Source: an uncultured Erysipelotrichaceae bacterium
GTDB lineage: Bacteria; Bacillota_I; Bacilli_A; Erysipelotrichales; Erysipelotrichaceae
Direction of reading: 5' to 3'
DNA length: 43,155 bases
NCBI GenBank assembly: GCA_944327135.1
Contig: CALVGQ010000014.1
Location: forward strand, 1-43,155
Position numbers and translations under genes: made by a program. Every line of letters starts with the position of its first letter. Within the stretch, counting starts at the first letter, position 1. The notes under the pieces are model-generated. The model was not told the origin of the DNA. It searched no databases and worked only from the letters and a program-made list of their open reading frames with translations. Positions 1-43,155 of the stretch are shown here, in pieces.

Positions 1-951
1 GAAGGAACACTACGGGTTGATACAGCTCGAATTTTAGTCGTTGATGAAGCGGATATGACATTAGAATATGGCTTTTTGGAAGAAGTGGATGCGATTGCAG
101 GAAAAATGAGCACTGATTTACAAATGATGGTGTTCAGCGCGACGATTCCACAGAATCTTCGTCCATTTTTGAAGAAATATATGCGTCATCCTCAGACCAT
201 TCAGGTTGATCAGATGCATCCAAACAATCCTCAGATTACGCATGTTTTGGTTCCCTGCAAGCATCGTAGCTATGCGGAAACCTGTCTTTCTATTCTTGAA
301 GGTTTTATCCCTTATGTTTGTTTGATTTTCGCAAATACGCGGGAGGAGGCCGCCGACTGTGCTGCTTTGCTTCGAAAAAATGGTCGGGCAGTTGTAGAAA
401 TTCATGGCGGATTAGAAGCCCGCCAGCGAAAACAAGCGATGAGACAGCTGGAAAATTTGACCCAATCTTATGTTGTAGCGACTGATATTGCTGCTCGCGG
501 TTTAGATATCGAAGGAATTACGCATGTTATTTCTCTGGGCTTTCCAAAAGAGCTGGATTTTTATATTCATCGTTCCGGAAGGACGGGACGAGCTGGACGA
601 GAGGGGACATGTTTTGCGCTTTATCAACAGCAGGATGAACCCATTATCCGCGCTTTGAAAGAACGTGGAATCCATTTTGAGCATCAGCAGTTCAAGGGTG
701 GACGGTGGCAGATGCTGAAACCGTTTGGCCAACCAAAGCCGAAGAAGAACGATCTGATTGAAAAACAGATCGCAATAAGCTTAAATCGAAATAATGAAAA
801 AGTTAAGCCGGGGTATAAGAAAAAAAGAGCTGCAGAAATTGAGAGAATAAAGCGAAAAAGAAAACGTGAAATGATCCAGAAAGCTATTCAAGTTGAACGA
901 AAAGAGCGCTACAAACAGCAGCAGCGTGCGAAGCGGGAGTCAAAAGAATGA
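1..951 (+). CDS. cshB: DEAD-box ATP-dependent RNA helicase, CshB-like (5' truncated by window edge)
   Basis: The frame is open from base 1, so the N-terminal part with the Q motif and Walker A is outside the window. Visible in order are motif II (VVDEAD, about residues 13-18), motif III (SAT in VFSATIP), and the helicase C domain with [11 protein letters not shown] and the motif [14 protein letters not shown] very basic Lys/Arg/Gln-rich tail of about 80 residues follows, as in RNA-binding extensions of DEAD helicases. The role is unwinding of structured RNA in the cytoplasm, in ribosome assembly or cold adaptation. The stop overlaps the start of nfo (ATGA), and in Bacillus subtilis cshB (yqfR) also neighbours nfo (yqfS), which favours CshB over CshA. 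The paralog assignment is less certain than the family. Confidence 0.85.
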
Positions 952-1826
952 TAAAAATTGGATCACATTGTTCGATGTCTGCGCCGGATTATCTGCTTGG
1001 AAGCGTTAGGGAAGCACTCAGTTATGGTGCCAATGCTTTAATGGTTTATACCGGTCCGCCGCAGAATACGCTCCGTAAACCAATTGAGCAATTAAAAATC
1101 GAAGAGGCACGAACTCTGCTGCAGGAAAATGGCATTCCGCTAGCAAATTGTATTATCCATGCCCCCTATATTATTAATTTAGGAAATTGTGTCAATCCCA
1201 AAACGGTTGAACTGGCTAAGGAATTCACTCGCAAGGAGATCGATCGGGTAGAAGCGATAGGAGCATCATTTTTGGTTCTGCACCCCGGTGCTTATACTAC
1301 TGCTACTTTGGAGGAAGGCCTGAAGCAAATCATTGCTGGGCTTAATGAAGTCCTTCAGCCTGAGGACAAGGTTGTGATCTGCCTTGAAACAATGGCTGGA
1401 AAGGGCAGTGAGATTGGTTTTACATTTGAACAACTGGCTGATATCATTCAAGGTGTGAAGCTGAATGAAAAGCTTGGCGTTTGTCTGGATACCTGCCATG
1501 TCCATGATGCTGGGATGGATCTGGAACAATTTGATCTGCTGCTGGATGAATTTGATCGAATCATTGGCCTGGATCGGCTGAAGGTCATTCATGTCAATGA
1601 TTCTAAAAATGTTCGTGGAGCGCGCAAGGACCGTCATGCCAATATCGGCGAGGGGATGATCGGATTTGATTGTTTGGCATCAATCGTCCATCATCCACGC
1701 TTAACAAAAATTATAAAAATTTTAGAGACACCATGGGTTAACGATCATGCCCCTTATAAAATTGAGATTGAAATGCTGAAAAAAGGAATTTATGATCCGC
1801 AGGCTTTAAACGTGCTCAGAAAATGA
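948..1826 (+). CDS. nfo: Endonuclease IV (AP endonuclease)
   Basis: A 292-residue TIM-barrel AP endonuclease that cuts 5' of abasic sites and trims blocked 3' ends in base excision repair. The metal-ligand motifs are all present in order: [47 protein letters not shown] and the final LETPW. Length matches the family (about 280-300). The ATG at 948 overlaps the helicase stop, so the two genes are translationally coupled. Its TGA stop lies in the 3' arm of the terminator hairpin that follows. Confidence 0.95.
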
Positions 1827-1837
1827 GCACGTTTTTT
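1810..1837 (+). terminator. Rho-independent terminator of cshB-nfo
   Basis: Stem CGTGCTCA (1811-1818), loop GAAAA, stem TGAGCACG (1824-1831), then a six-T run. The nfo stop codon TGA (1824-1826) opens the 3' stem arm. Confidence 0.9.
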
Positions 1838-2110
1838 AATGAAAAAAATATGCAGTCAGGCTAGGACTGCAGCCCCAAATTTCACTTAGAGCCTGGATGC
1901 TTTGGATCTGAAACATAAAAAAAGTGAATCGTTCTGATTTTGGCCTTGGGATAATGAATGGGATCTGGCTGTTACACAATTAAAAAGGAACATTGTATCA
2001 AGGCTAGACGGGGATCATTGTTGATAGTTTTCGAAGGCCAGCGCTGTGATTCTGATTGATAGGATTCTTCAGTTCGAAGGGATGCTTTTAGACAAAAATT
2101 GTTTGCTTAA
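1838..2110. other. Intergenic stretch between convergent nfo and ispG, no gene seen
   Basis: About 270 bases without a convincing reading frame, promoter or RNA gene. The one structure noted is an inverted repeat TGCAGTC/GACTGCA (1851-1857 and 1865-1871, 7-base loop). The space is flanked by terminators facing each other from nfo and ispG, so it should be little transcribed. Confidence 0.6.
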
Positions 2111-2150
2111 ATTATTTTTTTATAAAAATAGGACCGTCTTTTAGACGGCC
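2111..2150 (-). terminator. Terminator of ispG, overlapping its stop codon
   Basis: Read on the minus strand: GGCCGTC, loop TAAAA, GACGGTCC, then TATTTTTATAAAAAAA. The stem begins inside the last two ispG codons, and the TAA stop starts the loop. Confidence 0.85.
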
Positions 2151-3211
2151 TTTTCTTGAATCATTTTTAGAATTTCTTCTTTTAGTACTGCAACAATGTC
2201 CTTTTGGGGTACAGTACGAATCATTTTTCCTTTTTTAAATAGCAGTCCAGTTTCTTTTCCGCCTGCAATTCCAATATCAGCACGACTGGCTTCCTGTGGA
2301 CCATTAACCGGACAGCCCATAACAGCAACATGAATGTCAGCATGGATCGTATTGAGGAATTGCTCCACTTCCAAAACAATGGGAATCATGTCATATTGGA
2401 TTCGTCCGCAGGTTGGGCAGCTAACCAGATACGGAACATTTTCGATTAAATTGAAGCATTTTAAAAGCTGCTTGCAAATCAGGATTTCCTCAACAGGATC
2501 TGCACTGACGGAAATTCGAATCGTGTCTCCAATTCCCTCCAAGAGCAGCGTTCCTAGTGCAGCGCTGGATTTAATGGAGCTTGCGGTAAAGGTACCCGCT
2601 TCAGTTACCCCCAAATGAAGCGGATAGGGAAAGGTCTGAGCGGCCAAACGATATGCTTCGATCGTGAGCATCACATCGCTGGATTTAAACGACAGCACAA
2701 TATCATGAAAATCACAATCTTCCAAAATTTTTACGTGTTTCTGAGCACTGGCAATCATTGCTTCGGCGCATGGCTTTCCATATTTTTCTAGAACTTCTCT
2801 TTCTAATGATCCGCTGTTGATACCAATCCGGATTGGAACATGATGTTTTTGACATTGTACGACGACTTCTTCAACATTCTTTCGAGATCCTATGTTGCCA
2901 GGATTAAGACGGATTTTATCAATTCCATTTTCAATGGCAATAAGTGCCAGTCGATGGTTGAAATGAATATCCGCAACCAGCGGAACATGGGTTCTTTTTT
3001 TTATTGTCTGGATTGCTTGGGCATCTTCTTCATCCAAAACCGCCATTCGGACAATTTCACATCCGGCTTCTTCCAGAGCTAGGATTTGGGCAACGGTGGC
3101 TTCCACATCTTTGGTCCGGGTGTTGGTCATGGATTGAATTAAAACTCGATTTTGACCGCCTAGCTGCAGATTGCCGACTTTTACTGGACGGGTCATTTCG
3201 CGTTGGAACAT
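2141..3211 (-). CDS. ispG: 4-hydroxy-3-methylbut-2-en-1-yl diphosphate synthase (flavodoxin/ferredoxin)
   Basis: A 356-residue IspG (GcpE) protein, the [4Fe-4S] enzyme of the penultimate MEP pathway step that turns MEcPP into HMBPP for isoprenoid synthesis. The TIM-barrel N-terminus carries VQSMTNTRTKDV, DIHFN and KIRLNPGN. The C-terminal cluster-binding part has SCPTCGR and MGCPVNGP, which supply the cluster cysteines, followed by ADIGIAGG and a Glu-rich end. Length is normal for the short bacterial form. The ATG start has a GAGGTGAT ribosome site and an extended -10 promoter just upstream. The gene is monocistronic and convergent to nfo. Confidence 0.96.
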   Translation of the reverse strand: MFQREMTRPVKVGNLQLGGQNRVLIQSMTNTRTKDVEATVAQILALEEAGCEIVRMAVLDEEDAQAIQTIKKRTHVPLVADIHFNHRLALIAIENGIDKIRLNPGNIGSRKNVEEVVVQCQKHHVPIRIGINSGSLEREVLEKYGKPCAEAMIASAQKHVKILEDCDFHDIVLSFKSSDVMLTIEAYRLAAQTFPYPLHLGVTEAGTFTASSIKSSAALGTLLLEGIGDTIRISVSADPVEEILICKQLLKCFNLIENVPYLVSCPTCGRIQYDMIPIVLEVEQFLNTIHADIHVAVMGCPVNGPQEASRADIGIAGGKETGLLFKKGKMIRTVPQKDIVAVLKEEILKMIQEKAV

Positions 3212-3228
3212 GATATCACCTCGTAAAG

Positions 3229-3237
3229 ATTATATCA
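3229..3237 (-). promoter_or_regulatory. Extended -10 promoter of ispG
   Basis: On the minus strand TGA-TATAAT, 17 bases before the ATG; the upstream TG gives an extended -10. No strong -35 is visible. Confidence 0.6.
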
Positions 3238-3302
3238 TTTTTTTTATAATTGGATAGAAAGGAAAAAAATTTTGCTGACTATACACCCTAAAATGAATGT
3301 TG

Positions 3303-3308
3303 TATAAT
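3303..3308 (+). promoter_or_regulatory. -10 element of the penicillin-binding protein gene
   Basis: TATAAT, 20 bases before the ATG at 3329. A well-spaced -35 box is not obvious. The ribosome site GAGGAGG follows. Confidence 0.5.
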
Positions 3309-3328
3309 GTTAAATCGAGGAGGAAACT

Positions 3329-5539
3329 ATGCCACGAAAAAAATCAAAAGAACGTCATGGAATTAACTGGACGGGAAGCAGTGAACATTTAAAAAAATCG
3401 TTGGATCTTTCTAAGGTGATTCGTCGGCGTATGCAGGTTTTATCGATTTGTCTGTGTCTGCTGATGAGCCTTATTTTCGGGCGGCTGTATTCTATTCAGG
3501 TTCTTCATAGTGAAGAATATCAGTTAAAACTGGCGGCCTATACTAAAAGTGAGCAGACCGTGACAACTCCACGCGGAGAAATTTTAGATCGCAATGGGCA
3601 AGTTTTGGTAGGCAGCCGACAGCGGCTGAATATCACATATTTTCCTCCGCAAAGCGTTTCTAACCAGGAGGAATGGACTTTGGCGTTTCAATTTGCACAG
3701 GATTTTCAAGTATCTGGAGATGCATTGCAGATTCGGGATTTAAAGGACCTTTATCTAACAGTATATGCCAGCGGTAGTGATAATTTTGAGAATTGGGTCA
3801 TAGAAGAATCCATGGACCAGTACCTGTTTCTTTTAAGTGATGAAAGAAAAGAACGGTATAATCATCTTATTACAGACGATGAGTGGAGCAGTTACTATAA
3901 TGGTGAATTGAGTGATTCAGACATCTATTATCTGCGTCTTGCTCGAATTGAGGAGCAGGATTATGCTGACTTTGATGAGCAGCTGCGAGGGGCATGGAGT
4001 GTGAAACAGTCCATGGATGCTGCCACCAGCGGGCAGACCAAAAATATTCTCAGCGATGTTTCGGTAGAGGAAGTTGCTTTTCTGACAGAACATAGCGAAA
4101 GTTATCCGGGATTCGATGTTGAAATTGACTGGGATCGTCAGTATCCGTTTGGATCAACATTGAAAAATGTTTTTGGAACAGTGACCACATCCAAACAGGG
4201 TTTGCCGTCAGAAGATCTGGATCAGTATTTGGCTTTGGGCTATTCACGAAATGAAAAGGTTGGCCGATCAGGACTGGAAAAACAGTATGAATCCCTGTTG
4301 GCCGGAGAGCGCAAAGTGTATGATCTTAGCTATGATGAGAACGGGAATGGGATTTTAACTGAAATTGTCGAGGGAAGAAAGGGGTATGACCTGGAAACTG
4401 CAATCGATATCAATCTGCAACTAGAGGTGGAGCAGATTTTGACGAATATCTTGGTGGAATATCAGGATGATCCGCGAAGACAATATATGGATCGTATTTC
4501 AGTTGTGGTGATGGATCCAAATAACGGTGATGTGCTCAGCCTGGCTAGCATGGTGAGAAGTGGTGAAGAAATTGTTGCCGATCCAGTCTCAATTTATACG
4601 ATGGCGTATGAAGCAGGCTCTGTTGTTAAGGGAGCAGTGCTGTATATGGGGCAAACTGAAGGGGTGATTTCCCCTGGCGAGGTCATGATTGATCAGCCAG
4701 TCAAGCTTAAAGGAACTCAAACTAAATCTTCCTGGAAAAATCTTGGGCGAATTGATGATATCCAGGCTTTGGCGCAATCGAGCAATGTTTACATGATCCT
4801 GACGGCTATCCGGCTGGCGGGAGGAACCTATGTGTATGATGGACCGCTCAGTGTCGCACCGGGAACCTTTAGCCTGATGAGAAATTATTTCAGCCTGTTT
4901 GGATTGGGGGTAAAAACCGGATTGGATATTCCTAATGAAGCGACCGGGTATACTGGTTCTGCGCAAGAGGCAGGAAATATTTTGGACTTTGCGATTGGTC
5001 AGTATGATACTTACACAGTGATGCAGCTGGCACAGTATGCAGCGACGCTGGCCAATGGCGGAACTAAATATCAGCCACGTTTGGTGGTGCGGGCATATGA
5101 ATCAGGGACTAAAAATGTTGTTTATGAGAATGCGGTTACGGTTTTGAGCACGGCTGATAATCAGGAAACGATGGAACGAATTCATTTGGGACTTTATGAA
5201 TGTGTATATGGGACAAATGGAATCTGCAAAGGATTACAGAACAGTGCGGCGATTACGGCTGGAAAAACCGGAACGGCTCAGGCTTATGTCGATGAAGAGG
5301 ACAGTGAAGGAAATGTTATTCTGGACGAAAATGGAAATACGACCAAGGTGCAGGCTCCAAACAACAGCGTGATTGCATTTGCTCCGTATGAAAATCCGGA
5401 AATTTCTATTGCATGCCTGATTCCAAATGCGTGGAACGGTGATGAATCCCAGACCAATTTATGCCTTCGTGCTACCAAGGAGATCATTGAAACTTATTAT
5501 GGTCAGCGAACTTCGTTGTCAGAATCAGCTCAAGAATAG
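3329..5539 (+). CDS. Class B penicillin-binding protein (peptidoglycan D,D-transpeptidase, FtsI/PBP2 family)
   Basis: A 736-residue monofunctional transpeptidase that cross-links peptidoglycan outside the membrane. A basic cytoplasmic tail (1-35) is followed by one membrane anchor (about 38-55), a PBP dimerisation domain starting at TPRGEILDRNG, and a transpeptidase domain. The catalytic motifs are S-V-V-K (nucleophile S431), S-S-N (484-486) and K-T-G-T-A (from K646). The pedestal between residues about 100 and 310 is long and acidic, with a cluster of Tyr/Asp/Glu residues. No PASTA repeats are present, unlike SpoVD or PBP2x of some relatives. No mraW, ftsL or mraY lies beside it, so an elongasome, divisome or sporulation role cannot be decided. 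The start has a strong GAGGAGG site. Confidence 0.9.
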   Translation: MPRKKSKERHGINWTGSSEHLKKSLDLSKVIRRRMQVLSICLCLLMSLIFGRLYSIQVLHSEEYQLKLAAYTKSEQTVTTPRGEILDRNGQVLVGSRQRLNITYFPPQSVSNQEEWTLAFQFAQDFQVSGDALQIRDLKDLYLTVYASGSDNFENWVIEESMDQYLFLLSDERKERYNHLITDDEWSSYYNGELSDSDIYYLRLARIEEQDYADFDEQLRGAWSVKQSMDAATSGQTKNILSDVSVEEVAFLTEHSESYPGFDVEIDWDRQYPFGSTLKNVFGTVTTSKQGLPSEDLDQYLALGYSRNEKVGRSGLEKQYESLLAGERKVYDLSYDENGNGILTEIVEGRKGYDLETAIDINLQLEVEQILTNILVEYQDDPRRQYMDRISVVVMDPNNGDVLSLASMVRSGEEIVADPVSIYTMAYEAGSVVKGAVLYMGQTEGVISPGEVMIDQPVKLKGTQTKSSWKNLGRIDDIQALAQSSNVYMILTAIRLAGGTYVYDGPLSVAPGTFSLMRNYFSLFGLGVKTGLDIPNEATGYTGSAQEAGNILDFAIGQYDTYTVMQLAQYAATLANGGTKYQPRLVVRAYESGTKNVVYENAVTVLSTADNQETMERIHLGLYECVYGTNGICKGLQNSAAITAGKTGTAQAYVDEEDSEGNVILDENGNTTKVQAPNNSVIAFAPYENPEISIACLIPNAWNGDESQTNLCLRATKEIIETYYGQRTSLSESAQE

Positions 5540-5627
5540 ATCACCCGGGCGGAGCGCAACAAGAGCTTTTTCTTGACCAAAGCTTGAAAAAAGCATACGT
5601 AGAATAAGGCTTAAATCATAAAAAAGC

Positions 5628-5656
5628 TTGGAATTTAAGACAAAGTGTGCTATACT
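5628..5656 (+). promoter_or_regulatory. Promoter of rpmG
   Basis: TTGGAA (5628-5633), 17-base spacer, TATACT (5651-5656) with an upstream TG giving an extended -10. It lies 32 bases before the rpmG ATG, and GGGAGGAA is the ribosome site. Confidence 0.75.
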
Positions 5657-5688
5657 TTGAAAGCATTTATTAGGGAGGAAATACAAAA

Positions 5689-5847
5689 ATGGCATCTGGT
5701 AGAGAAGCACTGACATTCAAATGTACTGAATGCGGCGAAGAAAACTACATCGGTACTCGAAATAAAAGAAAACATCCTGAAAAGATGGAAATCAACAAGT
5801 ACTGCCCACGCTGCAATAAGAAGACAGTGCATAAGGAGAAAAAATAA
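5689..5847 (+). CDS. rpmG: 50S ribosomal protein L33 (bL33)
   Basis: A 52-residue protein with the L33 pattern: TFKCTEC, then ENYIGTRNKR, HPEKMEINKYCPRC and a basic C-terminus. Four cysteines in two C-x2-C knuckles mark the zinc-binding (C+) form rather than the Cys-free zinc-starvation paralog. It has its own promoter and a GGGAGGA ribosome site, and is followed by a terminator, so it is transcribed alone. Confidence 0.95.
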   Translation: MASGREALTFKCTECGEENYIGTRNKRKHPEKMEINKYCPRCNKKTVHKEKK

Positions 5848-5871
5848 AAAGAGCCGTGAGGCTTTTTTTAG
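5848..5871 (+). terminator. Terminator of rpmG
   Basis: Stem AGCC, loop GTGA, stem GGCT, extended by A:T pairs and followed by a run of seven Ts. Confidence 0.75.
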
Positions 5872-5879
5872 TCTGAAGC

Positions 5880-6491
5880 ATGATGGAAATTCAACGGATC
5901 AAACTAGGTTTTTTTGCAGTAAATTGTTATTTGATCAAAGAAGCTGGACATGTTTTGATTATAGACCCTGGGGCACGAGCAAATAAGATATTAGAAGCAT
6001 TGCAAGAGCAAGAGCATGTAGAAGCGATTGTTCTGACGCATGGCCATTTTGATCATATTGGGGCAGTGGACGCTTTGGTCAATCAGTTTCATTGTCCGGT
6101 TTACTTGAATCCGAAAGATGAAGAACTGGCTCGTGATATGCATTTAAATGCGCTTGGTAAATTCAGTGCGGCTTTGCATTGCAAAACAATGCCACTGGAA
6201 GAGCCGATAGTGCAGATTGGATCTTTTCAGCTTAAAGTTTTTGAGGCTCCAGGCCATACCGCGGGAAGCTGCTTGATTCAGATTGGAAATGTAATGTTTA
6301 CTGGCGATGTTTTATTTAAAGGAAGTATTGGACGCTGCGATCTTTACTCTGGAAATGAAAGTGAAATGCGCCGCTCCTTGAAGCAGTTTCAAAAAATGGA
6401 TCCCGAGCTGATCCTTTATCCTGGCCACGAAGAACCGACGATGTTGCAGGACGAATTGAATCATAACCCGTTTTTGAAAGAACGATCATAA
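5880..6491 (+). CDS. MBL-fold metallo-hydrolase (YqgX / glyoxalase II-like)
   Basis: A 203-residue metallo-beta-lactamase fold protein. It shows the di-metal motif THGHFDHIG, the later ligands APGHTAG and FTGDVLF, and a final YPGHEEPT. Family members hydrolyse thioesters such as S-lactoyl thiols, but the substrate here cannot be read from sequence. Two consecutive ATG codons (5880 and 5883) could start it. The genes just upstream of comGA in Bacilli include the homolog yqgX, so the position next to comG is conserved. A strong hairpin terminates it before comGA. Confidence 0.85.
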   Translation: MMEIQRIKLGFFAVNCYLIKEAGHVLIIDPGARANKILEALQEQEHVEAIVLTHGHFDHIGAVDALVNQFHCPVYLNPKDEELARDMHLNALGKFSAALHCKTMPLEEPIVQIGSFQLKVFEAPGHTAGSCLIQIGNVMFTGDVLFKGSIGRCDLYSGNESEMRRSLKQFQKMDPELILYPGHEEPTMLQDELNHNPFLKERS

Positions 6492-6503
6492 AGAAAAACT
6501 TGG

Positions 6504-6546
6504 AACGATGATAAAGCTGCGGATGTTAGCTTTGTCATCGTTTTCT
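6504..6546 (+). terminator. Terminator of the MBL-fold gene
   Basis: Long hairpin: AACGATGA (6504-6511) pairs with TCATCGTT (6535-6542), extended inward by AAAGCT/AGCTTT, then TTCTTT. Confidence 0.8.
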
Positions 6547-6624
6547 TTGCTTTAAAAATGAATACACGTCTTTTTTAGGAAAATAGCCCAATGAGCGAAT
6601 ATATAAAGCGAAGGAGGTGGAATG

Positions 6625-7599
6625 ATGGAAGAACAGTTGATTGCCTTGCTGGAGGCTGCCTTAAAAAAAAGGGTCAGCGATATTCATCTGAAGGTAGAAC
6701 AAGAGGAAGTTCAGATCCAGTTCCGGCAGCATCAAGAAATGATTGATGGACCAAAAGATAGCTGCTCTTTGCGCTTATTTCGATATCTGCAGTATCGAGC
6801 AAATTTGGATATTTCAACTATTTTTCTTCCGCAAACAGGGCAATTTGAAATAGAGGTTCAGGGAAAACATTTGGCATTGCGCTTTGCCGTGTTAAGCAGT
6901 CTTGGAGTAATTAGCGGAGTACTTCGAATTTTAAATGCAGATTTTGATTTAAAGCCTCAGGATTTAACATTTCAGCGAGGTGCAGCAGAGCAGCTAAAAA
7001 AAATGCTGGATCGCAAAAACGGTCTGGTTTTGATTTCCGGACCTACTGGAAGTGGCAAAACGACAACCTTATATACGCTGTTGAACCATATTGAAGGAAG
7101 AAAGATTTTTACCTTGGAAGATCCGATTGAAATCTATAATCGCCGGTATGTCCAGCTTCAGATCAACGAGAAGCAGCATTTGGATTATGAGGAAGGGGTT
7201 CGTCAGCTGCTTCGCCATGATCCGGATATTATCGTGATTGGTGAAATTCGGGATGAACAAGCTGCAAAAATGGCTGTCCGTTGCGCTTTGACTGGACATT
7301 TAGTAGTCAGCACCATTCACTCTTTCAGCTGTCAAAGTGCAGTAGAACGAATGCTTGAGCTGAAAGTAGGAACGGGCCAGTTGCGGGATGTTTTGTGGGC
7401 TGTCAGCAATCAGCGGCTCTATTCCATGAAAAACAAGAAAGGAAAGATCGGTGTTTATGAAATCATGCAAAAAGCGCAGCTGGAATCAGTTTTTGAGCAC
7501 ACTTTGCCAGAGGGTTTTGTTTCTTTGCAAAGCGCCATTGAAGAGGGGATTCGTAAGGGAATTCTTACTCAAAAGCAGACTCGAGGGGACCGGTTTTAG
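6625..7599 (+). CDS. comGA: ComGA-like competence/type IV pilus assembly ATPase
   Basis: A GspE/PilB-family secretion ATPase that powers assembly of the competence pseudopilus at the cytoplasmic membrane face. It has Walker A GPTGSGKTT, the Asp box TLEDPIE, Walker B VIGEIRD and the His box LVVSTIH, all in order. At 324 residues it is short, like B. subtilis ComGA, and lacks the PilB N-terminal domain and the zinc tetracysteine. Two ATGs lie at 6622 and 6625; AGGAGG at 6612-6617 is 7 bases from the second, so that one is preferred. First gene of the com operon. Confidence 0.93.
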   Translation: MEEQLIALLEAALKKRVSDIHLKVEQEEVQIQFRQHQEMIDGPKDSCSLRLFRYLQYRANLDISTIFLPQTGQFEIEVQGKHLALRFAVLSSLGVISGVLRILNADFDLKPQDLTFQRGAAEQLKKMLDRKNGLVLISGPTGSGKTTTLYTLLNHIEGRKIFTLEDPIEIYNRRYVQLQINEKQHLDYEEGVRQLLRHDPDIIVIGEIRDEQAAKMAVRCALTGHLVVSTIHSFSCQSAVERMLELKVGTGQLRDVLWAVSNQRLYSMKNKKGKIGVYEIMQKAQLESVFEHTLPEGFVSLQSAIEEGIRKGILTQKQTRGDRF

Positions 7600-7603
7600 C
7601 CGA

Positions 7604-8566
7604 TTGGATTGTATCGGGATCGTCCGGTTGATGCAAAGTGGATTTTCTTTTTCACAAACATTGGCTTTACTTGAAAACCAAGATAATCATCAGGCAATTC
7701 AAAACGTCCAAAAAGGTCTTGAGCAGGGAAATACGGCAGAAGATTGCTTTGCGGGCATTCTTCCAAAAGCAATCCAGGCCAATACACTCGCTTTTCTTCG
7801 ATTTGTTTCCCTTGAAAAAGCATTGCAGCTAGCACTGCATTTAGAGGAATATGATCAACAGACACGTCGACATTTTTTTAAAAGTCTTATTGGTCCTTTT
7901 TTTCTTTTCGTTGGCAGTTTGATTGGAATTCAGCTTTTCTTCTTGTTTTGTTTTCCAATTTTAATAAATTTAATGGCCAGTTTTGAATTGGAAATGCGGG
8001 GATGGGAGGCTTTTCGTAAAATTTTTTATCTAGGAATTTGTATCTTTTTAGTCATTTTGCTGATGATAAGCAGTTTAACACTTTATATGATTCGTCCAAA
8101 ACGCATTGTTTTAGCATATTTATTGCTTTGCCGAATGCATCTGGAAAAACCTTTTTGTCTTTTTTTGAGCACACAGTTTGCTGTTTATTTTAATGAGTGT
8201 GCCAAAAGCGGAAACAGCACTCAACTGATTCTTCAAATGCTTCAGCAATTGAAGCAAAAACCGCTAATCGTATTTCTGGCTTATCATGTTGAACAATCTT
8301 TGCTGCAGGGAAATCCAGTTGAAGAAGCAATGAGTCATGCCTATTTGGATTCTTCTTTACGACGCTTTATGCAGATTGCAGTTCATTCTTCCTCCTTAAA
8401 AGCAATGCTGGATAGTTATATTACCCAGAATGAAGAAAAAGGAAAACAATTATGCCGTATTTGGAGTCGTCGACTGACAACCGCCGCCTATGCGGGCATT
8501 GGGATCTTGATTATTTTAATTTATGAAATCTTGTTTTTACCTCTTTCAATCTTAGGACAAGTGTAG
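7604..8566 (+). CDS. comGB: ComGB-like type II secretion/competence membrane protein (TTG start inferred)
   Basis: A GspF/PilC-type inner-membrane platform protein for the pseudopilus. Near the start it reads RLMQSGFSFSQTLALLE, matching the first T2SSF repeat. Three hydrophobic segments follow, near IGPFFLFVGSLIGIQLFF, IFYLGICIFLVILLM and, at the C-terminus, YAGIGILIILIYEILFL. The frame stays open far into comGA with no ATG or GTG near the conserved start. TTG at 7604, five bases after the comGA stop and about 15 bases past GAGGGG, is the best candidate. The start could also lie slightly upstream in overlap with comGA. Sequence is diverged but order and topology support ComGB. Confidence 0.8.
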   Translation: MDCIGIVRLMQSGFSFSQTLALLENQDNHQAIQNVQKGLEQGNTAEDCFAGILPKAIQANTLAFLRFVSLEKALQLALHLEEYDQQTRRHFFKSLIGPFFLFVGSLIGIQLFFLFCFPILINLMASFELEMRGWEAFRKIFYLGICIFLVILLMISSLTLYMIRPKRIVLAYLLLCRMHLEKPFCLFLSTQFAVYFNECAKSGNSTQLILQMLQQLKQKPLIVFLAYHVEQSLLQGNPVEEAMSHAYLDSSLRRFMQIAVHSSSLKAMLDSYITQNEEKGKQLCRIWSRRLTTAAYAGIGILIILIYEILFLPLSILGQV

Positions 8567-8576
8567 GTGAAAAAAA

Positions 8577-8870
8577 ATGAAACGGGGTTTTACTCTTTTG
8601 GAAATGATTATTGTCGTTAGTGTCTTATCTATTCTATTTTTGCTGACTGTTCCAAACATTCAAAAAGTAATGGAAATCGTTGATGAGAAAGGATGTGATG
8701 CTTTAGTTAAAGTTGTAGACAGCGCAGTCCTTCAATACAAGCTGGATTATGGGGAATACCCATTAGGTATTCAGGATCTGGTCAATGCAGGGTTGATCAG
8801 TGAAAAACAAACCGAATGCAGCAATGGAAAACAGGTTTTTTTGGATGAAGGGAAAGCGTATGCGCAATAG
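8577..8870 (+). CDS. comGC: ComGC major competence pseudopilin
   Basis: A 97-residue prepilin. A short basic leader MKRG is followed by the prepilin peptidase site G|FTLLEM with Glu at +5 of the mature chain, and a hydrophobic helix to about residue 25. The body has the ComGC pattern CDALVKVVDSAVLQYKLDYGEYP. It would be cut and N-methylated by ComC and polymerised into the DNA-uptake pilus. Two Cys (C40 and C82) could form the stabilising disulfide known in ComGC. It starts 10 bases after comGB; comGD overlaps its end. Confidence 0.93.
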   Translation: MKRGFTLLEMIIVVSVLSILFLLTVPNIQKVMEIVDEKGCDALVKVVDSAVLQYKLDYGEYPLGIQDLVNAGLISEKQTECSNGKQVFLDEGKAYAQ

Positions 8871-9192
8871 GCAGGGGTATAGTTTGCTGGAGCTGTTGGC
8901 GGTATTGAGCGTAGTAAGTGTGTTAGGAATGCTGATGCTGCCGCAGCTTTCTGCTCCTTTTTTGGAGCCTTATCATTTTGCTTATGCATTCATTGACGCC
9001 CAGTCCTTAGCTATGCTGGAGAATCGGCAAATAAATTTGAATTTTTCTTCCGAGAACCTATATCTCAACTCAGGCATTCATTTTAATGCAAAAGGACATG
9101 TTAACCAGGCTCAAACCGTGACATTTTACAAAGAAGGCCGTTGGCATGAATGGATCGTTGAACTGGGAGGAGGAAGACTGGTTGAACGTTAA
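8860..9192 (+). CDS. comGD: ComGD-like minor pseudopilin
   Basis: A 110-residue prepilin-like protein starting MRNRQG|YSLLELLAV, with the class III cleavage site and a hydrophobic helix to about residue 30. The ATG at 8860 lies inside the 3' end of comGC (overlap of 11 bases), with GAAGGGAAAG as a modest ribosome site. An upstream in-frame ATG at 8800 exists but would place about 20 unrelated residues before the leader peptide. The body shows the minor-pilin pattern of short beta strands, with the segment AQSLAMLENRQINLNFSSE near the middle. Confidence 0.8.
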   Translation: MRNRQGYSLLELLAVLSVVSVLGMLMLPQLSAPFLEPYHFAYAFIDAQSLAMLENRQINLNFSSENLYLNSGIHFNAKGHVNQAQTVTFYKEGRWHEWIVELGGGRLVER

Positions 9193-9406
9193 GCAGGGAT
9201 TTATTTTGACGGAAGCTTGGCTTGCGGTCTGGATCGTTCTTTCTGGAGTTATGCTAGTTCTGCTTGGACTGAATGCTGCCCATCAAATTGATTTACAGCT
9301 GATCCAGTGGCGAAAACAATGGGATGATCAAACGCAGCTGATTTTATCATTTAGGGAGGATTGCATGCCATGCGAAGAAGAAACAGACGAACTTCCGGAT
9401 TCATGA
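9182..9406 (+). CDS. ComGE-like minor pseudopilin (TTG start)
   Basis: A 74-residue protein beginning LNVKQG|FILTEAWLAV, which is a prepilin cleavage site with Glu at +5 and a hydrophobic helix. TTG at 9182 is preceded by GGGAGGAGGA at ideal distance (about 7 bases), a stronger argument for this start than the in-frame ATG at 9146 inside comGD. It overlaps comGD by 11 bases. The body is very short and ends in an acidic, Cys-containing tail (CMPCEEETDELPDS). Position and motif point to ComGE; sequence similarity alone would not decide. Confidence 0.65.
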   Translation: MNVKQGFILTEAWLAVWIVLSGVMLVLLGLNAAHQIDLQLIQWRKQWDDQTQLILSFREDCMPCEEETDELPDS

Positions 9407-9774
9407 TGATGAGGCTGCTGTTGAGCCTGATGATATGTACAGTGATGCTTCCAATCGAGCTTGCAGCGTTGAATCTTCTGTTGAAATATCCTTTTTACGA
9501 TTCATGGATGCAGGATGAGATCTCTTTGGCACAGTTACGTAGAGTATTGAATGTCTGTTATGGAAAAGTGACGGAGGGAAATACGCTGATTTGCGAATAT
9601 CAAGGACAAAGGACTGAATTTCGGCAAGTCAATGGTTTTCTGGCTGCTTCACCAGGAACATGGATTTTTCTTGATTCAGTTGAAGAAGTGAATTGGGAAA
9701 TGGAAAATGGATTCGTAAAATTGAGTTATTGCCGTGGGCAGGAACGGTTTGAAAGAGTGATGGCATTTGAATAA
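9370..9774 (+). CDS. ComGF-like competence pilus protein
   Basis: A 134-residue protein with a basic leader (MRRRNRRTSG), a hydrophobic segment (about 14-38), and a ComGF-like body. The helix is followed by LRRVLNVCYGKV, and later come strand-rich segments such as YCRGQERFERVMAF. The leader reads SG|FMMMRLLL rather than the usual F-T-L-x-E, so the canonical Glu is missing, as in ComGF of Bacilli. ATG 9370 is chosen because GGGAGGA (9354-9360) lies 9 bases upstream; TTG at 9361 would be too close. It overlaps the preceding gene by 37 bases. Confidence 0.65.
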   Translation: MRRRNRRTSGFMMMRLLLSLMICTVMLPIELAALNLLLKYPFYDSWMQDEISLAQLRRVLNVCYGKVTEGNTLICEYQGQRTEFRQVNGFLAASPGTWIFLDSVEEVNWEMENGFVKLSYCRGQERFERVMAFE

Positions 9775-10105
9775 AGGATTTATCAGCTTAAGCTTTCTTT
9801 TAGTGTTTGTTCAGATAACGGCCTTGCTTGGAACGCTGCTTCTGCAGCTTCAAACCCGGTTGTTAATGATGGAACGGATGCAAAAGGTTCATTTTCAGAT
9901 ATCACAGGAAGCGCTGTTGATCGATTATGTTAATTGCCGTCTGGCATCACTGCAACCTCTTGAACCTTGGGTGAACATTCATGGACAGCAATGGGAATGG
10001 ATAGAATATGAAGATCGCATTGAAGTAATAGGATCAAATGGGGAATTTTTCATATTCATCCTAGATTCACTTCGGCAAAGAATTGAAGAAATAGAATTCC
10101 AGTGA
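9767..10105 (+). CDS. ComGG-like competence pilus protein (TTG start)
   Basis: A 112-residue protein with a short N-terminus (LNKGFISLSFLL), one hydrophobic helix to about residue 30 and a polar body. The TTG at 9767 overlaps the preceding stop by 8 bases, with no nearer ATG in the frame before the membrane segment. Being last gene of the com operon and carrying a GF-initiated helix fits ComGG, the least conserved of the series. No SDS-type nuclease or prepilin peptidase gene follows; comC must lie elsewhere. Confidence 0.55.
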   Translation: MNKGFISLSFLLVFVQITALLGTLLLQLQTRLLMMERMQKVHFQISQEALLIDYVNCRLASLQPLEPWVNIHGQQWEWIEYEDRIEVIGSNGEFFIFILDSLRQRIEEIEFQ

Positions 10106-10188
10106 TTTTTTCATAAAAAAAAGGACTGATCAAATTTTTTAATGGTTGTGCAAAGCAGGGGAAGTCGGAGAATCAAAAAGGGAAGTTA

Positions 10189-10216
10189 TTGACAAAACAG
10201 CAAAGTTCTATACAAT
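10189..10216 (+). promoter_or_regulatory. Promoter of efp
   Basis: TTGACA (10189-10194), 16-base spacer, TACAAT (10211-10216), about 32 bases before the efp ATG. Confidence 0.8.
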
Positions 10217-10247
10217 AGAAGGGTAAAGAAAATAGGACGGTGTAGAG

Positions 10248-10808
10248 ATGTTAAATTCAACGGAAATTAAACCGGGTATGTGCTTTACCTGGGAAGGCGA
10301 ACTTTATCAAGCATTAGACATACAGCTGAACAAAACAGCGATGGCGAAAATGAAAGTCAAGGTTAAGGTAAAAAATCCAAGAACTGGTGTTGTCAAAGAT
10401 CTCAGCTTGATCAGTGGTGATAAAGTTGAACAGGTCTATATTGACAAGCGTGAAATGCAGTATCTTTATGATGCTGGAGATATGCTGTGCTTTATGGATA
10501 CGGAGACTTTTGAACAAATTGAAATTCCTGCTGCCCGCTTGGAATGGGAAAAACAATTTTTAACAGAAAGCATGATGGTGAATGTTCAGGTTTTTGAAGG
10601 AAATGAAATTTTAGGGGTCCTTCTTCCAGACAAGGTGGCACTGGAGATCACGGAATGTGAACCTGCAGTAAAAGGAGATACAGCAACATCGGCTTCTAAA
10701 AATGCGGTTTGCAGTACCGGGCTGCAAATTAAAGTTCCACTGTTTATTGAGCAGGGTGAACGGGTTCTGGTCAGCACGGCTGATGGAAAGTATTCCAGCC
10801 GGGCATAG
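10248..10808 (+). CDS. efp: Elongation factor P family protein with non-canonical loop
   Basis: A 186-residue three-domain EF-P: KOW-like N-domain, central OB domain (QVYIDKREMQYLYDAGDMLCFMD) and C-terminal OB domain with the signature region ITECEPAVKGDTATSASKNA and VPLFIEQGERV. It binds between ribosomal P and E sites and relieves stalling at polyproline. An ungapped alignment from memory with B. subtilis EF-P puts NKTAMAK where the loop has VKPGKGA, so the modifiable tip Lys (Lys32) corresponds to Met32 and the Pro-Gly is lost. Function therefore needs care: a paralog or a differently modified EF-P. It has its own promoter and terminator. Confidence 0.9.
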   Translation: MLNSTEIKPGMCFTWEGELYQALDIQLNKTAMAKMKVKVKVKNPRTGVVKDLSLISGDKVEQVYIDKREMQYLYDAGDMLCFMDTETFEQIEIPAARLEWEKQFLTESMMVNVQVFEGNEILGVLLPDKVALEITECEPAVKGDTATSASKNAVCSTGLQIKVPLFIEQGERVLVSTADGKYSSRA

Positions 10809-10862
10809 AAGCTCTGAATAAAGGAGGGTCTGGCAGTTTTAATGACTCTCAGATAACAAATT

Positions 10863-10915
10863 AGGCAGAAAAGGTTCTCATCAAATCAGGTTGACAGTTT
10901 TTCTGCCTTTTATTT
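10863..10915 (+). terminator. Terminator of efp
   Basis: GGCAGAAAA (10864-10872) pairs with TTTTCTGCC (10899-10907), followed by TTTTATTTT. The loop between them is long (26 bases). Confidence 0.7.
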
Positions 10916-10986
10916 TGTTATTGAAGAAGCGTTTTTTTGCCTTCAGCAAAGAGAGCGGTAAACGATTCAAAAGAAAAGCATATTCC

Positions 10987-11014
10987 TTTACTTTTGAATT
11001 CCAACGAGTATAAT
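10987..11014 (+). promoter_or_regulatory. Promoter of the FMN riboswitch-ribU transcript
   Basis: TTTACT (10987-10992), 16-base spacer, TATAAT (11009-11014), about 12 bases before the riboswitch fold begins. Confidence 0.65.
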
Positions 11015-11024
11015 TAATTCATAA

Positions 11025-11132
11025 ACTTCAGGGCAGGGTGCGATTCCCGACCGGCGGTAAACTCCGCGAGCCTTCGGGCCGAGCTGGTGAAATTCCAGCA
11101 GCGACAGTAGAGTCTGGATGGAAGAAGATTTC
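11025..11132 (+). promoter_or_regulatory. FMN riboswitch (RFN element)
   Basis: The conserved RFN blocks are present in order: CTTCAGGGCAGGGTG, GATTCCCGACCGGCGGT, GAGCTGGTGAAATTCC, and the closing CAGTAGAGTCTGGATGGAAGAAG. A short hairpin AGGG/CCCT with a T run (about 11146-11169) follows just before the ribosome site and is a candidate expression platform. High FMN should turn off the downstream riboflavin transporter gene. Confidence 0.95.
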
Positions 11133-11191
11133 TTTTTAGTTTCCTGAGGGTTTATTGAGCCCTTTTTTTGTGAGGGCAGGAGGAGAGATGA

Positions 11192-11797
11192 ATGAAAAAC
11201 AAAAATGGAATTACCCCTCGCGCAATGGTGATCGCTGCGCTGATGGCAGCACTGGCTTGTTTACTTATGATGTGGGATTTTCCGCTTCCTTTTGCACCGT
11301 CTTTTTATAAAGTGGATTTGAGCGAAATTCCGGTTTTGATCGGAGGATTCACGCTTGGACCAGGGTATGCTGCGCTGATTGAAGGATTAAAAGTTTTGCT
11401 GCGATTATTATTTAAGCCGACGGAAACAGCTTATGTGGGAGAATTAGCTAATTTTTTGATTGGGATTGCTTTGGTTGTTCCAGCATCTTGGTGGATTTAT
11501 CGGCGGAAAAAGAATTTAATTTCAGCGTGCCTGGGATTAGGTATCGGAACCTTGCTTATGGTCTTGGCTGGTGGATTATTTAATTATTTTGTTCTTTTGC
11601 CAGCTTATTCTGTTCTTTATAAAATGCCGATGGAACAGATTATCAGCATGGGAACCCAACTGGTGCCATGGATTCATGATGCCTTTACGTTTGTTTTGCT
11701 GGCAACGACACCATTCAATCTGTTCAAAGGGTTTTTGATTAGTTTTTTGATGCTTTTATTAGTTCCACGCCTTAATGTGATCCTTCGAAAATTTTAA
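11192..11797 (+). CDS. ribU: Riboflavin ECF transporter substrate-binding subunit RibU
   Basis: A 201-residue S-component with about six membrane helices. It carries the RibU/ECF pattern KVDLSEIPVLIGGFTLGPGYAALI in the first third and GELANFLIGI in the middle. With the shared EcfAA'T module, not in the window, it would import riboflavin across the plasma membrane. The upstream FMN riboswitch supports the substrate directly. The AGGAGGAG ribosome site lies 6 bases before the ATG at 11192; another ATG four bases earlier is out of frame. A terminator follows, so it is monocistronic. Confidence 0.93.
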   Translation: MKNKNGITPRAMVIAALMAALACLLMMWDFPLPFAPSFYKVDLSEIPVLIGGFTLGPGYAALIEGLKVLLRLLFKPTETAYVGELANFLIGIALVVPASWWIYRRKKNLISACLGLGIGTLLMVLAGGLFNYFVLLPAYSVLYKMPMEQIISMGTQLVPWIHDAFTFVLLATTPFNLFKGFLISFLMLLLVPRLNVILRKF

Positions 11798-11803
11798 AAA
11801 GGG

Positions 11804-11829
11804 AAAAAGTGAGTTTTCTCACTTTTTTT
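11804..11829 (+). terminator. Terminator of ribU
   Basis: AAAAAGTGAG (11804-11813), TTTT loop, CTCACTTTTTTT (11818-11829). Confidence 0.9.
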
Positions 11830-11850
11830 CTATGTTCAAGGCTTGATTTT

Positions 11851-11859
11851 TGGTATAAT
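11851..11859 (+). promoter_or_regulatory. Extended -10 promoter upstream of the coiled-coil protein gene
   Basis: TGG-TATAAT with an upstream TG pair; the matching -35 position is weak. It lies about 24 bases before the ATG at 11884 and probably drives the downstream cmk-der-gpsA genes too. Confidence 0.6.
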
Positions 11860-11883
11860 AACTCATGGATTGGAGGATCTTCT

Positions 11884-12771
11884 ATGGAAAAGTTGTCAAG
11901 AGTAAAAAAATATGCGCGGCTACGGGAAGAACTGATGAATGATGCCGAAACACAGGTTGCTTCCAGTGAGCTTAGCCCTTTTGCGGCTCGTTTGAATCGA
12001 ATTGATGCTGCGCAGTTTGACAAAATGGATTCTTTTGAAAAACAAGAGCATGATCCGGTTCATTTGCGAAGAGAAGCCTATTTTGATCATCCTGAGGCTT
12101 CAAAAGCGGCGGAAGAAGAGAACTCAATGGCTTTTAATAATGAATATTTGGATGAATATATTAATGAAGTCAAACAATATAATAAAGACCATGGATATCT
12201 AACCAGCGAAAACACCGCTAAAAATATTTTAAATGGAATAAAAAAAGAATCGGATTATCAATATATCAGCAGTTTGGATGAAATCAAGACAGAACCAAGC
12301 TTTGAGGAGACAACGGAGATCCCTTCCTTTGGCCGGAAATTGGATGCTTCAACAATTTCAATGGAGGTAAAAAACTTATTAGAGACAACTGCAGAAAAGG
12401 ACACTCAGGCTGATTTGCAAGTTAGTCAGACCAAAGAAGTTGATTTATCCAAAGCCAGTTCGGCCGGATTGACATTTATTCCTTCCATGGATGAGCTTCG
12501 TACTTTTCCAAATGAGGAACAAACGGACAAACTGAATACTGTTGAGGAAGAACTGAAAAAGGAAAAACAGCTGCGGGAAAAGCTGATGAATGAAACGGTT
12601 CAAATGCGCTCACAGCTTGAAGGTTATGATAAAGAGCTAAGTGAAGTGAATGATTCTGTTACAACGGCAAATCGGATCTTGAATGTCGTTTTGATTATTC
12701 TGATTTTAGCCATGCTGGTTGTTGGTGGTGTTTTGTTTTATTGGATTCTGTTGGATCGAGGAGTAATTTGA
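11884..12771 (+). CDS. Unknown C-tail-anchored coiled-coil membrane protein
   Basis: A 295-residue protein I do not recognise. Residues 1-215 are polar, acidic and probably mostly disordered or helical. Residues about 216-262 form a likely coiled coil (EEELKKEKQLREKL). A single hydrophobic helix at about 267-291 ends five residues before the C-terminus, so the bulk faces the cytoplasm. Two similar short motifs occur: ISSLDEIKT (128-136) and IPSMDELRT (199-207). The ATG 11884 has GGAGGA six bases upstream. Its stop overlaps the cmk start (TGATG arrangement), so it is co-translated with cmk. A role in cell envelope or division scaffolding is possible but unsupported. Confidence 0.8.
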   Translation: MEKLSRVKKYARLREELMNDAETQVASSELSPFAARLNRIDAAQFDKMDSFEKQEHDPVHLRREAYFDHPEASKAAEEENSMAFNNEYLDEYINEVKQYNKDHGYLTSENTAKNILNGIKKESDYQYISSLDEIKTEPSFEETTEIPSFGRKLDASTISMEVKNLLETTAEKDTQADLQVSQTKEVDLSKASSAGLTFIPSMDELRTFPNEEQTDKLNTVEEELKKEKQLREKLMNETVQMRSQLEGYDKELSEVNDSVTTANRILNVVLIILILAMLVVGGVLFYWILLDRGVI

Positions 12772-13436
12772 TGAAGAAAATTAATATCGCAATCGACGGT
12801 CCCAGTGCAGCTGGGAAGAGTACGATTGCTCGGCGATTAGCGAAAAAACTGGGTTATGTTCATCTGGATACCGGTGCGATGTACCGCTGTGTTGCCTTTA
12901 AAGCCCGAAAATTGGGAATTGACTGGATGGATGAGGCAGCTTTGACCAAAATGATTCAGCAAACGCTCATTGAATTGAAAACAGATGGGACTGTGTTTTT
13001 AGATCAGCAGGATGTCAGCCAGGTCATCCGATCTAATGAAATTTCAATGGGAGCCAGTTGTGTTTCGATGCATGAACAAGTTCGCGCTGCGCTGGTACAG
13101 CAGCAACAAAAAATGGCAGAAAACAAAGGAGTTATTATGGATGGCCGGGATATTGGAACGGTTGTTTTAAAAGATGCAGAATTAAAGATTTTTCTAACTG
13201 CCAGTCCAGAAGCTCGAGCTCAGCGAAGATGTCTTGAAAATGCCGAAAAGGGCCTGGAAAGCGATGTTCAAAAAATTACTGAAGAAATCCGGAAGCGTGA
13301 TTGGCAAGATACTCATCGGGAGCACTCTCCGCTGATCCGAGCAGAAGATGCTAAAGAAGTAGATACTTCTAATCTGTCAATCGACGAAGTGACAGAAGTA
13401 ATTCTTGATTTGGTAAAGGATGCATGTTGTCAATGA
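12771..13436 (+). CDS. cmk: Cytidylate kinase
   Basis: A 221-residue (d)CMP kinase that makes (d)CDP from (d)CMP with ATP. It has the P-loop [10 protein letters not shown] at the N-terminus, HLDTGAMYR for nucleotide monophosphate binding, [10 protein letters not shown], and the lid region with [14 protein letters not shown] 12771 shares its A with the TGA of the previous gene, with GAGGAG upstream. In many Firmicutes cmk sits before der with gpsA following, as here. Confidence 0.95.
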
Positions 13437-13449
13437 AGGAGGGGATTCG

Positions 13450-14760
13450 ATGATAGATGGAGTCGTGGCGATCGTTGGCCGTCCGAATGTGGGAAAATCG
13501 ACCATTTTTAATCGGATCGTCGGAGATCGAATTTCGATTGTCGAAGATACTCCAGGGGTTACACGGGATCGGATCTATGCCAAAGCAAATTGGCTGACGC
13601 GTGAATTTCGAGTTATCGATACAGGCGGAATCCAGCTCAAAGATCAGCCGTTTCAGGAAGAAATCCGGGCTCAGGTTGAAATTGCTATTGAAGAGGCCGA
13701 TGTGATTCTTTTTGTTGTAAATGGACGTGAAGGGGTTACCTACGATGATGAGTTCATTGCCCGAATGCTGAATCGTTGCCGAAAACCGGTGATTCTTGTT
13801 GTCAATAAAATTGATGATGGACATTTGGCTGAAAATATTTATGATTTTTATTCCTTGGGAATTTCCCAAGGACCGTTTGCAGTTAGCGGAATGCATGGCA
13901 TTGGAATCGGAGATGTTCTGGATGAGTGCATTGCTTTGTTTCCGAAACATTTTAAAAATGACTATGAGGGGCGAATCAAGTTTGCTTTAATTGGACGACC
14001 GAATGTGGGAAAATCTAGTTTGGTTAATGCTCTTTTGAATGAAGAGCGAGTTATTGTCAGTGCGATTGAAGGAACAACCCGGGATGCAATCGATACCCCA
14101 TTTTCTAAGGATGGAAAAGACTATGTCGTGATAGACACAGCCGGAATTCGGAAACGGGGAAAAATTTATGAAAATGTCGAAAAATATTCGGTCTTAAGAG
14201 CGATGAGCGCAATCGAGCGGGCAGATGTTATTTTGTTTCTGATTGATGGAGAAGCAGGAGTTCGGGAACAAGATAAGCATGTCGCCGGTTATGCGCATGA
14301 AGCAGGGAAACCGATCATTATTGTTTATAATAAATGGGATCGAGTGGAAAAAGATGAGCGGACGATGAATGCTGTCAGCGATCGGATCCGTAAAGATTTT
14401 GTTTATCTTTCCTATGCTCCGATTGCATTTGTCAGTGCTTTAACGAAACAGCGTGTTCAGACTTTGCTTCCGCTGATTGATGAGGTTTATCAATATTCAC
14501 AGCTTCGGATTGCGACCAATGTGCTGAACGAAGTGATAATGGATGCTCAGATGATGACCCCGGCCCCGACGCATAATGGTCAGCGTTGCCGAATCTATTA
14601 TGCAAGTCAGGTAAGTGTGGCTCCACCCACCTTCGTTTTATTTGTGAATGATCCAGAGTTGTTGCATTTCAGTTATCAGCGATATCTAGAAAATCGCTTA
14701 AGGGAAGCGTTCGGGTTTGATGGCTCACCCATTCGGATTCTCGCTCGAAAGAAAGATTAG
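13450..14760 (+). CDS. der: Ribosome biogenesis GTPase Der (EngA)
   Basis: A 436-residue protein with two tandem G domains, needed for 50S subunit maturation. Both domains show GRPNVGKS P-loops, DTGG/DTAG G3 motifs (IDTGGI and IDTAGI), and NKxD boxes (NKIDD and NKWDR). The C-terminal KH-like domain includes RCRIYYASQ and PPTFVLFVN. The ATG at 13450 follows the GGAGGGG ribosome site; an in-frame upstream ATG at 13420 inside cmk would add ten non-conserved residues. Spacing of 13 bases to cmk indicates one operon. Confidence 0.96.
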
Positions 14761-14768
14761 GTGAAAAA

Positions 14769-15761
14769 ATGAAAATCAGTGTGTTAGGAAGCGGAAGCTG
14801 GGGAACAGCTTTGGCTCAGACGGCCTTGGATAGTGGTCATCAGGTCGTGCTTTGGGGAAAAGATCAAAATGAGGTCAGGGACATCAATGAAAATCATGCC
14901 AACAGCAAGTATTTTCCTGATGTAAAATTGAATCCCCTGTTAAAAGCGACAGGGGACCTGAATGAAATTCGCGGCAGCGATGTTTTGCTTCTGGCGGTTC
15001 CTTCATTAGCTATTGAATCCGTTTGTGAAAGTGCAGCGGCAGTATTGGAACGGCCTGCGATTGTGATCAATGTTGCCAAAGGCTTTCATCCGGTAACTCA
15101 CGAACGCATGAGCGTAGTGATTCGCCGGTGCATGCCACAAGAGAAGTTGCGGGATGTTGTCTCTTTAATTGGCCCAAGTCATGCAGAGGAAGTAGTTCTT
15201 CGGCTTTTGACGTCCGTGAATGCTGTCTGTGAAAATGAAGCCCATGCTCAATTGGTTCAGGAGCTTTTTTCTAATGATTATTTTCGGGTCTATCGAAATA
15301 CTGATGTAATCGGAGCAGAGATTGGCGTTGCAGTAAAAAATATTATGGCATTGGCTAGCGGCATTTTGACCGGAATCGGGCAGGGTGATAATGCCCGTGC
15401 GGCATTGATGACCCGTGGCTTAGCGGAGATGGCCCGCTATGGGATTGCTTTTGGCGGCCGCCCGGAAACTTATCTGGGATTAGATGGAGTCGGAGATTTG
15501 ATTGTGACCTGTACTTCCCTGCATTCTCGTAATTTTCAGGCAGGGCTTTTAATTGGTCAGCATGACAGTGCTGAGATTTTCTGGAAAACTAATACCAAAA
15601 CTGTGGAAGGAGTAAAGACTGCTCAGGTTGTTTATGAGGTGGCCAAAGAAAAAGGAATTCCGATGCCGATCACTGAGCAGGTTTATGCCGTTTTGTATGA
15701 AGGAAAACAGCCAAGTCTGGCGGCAATCGAATTGATGGCCCGACAGCTGAAATCAGAATAA
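14769..15761 (+). CDS. gpsA: Glycerol-3-phosphate dehydrogenase [NAD(P)+]
   Basis: A 330-residue enzyme that reduces dihydroxyacetone phosphate to sn-glycerol 3-phosphate for phospholipid synthesis. The N-terminal Rossmann motif is LGSGSWGTALA. The substrate region has IGPSHAEEV, the catalytic Lys lies in EIGVAVKNIMAL, and the segment GDLIVTCTS is typical of the C-terminal domain. It starts 8 bases after der, with GGTG as a weak ribosome site. A terminator closes the operon. Confidence 0.96.
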   Translation: MKISVLGSGSWGTALAQTALDSGHQVVLWGKDQNEVRDINENHANSKYFPDVKLNPLLKATGDLNEIRGSDVLLLAVPSLAIESVCESAAAVLERPAIVINVAKGFHPVTHERMSVVIRRCMPQEKLRDVVSLIGPSHAEEVVLRLLTSVNAVCENEAHAQLVQELFSNDYFRVYRNTDVIGAEIGVAVKNIMALASGILTGIGQGDNARAALMTRGLAEMARYGIAFGGRPETYLGLDGVGDLIVTCTSLHSRNFQAGLLIGQHDSAEIFWKTNTKTVEGVKTAQVVYEVAKEKGIPMPITEQVYAVLYEGKQPSLAAIELMARQLKSE

Positions 15762-15782
15762 ACCGGAAAATTCCGGTTTTTC
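15760..15782 (+). terminator. Terminator after gpsA
   Basis: AACCGGAA, AA loop, TTCCGGTT (15761-15778), then TTTC; the T run is short but the stem is perfect. It overlaps the gpsA stop. Confidence 0.75.
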
Positions 15783-15848
15783 TTCAAACAAAAAAGTGAA
15801 AAAAATATCAAGTTATTTGTTGCTCACTGTGGGAAGTGTCAAAATAAA

Positions 15849-15877
15849 TTGATGGATAAGGTTGGATGCGTTACAAT
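15849..15877 (+). promoter_or_regulatory. Promoter of the hydrogenase gene cluster
   Basis: TTGATG (15849-15854), 17-base spacer, TACAAT (15872-15877), 37 bases before the first gene. It is the only clear promoter found for the next 11 kb. No operator-like palindrome was recognised around it. Confidence 0.7.
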
Positions 15878-15913
15878 AAAATAAATAGACTGCAAGAAGG
15901 AAGGGATGAATGG

Positions 15914-16162
15914 ATGGTAACTGTTGAAGTTTGTGTCGGCAGCTCTTGTTACGTCAAAGGAAGCAATCAGGTGGTGGCTATGGTAAAAGAGATGATCGAG
16001 ATGAATCATTGGGAAGATCAGGTAGAGCTAAAGGGTGCTTTCTGTATGCAGATGTGTTCTGAAGGACTGGGAATCAAGGTAAATGGAAAGCCGTTATTTA
16101 AAGTGGGTTTGCATAACGTCCGTGAGGAGCTGACTCGTGCCATTGAGGAGGCTTTATCGTGA
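15914..16162 (+). CDS. Small (2Fe-2S) thioredoxin-like ferredoxin, NuoE C-domain type
   Basis: An 82-residue single-domain protein with the thioredoxin-like [2Fe-2S] pattern: C7-x4-C12 (VCVGSSCYVKG) and C44-x3-C48 (AFCMQMC). It resembles the C-terminal half of NuoE/HydC without the helical N-domain. It likely passes electrons within the cluster, perhaps to the sensory hydrogenase encoded immediately downstream, whose GTG start overlaps its stop by four bases. ATG 15914 is chosen for GAAGGAAGGG 8-12 bases upstream; earlier in-frame ATG at 15866 lies in the promoter region. Confidence 0.85.
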   Translation: MVTVEVCVGSSCYVKGSNQVVAMVKEMIEMNHWEDQVELKGAFCMQMCSEGLGIKVNGKPLFKVGLHNVREELTRAIEEALS

Positions 16163-17841
16163 CTCAGCGTCATTATATCCGGCTGCAGGAGGCCAATTGT
16201 CGGAACTGTCTGCGCTGTGTTCGGGTCTGCCCGACCAAGGCCATGACTTATGTGGATCATCAGCCAGTCATTCGTGAGGAGGAATGCATTTTGTGCGGGC
16301 AGTGTTATTTAATTTGTCCGCATAGTGCTAAAAAAATCCAATCTGATCTTTCCATGGTACAGCGCTGGCTTGAGGAAAAGGAAGAAGTCATTGTAAGTGT
16401 TGCTCCAAGTTTTGCTAGTATTTGGCCTCAATATCCGAAATTAAAAAATCAGCTTTTAAAGCTTGGTTTTTCTGATGTTGAAGAAACGGCCCGCGGAGCA
16501 AAAATCGTTTCACAGGCTTATTCTGGTTTGATTCGAGAAAAGAAAATGAAGAATATCATTACTACCTGCTGTCCCTCTGTTGTATCGCTGGTTGAAAAAG
16601 AATTTCCTCAGCTGATCAATCAATTAGCTCCGGTAGTCAGTCCAATGATTGCCCATGGAAAAATGCTTCGCAAAGAGCATCCTAATGCGAGGATTGTGTT
16701 TATCACCCCTTGCATTGCAAAACAAAAAGAAATTCATGATGCCCGTTTTGAAGGAATTATCAATGCGACTTTAAGCATGCCAGAGCTGGCAGATTGGTTA
16801 AAACAGCTTCCGGAGGAAGAAAACAGCAGCGAAAAATGGCAGGATTTTGACGGCCAAATTGCTCGAATTTATCCGACACCGGGAGGAATTTTAAAAACTT
16901 TATCGAGTGAATTATCAGGTTATCATACTGTAAATGTGGAAGGGGTCGATCGAGTTAAACGGACTTTACAGGCAATTATAGACGATCAGCTCGAAGGGTA
17001 TTTTTTCGAGATGAGTGCTTGTCAGGAAAGTTGTTTGGGAGGACCACTGCTGAGTCATTTTAAGCACAACGAATGGCAAGCGCAGCAGGTTATCCGTGAT
17101 CATATTGATCTGCATCAGCCGGTTAAGGAAGGACCGCTTCCGATTACGGTGAAAGCACAATGGAAAGCAGAAAGCCATTGGCAGCCAAAGCATACGGATG
17201 AGGAGATTCGTGATATGCTCTGGATGATGGGAAAAACAAGCAAGGCAAAAGAGCTGAATTGTGGTATGTGCGGTTATGAAACCTGCTGGGATAAAGCTGT
17301 AGCAGTACTGGATGGCAAGGCTGATCCGAAGCTGTGCCTTCCTATGGCATTGGAAAATGCAGAATCGATGTCCAATTTGATCATTGAGAACACTCCGAAT
17401 GGTATTATCGTGCTCAACAAAGACGGAAATATACGTGAAATCAATCCTTCAGCTCAGCACATGCTTCAGCTGGATAGCATCAATCCTAAAGGTATGCCCA
17501 TTGAAAGTGTCCTTCCTTCTGAGGAGCTTCATCGAATTTTAAATACGAATCAGAAGGTCCAGTATTATCGTCAGGAATATCCGCAATATGGAATGATCAT
17601 TGAGCATGCGGTGATTCGGCTTGAGCAGATTTTTATTTTGATTTTGATGGATCTGACGGTAGAAGAAACAAAAGAAAAAGTCATTCGAAACATGCAGCAG
17701 CAGACGGTTGAAGTGGCTCAAAAGGTCATCGACGACCAGATGCGTACTGTTCAGGAAATTGCCAGTTTGCTAGGGGAAACTACTGCCAAGTCCAAAGTAG
17801 CGCTAACCCAGCTGATGAAAGCCATTAGTGATGATGATTGA
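16159..17841 (+). CDS. Sensory-type [FeFe]-hydrogenase (HydS-like) with PAS domain
   Basis: A 560-residue protein. Two N-terminal [4Fe-4S] motifs (C14-C24 region and C43-C53 region) precede an H-cluster domain with motifs TTCCPS (135-140), TPCIAKQKE (183-191) and SACQESCLGG (C288/C292). Next comes a single [4Fe-4S] motif (C368, C371, C376, C393), a PAS domain (about 403-500) and a helical tail. This architecture is that of group C putative sensory hydrogenases, thought to signal rather than to turn over H2 rapidly. The L2 and L3 motifs deviate from catalytic enzymes. GTG start overlaps the preceding stop; its own end overlaps a PP2C phosphatase gene, the likely output partner. Confidence 0.9.
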   Translation: MTQRHYIRLQEANCRNCLRCVRVCPTKAMTYVDHQPVIREEECILCGQCYLICPHSAKKIQSDLSMVQRWLEEKEEVIVSVAPSFASIWPQYPKLKNQLLKLGFSDVEETARGAKIVSQAYSGLIREKKMKNIITTCCPSVVSLVEKEFPQLINQLAPVVSPMIAHGKMLRKEHPNARIVFITPCIAKQKEIHDARFEGIINATLSMPELADWLKQLPEEENSSEKWQDFDGQIARIYPTPGGILKTLSSELSGYHTVNVEGVDRVKRTLQAIIDDQLEGYFFEMSACQESCLGGPLLSHFKHNEWQAQQVIRDHIDLHQPVKEGPLPITVKAQWKAESHWQPKHTDEEIRDMLWMMGKTSKAKELNCGMCGYETCWDKAVAVLDGKADPKLCLPMALENAESMSNLIIENTPNGIIVLNKDGNIREINPSAQHMLQLDSINPKGMPIESVLPSEELHRILNTNQKVQYYRQEYPQYGMIIEHAVIRLEQIFILILMDLTVEETKEKVIRNMQQQTVEVAQKVIDDQMRTVQEIASLLGETTAKSKVALTQLMKAISDDD

Positions 17842-19018
17842 GAAAGTGCATGTTTCCGGCTGTTTTCGATCTTTAAATAAATACGGAGAAGAGCTGTGTG
17901 GAGATAAGGTCGAGATTCGCCAGAATCAGAATTCATTTATCATGGTTTTGGCCGATGGACTTGGAAGCGGTGTAAAAGCCAATATTCTTTCTACTTTGAC
18001 AAGTACGATTATCAGCGAGATGATCAAGGATGGAGCAGGAATGAGTGAAGTTGTAGAAACCATTACTGCTACTTTGCCAGAATGTCAAGAGCGGCATGTG
18101 GCCTATTCGACTTTTACGATTCTGCAGGTGTATTACGACGGCCACGCTAAGCTGGTAGAATTCGATAATCCTCCGGCGATTGTTTTGCGCAATGGCCACG
18201 CTTTACAGCTGGAGCGCTCTGTTTTTACACTAGGCAATCGGACAATCAAAGAATGTAATTTTGAGGTTTTTCCGGAAGATCTGATTGTTTTTTTCTCAGA
18301 TGGAATCATTCATGCCGGAATTGGAACAGTACTGAATCTTGGATGGGATCACCGGGAAGTAACGGACTATTTACAGAAAGTCGTTCGTCCCGGGGACAGT
18401 GAGCGAATTGTCAATCATCTTTTGTTAACCTATGTGAATGATCTTTATGGTCAAAAGCCGGGAGATGATTCGACCGTTGCCGTGGCTCGAGTGCTTCAGG
18501 CCACGGACACTCGTATCATGGTAGGTCCTCCAATCCATCCGGAGGATGATGAACGTCTTGTTCGGAGGTTGCTTCAGGCAAGCGGGAAACGAATTTGTTG
18601 CGGTGGTACGACCAGCAACATCGTTTCACGGATTACCGGGCAGCCCATTGAAATGGATCTGCTGGAGAGTTTGGTGGGCGATGTCCCGCCGATTGCGTAT
18701 ATCAAGGGGATAGACCTAGTGACTGAAGGGGTGCTGACGTTGGGAAAAGCCAACGAGCACTTGAAAGAATGTGTGGCTTCGGAGGAGTACCTGCAGCGGC
18801 TGATCGAAGGACATGAAAAAGACGGAGCTTCTTTGCTTTGTCGAATGCTGCTGAAGGATTCTACTAAAATTACATTCATGGTCGGCTGTTCCGATAACCC
18901 GGCACATAAGGCCATGGCCTATTCGACCATTTCAATCAGTGCCAAGATCAGATTAATTGAAAATATGGCCAATAGTCTGAGAAAACTTGGTAAGATTGTG
19001 GTGATAGAACACTATTAA
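17831..19018 (+). CDS. SpoIIE-type PP2C serine phosphatase with extra C-terminal domain
   Basis: A 395-residue protein. Residues about 10-235 are a PP2C/SpoIIE phosphatase with VLADGLGSG, VFFSDGI and GDDSTVAV supplying the metal-binding Asp residues. It would dephosphorylate a Ser/Thr-phosphorylated partner, such as an anti-anti-sigma type STAS protein. Residues about 236-395 are a separate region with RICCGGTTSNIVSR and a Cys-containing middle (HLKECVAS, LLCRML), which I cannot assign. GTG 17828 and ATGs 17831 and 17834 are all possible starts with weak ribosome sites; all overlap the hydrogenase gene upstream. Probably the output enzyme of the PAS-hydrogenase sensor. Confidence 0.88.
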   Translation: MMIEKVHVSGCFRSLNKYGEELCGDKVEIRQNQNSFIMVLADGLGSGVKANILSTLTSTIISEMIKDGAGMSEVVETITATLPECQERHVAYSTFTILQVYYDGHAKLVEFDNPPAIVLRNGHALQLERSVFTLGNRTIKECNFEVFPEDLIVFFSDGIIHAGIGTVLNLGWDHREVTDYLQKVVRPGDSERIVNHLLLTYVNDLYGQKPGDDSTVAVARVLQATDTRIMVGPPIHPEDDERLVRRLLQASGKRICCGGTTSNIVSRITGQPIEMDLLESLVGDVPPIAYIKGIDLVTEGVLTLGKANEHLKECVASEEYLQRLIEGHEKDGASLLCRMLLKDSTKITFMVGCSDNPAHKAMAYSTISISAKIRLIENMANSLRKLGKIVVIEHY

Positions 19019-19033
19019 AAGGAGGAGAAGGTA

Positions 19034-19537
19034 GTGGAAAAACTGAATTCGCCGACTTTGGCGAAAATTGAAGAAATCGTGGATCGCCATCGCAAAAAGA
19101 GGGGACCGGTCAAACTGATGCTGCACGATGTTCAGCATGAGTTGGGGTATATCCCGTTTGAAGCGATGGAAATGATTTCTGAAGCAACTGGCATTTCAGT
19201 AGCAGAAGTCTATGGTGTCGTGACATTTTATACTCAGTTTACGACCGAACCTAAAGGAAAGCATGTGATTAATGTTTGCATGGGAACTGCCTGTTATGTT
19301 AAAGGAGCGCAAAGTCTGCTAAATATGATTTCAGAAATGACACACTGCACTGTCAATGGAACTAGTCCGGATGGGTTGTTTTCTCTGGATGCAACACGAT
19401 GCTTAGGCGCTTGTGGGCTGGCACCAGCAGTCGTCATTGATGGAAAGGTGTATGGAACTGCGAACGAAAGTAGTGAAGTTGAAGACCAGATCAAGGCATT
19501 GATGCGTGCTGAGGTCACAACGGAAATTCGACGATGA
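19034..19537 (+). CDS. NAD-dependent hydrogenase small subunit, NuoE/HydC-like
   Basis: A 167-residue [2Fe-2S] protein like NuoE. It has the helical N-domain LMLHDVQHELGYIP, then GVVTFYTQF, and the thioredoxin-like cluster domain with C-x4-C (VCMGTACYVKG) and C-x3-C (RCLGACGLAP). It is one of three subunits of a trimeric NAD-linked [FeFe]-hydrogenase with the NuoF-like and HydA proteins encoded 4 kb downstream. GTG start at 19034 has a strong AAAGGAGGAG site six bases upstream. Its end overlaps the DRTGG gene. Confidence 0.92.
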   Translation: MEKLNSPTLAKIEEIVDRHRKKRGPVKLMLHDVQHELGYIPFEAMEMISEATGISVAEVYGVVTFYTQFTTEPKGKHVINVCMGTACYVKGAQSLLNMISEMTHCTVNGTSPDGLFSLDATRCLGACGLAPAVVIDGKVYGTANESSEVEDQIKALMRAEVTTEIRR

Positions 19538-19890
19538 AGATTGAATCCATTATTCGTATTTTGGATGCCCAGCCGCTTTATGAGAATCCGGATCGTTCAT
19601 TAGAAACGGAGATCGAGTATGGATTTGCTAGTGATCTGATGAGCGATGCGCTGGCTTTGATTCAAAATAGCTCAACGGTTCTGCTGACTGGATTAGCCAA
19701 TCCTCAGTCATTAAGAACTGCAGAAATGCTGGATATCAATTTAGTGATTTATGTGCGCGCAAAGCATTTGCCTGAGCTGGATTTGCAATTGGCAAAGGAA
19801 ATGGGGATCAGTGTTTATTCGACGGATATGACCATGTATGAGGCCTGCGGAAGATTATTCAGGGAAGGACTTCCGCCGTTGAAGCGATGA
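19534..19890 (+). CDS. DRTGG-like domain protein (first copy)
   Basis: A 118-residue single-domain protein. The pattern ASDLMSDALAL, LLTGLANPQSLRTAEMLDI, VIYVRAKHLP, and STDMTMYEACGRLFREGL is that of the DRTGG-like family found next to [FeFe]-hydrogenase genes and sometimes labelled HPr-kinase-like. No Walker A is present, so kinase activity is not supported. The fold is expected to bind a small ligand or mediate interaction. It overlaps both neighbours by four bases, indicating translational coupling. Confidence 0.8.
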   Translation: MKIESIIRILDAQPLYENPDRSLETEIEYGFASDLMSDALALIQNSSTVLLTGLANPQSLRTAEMLDINLVIYVRAKHLPELDLQLAKEMGISVYSTDMTMYEACGRLFREGLPPLKR

Positions 19891-20303
19891 AGATGGAGTT
19901 TCAGGTCGCTCGCGATGACTATCTTAGTGCTGGAAAGGTTTCCAGTCAGATCAAACAAACCTTAAAACAGATTGGATATCCGAATGAATTGCTGCGGAGA
20001 ATGGCGGTGGCTTGTTATGAAGCGGAGATCAACATGATCATTCATTCTTATGGTGGGACTATCCGTCTTTTGATCGAAGAAGATGGACGAATTCAGATGA
20101 TTTTTTCTGATACTGGCCCTGGGATCGCTGATCTTGAGCAAGCCATGACGCCGGGTTTTTCAACAGCTAGTGAAAAAGCTCGAGAATTCGGATTTGGCGC
20201 GGGAATGGGATTGCCGAATATTCAGCGTGTCAGTGATCATTTTGACATTCTTACATCTCACGAAGGGACGACCCTTACTTTGGGGTTTGAGCTTGATCCA
20301 TGA
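19887..20303 (+). CDS. GHKL ATPase, anti-sigma factor / RsbW-like serine kinase family
   Basis: A 138-residue HATPase_c protein similar to SpoIIAB and RsbW. N-box: ACYEAEINMIIHS. G1: SDTGPGI. G2: FGAGMGLPNIQRV. It lacks a dimerisation His domain, so it is not a histidine kinase. RsbW-like enzymes phosphorylate a Ser on an anti-anti-sigma partner and are opposed by PP2C phosphatases, and a PP2C gene lies two genes upstream. No STAS-domain partner or sigma factor gene is in the window. ATG 19887 overlaps the previous stop. Confidence 0.85.
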   Translation: MKMEFQVARDDYLSAGKVSSQIKQTLKQIGYPNELLRRMAVACYEAEINMIIHSYGGTIRLLIEEDGRIQMIFSDTGPGIADLEQAMTPGFSTASEKAREFGFGAGMGLPNIQRVSDHFDILTSHEGTTLTLGFELDP

Positions 20304-21481
20304 AGTCTGTCATCAGCTATACGCTTTCACATTGCCAGAAATGTCTGAAATGTCTAAAGGTCTGTCCGACAGAAGCCATCACGATCGTTCAGGAACGCGT
20401 GCACATCGACAGCCGCAGATGCATCAACTGCGGTCATTGCATCGAAGTCTGCAACACCCAGGGACTTCAGGGAAAAGGAAGTACTCTGGTTGATTTGGAT
20501 AACTATGATTATACGGTAGCCTTACTGCCCAGTGCTTTATTCTCCTGCACCAAAAATGCTAAGGAAGCAGCGCAGCTGGTTGAGGCGATACGTCGTCTCG
20601 GATTTGATGAAGTAGTTGAAATGAGCGCGATCGAAGGAGCGATTCAACATCGGGTCAAGCAGAGAATCAAAGATGCAGTGATGCATCCTCTGATCTCTTC
20701 TTTTTGTCCGGTAGTGAATCGATTGATTCGGCTTCGTTATCCGATGCTGCTCGATCGGCTGCTCGATCTGGATTATCCAAATGAAATTGCAGCAGATTTG
20801 ATTCGAACACAGAGAACTGGAAAAGGAAAAGTGGGAATTTTTTGCTTTTGTGAATGTGTCTCTAAACTGCAGCTGGCTCGCTATCCTTATGGAAACCGGC
20901 ATAGCCAGATCGATCATGCTGTTTCAATTGGAGATCATTTTCCTCTGATTCGTGCGCTGAAAGACAATGAGGCTTCCTCCATTGAATTATGCCGTAGCGG
21001 ACTGGAAAGTGCTTCTTTGCATCATGATGCTTTAAAAGGGCTTAAAGTTTTGGAGGCGGATGGTCAGGACAAGGTTCAGCAGGTGCTTGAATTAGCCGAA
21101 TTTGGACAGTTGGATCAATTTGACTATCTGAGCTTATCTTTTTGTATCAATGGTTGTATCGGAGGACGGCTGCTTTGGGGAAATCCTTTTGAGGCAGAGC
21201 TGCATTTAAAAAAATTACTGGAAACGGCAAAAAAGCCAGCGGTAGATGAGGATTTAATTCCTTTTGGAAGTCATCAGGAAGAAAGTGTCAGTGATCTGCT
21301 GACGATTCAAGAGAAGCTAAAGCTTTTTGAGAAGGTCAATGAGGTCATGGAAAAACTTCCACATTTTGACTGTGGGGCCTGTGGCTTTGCTTCCTGTCGA
21401 AATATGGCAGAAAATATCGCTACTGGAAAGCGAAAGCTGACGGATTGTCGGGTTTTGAGGAATGACGAGGTGAAAAAATGA
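20300..21481 (+). CDS. Degenerate [FeFe]-hydrogenase-like iron-sulfur protein
   Basis: A 393-residue protein with two N-terminal [4Fe-4S] motifs (from C12 and C41), a hydrogenase-like core, and a terminal [4Fe-4S] motif (C358, C361, C366, C383) similar to that of the PAS hydrogenase, but with no PAS domain. Cys at the four positions that hold the H-cluster cubane are kept: C136 (SFCPVV), C186 (ECVSK), C282 and C286 (CINGC). The residues around them that hold the diiron site are changed. It may carry a [4Fe-4S] only and serve as an electron or signalling partner rather than a hydrogenase. It overlaps genes on both sides by four bases. Confidence 0.8.
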   Translation: MKSVISYTLSHCQKCLKCLKVCPTEAITIVQERVHIDSRRCINCGHCIEVCNTQGLQGKGSTLVDLDNYDYTVALLPSALFSCTKNAKEAAQLVEAIRRLGFDEVVEMSAIEGAIQHRVKQRIKDAVMHPLISSFCPVVNRLIRLRYPMLLDRLLDLDYPNEIAADLIRTQRTGKGKVGIFCFCECVSKLQLARYPYGNRHSQIDHAVSIGDHFPLIRALKDNEASSIELCRSGLESASLHHDALKGLKVLEADGQDKVQQVLELAEFGQLDQFDYLSLSFCINGCIGGRLLWGNPFEAELHLKKLLETAKKPAVDEDLIPFGSHQEESVSDLLTIQEKLKLFEKVNEVMEKLPHFDCGACGFASCRNMAENIATGKRKLTDCRVLRNDEVKK

Positions 21482-21807
21482 CACTGAAACAATTAGTAGA
21501 ACGAACTGGCTGGGAACCCTTGGTTTTAACTGAAGAAGATCGTGAGGTAACCGGAGGTTTTTCTGGAGATTTGTTGAGTTGGGTCATGGGCCATGGAGAA
21601 GCAGGACAGGTTTGGGTTACAGTACAAACCCATTTGAATGTTGTTGCAGTTGCGGTATTGAGAGAATTTTCCTGTCTGATCATCGCTAATGATGCTGAAA
21701 TCAGCGAAGAGATGCTAAATCGAGCGAAAGAAGAACAGCTGAATGTGCTTTGCTGTCATGAAACTGCTTTTGAAGCTTGTCGAAAGCTGATCGAAGCTGG
21801 TCTTTAA
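21478..21807 (+). CDS. DRTGG-like domain protein (second copy, diverged)
   Basis: A 109-residue single-domain protein. It shares the shape of the first copy: FSGDLLSWVMG in place of ASDLMSDAL, then a hydrophobic strand, CLIIANDAEIS, and HETAFEACRKLIEAGL for the conserved end (compare MTMYEACGRLFREGL). The central GLxNP segment is lost. The function is unknown. The ATG overlaps the previous stop (ATGA), and the next gene starts two bases after its stop. Confidence 0.75.
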   Translation: MTLKQLVERTGWEPLVLTEEDREVTGGFSGDLLSWVMGHGEAGQVWVTVQTHLNVVAVAVLREFSCLIIANDAEISEEMLNRAKEEQLNVLCCHETAFEACRKLIEAGL

Positions 21808-21809
21808 TC

Positions 21810-22505
21810 ATGATGAGCTATGATCTTCATCTCCATTCCTGCCTGTCTCCTTGTGGGGATGATTCGATGACTCCCAATAATATTGTGAATATGGCACGCT
21901 TGATTGGGCTAGGGGCAATTTCTGTGACGGATCACAATTCTTTGCGACAGCAACCTGCAATTCAGAGCTGTGCTCAAAAAGCAGGAATAGAGTATGTGTG
22001 TGGGGTGGAATTGCAGACTCGAGAAGAGGTCCATGTGTTGGGATATTTTCCTTCGACGGCGGTTGCTGTGGTACAGCGCTGGATTGAAGAGAGGTATTCT
22101 GGCCGAGAGAATCGTACGGATTATTTTGGATCACAATGGATCATGAATGATCAGGATGAAGTGGTCGATGAGGAAAATCAGCTCTTATTGGACTCGTTGA
22201 ATGCATCATTGGAGGAATGCATTGCGATGATCCATCAATTCAAGGGAAAAGCTGTTTTAGCCCATGCCTGGGGAAAAAGTAACGGAATTATTCCACAGCT
22301 TGGATTTATTCCTAAGAATCTGGCTTTTGATGGAATTGAAGTACGCGATCTGAAAGAAATCGCCTTCATCAAAAGAAACAGTCCCTGGGTCAAAGAAACG
22401 CTCTGGTTATGCAGTTCAGATGCGCATCAGCTGATCGATCTGCATGAACCGGAATATACGCTGACCCATGCTCAATGGCAAGAATTAAAGGGGGGATCGG
22501 GATGA
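21810..22505 (+). CDS. PHP-domain phosphoesterase-like protein
   Basis: A 231-residue PHP protein. It shows the N-terminal metal motif DLHLHSCLSP, then SVTDHNSL, GVELQTREEVHVLGYF, LAHAW and a final SSDAHQL. PHP proteins are metal-dependent phosphoesterases or nucleotidases; the substrate is not known for members of hydrogenase clusters. Two ATGs (21810 and 21813) can serve. It sits two bases after the second DRTGG gene and overlaps the next ATPase gene, so it belongs to the operon. Confidence 0.85.
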   Translation: MMSYDLHLHSCLSPCGDDSMTPNNIVNMARLIGLGAISVTDHNSLRQQPAIQSCAQKAGIEYVCGVELQTREEVHVLGYFPSTAVAVVQRWIEERYSGRENRTDYFGSQWIMNDQDEVVDEENQLLLDSLNASLEECIAMIHQFKGKAVLAHAWGKSNGIIPQLGFIPKNLAFDGIEVRDLKEIAFIKRNSPWVKETLWLCSSDAHQLIDLHEPEYTLTHAQWQELKGGSG

Positions 22506-23080
22506 TGCAGGATTTGGCGATGATGATGTTGGATATCGCAAACAATTCGCTTCGAGCCGGAGCCAAAACCATCATCATTCGACTGCTTGAAGATGAGAAA
22601 AAAGATCGGCTTGGTTTGTCCATTGAAGATGATGGATGCGGAATGGATGAAGAAACCCTCCAACGTGCTTCTGATCCATTTTATACGAGCCGGACAACAA
22701 GAAAAATTGGCTTAGGATTGGCATTTTTCAAGGGTTTAAGTGAACAGTGCGAGGGTAATTTTACGCTTCGTTCTAAGCCTGGGAAAGGAACCTTGGCTGC
22801 CATCGAGATTCGCCGAAGCCATTGGGATGCTCCGCCGCTGGGGAACATTGCCGAAAGTCTGGCTGCGTTGATTCAAGCGAATCCAGCAGTGAATTTGGAC
22901 TTTCAGTATCAGAAAAACGAACATGATTTTGTTTTCCAAACAGAAGCAGTAAAACAAATTCTGGAGGACGTTCCGCTGAATGATCCAGAGATTCTGCTTT
23001 GGTTAAAAGAATATATCGATCAACAAATGCAATCAATAGAGAAAGAAGGAGAGACGTATGAAATCACTGGAAGATCTTAA
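22502..23080 (+). CDS. GHKL ATP-binding protein (second ATPase)
   Basis: A 192-residue HATPase_c protein resembling the catalytic domain of a histidine kinase. N-box: MLDIANNSLRAGA. G1: DDGCGMD. F box: SDPFYTSRTTR. G2: GLGLAFF. The closing strand has GKGTLAAIEI. No His-containing dimerisation domain is present. A C-terminal extension of about 80 residues has no recognised motif. Two ATGs (22502 and 22505) lie behind GGGGGG. It overlaps the PHP gene and, at its end, the next ferredoxin gene by 23 bases. Confidence 0.85.
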   Translation: MMQDLAMMMLDIANNSLRAGAKTIIIRLLEDEKKDRLGLSIEDDGCGMDEETLQRASDPFYTSRTTRKIGLGLAFFKGLSEQCEGNFTLRSKPGKGTLAAIEIRRSHWDAPPLGNIAESLAALIQANPAVNLDFQYQKNEHDFVFQTEAVKQILEDVPLNDPEILLWLKEYIDQQMQSIEKEGETYEITGRS

Positions 23081-23423
23081 AAAAATGCGAGAAGAAGCTA
23101 AAAAGCGAGTGGAGCTTCGAGAAGGAGGAAAAGATTACCGAGTTGTAGTGGGAATGGCTACCTGCGGTATCGCTGCTGGTGCGAGACCGGTTTTGAATGC
23201 TTTGGTAGAAGAAACTGCACGAGGGGATTATAACTGCACGATTACACAAACCGGATGCATTGGAATGTGTACATTGGAACCGATTGTTGAGGTCTATGAT
23301 AAAAATGGAGACAAAACAACCTATTGTCATGTCAATCCTGAAAAAGCTGTAGAAATTCTCAGACAGCATATAAAAAAAGGAGAAATTGTCACGCAGTATA
23401 CTGTGGCGGCATATCAAAAGTAG
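23058..23423 (+). CDS. (2Fe-2S) ferredoxin-domain protein of the hydrogenase cluster
   Basis: A 121-residue protein with a charged helical N-terminus (1-27) and a thioredoxin-like ferredoxin domain. The motif near C36 reads ATCGIAAG, where the second Cys of C-x4-C is missing; later come C60, C67 and C71 (TGCIGMC) and C90. Cluster ligation must therefore differ from NuoE, or a cluster is not bound. It lies directly before the NuoF-like gene, where such proteins often occur in Clostridia. GAAGGAGAG precedes the ATG. Confidence 0.85.
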   Translation: MKSLEDLKKMREEAKKRVELREGGKDYRVVVGMATCGIAAGARPVLNALVEETARGDYNCTITQTGCIGMCTLEPIVEVYDKNGDKTTYCHVNPEKAVEILRQHIKKGEIVTQYTVAAYQK

Positions 23424-23433
23424 AGGGTGAAGT

Positions 23434-25230
23434 ATGGAAAGATTACAAGTATTGGTTTGCGCTGGAACCGGATGTTCTTCTTCCAATTCAGCTGAAATTG
23501 TTACAAGGCTGAATGAAGCACTGGTCAAATATGGGCTTGAAAAAGAAGTAAAAGTAATTAAAACCGGATGTTTTGGTTTGTGTCAGAAAGGTCCGATCAT
23601 GGCTATTCATCCGGATAAAGTCTTTTATTGTCATGTAAAACCGGAAGATGCAGAAGAAATCGTTGCAGAGCACTTTTTAAAAGGACGTCCGGTTAGAAGA
23701 CTCGAATTAACTGACATTGATGAAGCAACCAAAGAAAAGATTTTTGATATTGATCAAATACGATTTTATGCGAAACAAAAACGGATCGCGCTTCAGAATT
23801 GCGGGGTGATCAATCCAGAAGAAATTGCCGAATACATTGCCAAAGATGGTTATCTGGCGTTAGGAAAGGCATTGACAGAGATGACACCACAGCAGGTCAT
23901 TGATGAAATTAAGAAGTCAGGACTGCGTGGCCGTGGTGGCGGTGGTTTTTCAACAGGGGTGAAATGGCAGTTTGCGGCTGATCAGCCGAAAGGCGATAAA
24001 TATGTCATCTGCAATGCGGATGAAGGTGATCCGGGAGCATTTATGGATCGCTCGATATTGGAAGGTGATCCGCATGCCGTACTGGAAGCGATGGCTATTG
24101 CGGGTTATGCGATTGGGGCAAATCATGGCTATATTTATATTCGAGCAGAATATCCTATTGCGGTTGAACGGCTTCAAATCGCAATTAATCAGGCTAAAGA
24201 ATTGGGGTTGCTAGGAGAAAATATTCTTGGATGCGGTTTTGATTTTGATTTAGAGATCCGGCTTGGTGCTGGAGCGTTTGTATGTGGAGAAGAGACGGCG
24301 CTAATCCAGTCCATTGAAGGAAAACGAGGCATGCCTGTGCCAAAACCTCCATTTCCGGCAGTAAGTGGTGTTTGGGGAAAGCCGACTATTATCAACAATG
24401 TTGAAACGCTGGCGAATGTTGCTCAGATCATTTTAAAAGGAAGCGACTGGTTTGCTGCGATTGGAACTGAAAAATCCAAAGGAACCAAGGTTTTTGCTTT
24501 GGGAGGTAAAATTGTCAATACAGGGCTAGTTGAAATTCCGATGGGTACGACGTTGCGAGAGGTCATTTATGAAATTGGCGGAGGATGTCCAAATGGAAAG
24601 AATTTTAAAGCAGTACAAACCGGAGGCCCAAGCGGAGGTTGTTTGACTGAGGAACATTTGGATACCCCGATTGATTTTGATAATCTGGTTGCTTTAGGAT
24701 CGATGATGGGTTCCGGTGGAATGATTGTTTTGGATGAAGACAACTGTATGGTGGATGTTGCTCGATTCTACATGGATTTTATTGTAGATGAATCTTGCGG
24801 AAAGTGTTCGCCATGCCGGATTGGAACCAAACGTATGTTAGAAATTCTGACCGATCTTTGTGAGGGACGAGGTACAATGGACATGCTGGATGAATTAGAG
24901 GATCTGGCTTATAAGATCAAAGATACGGCGCTGTGCGGACTGGGGCAGACAGCACCAAATCCGGTACTTTCTACAATGCGCTTGTTCCGTGAGGAATACA
25001 TTGCGCATGCTCGCGATCATCGCTGTCCAGCAGGGGTCTGTAAGAAGTTGCTGACCTATTCGATCGATCCTGACAAATGCCGTAAATGCTCACTTTGTGC
25101 TCGCAATTGTCCGGTAGAGGCAATCCATGGAGTGGTAGGACAACAGCCATATGTAATCGATACTGCCAAATGCATTAAATGTGGAGCCTGCATCAGCAAT
25201 TGCCGTTTTGGTGCGGTTGAAAGAAAGTAG
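23434..25230 (+). CDS. NADH-binding hydrogenase subunit, NuoF/HydB-like
   Basis: A 598-residue flavin- and NAD-binding subunit. An N-terminal thioredoxin-like [2Fe-2S] domain (C9, C14, C46, C50) is followed by the FMN/NADH site with RGRGGGGFSTGVKW and GAGAFVCGEETALI, the [4Fe-4S] motif ESCGKCSPCRIGTKRM with a distal CGLG, and two C-terminal [4Fe-4S] motifs (CRKCSLCARNCP and CIKCGACISNC). It exchanges electrons between NAD(H), ferredoxin and HydA in the cytoplasm. In homologous trimeric enzymes this allows electron bifurcation; whether it does here is not visible. It starts 10 bases after the ferredoxin gene. Confidence 0.95.
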   Translation: MERLQVLVCAGTGCSSSNSAEIVTRLNEALVKYGLEKEVKVIKTGCFGLCQKGPIMAIHPDKVFYCHVKPEDAEEIVAEHFLKGRPVRRLELTDIDEATKEKIFDIDQIRFYAKQKRIALQNCGVINPEEIAEYIAKDGYLALGKALTEMTPQQVIDEIKKSGLRGRGGGGFSTGVKWQFAADQPKGDKYVICNADEGDPGAFMDRSILEGDPHAVLEAMAIAGYAIGANHGYIYIRAEYPIAVERLQIAINQAKELGLLGENILGCGFDFDLEIRLGAGAFVCGEETALIQSIEGKRGMPVPKPPFPAVSGVWGKPTIINNVETLANVAQIILKGSDWFAAIGTEKSKGTKVFALGGKIVNTGLVEIPMGTTLREVIYEIGGGCPNGKNFKAVQTGGPSGGCLTEEHLDTPIDFDNLVALGSMMGSGGMIVLDEDNCMVDVARFYMDFIVDESCGKCSPCRIGTKRMLEILTDLCEGRGTMDMLDELEDLAYKIKDTALCGLGQTAPNPVLSTMRLFREEYIAHARDHRCPAGVCKKLLTYSIDPDKCRKCSLCARNCPVEAIHGVVGQQPYVIDTAKCIKCGACISNCRFGAVERK

Positions 25231-25240
25231 GAGGATTTAT

Positions 25241-26995
25241 ATGTCACTTGTTAACGTTAAAATCAATAATATCTCGGTTCAGGTCGAAGCCGGGTCAACC
25301 ATTCTGGAAGCTGCCCAGGCGGCCGGTATCAAGATTCCAACTCTTTGCTTTCTAAAGGACTGCAATCAGACCGGAGCTTGCCGTGTTTGTACGGTAGAGG
25401 TCAAGGGGGCGCGAGCCTTGGCCCCGGCCTGCATCTATCCAGTTTCGGAAGGAATGGAAGTCACTACTCATTCCAATCGTGCAATTGAAGCGCGAAAGAA
25501 TACGGTAGAGTTGATCTTATCCAATCATTCCAAAAACTGTCTTAGCTGTGTTCGTAATCAGAACTGTGAGCTTCAAAAATTAGCTCAGGATTTAAATATA
25601 CGCGAAGTCCGCTTTAGCGGGGAAGTAACAAAACCGACTTTTGATGATGTTGCTCCGGGAATCGTTCGCGATACAAGCAAATGTGTTCTTTGTGGACGTT
25701 GTATTGCAACCTGCAATCAGGTACAAGGACTAGGAATCCTTGGCTTTCAGAATCGTGGCTTTAATACCAAGGTAGGACCTGTTTTTGATCGCAGCATGAA
25801 TGATGTCAATTGCATGCAATGCGGTCAGTGCGTGAATGTTTGTCCTGTTGGAGCTCTAGTAGAAAAAGAGAGTATTCATGAAGTGATTCAGGCATTGAAT
25901 AATCCAGAGAAACATGTTATTGTACAAACCGCGCCAGCAGTCCGGGCGTCATTGGGAGAAGAATTTGGCTTGCCTATTGGTACACGGGTGACTGGAAAAA
26001 TGGTGACCGCGTTGAAGAAAATTGGATTTAATCGAGTTTATGATACCAATTATGCAGCCGACTTGACGATTATGGAAGAGGGGACTGAATTTATTCAGCG
26101 GCTCCAGCAGCATGGCGTGCTGCCAATGATTACTTCTTGTTCGCCAGGATGGGTTCGTTATATTGAGTTTGAATACCCAGAACTTTTAGACCATTTGAGT
26201 TCTTGTAAATCACCTCATATGATGTTTGGAGCCATCCTGAAGAGTTATTATGCTAAGGTCAAAGGAATTGATCCTCGCGATATTTATGTTGTTTCAATTA
26301 TGCCTTGTACGGCAAAAAAAGCAGAAATCAAGCGACCTGAAATGATGAAGAATGGTATTTCTGATATTGATGCGGTATTGACGACACGAGAGCTTGGTCG
26401 GATGATCAAAATGTATGGTATTGATTTTGTAAATCTTCCAGACAGTGAGTTTGATCAAGATATGTTTGGAGAATACTCTGGAGCAGGCGTGATTTTTGGA
26501 ACCTCAGGCGGTGTTATGGAAGCGGCTTTGCGAACGGTGAAAGAAATTTTGGAAGGAAAGAGCTTTGATCAGGTGGATTATGAGATGGTTCGCGGAATGG
26601 CAGGAGTAAAGTCAGCTTCTTTAGAAATCGCTGGAATGAATCTCAAGATCGCTGTGGCCAGCAGCATGACCATGGCCAAGCCTTTATTGGAAGAAATTAA
26701 AAATGGGACCTCTCCTTATGCCTTTATCGAAATTATGGGCTGCCCGGGCGGCTGCATCAATGGCGGAGGTCAGTCGATTATCAGTGCTTCGGTACGAAAT
26801 GGATTTATTCCAGTGGATTGGAAAAAAGAGCGGGCGAAAGCACTTTATGATGAGGATAGGGAACAGCCAATCAGAAAGTCGCATGAAAACCCGCAAATTC
26901 AGGCGTTGTATGAGAATTATCTTGAGAAGCCGGGAAGTCATTTGGCACATGAATTGCTGCATACAACTTATTCTAAGAAAGAAAGATTCAAATAA
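25241..26995 (+). CDS. [FeFe]-hydrogenase catalytic subunit HydA (NAD-dependent type)
   Basis: A 584-residue M3-type hydrogenase. From the N-terminus it has a [2Fe-2S] domain (C36, C47, C50, C64), a His-ligated [4Fe-4S] motif (NHSKNCLSCVRNQNC), two [4Fe-4S] motifs (CVLCGRC and CMQCGQC), then the H-domain with TSCSPGW (298-304), MPCTAKKAE (354-362) and MGCPGGCINGGGQ (C501, C505), and the small-subunit-like C-terminus (SHENPQIQALYENYL). It reduces protons or oxidises H2. TSCSPGW replaces the textbook TSCCPxW. ATG 25241 follows GTAGGAGG; an in-frame ATG at 25181 would lie inside the NuoF gene. A terminator follows. Confidence 0.95.
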   Translation: MSLVNVKINNISVQVEAGSTILEAAQAAGIKIPTLCFLKDCNQTGACRVCTVEVKGARALAPACIYPVSEGMEVTTHSNRAIEARKNTVELILSNHSKNCLSCVRNQNCELQKLAQDLNIREVRFSGEVTKPTFDDVAPGIVRDTSKCVLCGRCIATCNQVQGLGILGFQNRGFNTKVGPVFDRSMNDVNCMQCGQCVNVCPVGALVEKESIHEVIQALNNPEKHVIVQTAPAVRASLGEEFGLPIGTRVTGKMVTALKKIGFNRVYDTNYAADLTIMEEGTEFIQRLQQHGVLPMITSCSPGWVRYIEFEYPELLDHLSSCKSPHMMFGAILKSYYAKVKGIDPRDIYVVSIMPCTAKKAEIKRPEMMKNGISDIDAVLTTRELGRMIKMYGIDFVNLPDSEFDQDMFGEYSGAGVIFGTSGGVMEAALRTVKEILEGKSFDQVDYEMVRGMAGVKSASLEIAGMNLKIAVASSMTMAKPLLEEIKNGTSPYAFIEIMGCPGGCINGGGQSIISASVRNGFIPVDWKKERAKALYDEDREQPIRKSHENPQIQALYENYLEKPGSHLAHELLHTTYSKKERFK

Positions 26996-26997
26996 CC

Positions 26998-27022
26998 AAA
27001 AAAGTCCATCAGGACTTTTTTT
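26998..27022. terminator. Bidirectional terminator between hydA and the nucleoside kinase
   Basis: AAAAAAGTCC, ATCA, GGACTTTTTTT. The A and T runs on either side let it act for both converging genes. Confidence 0.85.
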
Positions 27023-27026
27023 GTGT

Positions 27027-28643
27027 TTATTCAGAAAAAATGCTTCCGCCTATAAACTCTTTTAAGATTGAATCTTCAGGAACAAGATCAGGCTCTCCCT
27101 CTACAAAATATGCCAACAGTTTACGAATGCGATTGGCTTCAATATATTGTGGATCGTCAAGAGAAATCTGATCCAACAACGGCATTAGTACATGTTTTAA
27201 AACGGGCAGCTCATAATCCATTGACGTATTAAACAGCGCATCCGCTTCTTCTTGATAAGGATAAATATAGCGGTCTTCACCATCACGAACCTTTGGCCAG
27301 CTTTCGATCGTTTCACTGACGCTGCGCCCTCGGAATTGAAAATCACGGGTCATTCTACGAATCAATCGATAATCTGAGGTAGGAATGCGATTATGGGTAT
27401 CATAATTAAGATGTGTCAGGGCATTGATATAAATTTTAATTTTGAAGGAATCCTCGATTATGGATGAACTACGGGGATTGAGCGCGTGGATTCCTTCAAT
27501 GATTAGGATTTCATTTTCATGGAGTGATACAGGAGGATTAGGCCAGGTCTTGATCCCTTCTTGAAAGCTGTAAACAGGCAGAACGGTTGCTTTTCCAGAA
27601 AGCAGACTTAATACTGTATGATTAAATAAATCCAATTCAAGGCATTCAATGTTTTCATAGTCATAGCTTCCATCTGGAAGACGCGGACTTTCCACTCGAT
27701 TTTTAAAGAAATCATCCATAGAAAGTGTCAGCGGTTGGTGTCCAGCCTTTTTCAGGCATTGAGCCAAACGTCTAGAAAAGGTTGTTTTTCCTGCTGAGCT
27801 AGGTCCAGCAATTAAAATAACTTTCAATTCTTTTTGTCGAATTATTTGTTCTGTTAAGGCATCAAGATCATGTTGAATCCGCTGTTCATTGATTTGAATG
27901 ATTTCTGTTAAACGACCTTCTTTGATTTTTTGGTTTAGCTGCCAAGCGAAGCTAATCCCGTTTTCTTGGCCTAAGCGCTCAAACCGCTGAAAAACTGAAA
28001 AGAGCTTTGGCTGGTCGATGAAAACTGGTTTTCGGCTGAGCCAAAATCCTTGCTGATAAAACAGCAGGGTGAAATGGTCGATCATGCCTGCATGAATAGC
28101 CATCACTCCATAAAAATAATCATCATAACCCATGCATCGATAAATGCTTGATTTTAAAGAAGTTCGCTGACGAAGCAGTTCCGCTTTATCATGCATACCG
28201 AGTTTCTCAAAATGATCAGCCGCTTCTTCTTTGCGAACAACTCGGCGAACGATTGGTGTTTGATTCGCGATGATTTGTTCCATTTTTTTTCGAATTATAG
28301 TAATATCTGCTTCAGTCAGCGGACTTGTTTTTTCGATGGTTCCATAAAGCCCAGAAGCAAGAGTATGTTGGATGTGAACCTGTGCATTAGGAAAACATTC
28401 TTTTACAGCAACAATCAGAATAAAAGATAAAGTTCTCTCCAGCATTAAAGCTCCAATTGCGCTCTTTCGATAAATCCATTCAAAGCTGCCGTTTTTGCAA
28501 AGCGGATAGTTTAAATCATGCACTTTCCCATTTAAAATCCCTCCTACGACATCCTCTTTCTGTGCTTTTTTAGCCAGTTCAAGAATAGTTGTTCCAGAAG
28601 AAAAGGTCATTTCTTCCTGATTTTTTATTTTCAATGTAATCAT
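27027..28643 (-). CDS. Uridine kinase-like nucleoside kinase with TGS and ThrRS-like N-terminal domains
   Basis: A 538-residue fusion. Residues 1-60 are a TGS domain. Residues about 65-230 resemble the editing/second additional domain of threonyl-tRNA synthetase (VHIQHTLASG and later YRCMGYDDYFYGVM). The C-terminal half is a phosphoribulokinase/uridine kinase domain with P-loop IAGPSSAGKTTFSRRL, followed by LSMDDFFKNR and IEGIHALNP. The fusion is common in Firmicutes but its substrate is not settled. The ATG has GAGGAAA upstream and an extended -10 promoter at 28670-28678. It converges on hydA and is divergent from spoIVA. Confidence 0.92.
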   Translation of the reverse strand: MITLKIKNQEEMTFSSGTTILELAKKAQKEDVVGGILNGKVHDLNYPLCKNGSFEWIYRKSAIGALMLERTLSFILIVAVKECFPNAQVHIQHTLASGLYGTIEKTSPLTEADITIIRKKMEQIIANQTPIVRRVVRKEEAADHFEKLGMHDKAELLRQRTSLKSSIYRCMGYDDYFYGVMAIHAGMIDHFTLLFYQQGFWLSRKPVFIDQPKLFSVFQRFERLGQENGISFAWQLNQKIKEGRLTEIIQINEQRIQHDLDALTEQIIRQKELKVILIAGPSSAGKTTFSRRLAQCLKKAGHQPLTLSMDDFFKNRVESPRLPDGSYDYENIECLELDLFNHTVLSLLSGKATVLPVYSFQEGIKTWPNPPVSLHENEILIIEGIHALNPRSSSIIEDSFKIKIYINALTHLNYDTHNRIPTSDYRLIRRMTRDFQFRGRSVSETIESWPKVRDGEDRYIYPYQEEADALFNTSMDYELPVLKHVLMPLLDQISLDDPQYIEANRIRKLLAYFVEGEPDLVPEDSILKEFIGGSIFSE

Positions 28644-28669
28644 GGTATTTCCTCGTTTCTGTTATTTTT

Positions 28670-28678
28670 ATTATAGCA
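28670..28678 (-). promoter_or_regulatory. Extended -10 promoter of the TGS-nucleoside kinase
   Basis: On the minus strand TGC-TATAAT, 26 bases before the ATG; no clear -35. Confidence 0.6.
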
Positions 28679-28736
28679 TGCAAATTATTCTCTGCTTTTT
28701 AAAACAGGAAGAAATAGAAAATTCCCAAGAACAAAG

Positions 28737-28765
28737 GTCTTTTTCTACTTGTCTTTACATATACT
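28737..28765 (+). promoter_or_regulatory. Possible sigma-E type promoter of spoIVA
   Basis: GTCTTTTT (28737-28744), 13-base spacer, CATATACT (28758-28765), 21 bases before the ATG. It partly matches the sporulation sigma-E consensus, and spoIVA belongs to that regulon in B. subtilis. The fit is partial, with two mismatches in the -35. Confidence 0.4.
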
Positions 28766-28786
28766 TCAACTAGTAAGGAGGACATT

Positions 28787-30262
28787 ATGGAAACCACAGA
28801 AATACTAAAAAATATTGGGGAACGCTGCGGTGGTGATATTTATCTGGGGGTCGTTGGGCCGGTACGCGTCGGCAAATCAACTTTCATTAAAAATTTCATG
28901 GAAAAGGCAGTAATTCCTTATGTAAGCGACGAGTATGAAAAAAGCCGCATGATCGATGAATTGCCTCAAAGTGGTGAGGGAAAAACGATTATGACAATGG
29001 AACCTAAATTTGTTCCGAACAACGCGGCGACGATTACCTTTGAGGATGGTTTCAATGTTAAAGTGCGTCTGGTTGACTGTGTTGGATATATTCTTCCAGA
29101 TGCCAAAGGATATAAGGATGAACAAGGAGTCAGAATGGTTCATACTCCTTGGTTTCAGGAACCGATTCCATTCGACGAAGCTGCTAAATGCGGAACTCAG
29201 AAAGTGATTCAGGATCATTCCATGATTGGAATCGTAGTCACAACAGATGGCAGCATTGTAGATCTACCAAGAGAGTCTTACCTAGAAGCGGAAGCAGAAG
29301 TCATTCACGAGTTGGTTTCCATAGGTAAGCCATTTGTGATCATTGTCAACAGCAAAGATCCAGAAGGAATCAACTGCAAAGGGGTCGTTGCAAAATTAAA
29401 AGAAAAATATGAAGTACCTGTTTTGGCCGTTGCATGTGATCGGATGACCGAAGCAGATATTCATGCAATTTTGCGCGAAGCTCTTTATGAATTTCCAGTT
29501 TCACAGATTGATGTTGAAATGCCAAAGTGGGTCTCAGTTTTAAAAGAAGATCATTGGCTAAAACAGAGCTTGAATGAGACTATCCGTGAATCCATGGTTT
29601 CCATCTCAAAGCTGCGAGAAATTGAAAGTATTGTTGAGCTGCTTCTAACCAATGAAAACATTGAAGCTGCTAATTTGGCTAATGTGGAGGTAGGAAAAGG
29701 AATTGCCCATGTTGTGATTGAGGTACAAAGCGGATTGTACAATCAGGTGCTTAAGGAAATCCTAGGTCAGGAGATTACAGAAAAGGCACAACTCATTGAA
29801 CTTCTGCAAGATTTTGCAATAGCTAAAAAAGAATACGATGCTATCAGCAGCGCATTAAAAATGGTGAAACAAACTGGCTATGGCTTTGCTAGCAGTTCTT
29901 TATCTGATATTCATTTATCCACCCCAGAATTAGTAAAACAGCAAGGGCGTTATGGCGTTCGCATCAAGGCGGTAGCTCCAAGCATTCATATGATCAAAGT
30001 AGATGTTGAAAGTGTTTTTGAACCGATCATTGGTTCAAAAAGCCAAAGCGAAGAATTGATTCAGTACTTGCTTCGCGATCAAGAAAATGCCGAAACAATT
30101 TGGGAATCTGATATTTTTGGACGAAAGCTTTCCGATCTGATTAAGGATGGCATGAATTCCAAGCTCAGCATGATTCCTGAATCAGCTCGTATTCGCCTGC
30201 AATCTGTGTTGGCTAAATTGGTTAATCGCGGAAAGGGAAACGTCATTGCCATTGTTTTATAA
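28787..30262 (+). CDS. spoIVA: Stage IV sporulation protein A (spore coat ATPase)
   Basis: A 491-residue SpoIVA. In the mother cell it polymerises with ATP hydrolysis around the forespore to form the coat basement layer. The Walker A region reads GVVGPVRVGKSTF, with the characteristic MEPKFVPN sequence, RLVDCVGY as the Walker B/G3-like motif, and IVTTDGSI. The middle and C-terminal parts end in the hydrophobic GNVIAIVL, matching the conserved C-terminal membrane-targeting segment. Length is standard (492 in B. subtilis). The AAGGAGGAC ribosome site is 7 bases from the ATG. It shows that the organism is, or recently was, a spore former. Confidence 0.97.
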   Translation: METTEILKNIGERCGGDIYLGVVGPVRVGKSTFIKNFMEKAVIPYVSDEYEKSRMIDELPQSGEGKTIMTMEPKFVPNNAATITFEDGFNVKVRLVDCVGYILPDAKGYKDEQGVRMVHTPWFQEPIPFDEAAKCGTQKVIQDHSMIGIVVTTDGSIVDLPRESYLEAEAEVIHELVSIGKPFVIIVNSKDPEGINCKGVVAKLKEKYEVPVLAVACDRMTEADIHAILREALYEFPVSQIDVEMPKWVSVLKEDHWLKQSLNETIRESMVSISKLREIESIVELLLTNENIEAANLANVEVGKGIAHVVIEVQSGLYNQVLKEILGQEITEKAQLIELLQDFAIAKKEYDAISSALKMVKQTGYGFASSSLSDIHLSTPELVKQQGRYGVRIKAVAPSIHMIKVDVESVFEPIIGSKSQSEELIQYLLRDQENAETIWESDIFGRKLSDLIKDGMNSKLSMIPESARIRLQSVLAKLVNRGKGNVIAIVL

Positions 30263-30265
30263 GAA

Positions 30266-30298
30266 AAAAAAGAATCTTTCCTTAAAGATTCTTTTTTC
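30266..30298. terminator. Bidirectional terminator between spoIVA and the class A PBP
   Basis: AGAATCTTT (30271-30279), short loop, AAAGATTCT (30284-30292), with A run before and T run after. Confidence 0.85.
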
Positions 30299-30310
30299 TT
30301 GGTAGAGGAA

Positions 30311-32854
30311 TCAGCTGCTGCAAACTGTGTTGCTGGTCACCCCACTGTCTGTAGTGTAATAACCACAAACGCGAAGGTTTCCTTGATCGACCCAGGCCCA
30401 ACCGATTCCAGTATCGCTGTAAACATCAGTAACATAAGTGCCATTAAGATAAATCTGTGCTACAAAATGCGGTTGTCCTAAAACCCAGGAGTAACTGAAC
30501 AATTGCTTTCCATAAGCTGGAACATAAATATCATTGTAATAAAGGGAGATGTCTTTAAGTCCTTCTTCATTGACTGGTTCGAAACCTTCTGCATTCCAGA
30601 CCACGGTTACAGAGCCATCTTCGTTGCGCGAAATACTGATACCGTTCATTGTTCTTGGCGCTGAACTGTAAATATTGACGACTTCTGCATATTCTTTTTT
30701 TATTAAGCCAGTTGTCATCAAATAATCATATCCTTCGGCAGTAGCATAAGGGAATGTTCCTAAAATATGGCGGATCTGTACCACATCATCAGGCTGTTCA
30801 ATGGCTGAAGGAGGATCTTCTTCACTGTTAAGCGTATCCAACAAAAGACTGCTGATCCTTCCTGGAGTATTTAGCCGGCTTTTAGCCGCATCAAAATAGG
30901 TATCTTCTCCTTTAACGCCTTTGTCATAGCCAAACCAAACAGCAGTAGTATATTCTGTGGTTGAAGAAATCATCCATTTATCCTTGGAGGCTCCTTGAGG
31001 AATTCCGTACTGTAAACCGTCTTCTCCCCAGTCAGTGGTTCCCGTTTTTGCATAAACTGGATAGGAACGTTCTAGAATTTGCATATAGTTCACATACGGA
31101 CCGCTGACACATTTTTCCATCATGATTGAGGTGAGATAAGCGGCGGCTTCAGAAAGAACCTGTTTTTGTTCCGGTTCGACAACAATCGGATCGGTTCCGT
31201 CTAAAAATTCAATGCGAGAAACGGTATGCGGAGTGTTGTAACGTCCATGGTTGATCATTGTTGCGTGAGCAGCGGCCATTTGCACTGGAGTGACGGTAAA
31301 GCTGGAACCGCCTATAGCATAGCCAAGATCAAAATTCTCAGAAGTAACTTGGGAAAAACCAAGATCATTGAGATAATCAATCACGGATTGCCGTCCAATT
31401 TCATCAATGACATCCTGCAAGGCTTGAATAGCAGGGGTATTCATGGAAGTGCCGATGGCATCCTGAAGGGTCATATCCCCACGATAATTTCCATCAAAAT
31501 TTTTGATGACTTTATTGGTTCCACGATAAACGATCGGACGATCAGTAACAACATGACTGGTTGCCCATCCAAGATCTTCAAATGCCAGAGCATAGGAGAG
31601 AAAAGGTTTTACGCTGGAGCCAGGTTGTTTATACATATCGGTGGCACGATTGAACATCCGTTCACCATCGTAGTTGCGCCCTCCACCCAGGCCGACAATT
31701 TCTCCAGTCTGATTATCCATGCAGACAATAGCAATCTGCATCAGGTCATCCATGAATTCAATATCTTCGATTTCACCATTTTGAATTTGGTCAATAACAC
31801 TTTGAACATGCTGATCCATGTAAGTGGTGATGATCATTGGCGTTACCGCAGGATCTTGTCCTGTTCGTTCAATTACTTCGTCGATCACAGCGTCAATATA
31901 GCTCTGATATGGACTTCCAGAGTCTTCCCGAGCTGCCGCAGAATTAGCTAACAGATCTTCAACGTTGATTGAAGAGGCCAGTTCCATTTCTTCTTCTGTG
32001 ATGTAGCCATGCCGATGCATCATATATAGAACGGTATCACGCCGCTGTGTTGCGGCTTCCAGATCACGCATGGGATTATATCGATTAGGTGCATTAACCA
32101 GTCCGGCTAGCATAGCGCTTTCTGCTAAGGTCAGTTCATTGACGTCTTTGTCAAAGTAGTATTCAGCGGCTTTTTGAACTCCGCGGATATTGCCGCTTCC
32201 GCCAAAGTTGACCTTGTTCAGATAATATTCCAAAATTTCTTCTTTAGAAGTCATGGATTCAAGTTCAACAGCCATTGCAATTTCATAAACCTTTTGGATG
32301 ATTCCATTATCTCCTTGAATTCCATCATCGCTTTTAAAATAAGAGTTATCGATCAGCTGCATGGTCAATGTAGAGCCGCCCTGGGCAAAAACAATCTGTC
32401 CGGCCTGAATGGTTGCTTTGACATTTTCCCAGATTGCTTTGACAAAACGACTGATATCAAATCCGTTATGAGAAAAATAACGGCTGTCCTCGATAGAAAC
32501 AAAGGCATCAATCAGGCTTTCCGGCAAATCTTCATAACTGATGTTTGTGCGTATCTGCTGTCCGATTTCAGCAATAACATTGCCATCTCGATCAAGAATT
32601 TTGGAGGATCCGATGCTTTCCAGCTGTTCAAAGGAAATTTCCGGAGCTTGCTGTATGATATCATTTCCGACCTTGATGATTATTCCGCCTGCAGCGATCT
32701 CTGTTAATAAACACAGAAGAACAAGACCGGCTGCAATTTTACGACCGATTTTTCCTTTGGGCTTTTTTTCTGTTTTTTTCTGTTTTTTTAAAGGTTCCTT
32801 TGAAGAACGACCATCTTGGCCCTGATCCATTTCTTCCTGTTTGATTTCAGTCAT
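30311..32854 (-). CDS. Class A penicillin-binding protein (PBP1A family)
   Basis: An 847-residue bifunctional peptidoglycan synthase. A Lys-rich cytoplasmic tail is followed by a membrane helix (about 43-63). The GT51 transglycosylase domain has SIEDSRYFSHNGFD with catalytic Glu, GGSTLTMQL, and AESAMLAGL. The transpeptidase domain has QPGSSVKP (S-S-V-K), SMNTPA (S-M-N) and YAKTGTT (K-T-G). The C-terminal 150 residues, rich in Tyr and Val, may form a beta-domain. The start is set at 32854 because AAAGGAG stands 7-13 bases upstream; an upstream in-frame ATG would overlap the promoter. It has its own promoter. Confidence 0.94.
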   Translation of the reverse strand: MTEIKQEEMDQGQDGRSSKEPLKKQKKTEKKPKGKIGRKIAAGLVLLCLLTEIAAGGIIIKVGNDIIQQAPEISFEQLESIGSSKILDRDGNVIAEIGQQIRTNISYEDLPESLIDAFVSIEDSRYFSHNGFDISRFVKAIWENVKATIQAGQIVFAQGGSTLTMQLIDNSYFKSDDGIQGDNGIIQKVYEIAMAVELESMTSKEEILEYYLNKVNFGGSGNIRGVQKAAEYYFDKDVNELTLAESAMLAGLVNAPNRYNPMRDLEAATQRRDTVLYMMHRHGYITEEEMELASSINVEDLLANSAAAREDSGSPYQSYIDAVIDEVIERTGQDPAVTPMIITTYMDQHVQSVIDQIQNGEIEDIEFMDDLMQIAIVCMDNQTGEIVGLGGGRNYDGERMFNRATDMYKQPGSSVKPFLSYALAFEDLGWATSHVVTDRPIVYRGTNKVIKNFDGNYRGDMTLQDAIGTSMNTPAIQALQDVIDEIGRQSVIDYLNDLGFSQVTSENFDLGYAIGGSSFTVTPVQMAAAHATMINHGRYNTPHTVSRIEFLDGTDPIVVEPEQKQVLSEAAAYLTSIMMEKCVSGPYVNYMQILERSYPVYAKTGTTDWGEDGLQYGIPQGASKDKWMISSTTEYTTAVWFGYDKGVKGEDTYFDAAKSRLNTPGRISSLLLDTLNSEEDPPSAIEQPDDVVQIRHILGTFPYATAEGYDYLMTTGLIKKEYAEVVNIYSSAPRTMNGISISRNEDGSVTVVWNAEGFEPVNEEGLKDISLYYNDIYVPAYGKQLFSYSWVLGQPHFVAQIYLNGTYVTDVYSDTGIGWAWVDQGNLRVCGYYTTDSGVTSNTVCSS

Positions 32855-32882
32855 TCTTGACACTCCTTTAGACAATAATGAT

Positions 32883-32911
32883 ATTATACAACATCTTCCA
32901 AAAATAGCCAA
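32883..32911 (-). promoter_or_regulatory. Promoter of the class A PBP gene
   Basis: On the minus strand TTGGCT (32906-32911), 17-base spacer, TATAAT (32883-32888), 28 bases before the ATG. Confidence 0.7.
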
Positions 32912-33028
32912 GCTGTGATACAAGGCGTCAGAATTTAAATGGATGTGTCATTTCTTTATGGAAAATAGTCATCATTAAATTAGCAATCGGAGAGAAAATT
33001 CATGGTTTTATCAGAGGAAGAATTTCAA

Positions 33029-33067
33029 CAAAAAAAGATGCCTCCTGTAAAATATAGGATAGCATCC
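33029..33067 (-). terminator. Probable terminator of the degV gene
   Basis: On the minus strand GATGC ... GCATC (33062-33066 with 33037-33041), with an inner CCT/AGG pairing, followed by TTTTTTTG. It lies about 60 bases past the stop. Confidence 0.55.
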
Positions 33068-33124
33068 AAAAATCAAAATTCAATTTACTTTTCAACTGTT
33101 CTGAATTAAAATCTTTCGCTCTGA

Positions 33125-33973
33125 TCAGATTTTTTTAAAGATTTGGATGGCCTGGCATTTTAGACCCGTATGGATGGAAACAACATTGACCAGCGGAATC
33201 ACTTGAATTTCAGCTTTCGGGAAGCGTTCTTTGGCTTGTGCTTCCAGCTGACGGGCTGTGGTTTCATCATCCACATGGGCAAAGGTAATCAGCGTTTTCT
33301 CATCTGGAGAACTTTCTGCTAAAATATCCAGCACTCGTTTAAATGCCCGCTGAGATGTTCTAATTTTTTCGATGACATCAATCCGTCCTTGGGTAGAACG
33401 GTCTATCTTTAGGATCGGTTTGATTTTTAAAAGACCGGCTAGTGCGGCGGCCATTGGGGTTAGCCGTCCTCCACGTTTAAGATGCTGCATATCATCTGGA
33501 ACCAGCAGCGTATTGCACGAAGCAATGACCTGATCTACTTGCTGGCAGATTGTTTCTTCTGGAATTCCATGCTCAATGGAATCCTTGATCATTTCAATCA
33601 GATATTCCTGAACAACTGCGGTAACATGCGTATCAAACGTCGTGATTGGAATTCCGATTCGCTCCGCTGCCTGATGCATTGCACTGATTGTTCCGGATAG
33701 TCCGCTGCAGATTGGAACAGCGATGATCCGGTCGTATCCCTCTTTTTTGATTTCTTCAAAAAGTTCTTCCAGTCTTCCTAAAGAGGGGAGTGAAGTGGTC
33801 ATTACTTTTTTTTCACGAAGCTGGCGGATGCATTCCTGCTGATCCATCTCTTCCATATCCTGATAAGTACGGTCCCCCATTCCGATCTGAAGCGGCAGGC
33901 AGAAAATTCCTTTTTCTTGAAAATATTTCGGATGGCGTCCAGTACCGGTATCCGTAACATAAGCAATTTTCAC
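33125..33973 (-). CDS. DegV family fatty-acid-binding protein
   Basis: A 282-residue DegV/FakB-type protein that binds a single fatty acid, usually for the FakA kinase. Family signatures are the start KIAYVTDTGTG, then TSLPSLGRLEELFEE, PICSGLSGT, TFDTHV and LKRGGRLTP. The last of these lies in the fatty-acid pocket region. No fakA-like gene is near. The ATG has AGGAGGGA upstream, and a -10/-35 pair (34000-34029) precedes it, divergent from dnaE. Confidence 0.9.
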   Translation of the reverse strand: MKIAYVTDTGTGRHPKYFQEKGIFCLPLQIGMGDRTYQDMEEMDQQECIRQLREKKVMTTSLPSLGRLEELFEEIKKEGYDRIIAVPICSGLSGTISAMHQAAERIGIPITTFDTHVTAVVQEYLIEMIKDSIEHGIPEETICQQVDQVIASCNTLLVPDDMQHLKRGGRLTPMAAALAGLLKIKPILKIDRSTQGRIDVIEKIRTSQRAFKRVLDILAESSPDEKTLITFAHVDDETTARQLEAQAKERFPKAEIQVIPLVNVVSIHTGLKCQAIQIFKKI

Positions 33974-33999
33974 AAAAATCCCTCCTGATTTCTGGCTTC

Positions 34000-34029
34000 A
34001 TTTTAACCCAAAACGTGAATCATTTTCAA
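34000..34029 (-). promoter_or_regulatory. Promoter of the degV gene
   Basis: On the minus strand TTGAAA (34024-34029), 18-base spacer, TAAAAT (34000-34005), 27 bases before the ATG. Confidence 0.5.
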
Positions 34030-34085
34030 GCAAATGGTGCAAAGCCAATCCAAAATTATGCTATGATTATTTTGAGGTGATTTCA

Positions 34086-37000
34086 ATGAGTGTGCATCTC
34101 CATACGCGAAGCTGCTATAGTCTGTTGAATAGTACCTTAAAAATTGAGCAGATTGTAAAAAATGCAAAAAAATTAGGCTTTTCGTCTGTATCATGTACGG
34201 ATTGGCAAGTCATGCATGGGGCAATGGAGTTTTTTCATTGCTGTCAAAAAGAGCAAATTAAACCGATTTTTGGGTTGGAACTGGCGATGGATTATCATGG
34301 AAGGCCGGCAACCATGTTGGTTTTGGCTAAAAATGACGAAGGTTATAAAGCCTTGATGCAAGCTAGCAGCTGGCTTTGCTCCTTTCAGAAGATGCTGAGT
34401 TTGGAGCAGGTTTTATCCATGAAAAAAGATTGGGTTGTGGTGGTTTATACAGAAGGCGGAATTTTTGAGGAAGCTTGTATTCATGAAAATCGTTCAGAAA
34501 TTTTAGCTCTGATGGAAAGTCTGAAAACGATTCTGGGAGAATTTGATTTGGCACTATCTTATCAGGAAAGTTCATTCTGGCGAATTCGCAATGCTTTAAT
34601 TAAAGAATGCGCTCGGGAAATCGGACTTAAAACAGTAGCAGTAAACAAAATATACTATTTGAACAAGGACGATGTAGAGGCCTATCGCGCTCTTTGTGGG
34701 ATCCGACTACAGAAAACGTTTTTAGATAAATCTTTGGTTACTGTTACTGGTCGTTATATGCTTAGTTTGCAAGAAATGGAAGCACTTTACGACGCTGAGG
34801 ATTTAATGGAAACGGAACGGATCGCAGCACTTTGTGAAGTCAAGATGCAGTTCATGAAAACGACGCTGCCGGTTTTTCAGTGTCCTTCGCCTTTGGACTC
34901 AGGAAAATACTTAACACAGCTTTGCCTGGCAGGATTAAAAAAACGATTTGGTTCCCGTGCTGTTCCAAAAGCGTATATTCAACGCTTGAAGTATGAATTG
35001 AATGTGATTCTTTCCATGCATTTCGAAGATTATTTTTTGATTGTCTGGGATTTCATCCGATTTGCACGTTCTGAAAAAATTTTGGTGGGGCCAGGACGCG
35101 GAAGTGCGGCGGGATCGCTTGTTTCTTGGTGCCTTGGAATTACCCATATTGATCCATTGGAGTATGGGCTTCTATTTGAGCGGTTTTTAAATCCAGAACG
35201 GGTTTCTATGCCGGATATTGATGTGGACTTTCCAGATAACCGGCGTGATGAAGTGATTGCCTATGTAAAAAAGAAATATGGCTCGGAACATATTGCTCAC
35301 ATTGCAACTTTTGGAACTCTGGCTGCAAAACAGGTTCTGCGGGATGTTGGAAGGGTATTGGATATTCCATTAAGAAAAGTAGATCAGCTTTGCAAGGCAG
35401 TACCGAATCAGCCGAAGATCACGCTGCAGCAGGCTTTGAAAAATAATCGATTTTATCAGCTTCTTCATTCTGATCCTCAATATTTGAATTTATTTGAATT
35501 AGCTGAAAAGATTGAAGGGCTTCCACGTCATGTCAGCATGCATGCTGCTGGAATCGTGATGAGTCGGCTTCCGCTAGAGGCAGTAGTTCCAACCATTGCA
35601 CTTGACTCTTCAACCTTGGCAACCCAATATACAATGGAATATATGGAAGAGCTAGGCCTGATCAAAATGGATTTTCTTGGTCTGCGTAATCTTGCGATCA
35701 TTGATGAAATTGTTCAGGAAATTAAAAAAAGACAGCCTAATTTTGATATCATGCATCTTCCACTGGATGATTTTAAGACTTTTCAATGTCTTCAAAATGT
35801 AGATACTGTGGGAATTTTCCAATTGGAATCCGATGGCATGCGAAATCTGATCCGAAAAATAAAGCCGCGGTGTTTCGATGATATCGTCGCGACGATTGCA
35901 CTTTTTCGACCTGGTCCGATGGAAAATATTCCGCTTTATTTACAAAATCGGGAGCATCCGGATCAGATTCAGTATCTTCATCCTGTATTGGAGCCAATTC
36001 TGAAATCAACCTATGGAGTGATGATCTATCAGTAGCAGATCACGCAGATTGCAGAAGTGATGGCTGGATTTTCGCTTTCTAAAGCCGATATCCTACGAAA
36101 AGCAATGAGCAAAAAAAAGGAATCTGAGCTACGTAGCTTAGAAGAAGAGTTTATTGCGGGCTGTCAGACAAATGGACACAGCCGTGAACTTGGTAAACAA
36201 CTATATGATTTGATTATGAAATTCGCAAATTATGGCTTTAATAAAAGTCATTCTGTGGCTTATGGGCTTTTGGCGTATCAATTGACTTATTTAAAAGCGA
36301 ATGCCCCGTTGGAATTTTTTCAGGCCTTATTAACCAGCGTAATCGGAGCTGAAGGAAAAACAGCGGAATATATTGACGAATGTCGGCGACGAAATGTTGT
36401 GATCTTACCGCCTTCTATCAATTTTAGTGGGAATCGTTATCAGATCGAAGAAAAAGGTCTACGTTTTCCGCTTAGGGCAATTAAAGGAATTGGAGAAAGT
36501 GTCTGCAATGAATTGATTGCCGAACGATCACAAAAGCCTTTTGTAGATTATTATGATTTTGTGGCCCGGATCATGACTCGCAAAGTCAGCCGGAAAGTGA
36601 TTGAAAGCCTGATTGATGCCGGAGCACTGGATGAATTTCAAGGAAATCGTAAAAGTAAGCTAGCCTCTTTGGATGAAGCCATCAGTTATGCTGATCTGGT
36701 TCGAATCGAAACAGATGGTCAGATCAAAATTGATTTGGGGTTAGTTAGCCGCCCGGTCATGATGAATATTCACGAGGATTTGCTGGAGCGCTCTGCTCGA
36801 GAAAAAGAAGCTCTGGGATTTTATCTTTCTTCCCATCCGATTTTAACAATAAAGAAAACCAAACAGATCCAAGTAGAAAATCTGGCCGTTTTAAAACGGC
36901 GGCAGGGGATGATCCAAGGTTTTGCCGTAGTTTCAAAGGTTCGTCAGCATCGAACTAAACGCGGAGAAATGATGGCTTTTGTTAACGTTGCTGATGAAAG

Positions 37001-37145
37001 TACAGACTTTGATTTGGTTGTGATGCCAAACAGCTTTCTTCGTTATGCTTCTGTGCTGGAAAAAGGCAACTATCTGCTTTTTGAAGGGAAAAAAGACAAA
37101 GAGGATTCCTGTATCCTGCGAAGTTGTGTTAAAATTGAACTGTAA
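34086..37145 (+). pseudogene. dnaE: DNA polymerase III alpha subunit DnaE, frame interrupted by one in-frame TAG
   Basis: A DnaE polymerase gene, 1019 codons if one stop is ignored. The N-terminal PHP domain (VHLHTRSCYS) is followed by the palm with GPGRGSAAGS, the catalytic pair PDIDVDFPD, and IKMDFLGL. TAG at 36033-36035 follows YGVMIYQ and is followed in the same frame by QITQIAEVMAGFSLSKAD. In relatives the TAG position is a conserved Glu (YQEQ), so one G-to-T change from GAG explains it. Downstream, the frame keeps the HhH region and an OB domain to 37145. ATG 34086 is chosen because GAGGTG lies six bases upstream. It may be a sequencing error, a true mutation or readthrough; DnaE is normally essential beside PolC. 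Confidence 0.9.
36033..36035 (+). other. In-frame amber codon within dnaE
   Basis: CAG-TAG-CAG-ATC. No convincing ribosome site precedes the GTG/ATG at 36057-36062, so restart is unlikely. A TAG followed by CAG partly resembles the eukaryotic-virus readthrough context UAG-CAR-YYA, but the next triplet (ATC) does not fit. No frameshift is needed on either side. Confidence 0.95.
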
Positions 37146-37192
37146 AAAATGAGGTTCTTTAAAACATATCAAATAGACAAGGTGGAGAAAAA

Positions 37193-37855
37193 ATGGCAAA
37201 ACTTTTGATCGTGGATGATGAATTGAAAATAAGAGAAGTGGTTCGAGAATATGCCTTAATCAATGGATATGAGGTAGTGGAAGCCAGTGATGGCCTAGAA
37301 GCGATCGAACAGGTGGAAAAGCAGGATTTTGACTGCATTATTCTGGATGTTATGATGCCTAAGCTGGATGGTTTTTCGGCTTGTAAACAAATTCGTAGGT
37401 TGAAATCAATTCCGATCATCATGCTTTCAGCACGTCAGGAAGAATATGATAAGTTGTTTGGCTTTGAGCTAGGAGTTGATGACTATGTAATTAAGCCGTT
37501 TTCACCCAAGGAACTGATGGCGCGAGTGAAAGCTATTGTTGAACGTTCACGCGGAAAGGAAAATGAAGTGTTAAAATTTGAAGGGCTGACGATTGATGTT
37601 GAAGGGCGTTCAGTATTGGTGGATGAGGTCAAAGTCAATCTGACTCCGAAAGAAATTGATCTTTTGCTTTATATGGTCAAAAATAAAAATATTGCCTTAT
37701 CACGCGAAAAGCTGTTGGAAGAGGTCTGGGATTATGATTATTTTGGCGATGACCGAACGGTGGATACTCATATTAAGATGCTGCGGCATAATTTGCAGAA
37801 ATATCGGAAGTTTATTGTAACGATTCGCGGAATGGGGTATAAATTTGAAGCTTGA
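37193..37855 (+). CDS. OmpR/PhoB-type response regulator
   Basis: A 220-residue two-component regulator. The receiver domain has the acidic pair VDDE, the phospho-acceptor Asp in ILDVMMPKLDG, the Ser/Thr switch in MLSAR, and the Lys in VIKPFSPKEL. The C-terminal winged helix has LTPKEIDLL and RTVDTHIKMLRHNL. It binds DNA when phosphorylated by the kinase encoded next, whose start overlaps its end. It begins 47 bases after dnaE with GGTGGAG upstream and shares its strand; a separate promoter was not seen. Confidence 0.95.
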   Translation: MAKLLIVDDELKIREVVREYALINGYEVVEASDGLEAIEQVEKQDFDCIILDVMMPKLDGFSACKQIRRLKSIPIIMLSARQEEYDKLFGFELGVDDYVIKPFSPKELMARVKAIVERSRGKENEVLKFEGLTIDVEGRSVLVDEVKVNLTPKEIDLLLYMVKNKNIALSREKLLEEVWDYDYFGDDRTVDTHIKMLRHNLQKYRKFIVTIRGMGYKFEA

Positions 37856-39296
37856 TTTTAAAGGGCTGCGGTTTAACATCTGGCTGTATTATGTACTCTT
37901 TGCCTTGGGAATCTTAGCACTTCTTGGTTTGCTACAAACAGCAATGATCAAGCCATATTATCGTGATAACAAAATCAACGCGATGCAAGAAGTGGCAGAT
38001 GTGATCCAGCATGCCATGATCGATTCTTCATTGATTGATGAAAGCAATGTGGATACTGCTTTTCAGGCGACAGTAAACAATAATGTCTGCGCGTTGATTT
38101 ACAATGACCGCGGAACGATCGTTTATTCAAGTGACAGCCTTGGAGCTAGTTGTGTATTTAATCAACAGATGCTGCTGACATCGGGAACCTATGGGGCACT
38201 TTATCATGGAAATACGTTGAAGTCGTTGCTTCAGGAAGAAGGAGAAATTTCTGAGCTTTTTCGTAATGAACGCAGTAATCAGGAGATGGTCCTTTATGCT
38301 CGTCAGATTCGAGCTAATCTTGAAACATATTACCTATATGTAAACAGTCCTGCTGAGTTGATGGATTTTACTTATCAAATCTTTCAAACGCAGTTTATCG
38401 TATTGACGATCGCCGTATTGGTTTTTTCACTGATGATCTCGCTGTTTCTTTCTGGGCGGCTGGCTAGGCCGATTGTCCGCATGCGTTCCAGTGCGCGGGA
38501 GCTGGCAAAGGGAGATTATGATGTGAACTTTGAAGGAGGAACTTTCAGTGAAACCAAAGAGCTGGCTTCTGCTTTGAACGAGGCGACGGAAAAGCTCAGC
38601 AAAGTTGATGAGCTGCGAAAAGATCTGCTGGCGAATGTTTCTCATGATATCAAAACGCCATTGACGATGATCAAAGCCTATGCAGAAATGATTCAGGATA
38701 TTTCTGGAGATCTTCCGGAAAAACGTAATGAGCATTTACAAGTCATTATTGAAGAAGCAGATTATCTGGATAATTTGGTCTCTGAACTGTCTGAACTAAG
38801 TAAAATGCAGTCTGGAACCTATGACCTGAATCTTTCCCAATTTGATCTGGCGCAGAAAGTACGGGAAATCACTAAGCTTTGTCAGGGTTTGTTTGAGCAG
38901 CATGGCATGCATTGTGAGCTTGTAACGCCAGACAGCGTTTTGGTCTCTGCAGATGAAACCAAGATCGGCCAGGTTATCTATAATTTCATCATCAATGCAA
39001 TCAAACATAGTGAGGATCATACCAATGTGTTCATCACTTGTCAGGATTTTGGGGATACGGTCCGGGTTTCGGTTCAAGATGAGGGCAAAGGGATTAGCGA
39101 AGAAGAATTGCCTTATATCTGGGATCGTTATTACAAGATCGATAAAGGATTCAAACGCTCCAGCAAAGGAACCGGATTGGGACTTTCCATTGTCAAGGCC
39201 ATTCTGGATACTCATGGAGCTCAATATGGAGTAGAAAGCAAGGAAGGAGAAGGCTCCAACTTCTGGTTTGAGCTGCACAAAGAAGATGCCAAATAA
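37845..39296 (+). CDS. Membrane sensor histidine kinase
   Basis: A 483-residue kinase with two membrane helices (about 12-34 and 180-203) around an extracytoplasmic sensor of about 145 residues, then HAMP (GRLARPIVRMRSS), dimerisation domain with phospho-His in NVSHDIKTPL, and HATPase with N-box YNFIINAIKHS, G1 DEGKGI and G2 GTGLGLSIV. The start is TTG at 37845, overlapping the regulator by 11 bases, with AATGGGG upstream; the next in-frame start would cut into the first membrane helix. The signal sensed is unknown. Confidence 0.92.
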   Translation: MKLDFKGLRFNIWLYYVLFALGILALLGLLQTAMIKPYYRDNKINAMQEVADVIQHAMIDSSLIDESNVDTAFQATVNNNVCALIYNDRGTIVYSSDSLGASCVFNQQMLLTSGTYGALYHGNTLKSLLQEEGEISELFRNERSNQEMVLYARQIRANLETYYLYVNSPAELMDFTYQIFQTQFIVLTIAVLVFSLMISLFLSGRLARPIVRMRSSARELAKGDYDVNFEGGTFSETKELASALNEATEKLSKVDELRKDLLANVSHDIKTPLTMIKAYAEMIQDISGDLPEKRNEHLQVIIEEADYLDNLVSELSELSKMQSGTYDLNLSQFDLAQKVREITKLCQGLFEQHGMHCELVTPDSVLVSADETKIGQVIYNFIINAIKHSEDHTNVFITCQDFGDTVRVSVQDEGKGISEEELPYIWDRYYKIDKGFKRSSKGTGLGLSIVKAILDTHGAQYGVESKEGEGSNFWFELHKEDAK

Positions 39297-39963
39297 GATA
39301 AAACGGGATTATCTGGCAGGAACCGAAATTTATCTGCGGCAGCGCAAGGATATGTTTCGCTGCAACACGGATACAGCACTGCTTGGACAGTTTCTTCGTG
39401 TGAAAGAACAGGAAACATTGATGGATATCGGCTGCAATAATGGGGCGCTGATGCTTTATGCTTCCTTGCAGCATCCTGCGCATTTGATTGGTGTGGATTT
39501 ATTTGAAGAAGCGATTGCTTTGGCAAAAGAAAATTTAGAAGATAACGGGATTTTGAATTACACGCTTTATACGGGAGATGCAACGGTTTTAGCGCTTCCG
39601 ACAGTTGAGGTTATTGTCAGCAATCCACCTTATTTTGATACTCCGCAGCAAGGCCATCGCAATGAAAATGAATTTTTAAGAGCCGCCCGTCATGAGGGAA
39701 CATTGACTTTGGCCAGCCTTTTTGACTTGGTTAGGCGTAATTTAAAAGAGAACGGACGTTTTTACTTAGTTCACCGTGCCATGCGGCTGACGGATATTTT
39801 CTTTGAAGCTGCAGCCAGTGGATTGCGAGCCAAAACAATGCAGTTGGTTTATGATGAAGACCGCGAAGAAGCAACGGCAGTGCTGCTGGAGTTTGCCAAA
39901 GGCTATGAAGGACCGCTGCATGTTTTAAAACCAAAGACGATTCATCGAAACAAAGGCACTTGA
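39286..39963 (+). CDS. tRNA1(Val) adenine-N6 methyltransferase-like protein (TrmN6/YfiC, YabB-like)
   Basis: A 225-residue class I SAM-dependent methyltransferase. It has a SAM-binding motif MDIGCNNGALML, an acidic GVDLFEEA, and the adenine-methylating NPPY motif (VSNPPYFDT). The N-terminal RQRKDMFRCNTDTALLG resembles the YabB/TrmN6 group that modifies A37 of tRNA1(Val). ATG 39286 overlaps the kinase stop by 11 bases; an in-frame ATG at 39268 is possible but has no better ribosome site. Confidence 0.85.
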   Translation: MPNKIKRDYLAGTEIYLRQRKDMFRCNTDTALLGQFLRVKEQETLMDIGCNNGALMLYASLQHPAHLIGVDLFEEAIALAKENLEDNGILNYTLYTGDATVLALPTVEVIVSNPPYFDTPQQGHRNENEFLRAARHEGTLTLASLFDLVRRNLKENGRFYLVHRAMRLTDIFFEAAASGLRAKTMQLVYDEDREEATAVLLEFAKGYEGPLHVLKPKTIHRNKGT

Positions 39964-40038
39964 GTTTTGATTATCTGCCGTGATGAATCAGGCTTTGGAG
40001 TTTGATGAAAGAACCATTAAAAGGAAGGAGGAAATTGT

Positions 40039-40470
40039 ATGGGTTCGTGGGATTATCAGTGTGGTGTCATTGATGCTTTTAATGAGATTGTTCGGGCAGG
40101 GGTAAAAAAATTGGCATTAAGTCATCCGGTGGCCACGCAAAAGGAAGCAGAACAGCTGATCCCTTTTGTGGAGCAGATTACCGCGCATTATCAGACAAAA
40201 TGGAAGCTGGAAAAAGAATTGCTCATCACCGATTTGTTTCCTTATTCTGCTAATCAAGGAAAAATCGTCTTTCTTTTTTACGAAGATCCAGTTGTTTTTG
40301 AAACATATTTGACTTTAAAGCAACGAAAACAAGCTTTGCTTGAGAAGAATGCTTATACTGGTTCAAAACGAAGAGAAATTGCCTGCTGTTTTGGCCGCCT
40401 TCTTTCTTATAGTGAAGAGGCGATTGCCCGTTTGATTGATGAGAATTCTGAAAAAGAGGATGAATTGTAA
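40039..40470 (+). CDS. Unknown cytoplasmic protein, 143 residues
   Basis: I do not recognise this protein. It is soluble, begins MGSWDYQCGVIDAFNEI, and has a central ALSHPVATQKEAEQLIPFVEQI and a C-terminal KRREIACCFGRLLSY, ending in an acidic tail (ENSEKEDEL). There is no signal peptide or membrane segment. It has a strong AAGGAAGGAGG site before the ATG. It lies between the methyltransferase and the L21 operon, in the same direction as both. Confidence 0.8.
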   Translation: MGSWDYQCGVIDAFNEIVRAGVKKLALSHPVATQKEAEQLIPFVEQITAHYQTKWKLEKELLITDLFPYSANQGKIVFLFYEDPVVFETYLTLKQRKQALLEKNAYTGSKRREIACCFGRLLSYSEEAIARLIDENSEKEDEL

Positions 40471-40540
40471 AAAAGAGTTTAAATAGCGGAAAACGATGGA
40501 TGGAAAAAAGCGTTTTTACTTATAAAAACACTGGAAAATC

Positions 40541-40569
40541 TTGACGGTGAAGGGGTTTTATGCTAATAT
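40541..40569 (+). promoter_or_regulatory. Promoter of the rplU-prp-rpmA operon
   Basis: TTGACG (40541-40546), 17-base spacer, TAATAT (40564-40569) with an upstream TGC giving an extended -10. It precedes the L21 leader. Confidence 0.8.
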
Positions 40570-40575
40570 CACTGT

Positions 40576-40672
40576 GTTGTCAGCCCCTTGGTTGGGTCTG
40601 CAACCGCTCAGAACAGGATCCAAGTGCGAAAGCCTCCTGGGATGGCGAGTCTCATTTAGAAAACTAAGGAGG
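40576..40672 (+). promoter_or_regulatory. Ribosomal protein L21 leader
   Basis: A structured untranslated leader with the Firmicutes L21-leader landmarks: GCCCCTTGGTTGGGTCTGCAACC near the start and CGAAAGCCTCCTGGGATGGCGAGTC near the end, just before the rplU ribosome site. It is expected to give autogenous control by a ribosomal protein of the operon. The boundaries are estimated. Confidence 0.8.
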
Positions 40673-40680
40673 TGCAAGAC

Positions 40681-40992
40681 ATGTACGCAATCGTAGAAAC
40701 AGGCGGAAAACAGCTTCGAGTTGAAGAAGGACAATCGATTTTTGTAGAAAAACTGAATGCGGAGGAAGGCTCTGAGATCGTTTTGGACAAGGTCGTTGCT
40801 TTTTCTGACAAGACAATGAAGTTAGGAGCTCCGTATGTAAAAGGAGCTAAAGTTACTTGCAAGGTTGAAAAACAAGGTAAAGAAAAGAAAATCATTATCT
40901 TCAAGTACAAAGCCAAAAAAGGTTCCACGCATCGCAAGCAGGGACATCGTCAGCCGTATACAAAGCTGACTGTGACCAAAATTGAAGCTTAA
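40681..40992 (+). CDS. rplU: 50S ribosomal protein L21 (bL21)
   Basis: A 103-residue L21: [18 protein letters not shown] at the N-terminus, [21 protein letters not shown] in the middle and [13 protein letters not shown] at the end. It is a 50S subunit protein bound to 23S rRNA. The ATG 40681 follows AGGAGGTG; an upstream in-frame ATG-like start at 40672 overlaps that site. Confidence 0.97.
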
Positions 40993-40995
40993 TTC

Positions 40996-41313
40996 ATGAT
41001 TCAGGTGAATGTTGACTTTCATGGAAAATTTATCAAGAAATTAGAAGTGAAAGGACATGCCGGTTATGCTGAGGCGGGAGGCGATCTCGTCTGTGCAGGA
41101 GCCAGCTGTATTATGTATGGGACATACAATGCACTGGTGGAACTCGTGAATGAGGGGTTTGATTATCGGCTGGATGAAACGGGTATTTTTGTGATTAGGA
41201 CAGCCAATGAGGATGAAATCACGCAAACAATTTTAAAAACCGCTTTGGTTCAGCTAGAAACGATGCATACCAGTTATGCAAACTATATCAGAATAAAGAA
41301 GACGGAGGTGTAA
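40996..41313 (+). CDS. prp: Ribosomal-processing cysteine protease Prp
   Basis: A 105-residue Prp (YsxB-like) protein. The active-site His lies in VKGHAGYAEAGGDLVCAG and the Cys in the same segment, as in the family. Prp removes the N-terminal extension of bL27, encoded immediately downstream with the matching extension. The gene lies between rplU and rpmA, three bases from each, which is the standard Firmicutes order. The start is set by position rather than a strong ribosome site. Confidence 0.95.
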   Translation: MIQVNVDFHGKFIKKLEVKGHAGYAEAGGDLVCAGASCIMYGTYNALVELVNEGFDYRLDETGIFVIRTANEDEITQTILKTALVQLETMHTSYANYIRIKKTEV

Positions 41314-41316
41314 ACC

Positions 41317-41601
41317 ATGAAGTTAGTGTTAAATATCCAGCTTTTTGCTTCTAAAAAAGGAGTCGGTTCGACTAAAAACGGACGGGATTCTCATTCTAAA
41401 CGGTTAGGGGCTAAAAAAGCAGACGGACAGTTCGCTTCTGCCGGTTCTATTCTTTATCGTCAGCGCGGTACTAAGATTCATCCAGGTACCAATGTTGGAC
41501 GCGGCGGCGATGATACATTGTTCGCAATGGTCGATGGAACGGTAAAATTTGAACGAATGGGAAAAGACAAGAAAAAAGTTTCTGTTTATCCAGCTGCCTA
41601 A
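41317..41601 (+). CDS. rpmA: 50S ribosomal protein L27 (bL27), precursor with cleavable N-terminal extension
   Basis: A 94-residue protein. [11 protein letters not shown] is the Firmicutes N-terminal extension, cut by Prp before [14 protein letters not shown]. The mature part has the usual [12 protein letters not shown] and [22 protein letters not shown]. It lies at the peptidyl transferase centre of the ribosome. The GGAGGTG site precedes the ATG. A strong terminator follows. Confidence 0.97.
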
Positions 41602-41632
41602 ATAAAATCCCCGCTTTTGGGGATTTTATTTT
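41601..41632 (+). terminator. Terminator of the rplU-prp-rpmA operon
   Basis: AATAAAATCCCC, GCTTTT loop, GGGGATTTTATT (41621-41630), with T run. The stem begins in the last base of the rpmA stop codon. Confidence 0.9.
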
Positions 41633-41676
41633 GGGATCAACCAATGATTCCGGCTCACTTGAAGGAGGAAATAAAC

Positions 41677-42957
41677 ATGTTTATCGATCGAGTCAAAATT
41701 AAGCTTAAAGCAGGAAAAGGCGGCAATGGCCTAGTTGCTTTTCGGCGGGAGAAGTATGTTCCTCTGGGCGGTCCTGCAGGCGGAGATGGGGGAAAAGGCG
41801 GCGATATCATTTTCGAAGTAGACACCAACAAATCGACGCTTTTGGATCTTCGCTATAATCGGCTGTTGGTTGCAGAAGACGGTGGAGTTGGAAAACCTAA
41901 AAAAATGCATGGTGCAGATGGTGCGGACATTCTTGTGAAAGTTCCGTTGGGAACCATCATCAAAGATCGTAACAGCGGCGCTTTATTGGCTGATTTGACG
42001 CATCCTAAGCAACAAGCGATTATTGCCAAGGGCGGAAAAGGTGGCCGAGGAAACTGGCATTTTGCAAGCGGAAGAAACAGTGCTCCGGATTATTGCGAAC
42101 AAGGGGAGCCTGGTGAGGAAAAAGAAGTAGAGATTGAGCTGAAGCTGCTAGCGGACGTAGGGCTGATCGGCTATCCGTCGGTGGGAAAATCCACCCTGCT
42201 TTCGGTGGTCTCCAAGGCAAAACCAGAAATTGCGGATTATCCTTTTACAACGCTGGTGCCTAATCTTGGCGTGGTTCAAGTCAAAGACGGACGTTCTTTT
42301 GTCATGGCCGATTTGCCGGGACTGATTGAAGGAGCCAGCGAAGGAAAAGGACTGGGACATCAGTTTTTAAAACATATTGAACGATGCCGGGTTTTGGTCC
42401 ATGTCATCGATATGGGGGCTCAAGACGGGCGTGATCCCGTTGAAGATTATCGGATTATTAACCAGGAGCTGGAACAATATCAAATGCGTCTGCTGGAACG
42501 ACCTCAGATCGTTCTGGCAAACAAAATGGATCTGGAAGCTGCTTCAGAGAATCTGGCTCGTTTTCGAAAGGCATATCCAGATGTGATCGTTTATCCTACG
42601 GTAACCATCATTGCAGAAGGACTGGATGAGGTGCTGTATAAAATTGCCGATCTTTTAGAAGTCACACCGGAATTCCCATTGACCAATGAAGAGGAAAAAG
42701 AAGAAGGGGTACTTTATAAATTCGAAAAAGAAGCCCCGGCATTTACGATTCGTAATCTGGGAAATCATCAATGGCGTTTGGAGGGCGAGCGCGTACTGAA
42801 ATTATTTGAGATGACCAATTTTGAAAATGAGGCCAATGTGTATCGTTTTGGAAATACGTTGCGAAAAATGGGCGTAGATGATGCCTTACGCAAAGCAGGA
42901 TGCTTGGAAGGTGATCTGGTCTTCATCAAAGAATACAGCTTTGAATTTGTTGAGTAA
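41677..42957 (+). CDS. obgE: GTPase ObgE/CgtA
   Basis: A 426-residue Obg GTPase with three domains. The Gly-rich Obg fold (1-160) has KAGKGGNGLVAFRREKY and GGDGGKGGD. The G domain has IGYPSVGKSTLL, DLPGLIEGA and NKMD. A C-terminal OCT domain follows (EEGVLYKFEKEAPAFTIR). It acts in 50S assembly and, in spore formers, in stress and sporulation signalling. The ATG 41677 follows GAAGGAGGA; a longer frame starting at 41617 runs through the upstream terminator and is not used. Confidence 0.97.
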   Translation: MFIDRVKIKLKAGKGGNGLVAFRREKYVPLGGPAGGDGGKGGDIIFEVDTNKSTLLDLRYNRLLVAEDGGVGKPKKMHGADGADILVKVPLGTIIKDRNSGALLADLTHPKQQAIIAKGGKGGRGNWHFASGRNSAPDYCEQGEPGEEKEVEIELKLLADVGLIGYPSVGKSTLLSVVSKAKPEIADYPFTTLVPNLGVVQVKDGRSFVMADLPGLIEGASEGKGLGHQFLKHIERCRVLVHVIDMGAQDGRDPVEDYRIINQELEQYQMRLLERPQIVLANKMDLEAASENLARFRKAYPDVIVYPTVTIIAEGLDEVLYKIADLLEVTPEFPLTNEEEKEEGVLYKFEKEAPAFTIRNLGNHQWRLEGERVLKLFEMTNFENEANVYRFGNTLRKMGVDDALRKAGCLEGDLVFIKEYSFEFVE

Positions 42958-42967
42958 ACCAAAAAAA

Positions 42968-42985
42968 GATCTTGTACAAGATCTC
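42968..42985. terminator. Perfect 18-base palindrome, probable leftward terminator
   Basis: AGATCTTGTACAAGATCT is a perfect palindrome. On the minus strand it is followed by TTTTTTTGG, so it can act as a terminator for a leftward transcript arriving from beyond the window. Confidence 0.55.
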
Positions 42986-42996
42986 AGAGTGTTGAC

Positions 42997-43041
42997 AAAA
43001 GCCTCTGTATTTCACTTTATGGTGAGAAGAAGGGGCTTTTT
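42997..43041. terminator. Probable bidirectional terminator after obgE
   Basis: AAAAGCCT (42997-43004) pairs with GGGGCTTTTT (43033-43041 region, one G:T pair), with an inner TTCAC/GTGA pairing. A and T runs lie on both sides. Confidence 0.6.
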
Positions 43042-43062
43042 AATTGGTTTGAATTCTAATTT

Positions 43063-43155
43063 TTAACGTTTTCGTCCTGATCTTGCTGGATACATAAAAA
43101 AATCGGGATCCCTATCTATCCTATCCCGTTCCAAATTGCCATCTTTTTCAGATTG
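43063..43155 (-). CDS. Possible 3' end of a leftward gene (partial)
   Basis: On the minus strand the frame is open for 30 codons from the window edge to TAA at 43063-43065, ending DPDFFMYPARSGRKR. The basic ending and the leftward terminators beyond it fit a real gene end. Against this, the stretch also contains the inverted repeat CGGGAT/ATCCCG followed by a T run on the same strand, which could itself be a terminator. The product cannot be named. Confidence 0.3.
   Translation of the reverse strand, partial: QSEKDGNLERDRIDRDPDFFMYPARSGRKR

Follow-up and report, generated by a model that had tools for sequence, protein, structure and literature searches.

Bacillus subtilis carries DnaE as a second polymerase beside PolC, and the polymerase activity of its DnaE is essential in vivo (PMC5627055). 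A survey of PolIII-alpha sequences places the Erysipelotrichi under the same pairing, PolC plus DnaE3, and records a small set of fragmented genes, which are usually broken by frameshifts and some of which may be sequencing or assembly errors (PMC3919608). In-frame stops in bacterial genes have been catalogued in a study that counted only stops common to at least two genomes, to exclude sequencing errors, and some of these may be read through (PMC7918605). A literature search on DnaE, PolC and Erysipelotrichi jointly returned nothing useful.

The window analysed here is a stretch of 43,155 nucleotides (contig C14) from an uncultured Erysipelotrichaceae bacterium, the assembly of which is a draft of 2.05 Mb in 117 contigs, 96.4% complete. 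It contains a dnaE gene that is interrupted by a single in-frame stop codon, and the features concerned are as follows.

34086–37145, + strand: dnaE (DNA polymerase III alpha subunit, the second polymerase beside PolC), 1,019 codons including the TAG, then TAA.
36033–36035, + strand: in-frame TAG, codon 650, at the Glu of the motif YQEQ (from the frame translation and the alignment of relatives).
34077–36035, + strand: upstream open reading frame (ORF), 652 amino acids, with the PHP and palm domains and most of the finger domain (from the ORF list and Pfam).
36057–37145, + strand: downstream ORF, 362 amino acids from a GTG (also an ATG at 36060), with the end of the finger domain, HHH_6 and an OB-like region.

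The dnaE frame is open from the ATG at 34086 (or a GTG at 34077) to the TAA at 37143–37145 except for the TAG, and its translation continues past the TAG with no frameshift or further stop. It encodes 1,019 residues counting the TAG, compared with open frames of about 1,010–1,045 amino acids in relatives, which bears out the description in an earlier note of a single TAG, no frameshift and a normal total length. The catalytic Asp residues (PDIDVDF, and the third Asp in KMDFLGL) all lie upstream of the TAG. The stop splits the Pfam domain DNA_pol3_finger, such that the upstream ORF matches profile positions 1–118 and the downstream ORF positions 128–166; when the gene is read through, the match is a single piece covering positions 1–166. 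With the TAG translated as X, the domain order is PHP, DNA_pol3_alpha, finger, HHH_6 and a weak OB-fold match, and the read-through protein matches both NCBIfam PRK05673 (DNA polymerase III alpha; 1,056.5 bits, cutoff 1,002) and TIGR00594. The two ORFs are one gene and not a chance juxtaposition. A full-length uninterrupted reading frame, as expected of DnaE, is what the gene lacks, owing to the TAG at codon 650.

The position of the TAG is Glu in all relatives with an alignment that spans the site (109/109), within the motif YQEQ, and the same column is 100% Glu in a second alignment of 105 distinct near-full-length sequences. The closest relative (L005, 61% identity) reads CTATCAGGAGCAGATC at this site, with the codons TAT CAG GAG CAG ATC, compared with TAT CAG TAG CAG ATC in the window. 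Because the Glu is invariant and the closest relative has GAG, one G-to-T change (GAG to TAG) suffices to produce the stop, as had been proposed in the earlier note from the DNA letters and the family motif. The nearest dnaE relatives are at most 61% identical (among named genomes, the best come from Erysipelotrichaceae or Erysipelotrichales, Amedibacillus dolichus being one example); none of the relatives compared has a stop in DnaE, and the TAG is private to one assembly. The exact pattern, with any base allowed at the changed position, has no match in viral contigs.

Our search of the assembly for the polymerase family found no second dnaE in this draft, which has gaps and is not closed. 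The only other family-C polymerase found is PolC, an intact open frame of 1,462 codons on contig C12; the complete second dnaE that the earlier note had raised as a challenge to its reading is therefore not among the genes recovered. DnaE is matched in all but two of the 60 relatives searched, one of the two (G014) being a 260-contig draft with a match for PolC only. The other, G016, belongs to the same family and has a listed completeness of 98% and 10 contigs, yet it has no match for PolC, DnaE or prfA; this gap is probably a problem with the record and not a real absence.

The two halves of the gene have similar identities to relatives. In a relative-rate count against the nearest relative, dnaE has 18 private changes upstream of the TAG versus 20 in the relative, and 9 versus 5 downstream. 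At columns that are at least 90% conserved, deviations occur at 3/46 positions downstream and 3/124 upstream, a slight downstream excess that involves few sites. Among the downstream residues, Thr653 (36042–36044, three codons past the TAG) is Met in 91% of relatives, and Thr734 (36285–36287) is Ala in 99%; together, they may hint faintly at a genuine change in this region. Overall, these comparisons give no clear sign of relaxed constraint downstream of the TAG, and we rejected decay of the downstream half because the identities are similar and there is no clear rise in the relative-rate count. Nor did we see clear decay in the rest of this copy, which the earlier note had named as a further sign that would count against its reading. 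The lack of decay does not separate a recent mutation from an error, because a recent loss leaves few marks. The MutS gene and the MutL-type gene that follows it (L197) appear intact in the sampled DNA, and loss of mismatch repair is therefore not indicated.

We also searched a sample of about 628 kb from the genome, window included, for pairs of coding-like stretches that share one frame and are separated by a single stop. Pairs were assessed with a coding score, a filter of limited sensitivity, and with Pfam after reading the stop as X, which leaves genes without a Pfam match outside what can be judged. Besides dnaE, 38 such pairs were found; Pfam was applied to 33 of them, the other five having low scores. 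The other pairs that Pfam could judge are neighbouring genes or have no domain across the stop, and for a few Pfam gives no match. The dnaE TAG is the only domain-spanning in-frame stop found in the sample.

Several other loci were noted. On contig C8, L170:319–1430 (− strand) has coding-like frames that overlap one another, contain TGA and TAG stops and lack a Pfam match; this may be a decayed gene or an unknown one. In the window, positions 17828–19537 (+ strand) hold a gene for a SpoIIE-type phosphatase followed in the same frame by a gene for a thioredoxin-like [2Fe-2S] ferredoxin, two genes and not an interrupted one. A ribosomal protein L21 leader, followed by the genes for L21 and the cysteine protease Prp in one frame, occupies 40592–41601 (+ strand), and the 94-amino-acid ORF after the Prp gene (41317–41601) is likely to encode L27, judging by its position. 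An FMN riboswitch (11020–11133, + strand; 105.9 bits, gathering threshold 66.2) lies ahead of the ORF at 11192–11797.

We consider it probable, with considerable room for doubt, that the TAG is an error in the consensus sequence, whether from base-calling, assembly or strain mixture; the division between error and mutation rests on prior expectation. The change from GAG to TAG would then be a private single-base difference in the consensus of a 117-contig draft, and DnaE would be made in its ordinary, full-length form by the living population and would act as in B. subtilis, extending primers for PolC. We infer that the base is wrong rather than truly mutated from the essential role of DnaE activity in B. 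subtilis, which has the same pairing of DnaE and PolC. Supporting an error, the difference is confined to a single base of a single gene at an invariant site, and no second dnaE, decoding machinery or clear decay was found. Counting against it, the rest of the sampled assembly looks clean at the base level, such that a random error in an essential gene would be a rare event, and the downstream part has the two unusual residues Thr653 and Thr734. We class the TAG as no real biological feature, and a real private nonsense allele is possible. Among the options that the earlier note had listed, error is the best explanation, whereas amber suppression and cooperating fragments gained no positive support.

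The main rival to a consensus error is a recent private amber allele, either a real mutation of the strain that was sequenced or one variant within a mixed population, which we regard as rather unlikely. A single-base change without further clear decay fits a recent mutation, the residues downstream of the TAG are mildly odd, and in-frame stops in otherwise functional bacterial genes have been reported to be widespread (PMC7918605). Such an allele might survive if DnaE were less essential here, if basal misreading of UAG gave enough DnaE or if the variant were short-lived. Against it stand the essential polymerase activity of B. subtilis DnaE (PMC5627055) and the near-universal presence of DnaE in relatives (2/60 without a match, one an unusable record and the other a 260-contig draft).

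Maintained readthrough or suppression of UAG, which would yield a low level of full-length DnaE through, for example, a near-cognate tRNA-Gln (CUG) or a suppressor tRNA that falls in an assembly gap, appears improbable. The dnaE frame is intact on both sides of the TAG, the part after it is still conserved and a tRNA-Gln with the anticodon CUG is present. However, all 43 tRNAs found in the assembly, which has gaps, have ordinary sense anticodons and none has CUA, so the search for an amber suppressor tRNA advised in the earlier note yielded none. The release factor 1 (RF1) gene prfA is present at 509 bits, above its cutoff (a profile match that predicts the function), and PylS reaches 24.9 bits against a cutoff of 178, a similarly weak match being seen in most control genomes. 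The stop is common to no relative compared, and in the sample of about 628 kb we found no further TAG with a domain extending across it. In the stricter form of this explanation, a real amber codon would be kept in an essential polymerase gene and full-length DnaE would be made solely by leaky readthrough, so that the amount of this primer-extending polymerase would depend on termination efficiency; we think this very improbable.

Slighter still is the chance of a two-fragment DnaE, in which pieces of 652 and about 361 amino acids, the second restarted at GTG 36057 or ATG 36060, would assemble into an enzyme. The two candidate starts lie 21 and 24 bases past the end of the TAG, near enough for reinitiation, but they have no Shine–Dalgarno-like pairing (−2.5 and −2.9 kcal/mol, respectively, versus a mean of −3.5 over dnaE positions and −11.9 at the gene's own start, ATG 34086), and the two-fragment enzyme is therefore poorly supported. 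The weak pairing is not decisive against reinitiation, because some genuine starts in the window score equally weakly. The split would also fall inside the finger domain and lose the seven or eight residues that separate the TAG from the restart, and no relative is split at this site. Between the two parts of dnaE we found no intein halves and no extra sequence.

Genome-wide reassignment of TAG to an amino acid, which has the in-frame TAG of dnaE as its one point in favour, is contradicted by the results and hardly credible: RF1 is present, no CUA tRNA was found, TAG closes 59/415 long coding frames in the sampled DNA (about 14%, dnaE's TAG included) as well as eight further likely genes of the window, and no other domain-spanning TAG was found in the sample. 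Recoding is unsupported because dnaE is the only domain-spanning case in about 628 kb, and the specific routes of pyrrolysine (PylS below its cutoff), a CUA tRNA (none among 43) and loss of RF1 (prfA present) were each rejected. The earlier statements that TAG ends many neighbouring genes and that genome-wide recoding is unlikely agree with these counts.

If the TAG is an error, the consequence is a caution for annotation only, as dnaE would be misannotated as a pseudogene or as two separate genes. A real and stable stop would challenge the need for an intact DnaE beside PolC, or else show that a replicative polymerase gene is read through. The cyanobacterial split DnaE (a split intein) resembles this locus in having two reading frames and a break in the later polymerase core, whereas here there are no intein halves and both parts are contiguous in one frame. 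The cyanobacterial intein site lies before the FNKSHS motif, about 70 residues beyond the TAG site. The bacterial in-frame stops for which readthrough has been suggested (PMC7918605) likewise involve a frame that is conserved apart from a single stop, but the dnaE TAG is private to one assembly and falls outside the set of stops found in at least two genomes. The fragmented PolIII-alpha sequences (PMC3919608) are similar in that a polymerase gene is interrupted in one assembly and intact in relatives, although the usual cause there is a frameshift and here it is a substitution to a stop codon. In the group of B. subtilis DnaE and DnaE3 (PMC3919608), we find the same order of PHP, palm, finger, HhH and OB-like regions and the same co-occurrence with one PolC, and the gene described here differs by one in-frame TAG at an invariant Glu.
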